8,294 bases of DNA. It comes from Kiloniellales bacterium (GTDB lineage: Bacteria > Pseudomonadota > Alphaproteobacteria > Kiloniellales > JAKSDN01). The notes below the pieces were generated by a model. The model had not been told where the DNA came from, ran no database searches, and was given only the letters and a program-made list of their open reading frames with translations. Position numbers and translations under genes: made by a program. Location of the stretch: contig JAKSDN010000076.1 in the NCBI GenBank assembly GCA_022360075.1, forward strand, positions 1-8,294, read 5' to 3'. This document shows positions 1-8,294 of the stretch, piece by piece; within the stretch, counting starts at the first letter, position 1; the number at the start of each line of letters is the position of its first letter.

Positions 1-302
1 GCCTCGGCGATCGCCTCGAGCAGGTCGCGATCGCGCAGCCCGCTCGGATCGACGCCCGCGCGCCGCAGCAGCGCGCGCAGCACCAGGCGCCCGCCCTTCC
101 AACTGCGATAGGCCCGCCGGGCCTTGATCTCGGCCGAGAGATCGAGCCCGGTCATGGCGTCGATCCAGCGGCAGACGGCGATCGCGCAGTCGTGCTCGCC
201 CACGGCGAAGGGCCGGTCGTAGTCGGCTTGCAGCGCCGCGTCGAGCCGCTCGGCCCAATCGTTCAAACGCGGAACCGGTTTCTGAAATCTGACATCTGAC
301 AT
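1..302 (-). CDS. DUF6950 / NlpC-P60-like phage protein (3' end outside window)
   Basis: The first 100 codons are present and the frame runs off the left edge. The start is the ATG at 302-300, 11 nt after the stop of the preceding gene; its ribosome site is weak, so translation is probably coupled. The protein begins MSDVRFQKPVPRLNDW and has the block RPFAVGEHDCAIAVCRWIDA at residues 30-49. An aromatic or hydrophobic residue plus GxHDC near residue 39 is, from memory, the hallmark of the DUF6950 family of phage tail proteins, distantly similar to NlpC/P60 cysteine peptidases, with Cys39 in the nucleophile position. Its place after two tail-tip genes matches lambda gpK and the peptidase gene of gene-transfer-agent tail clusters, suggesting a wall-acting tail-tip component. 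The catalytic His region expected further on is outside the window, so activity cannot be judged. The start codon lies in a run of 7-bp repeats (279-306). Confidence 0.72.
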   Translation of the reverse strand, partial: MSDVRFQKPVPRLNDWAERLDAALQADYDRPFAVGEHDCAIAVCRWIDAMTGLDLSAEIKARRAYRSWKGGRLVLRALLRRAGVDPSGLRDRDLLEAIAE

Positions 303-306
303 TTGA
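279..306. repeat. Four tandem 7-bp units (consensus CATCTGA on + strand) over a start codon
   Basis: Units on the + strand are TTTCTGA (279-285), AATCTGA (286-292), CATCTGA (293-299) and CATTTGA (300-306). The last unit supplies the ATG of the DUF6950-like gene read on the minus strand, and the next unit holds another ATG out of frame. The same unit recurs at 6665-6685. The patch is visibly more AT-rich than the flanking DNA. Confidence 0.65.
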
Positions 307-313
307 CTACCGA

Positions 314-874
314 TCAGTCCTGCCGCTCGACCTCGACGTTCTTGTCCTGCAAGTCCTTCAAGCGCGCGAAGAAGGTGTCGCCGGGGTGCCGGGCCTGAAA
401 GCTCTCGTCGTCCCAGAACAGGTCGGGCTGGCGGTTGATGTCGTGCGCCGCACCATAGGTGGACAGCGTGACGCTCAGGCTGTCTGCCCCCTCGACCGAC
501 TGCGGCACGTCGACCCGGTCGCGCCGGATCAAGACCGGCGTGCCGACGACCTGCATGTTGTCGTTGACGGCGCCGAAGAACATCTCGACCAGCGAGTCCT
601 CGAGGCGCTCCTGGTCCATGATGTCCAGGACCTCGGGCCGCACGCCGACCAGGCCGACCTCGATCCCCTGGCGCCGCGCCGCCGTCTGCTCGCTCAGGCG
701 CGCGATGCGGCCGAGTTCTGTGCCGCTGTAGACGTGCCCGCCGAACGGAATCTGCCCCATGCCGGCGAACAGCCGCAGCACGCCCGAGGGCGCGTGCAGG
801 GCGACCGCAAGCAACGGCTGGAAATGGCCCGACTGGAGCGCGGCGTCCAACTCGGGCTCGAGCGCGCGCGGCAT
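314..874 (-). CDS. DUF2163-like phage tail-tip (hub) protein
   Basis: A 186-residue protein. The ATG at 874 follows the stop of the preceding gene by one base, without a strong ribosome site, so coupling is likely. The N-terminal part has the pattern of the DUF2163 / tail-hub N-terminal family: LLAVALHAPSGVLRLFAGMG (residues 21-40), then IPFGGHVYSGTELGRIARLS, where a surface strand pair and a GxxYxG turn are typical. The C-terminal part ends FQARHPGDTFFARLKDLQDK, close to the 'RYPGD.gFe.v..LQDK.i.WG' ending I recall for this family; the usual final WG is replaced by VEVERQD. Position between a distal-tail-like gene and a DUF6950-like gene fits lambda L or gene-transfer-agent hub genes. It is shorter than full-length DUF2163 proteins (about 280-300 residues), so it is either a compact relative or an N-terminal-domain-only version. 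Family assignment is by recollection of patterns, not a search. Confidence 0.7.
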   Translation of the reverse strand: MPRALEPELDAALQSGHFQPLLAVALHAPSGVLRLFAGMGQIPFGGHVYSGTELGRIARLSEQTAARRQGIEVGLVGVRPEVLDIMDQERLEDSLVEMFFGAVNDNMQVVGTPVLIRRDRVDVPQSVEGADSLSVTLSTYGAAHDINRQPDLFWDDESFQARHPGDTFFARLKDLQDKNVEVERQD

Positions 875-875
875 G

Positions 876-1511
876 TCAGCCGAAAGCGTCCAGCGGCAAG
901 CGCTCGCGGAACGAGGCGCTGATCGTCGTCAGGTTGCGGTCGCTGCGCTGCACGGCGAGATCCGAGGTCATGAAGAACAGGCCCTTGGCCGCCGTCGTCA
1001 CCAGAGGCTCGCCGTCGGCCGGGGCTTCGCGCAGGCGCGGCCAGATGTCGAGCGTCGCCCGGCCGGCGCCGTCGGCGTCGACGTCGCCCAACACGCAGTG
1101 CAGACGGGTGCCCGCGCCGCTGCCGATCGAGAAGCGGTCGTTCTCGAGCAGCACGCCCGGCGCGCTCGGCGTCCAGCCGCGCGTGTTGAGCGTCCGGCCG
1201 CTCTGATCGACGCCGTCGACCACCGGCGCCCCGGCCGCGCTGCCGCGCGGCGCGGCGAGCGTGGTGTCGTGCAGCAGGATCGTCCCGACCGGCCCCTCGA
1301 GCGAGCGTAAGCGCGATTCGAGCTGCGCCATCACCGCGCGCTCGCGCCGGCTCCAGGTCATGCGCGCCCCCCAGAACTGCCCCGGCCACTGCTGCACCTG
1401 GACCTGTCCCGTGAATTCCGATGTGACGACTGCGGCCAGGTTGCCGTCGGTGATCGTGATCGTGACGCCGAGCAGGTCCGGCGGCAGCGAGACCGGATAG
1501 ACGATCGTCAT
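876..1511 (-). CDS. Phage distal-tail-like minor tail protein
   Basis: A 211-residue protein starting at an ATG that overlaps the tape-measure stop by one base (TAATG, 1513-1509), a classical coupled junction. It carries the signature of a widespread family found directly after the tape measure. It has a W-rich stretch QQWPGQFWGARMTWSRRERA (residues 41-60), then GTILLHD, then APVVDGVDQSGRTLNTRGW (about 96-114), then LENDRFSIGSGAGTRLHCVLGDVDADGAGRATLDIWPRLR, and AKGLFFMTSD near the C-terminus. The pattern 'GAPxVxGxxQTGxxLxxxGW...L..gD.f.iGsG..lh.V..d..aDgaG.AtL...P.LR' is one I recognise from siphoviral tail genes. The place in the gene order suggests a role like lambda gpM or Dit, joining the tube to the tip. 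The exact structural role is inferred. Confidence 0.75.
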   Translation of the reverse strand: MTIVYPVSLPPDLLGVTITITDGNLAAVVTSEFTGQVQVQQWPGQFWGARMTWSRRERAVMAQLESRLRSLEGPVGTILLHDTTLAAPRGSAAGAPVVDGVDQSGRTLNTRGWTPSAPGVLLENDRFSIGSGAGTRLHCVLGDVDADGAGRATLDIWPRLREAPADGEPLVTTAAKGLFFMTSDLAVQRSDRNLTTISASFRERLPLDAFG

Positions 1512-3889
1512 TACCGGGTCCGCCGTCCAAAGAAGCCCTGATCCAGGTCGTTCTGGCGGCGCACCTCGGACACGGCCACCGCCGTTAGGCGCTGCTCGTT
1601 GCGATCGATCGCGCGCTCGGCTTCCTCTTGCGCGATGTCGCGCATCTCGATGCGCATCGCCCGACCGTCGAAGGACGCGGCGGCGATCTCTTTCGGCGCG
1701 CCGCTGTTGAAGATCTGCACGGAGGGCGCCGCGCCCCCGCCGCCCATCACGCGCTCGGTCACGTCGTTGGGCAGCACGAACCCACGGCGCGGGCTGAACA
1801 GCAGCTCCCGGCCGCGCTCGCCGACCAGGTGGAAGCGGCCCGGCCCGACGTCGCCGCCGCCCGCGCGCGGCGCGCCGAACTCGCCAGGCCCGAAGGACGG
1901 CAGGCCGCTGGAGTTGCCGAACAGCGCGCTGAATGGATCGCTGCCCCCGCCGCCACCACCGCCGCCGCCGAAGCCGCCGCCAAAGATGCTGCCGAGGATC
2001 CCCGAGGAGCTGGTCGCCCCGTCGACGAGCTGCTGCAGCACCGAGATCCCGATCCGGCCGAACTCCTCCCAGGAAACGGCCCCATCCCGGAGTGCCTGGT
2101 TGAGCCCGCGATTGAGCGCGCTCGTGACGTCGTCGACCCCGAAGCGGGTCCGCTCGAGCTCCTGCCGCGCGCGGACCTGCGCCCGGTTGTAAGTCTCTTG
2201 CGAGATCGCCCCGGCGTCGAACAGACGCTTGGCCTCGCGCAGCGCCAGATTGTGGCGCTCCTGCGCCGTGGCCAGCGATTCGGTGAATCGCGTCCCTTCG
2301 TCCTCAAGCGCCTGCTTGGCGCGTAACGCGTCGGCGGCCGCGCGCGCGGCCTTCGCCTCGTCGAACAGCTGCCCGGCCAAGCGCTCGGTCTGCGCCCGGA
2401 TCTCGGGCGGGGCCTCGGGCGAGAGCCGCGCCAACGCCGTGTCGATCGAGGCCTGCCGCGGGTCACTCACCGCCGTGAGCCGCCGCTGCAGCCCCTCGAT
2501 CACCCGATTGTCGCGCTCGAGCAGCCGCGCCAGCTTGTCGCCCTCGCCGCCCTCGAGCCGCTTCTGCAGCCGCTCGATCTCCGCGTTGATCAGCGCGCGC
2601 GTTTCGGCGTAGTTGCGCCCGACGTCGAGGCCGCGCCGCTCGGCCTCGGCCAGGCTGTCGAGGGCGCCGCGCAGCTTGTCGATCTGATCGGAGGAGCGCG
2701 CGGCGGCGATCGAGCGCACCGGCTGCGTGATGCTGTCGACCAAACGCTCGTCGGCTAGGCGCCGTTGTGTGAGGTCGGCTTGGACCAGTGCCTGCTCTTC
2801 CGCGATGCGCTGCTGCGTCGCGCTCCGGCGCAGCTCGGCGAGCGCGCGGTCGGACGCCGACACGACGCCCGGCCCGCCGCGGCCCGCGACGCCGCGCGGC
2901 GCGCCGATCCGCGCCTCCTGCAGATCGCGCAGTTTCTCGATGTCGGTCTTTTCCAGCTCCTCGTTGATCGACCTGATCGCGCCCGACGTGGCGTTGAGGC
3001 CGTCGGCCAGCGTCTCGTTGATGCCGCTGGCGCGCCCGACGTTCTCGAAAAAGAAGCCGAGCTCCTCGCCCAGGGTGTCGATCGCGCCGGACAAGCCCTG
3101 CGCGGCGGCCACGGCCGCGCCGCCGACCTGGCGCTCGAGCACCGCGAAGATCTCCTCTTGCGCCTCCGCGAGCCGCCCGGTCTCCGCGAGCGAGCGGATC
3201 AGCTCCTGCTGCGAGGCCGTGAAGGACACGCCGATCCGCCGCAACCGGGTCAGGCCTTCGGCCGGATCCTCGAGCGCCTTGGCGAGCAGCACGGCCTGGC
3301 TCTGCACCGAGCCGAAGCCGAGCGAGGCCAAGTCCTGCGCACGCTCCAAGGTCTCCTCGAAGGCCTCGCCCGAGATGTTGCGGAAGGTCAGAAGTTGATT
3401 CGCCGAGGCGCGGATGTCGCCCGTGCTGGCGAGGGTCTCTCGACCGATCGCGCGCGCGGTCGCCTCGATTGACGCGGCGGTTTGGCCCGACGCCCGCTCG
3501 GTCGTCTGCAGCAGCGCGACCGTCTGCCGTTGCGCGACGTTGGCCCGCTCGGACGCCCTGACCAGACCCGTGACACTGAACGCCAGACCGGCGATGCCCG
3601 CACCCGCCGCGACGGCTAGCGGGTTGACGTTCTGCAGCGTGCTCGTGAAGGCGGTCAGCCGGCCCGCCACCGGCCCGAGCGGCCCCTGGATCGCCCGGAT
3701 CGAGCCGAGCAGTCCCTGCGAGGCCTGGTTGACGTTGGTCAGCCCGCGGCTCGCTGGCGCCGTCGCCTTCTGGATCTCGCGCATGGCCTTCTGGCCGTCG
3801 CCGCCGACTGAGCGCATGATGCGCTTGAACTTGTCGGCCTCCTCGACCGACAGCCGAACGCCGACCTCGCGACGGACGCGATCAACCAT
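1511..3889 (-). CDS. Tail length tape measure protein, lambda gpH type
   Basis: A 792-residue protein that sets tail length and fills the tube lumen before DNA ejection. I use the ATG at 3889 (MVDRVRREVGVRLSVEEADK); it overlaps the stop of the -1 frame chaperone extension by 8 nt. An upstream in-frame start at 3925 would add 12 residues and is less likely. Domains: an amphipathic N-terminus; a hydrophobic segment at residues 91-110 (LAVAAGAGIAGLAFSVTGLV) that could insert into membrane; a TMP_2-like region at about 115-290, including LASLGFGSVQSQAVLLAKAL; long charged coiled-coil helices at about 305-580; a lambda-type C-terminal domain at about 540-625 (DGAVSWEEFGRIGISVLQQL); a glycine run at 637-649; and the typical motif HLVGERGRELLFSPRRG at 687-703. 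It is close in length to lambda gpH (853). At roughly 0.15 nm per residue the tail would be about 120 nm. Confidence 0.93.
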   Translation of the reverse strand: MVDRVRREVGVRLSVEEADKFKRIMRSVGGDGQKAMREIQKATAPASRGLTNVNQASQGLLGSIRAIQGPLGPVAGRLTAFTSTLQNVNPLAVAAGAGIAGLAFSVTGLVRASERANVAQRQTVALLQTTERASGQTAASIEATARAIGRETLASTGDIRASANQLLTFRNISGEAFEETLERAQDLASLGFGSVQSQAVLLAKALEDPAEGLTRLRRIGVSFTASQQELIRSLAETGRLAEAQEEIFAVLERQVGGAAVAAAQGLSGAIDTLGEELGFFFENVGRASGINETLADGLNATSGAIRSINEELEKTDIEKLRDLQEARIGAPRGVAGRGGPGVVSASDRALAELRRSATQQRIAEEQALVQADLTQRRLADERLVDSITQPVRSIAAARSSDQIDKLRGALDSLAEAERRGLDVGRNYAETRALINAEIERLQKRLEGGEGDKLARLLERDNRVIEGLQRRLTAVSDPRQASIDTALARLSPEAPPEIRAQTERLAGQLFDEAKAARAAADALRAKQALEDEGTRFTESLATAQERHNLALREAKRLFDAGAISQETYNRAQVRARQELERTRFGVDDVTSALNRGLNQALRDGAVSWEEFGRIGISVLQQLVDGATSSSGILGSIFGGGFGGGGGGGGGSDPFSALFGNSSGLPSFGPGEFGAPRAGGGDVGPGRFHLVGERGRELLFSPRRGFVLPNDVTERVMGGGGAAPSVQIFNSGAPKEIAAASFDGRAMRIEMRDIAQEEAERAIDRNEQRLTAVAVSEVRRQNDLDQGFFGRRTR

Positions 3890-4675
3890 TCTGCTCTCGT
3901 CTCCGTTGGAAGCCGGCCAAGGCACCGGCCTCGATCGCGATCAGCATCTCGATCACGCTATCCCGCGCGACCGCCTCGCCCTCGAGGCGCAGCAAACAGC
4001 GTTCCAGGTTGAGCCCGGTGACCCCGACCATCGGCATCGCGAGCCAGCAGCCGTCGTCCCTGGTTACGACGTGCCAGGCGAGCCAGCCTTCAACCGTCTC
4101 CGGCGCGTGGACCTTGAGCGGGCACTCGGCGCAGGCGCGGCCGTTGAGGTCTTCGCAGCTTCGGCAGAACCCGGCGCCGCCGCCGAACCACCAATCGGCC
4201 CGGCGGCAAAGCCTTCCCCCTCGTCGAGGAGCTCCACCTCCCGTATGCCGTAGCGCGCCTCGAAGCTGTCGGCGACGAGCGGCTCTTGCTCCATCAAATG
4301 GGCGACGTTGTCCGGCGTACAGGGCAGCGGCTTCCGGTCATCGTCCGCCGCTTCGCCGTCCTCGCCGTCTGCGCGCTTCTTGGGATAAACGCCTTCCCAA
4401 TCCCGCACGGCGATGACCGCCAGGTGCTTGATCGTCAGCGAATTCATGGCGCCCATCATGGCGTCAATGTCGCCCAAATCCGGCGCGGCCTCGCGCGCGA
4501 CCTGCCCGTCCTCGATCGCCTTGCGCAGCGCGCGCAGATCGCCCTGCGCCTTGGCCCTGGCGACCTGGTGCCGCATCGTCGTGAAAGGCTCGACGAGGAC
4601 GCGCACGCCCTGCGCCAGATCGAGCCACTCGGCTTTGCCCGGCGCATCGCCGAGCCGTGTGATCTGCTTTCTCAT
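3882..4675 (-). CDS. Predicted GT tail assembly chaperone made by -1 frameshift
   Basis: After the chaperone start at 4675 the zero frame runs to a stop at 4064, but from about 4214 onward the coding signal (third-position G/C, sensible composition) moves to the -1 frame, open until TGA at 3884-3882. That frame is bounded upstream by a stop at 4340-4338 and has no ATG, GTG or TTG until 4037, so it cannot easily be translated on its own. If ribosomes slip at 4220-4214, the fusion is 264 residues: 154 from the zero frame plus 110 from the -1 frame. The shifted part includes DWWFGGGAGFCRSCEDLNGR, a CX2CX7CX2C cluster, and then EGWLAWHVVTRDDGCWLAMP, ending AGFQRRREQNG. By analogy with lambda gpGT, the T half would recruit the tape measure protein, whose gene overlaps its end by 8 nt. 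Frameshifting is inferred, not shown. Confidence 0.72.
4064..4675 (-). CDS. Tail assembly chaperone, zero-frame (G-like) product
   Basis: A 203-residue product. Its ATG overlaps the stop of the tail tube gene (ATGA, 4675-4672). Features: a short beta-rich start (MRKQITRLGDAPGKAEWLDL), a helical middle with ARAKAQGDLRALRKAIEDG, and a conserved-looking segment MNSLTIKHLAVIAVRDWEGV (about residues 78-97), typical of the 'aV..WegV' pattern in siphoviral G-type chaperones that precede the tape measure gene. An acidic linker (DGEDGEAADDDR) and EARYGIREVELLDEGEGF follow. From about residue 155 the zero frame becomes a low-complexity Ala/Ser/Arg tail (SARSRSTRRRRLKAGSPGTS), as expected for a non-selected extension past a frameshift site. 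It should bind and protect the tape measure during tube assembly and be absent from virions. Position between tail tube and tape measure is the main support. Confidence 0.82.
   Translation of the reverse strand: MRKQITRLGDAPGKAEWLDLAQGVRVLVEPFTTMRHQVARAKAQGDLRALRKAIEDGQVAREAAPDLGDIDAMMGAMNSLTIKHLAVIAVRDWEGVYPKKRADGEDGEAADDDRKPLPCTPDNVAHLMEQEPLVADSFEARYGIREVELLDEGEGFAAGPIGGSAAAPGSAEAAKTSTAAPAPSARSRSTRRRRLKAGSPGTS
4179..4207 (-). promoter_or_regulatory. Candidate frameshift-stimulating hairpin
   Basis: On the coding strand GCCGCCG (4207-4201) pairs perfectly with CGGCGGC (4185-4179): seven G-C pairs around a 15-nt loop. A spacer of 6 nt (GGCTTT) separates it from the proposed slip site, within the 5-9 nt range usual for stimulatory structures. 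In GC-rich DNA such stems are common by chance, so the location carries most of the weight. Confidence 0.5.
4214..4220 (-). promoter_or_regulatory. Candidate -1 ribosomal frameshift slip site
   Basis: Coding strand reads G-GGG-GAA in zero-frame codons (GAG GGG GAA GGC). A -1 shift lets the P-site glycine tRNA re-pair perfectly on GGG. The A-site glutamate tRNA moves from GAA to GGA with only a U-G wobble at the middle position. It is not a canonical X-XXY-YYZ heptamer, but it is the best site I find in the window where both frames are open (4337-4064), and it lies where the coding signal changes frame. A strong hairpin starts 6 nt downstream. Confidence 0.55.
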
Positions 4676-6003
4676 GGCGTCGCCGGATAGTCTGTGACGT
4701 CGTTCCAGAGCGAGACCGTGAGCGCGCGATCGACGCCGGTCTCCCGCGAGCCTTGTCCGTCGCTGTAGGTGACCTCGACCGGGCCCGGCCCCTCGACCGG
4801 CGCCGAGCCGCTCGGCAGGTCGACCTGGTGCAACAGGAACTCCAGCTCCATCCCGTCCACCCGGTCGACGAAGCCGAGCCGAACGGCGATCGCCTCCTCG
4901 GCCTCGACCCTTTGCTTCACCGTGTTGTTCGAGAAGCGGGCGGTCAGGTTGAGGCCGATCTGCGTTTCGCCTGGATCGAGGCCCGCGATCAGTCCATCGC
5001 GGCGCAGGCCTTCGAAGACGGTCAGGTTGTTGCCGACGGTGAGCTCGGCCGTCGAGAGGTTCGCGACCTCGACCTCGTCGACGTAGAAGTTGCCCTTGAA
5101 GTTGAAGAAACGGTCCAGCGCCAAGGCGTTGGGCGTACCGGCTTGCGTGGCCGGAAAGGTCTGTTCGCTCTGCGCGATCATCTCCAGCGTCGCCTGTGCC
5201 GTGCCGCTACGCTGTCGCGAGATCTGCATCGAGTTGAGCATCGCGCCCGCGCGCACGACGAAGCCGTCCGTCTCGCCCGCAATGTCGGCATGCTCGGTCT
5301 CGATCGCCATGTCGGGTAGCAGGATCGGCACGCCGCCTTGGCGCTTGTCGCTCACGAACAGGTGCTTGTAGAGCCCCCCGCCGTAGAGCGTGACGTTGGA
5401 CAGCACGGCGCTCGCGATGTCGGTGGCGAGCGTGTAGCTGTTGCCCGTCGCATCGGCCGTGTCGTGGTCGATCTCGAGCCGGTGGCCGCTGCGGCTATAG
5501 GTGGCCGCCGCGATATTGGCGTCGACCGAGCCGTTGAGATCGATCACGAGCTGGTCGAGCGTCGCTGCCAGGTCGGCGCCGATCTGGGTCTGATTGCCGA
5601 CCGGCGCGCCGGCGACGAAGGTCCACGCCACGCCGTCGAGCGTGATCGTGTCGGTGTCGGCGGGGTTGCTCGCAAAGCCGATCCAGCCCCGCGCGCCGAG
5701 CGGACCGGTGGTGGTCGGCGCCCCCAGGCCGAGATAGAGCCACCAGGCGAACATGCGCTTGTCGATCGGCACCACGATCTGACCGGCCACGTCGATCGGC
5801 CCGCGCTCCGGCCGCTCCGGGTCCCGGCCGCCGCCGAGCAGCGGCGTGCGCTCCAGCGCCTGGTTCTTCGCGAGGCCGTTGCTGATCGCCCGGATCTCGG
5901 TCCAGTTTCCGCCCGGCTGCGAGCCGTATCCGGCCGCCGCCGACGCGAGCTTCGCGCGCAGCTTGACGTTCGCGCCCAAGGCGCGCCTTGGCTCAACGCC
6001 CAT
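4672..6003 (-). CDS. Phage tail tube (major tail) protein with inserted domain
   Basis: A 443-residue protein that polymerises into the tail tube. The ATG at 6003 has a clear ribosome site (AGGAG, 7 nt upstream) after a 23-nt gap, fitting high expression. The N-terminus (ALGANVKLRAKLASAAAGYG, then GNWTEIRAISNGLAKNQALE) and the block GPIDVAGQIVVPIDKRMFAW (residues 68-87) match the Phage_tube_2-type family as I recall it. Residues about 104-210 form an extra domain with the pattern 'TITLDGVAWTFVAG...NQTQIGADLAATLDQLVIDLN...YSRSGHRLEI...TGNSYTLAT'. The tube fold resumes at LYKHLFVSDKRQ and continues through IETEHADIAGETDGFVVRAG and LTARFSNNTVKQRVE to a C-terminus at DVTDYPATP. Without the insert the length (about 335) is normal for these tubes. 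It precedes the chaperone and tape measure genes, as lambda V does. Confidence 0.9.
   Translation of the reverse strand: MGVEPRRALGANVKLRAKLASAAAGYGSQPGGNWTEIRAISNGLAKNQALERTPLLGGGRDPERPERGPIDVAGQIVVPIDKRMFAWWLYLGLGAPTTTGPLGARGWIGFASNPADTDTITLDGVAWTFVAGAPVGNQTQIGADLAATLDQLVIDLNGSVDANIAAATYSRSGHRLEIDHDTADATGNSYTLATDIASAVLSNVTLYGGGLYKHLFVSDKRQGGVPILLPDMAIETEHADIAGETDGFVVRAGAMLNSMQISRQRSGTAQATLEMIAQSEQTFPATQAGTPNALALDRFFNFKGNFYVDEVEVANLSTAELTVGNNLTVFEGLRRDGLIAGLDPGETQIGLNLTARFSNNTVKQRVEAEEAIAVRLGFVDRVDGMELEFLLHQVDLPSGSAPVEGPGPVEVTYSDGQGSRETGVDRALTVSLWNDVTDYPATP
5374..5694 (-). other. Extra beta-type domain inserted in the tail tube protein
   Basis: This segment encodes residues about 104-210. 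It has the repeating signature I associate with a small domain inserted in many phage structural proteins: DTITLDGVAWTFVAGAPVGN, QIGADLAATLDQLVIDLNGS, then RLEIDHDTADATGNSYTLAT and a closing 'LSNVTLYGGG'. The tube-like sequence on both sides reads as continuous if it is removed. It is probably displayed on the outside of the tube. Boundaries are approximate. Confidence 0.6.
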
Positions 6004-6026
6004 GTCTCACTCCTGGTTTGTGGTGT

Positions 6027-6467
6027 TTAAACGCGGCTCGCCGATTGGTACTCGACGACGACGACCATGATCCCGCTTTTCATCTCCGGCGCGCCCGCGA
6101 CGCCGTCGATATCCGGCGGCGCGCTCGGCCGCCGCACCATGCTCTCGACTACACCGCCGAGCGTCAGGTCCGCGTCCAGCGCGGCACCGACGTCCCGCTC
6201 GAGCCGATCGTACATAGCGTCCCGGTCCGTCGCCTTACTCGCCTGCACGGACAGCTCGAGCGAGATCTCATGCACATAGGCAAAGGGGCCTTCGTTGCCG
6301 AGCAGCGGGTCGATTTCCTCGGCCTCGCCGTCGGCGATCGCCACGTAGCGGCCTAGCCGGAGCTTTTCCGGCACCGCCACGTTGCGCCCGACCTCGATAT
6401 CCTCGATCGCCTCAAGCCGCTCTTTCAGCCGCAGGAGGGCCAACTCCTTCACGCTTTCGTCAGGCAT
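6027..6467 (-). CDS. Tail-terminator-like phage protein
   Basis: A 146-residue protein starting MPDESVKELALLRLKERLEA. I choose the ATG at 6467 because it overlaps the upstream stop in ATGCCTGA (8 nt) and has GGAGA about 8 nt before it. A start at 6551 would add 28 residues reading through the neighbouring gene in another frame. The layout is that of siphoviral tail terminators (lambda gpU place): an N-terminal helix, then IEDIEVGRNVAVPEKLRLGR and a Y-V-A-I-A-D-G-E-A-E-E strand-plus-acidic turn (about residues 40-52), FAYVHEISLELSV, a helix RDAMYDRLERDVGAALDADL, and a last strand SGIMVVVVEYQSASRV. The pattern 'V.RN...P......v.i.DG.EE....' is one I recall from phage proteins in this position. 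It would cap the tail tube and form the ring that meets the head connector. Confidence 0.72.
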   Translation of the reverse strand: MPDESVKELALLRLKERLEAIEDIEVGRNVAVPEKLRLGRYVAIADGEAEEIDPLLGNEGPFAYVHEISLELSVQASKATDRDAMYDRLERDVGAALDADLTLGGVVESMVRRPSAPPDIDGVAGAPEMKSGIMVVVVEYQSASRV

Positions 6468-6654
6468 TGGCGATCTCCGCATCGCCAACGAGATCGACGG
6501 CGGGGCGACGCAGTTCAACGGTCGTAGTGACTTCACGAGTGCGAGCGTCAATGGACAAGGTCACCTTCTGCACGCCTTCGATTGCTTCACCCGTCTCGGC
6601 GTCCGTCACTAGGGTTCCGGCCACCGTCCCGTCGCTCTCGATCCTAACCCGCAT
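6460..6654 (-). CDS. Small conserved phage protein, function unknown
   Basis: A 64-residue protein MRVRIESDGTVAGTLVTDAE...DLVGDAEIANA. Two in-frame starts compete: ATG at 6681 (adds MSDVSWEVG) and ATG at 6654. I prefer 6654 because GGGAGGTG lies just before it with 5 nt between GGAGG and ATG, an almost ideal ribosome site. The 6681 start has only GGTGAG some 11 nt upstream and sits on a 7-bp repeat. Small proteins with 'RIESDGT..GT.V.DaETGE.I.GV..v...iDar' and ending '...vDlvGda' occur, as I remember, in phage head-tail regions of proteobacteria, all without known function. It is predicted to be soluble and mostly beta. Its stop overlaps the terminator-like gene start by 8 nt. Confidence 0.72.
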   Translation of the reverse strand: MRVRIESDGTVAGTLVTDAETGEAIEGVQKVTLSIDARTREVTTTVELRRPAVDLVGDAEIANA

Positions 6655-6664
6655 GCCCACCTCC
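6655..6664 (-). promoter_or_regulatory. Strong ribosome binding site for the 64-residue protein
   Basis: Coding strand reads GGGAGGTGGGC followed by ATG at 6654. GGAGGTG is fully complementary to the 16S rRNA tail and correctly spaced. It lies inside the nine codons that a start at 6681 would translate, so it decides the start call. Confidence 0.65.
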
Positions 6665-6685
6665 CAACTGACATCCGACATCTGA
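6665..6685. repeat. Three tandem 7-bp units (CATCTGA type) over an alternative start codon
   Basis: Units on the + strand are CAACTGA (6665-6671), CATCCGA (6672-6678) and CATCTGA (6679-6685). The last gives the ATG of the longer version of the small phage protein on the minus strand. The array abuts the stop of the DUF6441-like gene (TAA 6688-6686). The same unit is repeated at 279-306, also at a gene junction. Confidence 0.6.
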
Positions 6686-7348
6686 TTACTGTCTCACCGG
6701 CAAGTTCTGCCAGTTCCTGACGATCAGCGACGGCAGACGCCGCAGCGCCCGCACCGCAGCGCGCTGAATGTCGATCCGCTTTCGCGTCCGGACTTGCGGA
6801 ACCAGGATGAACATGACAACCGTCGTCAGGCCCTTGCCGCTCTTCTGCGCCCGAGCGCTCGCTTTGCGGAAGCCGCGCAGCGCGCCGGTCTTGCGGCTGA
6901 TGGACGCGCGCAGACCGTCGACCACAAGGAGCGACGGCGCGCCGCGCCGGAACACGAAGCGCAGCGGCCCGAAGCGCGCGACCGGGAAATTGGTCGGGTT
7001 GATCCGCTTGCCGCCGACGCCGCGCCTCGGGGCCGCCGGTGTCGGGATCGCGAGAAAGAAGCCGTCCTTGGACCGGATCACCGTGGCGCGCGAAAAAGCC
7101 AGCATGATCTGCGGCGCCTTGGAGAACACGAGGGCCGCAGCACCGAGGCTCGCCTTGCCGCGCGGGAACTGCTTCAGCCGCCAGGTCCGTGGCAGCCGTC
7201 GGCCGAATACCGCGGTCATGCGCCTCAGGTCGGTCTGAGCTCCCTTGCTGGCATCGCGAACGCCGTTCGTCACCGCCTGCTCGCCGGCACGGAGCTCCGC
7301 TTCCATGTGCTTCTCGAGGTTGCCGACCAGCGCCGCCGCGAGCCGCAT
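6686..7348 (-). CDS. DUF6441-like phage tail-completion protein
   Basis: A 220-residue basic protein beginning MRLAAALVGNLEKHMEAELR, 5 nt after the upstream stop, with GGAGG about 13 nt before the ATG. Diagnostic stretches: an N-terminal helix with AVTNGVRDASKGAQTDLRRM; GRRLPRTWRLKQFPRGKASL (residues 49-68); GAAALVFSKAPQIMLAFSRA; VIRSKDGFFLAIPTPAA; GGKRINPTNF; RFVFRRGAPSLLVVDGL; KSGKGLTTVVMFILVPQVRT; and RLPSLIVRNW near the end. I recognise this order of motifs from DUF6441, a family seen in alphaproteobacterial prophages between the head-closure and tail-terminator genes. That slot is held by lambda gpZ or HK97 gp10 in other phages, so a role in finishing the tail or joining it to the head is a reasonable inference. 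No enzymatic motif is visible. Confidence 0.82.
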   Translation of the reverse strand: MRLAAALVGNLEKHMEAELRAGEQAVTNGVRDASKGAQTDLRRMTAVFGRRLPRTWRLKQFPRGKASLGAAALVFSKAPQIMLAFSRATVIRSKDGFFLAIPTPAAPRRGVGGKRINPTNFPVARFGPLRFVFRRGAPSLLVVDGLRASISRKTGALRGFRKASARAQKSGKGLTTVVMFILVPQVRTRKRIDIQRAAVRALRRLPSLIVRNWQNLPVRQ

Positions 7349-7353
7349 GCGCG

Positions 7354-7716
7354 TTACGCCTCCGCCCGCAGCGGCCGCGCGTCGATCACCCAGACCAGCG
7401 CGTTGGCATCTTCGCGGATCGATTCTCCGTGGACCTCGAACAGCCGCGACCCGAGGCCGAACTTGGCGACATCCTCCGCGCCTTGCAGCTCGAACTTGTC
7501 TCCCGCCTCCGGCCCCGGCACCGGGATATCCGAGACCCGGACCTCAAAGAGATGGCTCTCGGACGTGAACCGCGCCTGTCCGGTCTCGATGACCTGGTCT
7601 GGCCGCTTCCTCTTGACCCGCACGGTCTTGACGCCGAACCGCGACCGATAGACGGCCGCGAACGAGAAATTCGGATTGGTGAACATCACGTCGAGTGCGC
7701 GCTGAAACGCCGTCAT
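7354..7716 (-). CDS. Head-tail attachment (head closure, gpFII-like) protein
   Basis: A 120-residue protein whose ATG overlaps the upstream stop (ATGA, 7716-7713), with no ribosome site of its own, so coupled. The pattern fits small beta-barrel stoppers: an N-terminal helix MTAFQRALDVMFTNPNF, then AAVYRSRFGVKTVRVKRKRP (residues 20-39), PDQVIETGQARFTSESHLFE, VRVSDIPVPGPEAGDKFEL, and a last strand pair SRLFEVHGESIREDANALVW ending VIDARPLRAEA. The 'RPD.v......r......fevRv.Di..p..GD.......G......g.p..D...LvW..d.rp' pattern is typical of FII-like head-closure proteins. It would seal the portal after packaging and provide the tail docking surface. The position right before the tail-completion gene supports this. 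Confidence is limited by the generic nature of such small proteins. Confidence 0.75.
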   Translation of the reverse strand: MTAFQRALDVMFTNPNFSFAAVYRSRFGVKTVRVKRKRPDQVIETGQARFTSESHLFEVRVSDIPVPGPEAGDKFELQGAEDVAKFGLGSRLFEVHGESIREDANALVWVIDARPLRAEA

Positions 7717-8294
7717 GGCAGCGTCGGCACGAACTCGGCCGTGCCCCGTGACGCCGTCGTCCGCCCACTCGCGTCCCAGGCTTTGAAATCGTGTTGGTGA
7801 GCGCCGGGCGTGACCGCGCCGGTCTCGGCCGGCGTCAATTTCACGATGAACCGCACGCCCTCGGCAGTGTCGGCCATGGTTATCTGGCCGGCTGCCAATG
7901 TGGCCTTGAGCAGCGGCTCGCTAACCCAGTCCGCAGCCACGGTCCATTCGGCCCGGGTCACCTGATCTGCCGGCCCGATACCCGCGCCATCTATAGAGAA
8001 CGCGTAATCGTCGCCGATCGGAATTGCATGGACGACGAGCAGGTCTTGCAGCTCTTGAGGCACGATGCTTCCTTTCAGGACAGGACTCGGCTTCAGCCCC
8101 TTCAACACCGCGCGCAGAATCACGGGCGCCTCGCCGCCGGTGATGACCGCGACCTGGGCCGAGAGCGCGATCACGCCGGCGAAGACTTCGGCCGCCTGGG
8201 CCGCGACCTCGGCCGGCGGCAGCGTGACGTCGCCGGCGCCGGCGAAGCTCTCGCCGCCGGTGAGCGCCAGCGCCGCCTCGGCCGCCTCGACCGC
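7713..8294 (-). CDS. Connector-region protein with Ig-like C-terminal part (5' end outside window)
   Basis: An open frame enters from the right edge and ends with TGA at 7715-7713, giving 193 visible codons. The first 75 or so residues are Ala/Glu/Gly-rich (AVEAAEAALALTGGESFAGA..., later VAVITGGEAPVILRAVLKGL) with near-total G/C at third positions. From about 8063 codon use relaxes and the protein looks like a small beta-sandwich module: DDYAFSIDGAGIGPADQVTR, AEWTVAADWVSEPLLKATLA, RFIVKLTPAETGAVTPGAHQ, then DFKAWDASGRTTASRGTAEF. Such a pattern (strand, acidic turn, 'a.WdasG...t...G...v.p') is common in phage connector, decoration or baseplate-type proteins. A GTG at 8063 with a good ribosome site could start the C-terminal part as a separate 116-residue protein. 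I cannot name a family for the N-terminal part. It lies where lambda FI would be. Confidence 0.55.
   Translation of the reverse strand, partial: AVEAAEAALALTGGESFAGAGDVTLPPAEVAAQAAEVFAGVIALSAQVAVITGGEAPVILRAVLKGLKPSPVLKGSIVPQELQDLLVVHAIPIGDDYAFSIDGAGIGPADQVTRAEWTVAADWVSEPLLKATLAAGQITMADTAEGVRFIVKLTPAETGAVTPGAHQHDFKAWDASGRTTASRGTAEFVPTLP
8061..8075 (-). promoter_or_regulatory. Internal ribosome site and GTG start inside the rightmost frame
   Basis: Coding strand reads AAAGGA, six bases, then GTG (8063-8061), followed by PQELQDLLVVHAIPIGDDYA. It is in frame with the coding sequence upstream and no stop separates them. It could therefore give a shorter second product, or be the only start if the upstream stretch is not translated. 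Confidence 0.5.

What the first reader, a model, noticed from the sequence alone, without database searches (positions are those of the whole stretch)
3882..4340. Chaperone gene with an apparent programmed -1 frameshift
Seen: the zero frame of the G-like gene degrades into an Ala/Ser/Arg tail, while a -1 frame open from 4337 to 3882 carries protein-like sequence with no usable start before 4037. A G-GGG-GAA slip candidate (4220-4214), 6-nt spacer and 7-bp GC hairpin (4207-4179) sit exactly at the change. Known: lambda G/GT and many siphoviruses make both chaperones by -1 slippage. Inference: this phage makes a 203-residue G and a 264-residue GT. The slip site is non-canonical, relying on GGG re-pairing and a GAA-to-GGA wobble.
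Basis: partly seen in the sequence, partly recalled or inferred. Interest (0 to 1): 0.75.

Follow-up and report, generated by a model that had tools for sequence, protein, structure and literature searches.

The report
Phage tail chaperone with ribosomal frameshift
A phage tail-building helper gene carries a conserved signal predicted to make some ribosomes slip back one base and produce a second, longer protein; this is a known trick of tailed phages, here seen in a new member with a less usual slip sequence.

Summary
The G-like gene (4675-4064, minus strand) matches tail assembly chaperones; the -1 frame (4214-3882) matches the frameshifted part of annotated Rhodobacter phage chaperones. Of 149 sequences held, 141 encode this T part (window included; 61 clusters), and all 141 carry a slip heptamer at the window's position: AAAAAAC 98, GGGAAAC 33, AAAAAAA 6, GGGGGAA 4. 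In most relatives the next 40 nt fold into a hairpin stronger than synonymous-codon shuffles give (49 of 61 with z below -1.5, median -2.83).

GGGGGAA is non-canonical but already in print: the PRFect authors report it for about a thousand annotated (untested) actinophage cases and offer the same G:U explanation; corynephage phi16 has it too.

Verdict: a new member of a known kind. Modest extras: the heptamer varies while its position stays fixed, and Pfam DUF7697 / phrog_11212 seem to model only the back half of this frameshift-encoded domain. Expression was not tested.

The parts
4064..4675 (-). G: zero-frame tail assembly chaperone, 203 aa; residues 1-154 (4675-4214) are shared with GT, the last 49 codons are the zero-frame tail
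   Evidence: phrog_313 tail assembly chaperone E 1.1e-5; profile of relatives' G parts of at least 100 residues, window left out, scores 60.2 bits against -0.6 for the reversed sequence
4214..4220 (-). slip heptamer G-GGG-GAA
   Evidence: in frame, unique in the window; aligned without gaps with the heptamers of 60 other cluster representatives
4177..4209 (-). candidate stimulatory hairpin: 14-bp stem, 5-nt loop; GC core 4207-4201/4185-4179, 6 nt after the heptamer
   Evidence: -26.3 kcal/mol; z -1.66 against synonymous-codon shuffles; most relatives have a hairpin at this place, in another register
3882..4214 (-). T extension in the -1 frame, 110 aa plus stop, with W-x-F-G-G-G and four conserved Cys
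   Evidence: tblastn to Rhodobacter phage GT; R1, W8, G13, C17, C20, C28, C31 invariant in 61 sequences; confident fold, mean pLDDT 91.7
4234..4242 (-). Shine-Dalgarno-like GGGAGGTGG upstream of the slip site, possible extra stimulator
   Evidence: best anti-SD duplex in the 22 nt before the heptamer -11.1 kcal/mol, strongest of 61 representatives, median -4.0; the role is inference
4672..6003 (-). tail tube gene just upstream
   Evidence: PF18906 Phage_tube_2 E 2.7e-28
1511..3889 (-). tape measure gene just downstream; likely ATG at 3889-3887 lies just before the T stop codon
   Evidence: PF06791 TMP_2 E 5.1e-9 (on the ORF as listed from 3925); ATG read from the sequence; the RcKemmy tape measure also starts before its T stop

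Best explanation
The locus is the G/GT tail assembly chaperone gene of an unnamed siphophage-like tail module. Most ribosomes read G in the zero frame and stop at 4066-4064, giving 203 aa. A minority slip back one base at G-GGG-GAA (4220-4214), helped by the hairpin that starts 4-6 nt downstream and perhaps by the SD-like stretch upstream, and finish in the -1 frame, giving a 264-aa GT. In the slip, tRNA-Gly re-pairs with GGG and tRNA-Glu with GGA through a middle G:U pair; alternatively the P-site tRNA slips alone. By analogy with lambda, the shared G part coats the tape measure protein and the T domain brings tail tube subunits to it. Shown by comparison: two frames, homology of both parts, fixed slip position, a hairpin at that place in most relatives. 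Inferred: slippage itself, its rate, the tRNA mechanism, the role of hairpin and SD, and the chaperone function.
For: The T frame matches chaperones annotated as a two-piece join in the four Rhodobacter phage records opened. RcKemmy RISALAEWHFGKGAGYC and window RLCRRADWWFGGGAGFC align without gap directly after GAG-GGA-AAC and GAG-GGG-GAA. 141 of 141 T-encoding sequences have a slip heptamer at offset 0; among 61 cluster representatives 58 are canonical there and no other offset from -40 to +30 codons has more than 2 canonical ones. The 61 x 47-nt alignment has no gaps. Hairpin: median z -2.83, 49 of 61 below -1.5; 88.7% of cells paired against 85.3% in shuffles and at most 56.7% in slid versions. 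L010 and L093 leave only 4 and 2 codons before, and 1 codon after, the heptamer for the frame to change. GC codon-position switch. Order tube - G/T - tape measure as in RcKemmy. GGGGGAA is reported in the same gene of other phages.
Against: No expression data. The heptamer is not X-XXY-YYZ. The window's stem is not a family structure (50.6% of cells paired in relatives, as in shuffles), the consensus-like fold reaches only -12.9 kcal/mol in the window, and 48 of 1000 synonymous shuffles fold as well. L098, the one GGGGGAA relative found without the heptamer as bait, has a weak hairpin (z -0.11) and no strong SD-like stretch (-3.9). In the pair counts, the number of pairs changed on both sides (6 of 14) is not above slid versions (up to 7), and the RNAalifold covariation term is small (-0.46). 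The search for homologous proteins found no relative of the T frame and only the window's own protein for G. One published Rhodobacter phage, RcZahn, is said to lack clear frameshift sequences in this gene (PMC8601537, passage).
Confidence: 0.93

Rival explanations
1. T is a separate small gene translated from its own start (first candidate ATG at 4037), by coupling or reinitiation.
For: Two records annotate a second gene there, and Pfam DUF7697 and phrog_11212 begin at T residues 53-67. An ATG exists at 4037. 26 of 60 representatives have some ATG/GTG/TTG in the T frame before W8.
Against: The conserved W-x-F-G-G-G and four Cys lie within residues 1-31 of T, upstream of that ATG (residue 60); 34 of 60 representatives incl. 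the window have no start before W8. Slip heptamer at a fixed place in 141 of 141. The model is confidently folded from residue 1.
Confidence: 0.03
2. The frame change is a sequencing or assembly error, or a disabling mutation.
For: Single-base errors in homopolymers are common (general knowledge); the heptamer holds a run of five G.
Against: The same -1 relation at the same base occurs in 140 other loci from viral contigs, phage records and bacterial genomes, most with a hairpin.
Confidence: 0.01
3. Transcriptional slippage (RNA polymerase) on the G run rather than ribosomal slippage makes GT.
For: A homopolymer lies at the site, and many relatives have runs of six or seven A.
Against: Five G is short for polymerase slippage (recalled, not tested); GGGAAAC in 33 of 141 has no long homopolymer; the hairpin 6 nt downstream fits ribosomal stimulation.
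Confidence: 0.03

Closest known systems
Rhodobacter phage RcKemmy / RcC cluster tail assembly chaperone (genes 15 and 16)
   Same: Gene order, T domain (39% identity in the alignment), -1 shift at the same codon, annotated as a two-piece join.
   Different: Slip heptamer GGGAAAC; window has GGGGGAA. Megablast of the window in the phage collection found no match.
Phage lambda G/GT -1 frameshift
   Same: G and GT from one start, T in the -1 frame, acting on tape measure and tail subunit (described in PMC5009743, passages).
   Different: No sequence link to lambda was tested here; the lambda heptamer G-GGA-AAG is recalled, from no call.
Actinophage 'fivetwo' GGGGGAA chaperone frameshifts (PRFect)
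   Same: Identical heptamer and the same proposed G:U re-pairing (PMC10885494, passages).
   Different: Those are SEA-PHAGES actinophage annotations, by the authors' word not experimentally tested; the window's bacterial-genome relatives are largely Alphaproteobacteria by record title.
Corynephage phi16 gp14/gp14A
   Same: GGGGGAA in frame near the end of gp14, which lies between major tail and tape measure genes, with an SD-like GAGG and a pseudoknot proposed by its authors (PMC5506516, passages).
   Different: phi16 is not among the 13 records matched by T in tblastn; pseudoknot rather than simple hairpin.
Pfam DUF7697 (PF24752), phrog_11212, DUF1799 (PF08809)
   Same: DUF7697 matches the back half of T in four of four relatives tried (E 2.2e-6 to 1.7e-19), phrog_11212 in three of three (E down to 1.5e-19).
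   Different: Neither matched the window's own T; DUF1799 matches in three of four relatives are below its cut-off.

Membership tests
Tail assembly chaperone expressed by -1 frameshift (G/GT type) | lies between tail tube and tape measure genes | tested here: met
   PF18906 upstream, PF06791 downstream; same order in RcKemmy
Tail assembly chaperone expressed by -1 frameshift (G/GT type) | zero-frame product related to known chaperones | tested here: met
   phrog_313 E 1.1e-5; profile of relatives
Tail assembly chaperone expressed by -1 frameshift (G/GT type) | second part in the -1 frame, without its own start, homologous to known T parts | tested here: met
Tail assembly chaperone expressed by -1 frameshift (G/GT type) | slip site at the junction, conserved in position | tested here: met
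   141 of 141 T-encoding sequences; ungapped alignment of 61
Tail assembly chaperone expressed by -1 frameshift (G/GT type) | both products made at a fixed low ratio and needed for tails | not testable with these tools
   needs expression and phage genetics
Canonical two-tRNA slip site X-XXY-YYZ | YYZ in the A site re-pairs with YYY | tested here: not met
   GAA would meet GGA; 58 of 61 cluster representatives are canonical, 3 of 61 incl. the window are not
Published GGGGGAA ('fivetwo') slip site | GGGGGAA in the zero-frame register at a chaperone frame change | tested here: met
Downstream hairpin of this chaperone family | about 14-bp stem 6 nt after the heptamer in the family register | tested here: not met
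   window has a 14-bp stem at nearly the same place but in another register; whether it stimulates is untested

The most novel reading that the evidence does not exclude
Within one chaperone lineage the frameshift signal evolves by swapping parts while its position is frozen to the base: the heptamer differs between canonical sites and GGGGGAA, which must slip through a middle-position G:U pair, and in this phage the weaker heptamer goes with a re-registered long hairpin and the strongest upstream SD-like stretch of 61 representatives, as if the parts compensate to hold the G:GT ratio. The front half of T is a four-cysteine module unmodelled in the libraries tried, because it has no start codon of its own.
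Probability: 0.25. Interest if true: 0.45.

Novelty: new member of a known kind. Interest (0 to 1): 0.3.

Why it matters
It shows that a frameshifted phage gene can be called correctly from raw sequence. It supplies an ungapped set of 61 signals in which heptamer, spacer and hairpin vary on a fixed frame, useful for learning how slip sites evolve. It also suggests that DUF7697 and phrog_11212 are truncated views of a frameshift-encoded chaperone domain, so that gene callers miss about half of it. The mechanism itself is long known.

Tried and rejected
No whole genome is held for the window. Single-sequence scans of viral contigs with G and with T confirmed no relative; tblastn of G in phages found nothing; protein searches found nothing for T and only the window's own protein for G; megablast of the whole window in phages found nothing. 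Beyond the 13 phage records, relatives came through T alignments. Of 10 viral stretches matching a GGGGGAA-plus-W-x-F-G pattern, 2 (L120, L121) encode T and 8 do not; those two were fetched with the heptamer as bait, so of the four GGGGGAA sequences only L098 is an unbiased case besides the window. A second pattern was mis-spaced by me and its zero hits mean nothing. The window's stem tested on the relatives gives 50.6% paired cells (shuffles 49.9%), so it is not a family structure. PDB by sequence gave one match at E 0.82; PDB by fold gave three at E 5.5 or more; the viral fold library gave 26 with best E 0.23, none significant, 4 of them named tape measure chaperone. One search was given all 149 sequences then held; 8 (L115-L119, L122-L124) did not encode T and were left out of the counts. 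For loci whose tblastn match starts after residue 1 of T, the heptamer position was extrapolated without gaps. Separate-gene, error and transcriptional-slippage readings were considered and rated low.
Full report
What was claimed and checked. The coordinates are right. The heptamer is unique in the window and in the zero-frame register; the first T-frame start is the ATG at 4037. GC by codon position changes frame across the site. The hairpin is longer than stated: 14 bp, 4209-4196 with 4190-4177, -26.3 kcal/mol for the 40 nt.

Identity. G matches phrog_313, tail assembly chaperone (E 1.1e-5). The gene sits between a Phage_tube_2 tail tube gene and a TMP_2 tape measure gene. T had no family match of its own, but tblastn found it in 13 phage records, 11 of them Rhodobacter phages. 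The four of those I opened (RcKemmy, RcOceanus, RcKai, RcDormio) annotate a two-piece joined chaperone there. In RcKemmy the shift site is GAG-GGA-AAC, in the window GAG-GGG-GAA, and the first 20 residues that follow in the -1 frame align without a gap. A profile of relatives' G parts, built without the window, recognises the window's G (60.2 bits; reversed sequence -0.6).

Relatives. A T alignment found 80 viral loci (best of 410) and 28 bacterial genome loci, largely Alphaproteobacteria by record title; a second alignment gave 24 further viral loci. Of 149 sequences held, window included, 141 encode T, and 141 of 141 have a slip heptamer at the same base: AAAAAAC 98, GGGAAAC 33, AAAAAAA 6, GGGGGAA 4. 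In 61 clusters (90% identity over the first 60 T residues) the split is 45, 8, 5, 3. Canonical heptamers at any other offset from -40 to +30 codons occur in at most 2 of 61. GGGGGAA is in the window, in L098 (uncultured Rhodospirillales, found by the T profile) and in L120 and L121 (found by a pattern that holds the heptamer, hence biased). In L093 and L010 the T frame opens only 2 and 4 codons before the heptamer and the zero frame stops 1 codon after it, which pins the shift there.

Hairpin. The 47-nt signals of 61 representatives align without gaps. The 40 nt after the heptamer fold more stably than synonymous-codon shuffles: mean z -2.51, median -2.83, 49 of 61 below -1.5. A stem with 6-nt spacer, 14 bp and 6-nt loop has 88.7% paired cells against 85.3% in shuffles and at most 56.7% in slid versions, and a covariation score of 0.185 against 0.132 and at most 0.130; but its count of pairs changed on both sides (6 of 14), though above shuffles (2 of 500 reach it), is matched by slid versions (6 and 7). 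RNAalifold draws a shorter, bulged 9-pair version with a small covariation term (-0.46). Relatedness can inflate such counts, so the support for exact pairs is moderate. The window departs: its stem is in another register, a fold like the RNAalifold one reaches only -12.9 kcal/mol, and its own z is -1.66. L098 has hardly a hairpin (z -0.11); L120 has a good one (z -2.94). So the place of the signal is conserved, its exact pairs in this phage are not.

The heptamer. G-GGG-GAA breaks the X-XXY-YYZ rule because the A-site tRNA-Glu would meet GGA. This is not new: the PRFect paper states that its 'fivetwo' motif was GGGGGAA in all of the thousand SEA-PHAGES cases and that with G:U pairing all positions are complementary; it also says that those frameshifts are not experimentally tested (PMC10885494, passages seen; preprint PMC10274946, passages). 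The corynephage phi16 paper proposes GGGGGAA with an internal SD and a pseudoknot (PMC5506516, passages); the phi16 record has it in frame in gp14, though GGGGGAA as such is no rarer or commoner than chance in the 25 kb looked at (3 found, 4.29 expected). A systematic E. coli study covers the 64 X_XXZ_ZZN motifs; its held main text has no GGGGGAA (PMC4066793, passages).

T domain. R1, W8, G13, C17, C20, C28 and C31 are invariant in 61 sequences. AlphaFold2 gives a confident fold from the first residue after the shift (mean pLDDT 91.7), lowest around the cysteines (block means 79 and 73), which may bind a metal (inference). Pfam DUF7697 matches T in four of four relatives tried, starting at residues 55, 55, 58 and 67, and phrog_11212 in three of three, starting at residue 53. 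The first ATG/GTG/TTG in T is most often at residues 45-60, so these families are probably built on gene calls that begin inside T. In one paper search with these terms none of the 15 papers listed, of 92, holds the word DUF7697.

Mechanism. Most likely lambda-like: G alone plus a minority of GT; the G part on the tape measure, T to the tail tube, as reviewed for lambda in PMC5009743 (passages). Slippage, ratio and chaperone action are inferred here. Efficiencies of 6 and 7% measured for two other phage chaperone genes (PMC3711429, passages) give an idea of scale only. The Rhodobacter phage paper calls the frameshift usual in these genes but sees no clear evidence for it in RcZahn (PMC8601537, passages).

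Verdict. Observation confirmed, interpretation supported, novelty low: a new member of a known kind with a published non-canonical slip site.

Noticed in passing
T parts of L001, L036, L037, L098; window 3885-4214: Pfam DUF7697 (4 of 4 relatives) and phrog_11212 (3 of 3) cover only the back half of a frameshift-encoded T domain; the front half with four cysteines is unmodelled in the libraries tried, probably because it has no start codon.
   Followed up: partly
L002 and L003 (Synechococcus phage Sc-Yong805-1, Nostoc phage Nsp-JY21): The two cyanophage records have the same T sequence and annotate T as a separate gene although homology starts upstream at an AAAAAAA heptamer. Their T resembles that of Rhodobacter phages, so the stated hosts may deserve a check.
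   Followed up: partly
16 of 61 representatives, e.g. L010, L027, L093: In these relatives the zero frame stops one codon after the slip heptamer, so the short G product ends at the shift site; in the other 45 a zero-frame tail of 28-49 codons follows.
   Followed up: no
window 4234-4242 (-): Shine-Dalgarno-like GGGAGGTGG 13 nt before the heptamer (its GGAGG core 16 nt); the duplex score of this upstream stretch is the strongest among 61 representatives.
   Followed up: partly
window 3889-3882 (-): The likely tape measure start (ATG 3889-3887) lies just before the T stop codon (3884-3882), so the two genes overlap and translation may be coupled; the mechanical ORF list starts it further upstream at a GTG (3925).
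   Followed up: no
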